From: Candidatus Poribacteria bacterium
GTDB lineage: Bacteria > Poribacteria > WGA-4E > UBA9662
Reading direction: 5' to 3'
Assembly: GCA_002697225.1 (NCBI GenBank)
Contig: NZUQ01000106.1
Coordinates: 10,501-15,975, forward strand
Length of the DNA: 5,475 nucleotides
A model generated the notes under the pieces. It ran no database searches. It had not been told where the DNA came from and saw nothing but the letters and a program-made list of their open reading frames with translations. Position 1 is the first letter of the stretch, and each line of letters begins with the position of its first letter. The translations under genes and the position numbers were made by a program. Shown here piece after piece: positions 1 to 5,475 of this stretch.

Positions 1-1385
1 AAAACCTCTGTTTTGGGATTAATTCCCAAAGTATGATAAACCGTGGCTAGAATATCTCTTGGATGTACAGGGTCTTCTAGCGGTGTGGAACCAGTCGCGT
101 CTGATTTTCCGTAGACTTGTCCTCCTTGGATCCCTGCACCAGCAATTAGTCCAGTATAACAATATGGCCAATGATCCCGCCCATCGGGAGAATTACTATT
201 ACCTGAGGTACTCACGCCTAATCGTGGGGACCTACCGAATTCACCGATAGCGAGGATAAGCGTCTCATCCAATAAACCGCGTTGATCTAAATCATCTAAC
301 AATGAAGAGACTGCGCTATCTAGTTTTGGGCAGTGTAAGTTTCTCAGCGGACCAAAATTGGCGGCATGAGTGTCCCATGCCGTTGTATTGGGATCCCCGT
401 TTGCTACTGATGGCCAATTCACTTGGACGAAACGCGTACCGGCTTCAATCAGTCGGCGAGCTAGCAATACACTTTGACCAAAAGTGTGACGACCATAGCG
501 GTCACGCATTGCATCCGTTTCTTGTGTTAAGTCGAATGCATTTCTGGCACGTTCAGAAAGTATTAGATCATAGGCTTTTTCGTAATATTCGTTTAAAGCA
601 TAAGAATCAGCTACCTTTTCAAGTTCTGGCATTGAAGCGTTGATTGTCTCAAGGAGGGTTGCCCGACGTTTCATTCGAGCGACAGGAATCTCTTCCCTGA
701 GACTAAATTCGTCCAGCTTTACTTCCTGATTTGGGTCCTGAAAGAAAAAGTATGGATCGTAAGCTCGTCCGAGAAAACCGCCTGTGCCACCTTTCCCGAT
801 AATGTTGCTTTCCTGTAGTGGTCGTGGTAGTTGAACACCGGCTAGCATCGGTACTTCGGGCGGGAGAAACTTGGCCACATGAGAAGCAACGTTGGGATGA
901 TCTTTGGGTGACGGTGGATCTAATTGACCAGAAGGTGCAACTTTATCGGGCGTAGATCCTGTTACCATTTGGTACATTGCAGCAGTGTGATTAAACAGAC
1001 CCACGGGTGTATAACTGACAGAACGAATTAAGGCCGCTTTATCCATTTGTTTGGCCAAACGCGGCATAGTTTCAGATAACCAGATACCGGGCACGTTTGT
1101 CTTAATTGGTTTGAACTCGCCACGTACATTTGAGGGTGCATCCGGCTTAGGATCCCAGATATCTATGTGGCTGGGACCGCCCTGTAAAAACATCAGAATC
1201 ACTGATTTTGCTTTACCAAAACCGCTTAGCGGTTGGGAGGGTGTAACAACTGTATTCGCTCTGGCTTGAAGCGCTAAAATTTGCGGTAGGCTCATGCCAA
1301 GCATTGCAGCGCCTCCAACCCTGAGAAATTCTCGCCTAGAAACCCCATCACACAATTGCGCTTGCTTACCGGGAATTGATAACAT
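1..1385 (-). CDS. DUF1501 family protein, Tat-exported, C-terminus cut by window edge
   Basis: The frame reads 461 codons from ATG at 1385 to the left edge with no stop, so the C-terminus is missing; from usual family length I expect only a few tens of residues are lost. The N-terminus has a twin-arginine signal, SRREFLRVGG at residues 16-25, followed by a hydrophobic stretch, which indicates folded export by Tat. Motifs typical of the family are visible: GGPSHIDIWDPKP (69-81), NHTAAMYQMVTG (132-143), WDTH (337-340), GEFGRSP (381-387) and GRDHWP (402-407). The Asp and His residues are probable metal ligands. DUF1501 belongs to the alkaline-phosphatase/sulfatase-like fold, but no substrate is established for this subgroup and I assign none. 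The start is well fixed: TAA lies in frame directly before the ATG and a good ribosome binding site precedes it. It is the last visible gene of the apparent operon, 53 bases after the DUF1549/DUF1553 gene, its usual planctomycete neighbour. Confidence 0.95.
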   Translation of the reverse strand, partial: MLSIPGKQAQLCDGVSRREFLRVGGAAMLGMSLPQILALQARANTVVTPSQPLSGFGKAKSVILMFLQGGPSHIDIWDPKPDAPSNVRGEFKPIKTNVPGIWLSETMPRLAKQMDKAALIRSVSYTPVGLFNHTAAMYQMVTGSTPDKVAPSGQLDPPSPKDHPNVASHVAKFLPPEVPMLAGVQLPRPLQESNIIGKGGTGGFLGRAYDPYFFFQDPNQEVKLDEFSLREEIPVARMKRRATLLETINASMPELEKVADSYALNEYYEKAYDLILSERARNAFDLTQETDAMRDRYGRHTFGQSVLLARRLIEAGTRFVQVNWPSVANGDPNTTAWDTHAANFGPLRNLHCPKLDSAVSSLLDDLDQRGLLDETLILAIGEFGRSPRLGVSTSGNSNSPDGRDHWPYCYTGLIAGAGIQGGQVYGKSDATGSTPLEDPVHPRDILATVYHTLGINPKTEV

Positions 1386-1393
1386 TTATTATT

Positions 1394-1409
1394 CTCCTTT
1401 TGGCTCCTT
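1394..1409 (-). promoter_or_regulatory. tandem ribosome binding sites of the DUF1501 gene
   Basis: On the minus strand two AAGGAG sequences stand close together, at 1409-1404 and 1399-1394. The nearer one is 8 bases before the ATG at 1385, an ideal distance. The farther one is too distant to place this start and may be chance or help load ribosomes. The site supports independent translation initiation on a shared transcript. Confidence 0.8.
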
Positions 1410-1438
1410 ATAGTGCTAGAATGTTTGAGTGAATTGCT

Positions 1439-3925
1439 TTATCGATTAAACAGGAATGAAGGGCTGTTTATCAATGCCCATAAAAGGTCCTGAGCACCTT
1501 CAGCTTGGGACTCTGTTTTGGAAATGTGATCAACTGCTTTGACCAATTCAGCCTCATTTGGCATGCGACAAAGTGTCGCTAAGTAGACTTCCTTAACCAA
1601 AATGCGGTTGTCAATCTTCTGCTTTGTCAGTTGGGCGATGCGGCCCTTTGGATCATTGATGGCACTTGCGATAGTTGGGCCATTAATCAAGTTGAGTGCA
1701 TGTGATAAACTGACCTGTGTTGTTCTTTCACATTCACAGGCTGATTCGCGTTCGGGCCGGCCAAAAAGCTTTAGAAAACCGCCATCATCCAGACTACTGT
1801 CGGGCAACTGAACCGCACGGAATCCTGTGGGAACACCTGAAAACTTTGGGTGGCTTCCCGTTGCAATAGAAACTGCATCCAGCATTTGTTCTGCAGTTAA
1901 TCTTCTGGGGATTGCGTGCGAAAAATTGATTTCGTCTTCTTGGTTCCAGCGATTTGTTTTAATACTTTGCTGGTATGTCCGAGATTTGGTGATTGTATGC
2001 ATCAAGTATCTCAGGTCAAAATCGTTTTCGATAAAATCTTTGGTTAGGGCATCAAGTAATTCCGCGTTGCTGGGCGGGTTGCTTGATCTGATATCATCAA
2101 CTGGCTCAACAATACCACGTCCCAAGAAGTAACTCCAGACGCGATTGACTAGGGATTTTGCGAACCAAGGATTATCCTTTGAAACTAACCAGTTGGTAAC
2201 AGCCTCGCGTGGATCAACTCCGATTTTTTCCGCTGATCCGAACGGCACATTAGCTGGTACAATTCCCCCAGTTTTTGGATGTTTTACACCACCGCTAACG
2301 CTATAATTGTTATAAACGACCTGTTCTCCTGGAAGTTGTCCTCTTTTGACGCTAACTTCGCTAAAGTAGGATCCGAGTTCATAGTACTGGTTTTGTGTCC
2401 ATTTTTCAAACGGATGATCGTGACATTTAACACAGGCAAATCGTATGCCCAAAAAGAGCTGCGTTGCGTTTTCAATTGCGACATCTGGTTGATAGATAGT
2501 TTTATCGGTCGTCACAAGGTGATAATTTGCTGCTGGATTCCGGTAGGTACTGCCGGAGGCCATTAGTAAGTCACGAACGAATTTATCATAAGGTTTATTT
2601 TTAGCTACAGAATCATGAATCCATTTTCGGAAAAGCCAAACACCCTTTTCTCCGAGGAATTTGCGATTACATTGCAGTAAGTCAGCCCATTTGTGTGTCC
2701 AGTGTTCAACATATTCAGGTTGACCTATTAGATGATCGATTAATCTTTCGCGTTTCTGTCTTGAATTCGCATGGTCATCCAAAAATGTTTGGACTTGGCT
2801 TGGTGTTGGAGGAACACCAGTTAGGTCAAGATACAAACGCCGAATAAATTCAGCATCAGTACAAAGATCCGACGGTAAAATACGAACACGCTTTAGTTTG
2901 TCATAAACCAATTCGTCAATGTAATTGTATTGAGGCGCCGCTGCCCACTTAAATCCGGATCTGTCACCAATAACAATTATTTCACTGGTACTGTATAGGC
3001 TCTCATATCGAACTAGGATGACCGCTTCTCCACGTCGCGCAGCAGTGACAAAACCAGAATCTGATGTTGTAGCCACATCTGCCAGACTACTGCTATATAT
3101 AGCGTCCCGTGTTACGTCCCGAGATGTGCCATCTGGGTAGTGAGCAATAACGATTAATTGCTGTGCCATGCCAGGTAAATGAATTTCTGTAGCATGTGGA
3201 ATAACCTCAAGGCGAGAAACTCGCTTGGTAGCATCCACATCGGATTTAACTCCTTCAACAATCCATTGGTGAAAAGTTTTGTAATGACGTGAATCGACTT
3301 CTAAGGCCTGACCTCCTCCGTGCGGAACTCCCTGTGTTGGTTTAAGAAGCATGAGGCTCTGTGCTGGTCTAGCTCGATTCAGGCGGCGTCCCGATAAATC
3401 TGTGATTAGCGTTTGATAATCAAGATCGAGATCGTATCCTCGTAAGGAAAGTTTGAATCCATTTTTACCCTTAGCCGCCCCGTGGCAGGTTCCCGCGTTA
3501 CAGCCAACTTTACTGATAGCTGGCATTATGTCACGGACAAAGCTAATCGGTTGCGTGTCAACATTCTTTACGTTTACCGACAAGTCAATGGAATGGCGAC
3601 GAAACGCAACTTTTATGGTCGTCCAACCGACTGCAACAGGGTAAACATAGCCGGCACTGTCAATCTTAACTTTGGTATCGTTGGTTGTAAAACTTGATTC
3701 TTTTGACAGATCAATCCAGTATCCGTCTGATGTCAATCCAGAAATTGTGATGCTACGAACATCGTGTTTCCCCTCAAGAACTAGTGCTTCAGGTGTGGAT
3801 TTTAACTTGGTAATTTTGGGGATCTTGATATTGGCTGCTAGTTGTGCAGAACTAGCATTAACATTGAAATATGGGTTGAGGATTAACATCAACAAAATCC
3901 CCAAAATCGATAGCGATACTTTCAC
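1439..3925 (-). CDS. secreted cytochrome c-like protein with Ig-like, DUF1549 (PSCyt2) and DUF1553 (PSD1) domains
   Basis: This is a complete 828-residue protein. A Sec signal peptide (residues 1 to about 24: Lys2, a long hydrophobic core, likely cleavage after VNA) sends it out of the cytoplasm. An Ig-like (Big_2-type) region covers about 35-120. A PSCyt1-like cytochrome region follows, with GCNAGTCHG at 141-149 (C142, C147, H148), an expanded CX4CH haem motif. A second Ig-like domain spans about 237-320, with PDGTSRDVT at 264-272. DUF1549 covers about 335-530 and carries a canonical haem site CVKCH at 498-502. DUF1553 covers about 570-828, with LVNRVWSYFLGRG at 592-604 and FGRPERESACECER at 721-734. 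It is therefore probably a two-haem extracytoplasmic protein, possibly an electron carrier or redox enzyme; its substrate is unknown. The GTG start is chosen because TGA lies in frame just upstream, a GAGGTG site precedes it and the signal peptide begins there. It sits between the WD40/cytochrome gene and the DUF1501 gene in the same direction. Confidence 0.95.
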   Translation of the reverse strand: MKVSLSILGILLMLILNPYFNVNASSAQLAANIKIPKITKLKSTPEALVLEGKHDVRSITISGLTSDGYWIDLSKESSFTTNDTKVKIDSAGYVYPVAVGWTTIKVAFRRHSIDLSVNVKNVDTQPISFVRDIMPAISKVGCNAGTCHGAAKGKNGFKLSLRGYDLDLDYQTLITDLSGRRLNRARPAQSLMLLKPTQGVPHGGGQALEVDSRHYKTFHQWIVEGVKSDVDATKRVSRLEVIPHATEIHLPGMAQQLIVIAHYPDGTSRDVTRDAIYSSSLADVATTSDSGFVTAARRGEAVILVRYESLYSTSEIIVIGDRSGFKWAAAPQYNYIDELVYDKLKRVRILPSDLCTDAEFIRRLYLDLTGVPPTPSQVQTFLDDHANSRQKRERLIDHLIGQPEYVEHWTHKWADLLQCNRKFLGEKGVWLFRKWIHDSVAKNKPYDKFVRDLLMASGSTYRNPAANYHLVTTDKTIYQPDVAIENATQLFLGIRFACVKCHDHPFEKWTQNQYYELGSYFSEVSVKRGQLPGEQVVYNNYSVSGGVKHPKTGGIVPANVPFGSAEKIGVDPREAVTNWLVSKDNPWFAKSLVNRVWSYFLGRGIVEPVDDIRSSNPPSNAELLDALTKDFIENDFDLRYLMHTITKSRTYQQSIKTNRWNQEDEINFSHAIPRRLTAEQMLDAVSIATGSHPKFSGVPTGFRAVQLPDSSLDDGGFLKLFGRPERESACECERTTQVSLSHALNLINGPTIASAINDPKGRIAQLTKQKIDNRILVKEVYLATLCRMPNEAELVKAVDHISKTESQAEGAQDLLWALINSPSFLFNR

Positions 3926-3930
3926 GGATT

Positions 3931-3936
3931 CACCTC
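3931..3936 (-). promoter_or_regulatory. ribosome binding site fixing the GTG start of the DUF1549/DUF1553 gene
   Basis: GAGGTG on the minus strand lies 5 bases before the GTG at 3925. Because an in-frame TGA occurs just upstream, no longer start is possible, and this site supports the non-ATG start over internal ATG codons that would shorten the signal peptide. Confidence 0.7.
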
Positions 3937-3975
3937 ACTTACAAAAACATACAATATGTCATTGGTAGTAAAAAA

Positions 3976-5475
3976 TCAGTTCTGGATTTCTGCATTGAAA
4001 CCAGTTGCCTTGACAGCGGCAAGTAATTCGTCAACTGTAACCCGATTTCCCTTTAATGTTAGAATGGCGTTATCGGGTAGAGAAACATTCACATTAGTTA
4101 CCCCTGATATCCTATTAAGCGCACCCTGCACTTTAGCAACACAAGCACCTCAGGTCATACCATTAACGACTAATTTGATTTCTGTTGTGGCTTCAACTAC
4201 ATTATCTTTTTCTTTAACCACTTCTACTTTTTCCGTTACCTTTATACCTGTCAACGCGGAATCAAGTGGCACCGGTATAAATTCTTCGATCAATTCTCCG
4301 GAATTTGGATTGAATATTCGGACTTGACCATCGAATCCGCCGATTGCGACCTGATCCTTGTTTGGATGAAAGGCAATAGTGAAAACGGCGGTCGAGTCAG
4401 CACCAAATGTTGCGATACGATTGCCGTCTGCTACTTTGTATATTCGAACCTCACCACCAACAGTACCTACGGCGATTTGTGATCCGTCCGGACTGAAGGC
4501 AACCGCATTAATCACATCTGATTGGCGTTCAAAGGCACGGATGAGGTTGAAGTCGGTATTACCGACATCACGCCGTTTTTGGCGAAAAATCTGGTAGAGT
4601 CGCGGAATTCTATCTTCACCTCCAGATAAAACCTGATCCAACTTTGGATGGCGTGCGATTTTATGGATTGGTCCCGACCCTTTGTTACTGGCATTGATGT
4701 CATCAACGAAAGATCCACTCTTAACCTCAGTGAGTTTCAACGCTGTGTCCCTGCCGCCGGTAACAAAATGACTGCCATCAGTAGTAAACACCGTGCCCAA
4801 AACCCAATCACTATGGTTATCAAAGCGTACCAGTTCTTTTTGATCTTTGACTGAAATTATACGTGCTGTTTCGTCAGTACAACCAAAGGCGAGAAAACTA
4901 TTGTCAGGCGATAATGATGCTCCGTAGATCGTGTCGAATGTTGATTTTAATGAATGAATCAACTTATTTGCACCAGTATCCCAGATTTGAACTTCACCAA
5001 ATCTGGCGGGTGTTCCTCCAACAACTACTAGCATATTACTGTTGGTAGCATAAATAATGGATTCGATTCGATCAGATTTTCCAAGCAACCGAGCTAACAG
5101 CTTGGATCCATCTGATTTGTGCAAGAGTACCTCACGGTAACCGGAGACCGCAAGAACGTTGCCATCGGGAGAATAAGCTAAGGAAGAAATCACCGGTGGA
5201 ATTGTGTATTGAGGTGGTTCCATGGTTGAATCAGAATCCACTTCTGGTGTGTCGTTGGTTGCCCCTTCAGCGATCCAGCGACGAAAAAGCGCAATCTCGA
5301 CTTGCGTCAGTGGATCACCGTCCATTGGCATAGAAGGCGGATCCCCGGAAATCAAGTCAAGGATTAGACTTTGATCGGGTTGTCCTGCTATAAAAGCCTT
5401 TCCTTCAGATCCTCCTTGCTGAAAATTTGCATAGGAAGTCAGAATCAAGTCTCCGCGAGCTTGACTGGGCTGGTG
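3976..5475 (-). CDS. putative selenoprotein: cytochrome c (PSCyt1-type) - WD40 propeller - HMA domain, TGA read as selenocysteine, 5' partial
   Basis: The reading frame enters from the right edge and gives 499 residues in the window if the TGA at 4150..4152 is read through. The first visible residues are HQPSQARGDLILTSY; the His fits the last residue of a CxxCH haem site whose cysteines lie beyond the edge. The rest of the PSCyt1-like domain ends near residue 72 (MPMDGDPLT, then FRRWIAEGA). Seven WD40-like blades follow at about 92-400, with repeated SPDG/SPDN and HPN/HPK turns, enough for a closed propeller. A charged linker (about 401-432) leads to an HMA domain at about 433-497: strand EIKLVVNGM, loop TUGAC, helix VAKVQGALNRISG, strands VTNVNVSLP and NAILTLKG, helix TVDELLAAVKATG, strand FNAEI. 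U is residue 442, where HMA proteins have the first metal-binding Cys. HMA domains bind Cu(I), Hg(II) or similar soft metals; the metal and role here are unknown. The apparent TTG start at 5448 is not real, since the frame is open upstream. Conventional calling would end the gene at 4150. The alternatives are a nonsense mutation or a sequence error; the downstream hairpin argues against both. Confidence 0.85.
4117..4133 (-). promoter_or_regulatory. predicted bacterial SECIS hairpin within the coding sequence
   Basis: In the minus-strand RNA, AAGUGCA (4133-4127) pairs with UGCGCUU (4123-4117) over seven consecutive base pairs, one of them U-G, leaving a GGG loop (4126-4124). The loop begins 23 bases after the TGA. 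Bacterial SECIS elements are hairpins just downstream of the UGA, with a stem of at least about four pairs and a guanine in the first loop positions, where SelB binds; this one fits. If the weak closing A-U pair opens, the loop is AGGGU closed by C-G, close to the AGGUCU loop closed by C-G in the E. coli fdhF element as I recall it. The hairpin codes for the first helix of the HMA domain. Confidence 0.75.
4150..4152 (-). other. in-frame TGA, predicted selenocysteine codon
   Basis: On the minus strand the codons around it read GGT ATG ACC TGA GGT GCT TGT, that is G-M-T-U-G-A-C. In the HMA family this loop is GMTCxxC, so TGA replaces precisely the first metal-binding Cys while the second Cys (TGT at 4141..4143) is kept. 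UxxC is a common selenoprotein arrangement derived from CxxC. The domain is uninterrupted on both sides, with strand 1 before the TGA and the rest of the fold after it. Decoding would need SelA, SelB, SelC and SelD, which would be encoded elsewhere in the genome. Confidence 0.85.

Follow-up and report, generated by a model that had tools for sequence, protein, structure and literature searches.

A candidate selenocysteine codon in the HMA domain of a PSCyt1–WD40 fusion protein of Candidatus Poribacteria

Results

An in-frame TGA splits an HMA domain behind a WD40 propeller

The window, by which we mean the whole stretch of 5,475 nucleotides analyzed here, carries the gene of interest on its minus strand. 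An open frame (5475..4150, minus strand) ends with ...KLVVNGMT and runs into a TGA at 4152–4150. The coding part that precedes this codon (4153..5475, minus strand) is open at the window edge and comprises a partial PSCyt1 domain and a WD40 propeller (PF00400, 91 bits). Between the first TGA and a second one, which forms the ordinary gene end (3976..3978, minus strand), the same frame encodes 57 residues, GACVAKVQGALNRISGVTNVNVSLPDNAILTLKGNRVTVDELLAAVKATGFNAEIQN (beginning GACVAKVQGAL...). With Cys placed at the first TGA, the read-through protein matches the Pfam HMA family PF00403 over residues 437–493 (3997..4167, minus strand) with 43.0 bits against a cut-off of 24.8, and the first Cys of the GMTCxxC loop coincides with the TGA (4150..4152, minus strand), which is the predicted Sec codon of a GMT-U-GAC loop.

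The missing start is supplied by a 98% identical protein, P0002, which contains a CQGCH motif, matches PSCyt1 (PF07635, 37 bits) and has an N-terminus resembling, by eye, a signal peptide; this entry has no source label and possibly stems from the window's own record, and is therefore not counted as independent. An AF2 model with Cys at residue 442 (26-row alignment, mean pLDDT 76.8) contains a confident propeller at about residues 93–403, a linker predicted to be disordered (408–428) and an HMA fold at residues 430–497, whose six elements follow the HMA order β-α-β-β-α-β. Residue 442 immediately precedes the helix formed by residues 443–454, and model confidence is low for the partial PSCyt1 domain. 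Both the profile score, which exceeds the curated cut-off, and the modeled fold assign the C-terminal segment to the HMA family, and a Pfam domain search of the read-through protein returned no thioredoxin-like domain.

The next gene (1439..3925, minus strand) encodes PSCyt2 (DUF1549) and PSD1 (DUF1553) domains, with 171.9 and 148.8 bits, and a DUF1501 gene (3..1385, minus strand, 331.7 bits) runs off the window. Of 58 loci, the window included, 51 have a PSD1-type gene farther downstream in the same orientation and 42 have a DUF1501 gene downstream, some loci being too short to show these genes. Direct adjacency of the PSD1-type gene (< 600 nt) is limited to 6 of the 53 loci with room for it, other genes intervening elsewhere. 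L044:9445-11804 and L010:9456-13631 hold genes between the fused gene and PSCyt2/PSD1 that are absent from the window, that of L044 being sulfatase-like by eye. No metal genes (no mer or cop) were found among 14 neighboring ORFs scanned, namely ten selected at four paralog loci and four near the nearest relative (L001); these ORFs matched transposases, GIY-YIG, PhyH, TPR, glycerate kinase, a lectin-like fold, sugar kinase, dehydrogenase and aldo-keto reductase, and one had no match.

Taken alone, the window is weak evidence for Sec decoding. The fold of the 58 nt starting at the TGA, computed from the window sequence, gave z = −1.25, which is not significant, and an Rfam scan of the window returned no family match at E ≤ 1.

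The TGA is conserved and followed by constrained coding sequence

The nearest genome loci are titled Candidatus Poribacteria and are 86% (L001), 84% (L002) and 81% (L003) identical over residues 1–499; judging from these relatives, the source is most likely an uncultured member of the Poribacteria. In 66 of 84 genomes of this phylum, the part preceding the TGA has a close match (best E 2e-150 or lower). The HMA tail occurs in 57 of 80 loci, all 57 titled Poribacteria, and is absent from 23 (L053, L056, L059–L067 and L069–L080).

The window and the 57 tailed loci, one of which (L017) contributes two copies, provide 59 fused copies in which the codon was read from DNA: it is TGA in 57, TGT in one (L004) and TGC in one (L019). 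The second copy of L017 (7082-7645, plus strand) is partial, lies behind the full one and has TGA at the same codon. A third Cys copy, L127, was added later, chosen because its long frame suggested Cys; TGA is then found in 56 of the 59 copies other than the window's. Among the best 120 of 3742 proteins, 91 end exactly at the motif, 22 continue with Cys and seven lack the domain. The TGA is thus aligned with the Cys of homologs, in the 59 copies and in the 22 Cys proteins of the best 120, as is the case for selenoprotein genes.

Behind the TGA, the frame stays open for 56–57 codons in the TGA copies, and the terminal stop is itself TGA in five of the 59 copies, the window among them. For the analyses of coding constraint and synonymous sites, the 57 TGA copies were dereplicated at 90% identity, which left 41. 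Pooled pN/pS behind the TGA is 0.24 (666 pairs outside the window's clade), a value that reveals coding conservation, and by this measure the post-TGA segment is under coding constraint. Pairwise dN/dS of the window is 0.36 with L001, 0.16 with L002 and 0.24 with L003; the L002–L003 pair gives 0.57 on 14 differences.

These results bear on several claims of the first-pass annotation. The frame, for which no strand had been given, lies on the minus strand. An HMA frame split by a TGA on the first Cys of GMTCxxC, with 57 residues after it, is confirmed by the PF00403 match; the second Cys, described as intact, is kept in 41 of 41 dereplicated TGA copies, and the open frame and low pN/pS agree with the proposed lack of frame damage downstream. 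Homologs do hold TGA or Cys at this column, which had been proposed as a check. Close homologs all ending at this position had been named as evidence to the contrary: most of the best 120 protein entries do end there, but in the loci read the DNA continues in frame. The planctomycete origin that had been presumed is not supported.

A conserved predicted hairpin follows the TGA

A predicted SECIS hairpin, AAGUGCA-GGG-UGCGCUU (4117..4133, minus strand), starts 16 nt behind the TGA, the prediction being based on conservation and covariation. In the 41 copies, synonymous sites hardly vary across codons 6–10 behind the TGA, which encode K/R V Q x A: codon 7 is GTG and codon 8 CAG in 41/41, the third base of codon 9 is T in 41/41 and codon 10 is GCA in 40/41. 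In contrast, Val at codon 4 is written GTC (21), GTT (10), GTA (7) or GTG (3), and the codons used for Ala at position 28 are equally mixed. Many other columns also lie above codon-usage expectation because the copies are related; among columns 1–40 outside codons 6–10, none reaches 0.9.

The frozen run has the consensus hairpin AAGUGCA-GNN-UGCACUU, with the inner part AGUGCA-GNN-UGCACU. All six inner pairs can form in 56 of 57 fused TGA copies, the exception being L028 with one broken pair, and in 31 of 36 poribacterial HMA genes that are free-standing and carry a TGA. The first loop base is G in all 93 (57/57 fused and 36/36 free-standing); the free-copy count and the hairpin alignment exclude L125, whose loop has one additional codon. 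The three fused Cys copies all fail the hairpin rule, L004 keeping the inner stem with the loop AAC, and L019 and L127 each breaking an inner pair. None of nine Cys HMA controls passes the rule (seven are independent, L004 and L019 being counted again).

In an alignment of 77 sequences (41 fused and 36 free-standing; 74 are distinct), standard pairs fill 95.8% of pair cells. At the innermost position A–U is exchanged for G–C, and the outermost pair changes to U–A, C–G or G–C. The covariation score of 0.118 was reached by none of 500 shuffles and by no slid version. Two of the five structure measures are modest: 126 of 500 shuffles were as high as the observed number of pairs changed on both sides (two), and 16 of 500 as high as the observed number of further pair types (eight). 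On its own, RNAalifold also predicts these six inner pairs, its covariation term being only −0.16.

The exact hairpin at this spacing follows one of the 223 TGA trinucleotides of the window and is absent behind the second TGA. Across L001–L059, it follows 96 of 31,141 TGA trinucleotides, 54 of them being the sites described here (by subtraction). The comparative evidence places a predicted hairpin with G in a small apical loop directly behind the TGA, as in selenoprotein genes. A generic bSECIS rule was discarded as evidence, as it is passed by 55 of the 223 window TGAs and by four of five terminal TGAs looked at. Behind the one SelD TGA examined (L096), a hairpin of the HMA type was not visible by eye; the hairpin may therefore be particular to HMA genes.

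Most relatives searched carry the Sec machinery

In genomes of the relatives, scores over cut-off were obtained for tRNA-Sec in 25 of 31, SelB in 28 of 31, SelA in 18 of 21 and SelD in 20 of 21. An in-frame TGA is expected of a Sec-containing SelD, and each of the 20 SelD genes over cut-off has one (20/20, including L093–L098). All four components are present in G001, the genome of the nearest locus, and selB adjoins tRNA-Sec in many genomes, for example G026 and G001. The cut-offs were passed in 14 control genomes by tRNA-Sec in five, SelB in two, SelA in one and SelD in two; the tRNA search alone is therefore unspecific, and the least specific of the four.

SelA was found at E ≤ 1e-40 in 15 of 20 genomes of a second set, and not in the draft genome G052 despite its two TGA-HMA genes. 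Two other draft genomes combine a TGA copy with an incomplete set: SelA and SelD were found in G003, where SelB and tRNA-Sec are not over cut-off, and only SelD is over cut-off in G018. None of the four is over cut-off in G030, which is also without the HMA tail.

Free-standing TGA-bearing HMA genes are common in the phylum

An HMA profile search revealed that short HMA genes with a single in-frame TGA are numerous in Poribacteria, and also occur in genomes that do not have the fused gene. We read 37 TGA-type HMA domains from 28 stretches, all of them TGA-bearing because the stretches were picked for an in-frame TGA. A hairpin scan of L001–L150, a set enriched for HMA genes, yielded 103 hairpin-bearing TGAs that either show the usual motif or have an open frame before and after the codon. 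Of these, 89 are of the usual HMA type, six are HMA with slightly different motifs and eight have no recognizable protein. Most free-standing copies start with a hydrophobic stretch ending in Cys and appear lipoprotein-like by eye.

Tandem pairs of free-standing TGA-HMA genes, most with a lipoprotein-like start, occur at L119, L120, L137, L139, L141, L143, L144, L147 and L150. A single frame in G021 (L149:808-1302, plus strand) holds four HMA domains; in domains one to three, TGA stands in place of the first Cys codon and the hairpin follows each TGA, which makes this a candidate three-Sec protein.

Discussion

The exchange of Sec and Cys codons, the coding constraint, the frozen synonymous sites and the covarying hairpin, together with the Sec machinery in most of the relatives' genomes searched, strongly support the proposal of the first-pass annotation that this is a real selenoprotein. 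Sec is almost certainly inserted at the TGA at 4152–4150, and the comparative sequence data indicate that the protein is very probably decoded by the SelB/SECIS system; for Sec insertion into an HMA domain by this route, the proposed function aside, we estimate a probability of roughly 85%. In this scheme, SelB carrying Sec-tRNA would bind the predicted mRNA hairpin 16 nt behind the UGA, allowing the ribosome to decode this codon as Sec, the first metal ligand of the C-terminal HMA domain; the second TGA, which is without the exact hairpin, would terminate translation. The product would be an exported protein in which a PSCyt1 heme domain and a WD40 propeller are joined through a flexible linker to an HMA domain with a UGAC loop.

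A selenolate in this loop may raise metal affinity or confer a redox role. We lean toward the former, a function of the selenolate–thiolate pair in soft-metal binding or transfer, by analogy with the domain: the pair would bind or pass on Cu(I) or Hg(II) in a CopZ- or MerP-like manner, with a softer ligand. This preference comes from the solved relatives of the HMA segment, which include CopZ (1cpz, E 6.5e-8), MerP (1afi, E 5.5e-7) and copper-ATPase domains and are mainly copper and mercury proteins, with some zinc proteins. The CopZ and MerP metallochaperones share the fold family and the loop, but have Cys at the first ligand position and no propeller fusion, whereas the protein described here has a predicted Sec and a propeller.

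Redox chemistry is the main rival to soft-metal binding, and a serious one, although we judge it the less probable of the two. With the same Sec insertion, UGAC would be a selenol/thiol redox center and not a metal site, operating by selenenylsulfide exchange in which the PSCyt1 heme of the same polypeptide may take part; the relative P0002 has the heme-type motif CQGCH in its chain. UxxC is the usual motif of redox selenoproteins, and most uncharacterized selenoproteins are probably redox proteins in the view of a 2026 review (PMC13188914); the absence of metal genes among the 14 neighboring ORFs scanned points the same way. The HMA fold, with its copper, mercury and zinc relatives, the retention of the GMTxxxC loop and the lack of a thioredoxin-like domain argue for a metal site instead.

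A more speculative proposal, and in our estimation an unlikely one, is that the UGA acts as a selenium-gated switch, with termination releasing a complete PSCyt1–WD40 protein, Sec insertion adding the HMA tail, and both products being of importance. The TGA does lie at the start of a separate domain, behind the linker predicted to be disordered, and tail-less relatives exist (23 of the 80 loci and seven of the best 120 proteins). However, the GMTCxxC motif dictates where the codon lies, and its location at the start of the domain could thus be fortuitous; moreover, the free-standing paralogs have no preceding domain to release, and Cys copies cannot switch.

An ordinary stop or nonsense mutation with a decaying HMA remnant behind it is very improbable: in its favor, gene callers end the protein here in 91 of the best 120 entries and the close pair L002–L003 has a dN/dS of 0.57 on 14 differences, but TGA occupies one codon in 57 of 59 copies with 56–57 open codons behind it, pN/pS is 0.24, the second Cys is kept in 41/41 and the hairpin is conserved. 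A lineage-specific code change in which TGA specifies a standard amino acid, for instance Trp, which an in-frame TGA could by itself suggest, has a negligible probability, since the same genes terminate with TGA in five of 59 copies, the residue found at the column in place of TGA is Cys and not Trp, and most relatives searched have SelB and tRNA-Sec. On the basis of TGA conservation, coding constraint and hairpin conservation, we reject both a nonsense mutation and a code change.

Returning to Sec insertion into a metal-binding HMA domain, one may speculate, at long odds, that Poribacteria have phylum-wide exported selenolate-based metal handling. Tandem lipoprotein-like Sec-HMA proteins, including a three-Sec form, and a cytochrome–propeller protein ending in a Sec-HMA tail would then share one near-invariant SECIS hairpin, the UGA of the fused gene serving as a selenium-gated switch for the tail.

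HMA-type selenoproteins are a known kind. A table of the GOS survey lists a Sec MerP and a Sec E1-E2 cation ATPase, likewise selenoproteins of heavy-metal protein families, in agreement with the Sec MerP-like proteins mentioned in the first-pass annotation; the ATPase row gives UxxC, but the MerP row gives no motif, neither row names a cytochrome or WD40 fusion, and a word search of the portion of the survey covered returned no planctomycete (PMC2398784). The 2026 review lists a cation ATPase selenoprotein and a UxxU metal-binding protein (PMC13188914). The NCBIfam family NF041115 (UxxU_metal_bind) is also HMA-like with Sec in the ligand loop and matches residues 430–497, but with 49.1 bits against a cut-off of 95; its motif is UxxU where ours is UxxC, and its model of 74 positions describes a free-standing protein, unlike the present fusion. 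NF045683 (MerT_CopZ_Se, MerT/CopZ fusion-like heavy metal transport selenoprotein, NCBIfam) likewise holds a CopZ-like domain in a fusion; it scores 17.7 bits against 375, matches only at profile positions 162–229 of 235, and has a MerT-like partner in place of PSCyt1–WD40. The MerP model TIGR02052 scores 35.7 bits against 92.55.

Most bins of sponge symbionts, which belong to various phyla, contain SelA together with SelB, as one published account reports (PMC5649159). A literature search found no paper on selenoproteins in Poribacteria, and "WD40" and "poribacter" are absent from the main texts of the 2026 review (PMC13188914) and of the deep-Sep paper (PMC12013277). We found no earlier report of a PSCyt1–WD40–HMA selenoprotein fusion in a literature of which our coverage is incomplete, and a prior description is possible.

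Our analysis adds a candidate selenoprotein architecture, PSCyt1–WD40–HMA, and a set of Sec-HMA paralogs for Poribacteria. Protein databases cut most of these fusion proteins at the TGA, losing the HMA tail, as seen for 91 of the best 120 entries. With many Sec copies, a few Cys copies and one short shared hairpin, these genes offer a natural test of the contribution of selenium to metal-binding loops and of how SECIS rules apply beyond model bacteria.

The relationship between Sec and Cys copies can be followed in two trees. In the HMA tree (71 columns, 69 rows), the Cys domains from the three fused Cys copies are interspersed with Sec domains; in the WD40 tree, built with a quick method that does not resolve the base, Sec and Cys copies each fall into more than one group. 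The tree positions and the partly kept hairpins of the Cys copies favor, without proving, an order in which Sec came first and was later replaced by Cys. Genomes with a Cys copy also carry Sec genes (all four in G019, SelA in G046, and tRNA-Sec, SelB and SelD with an end-of-contig SelA fragment in G004), which suggests that Sec is not strictly needed at the HMA site. No clear TGA-type HMA was found in 14 genomes of other phyla that have a WD40 relative, one weak HMA match there holding both TGA and TAG. Within Poribacteria, one free-standing copy of G001 (L125, minus strand) has the loop GMTUGISC, that is UxxxC and not UxxC, and its hairpin is shifted by one codon.
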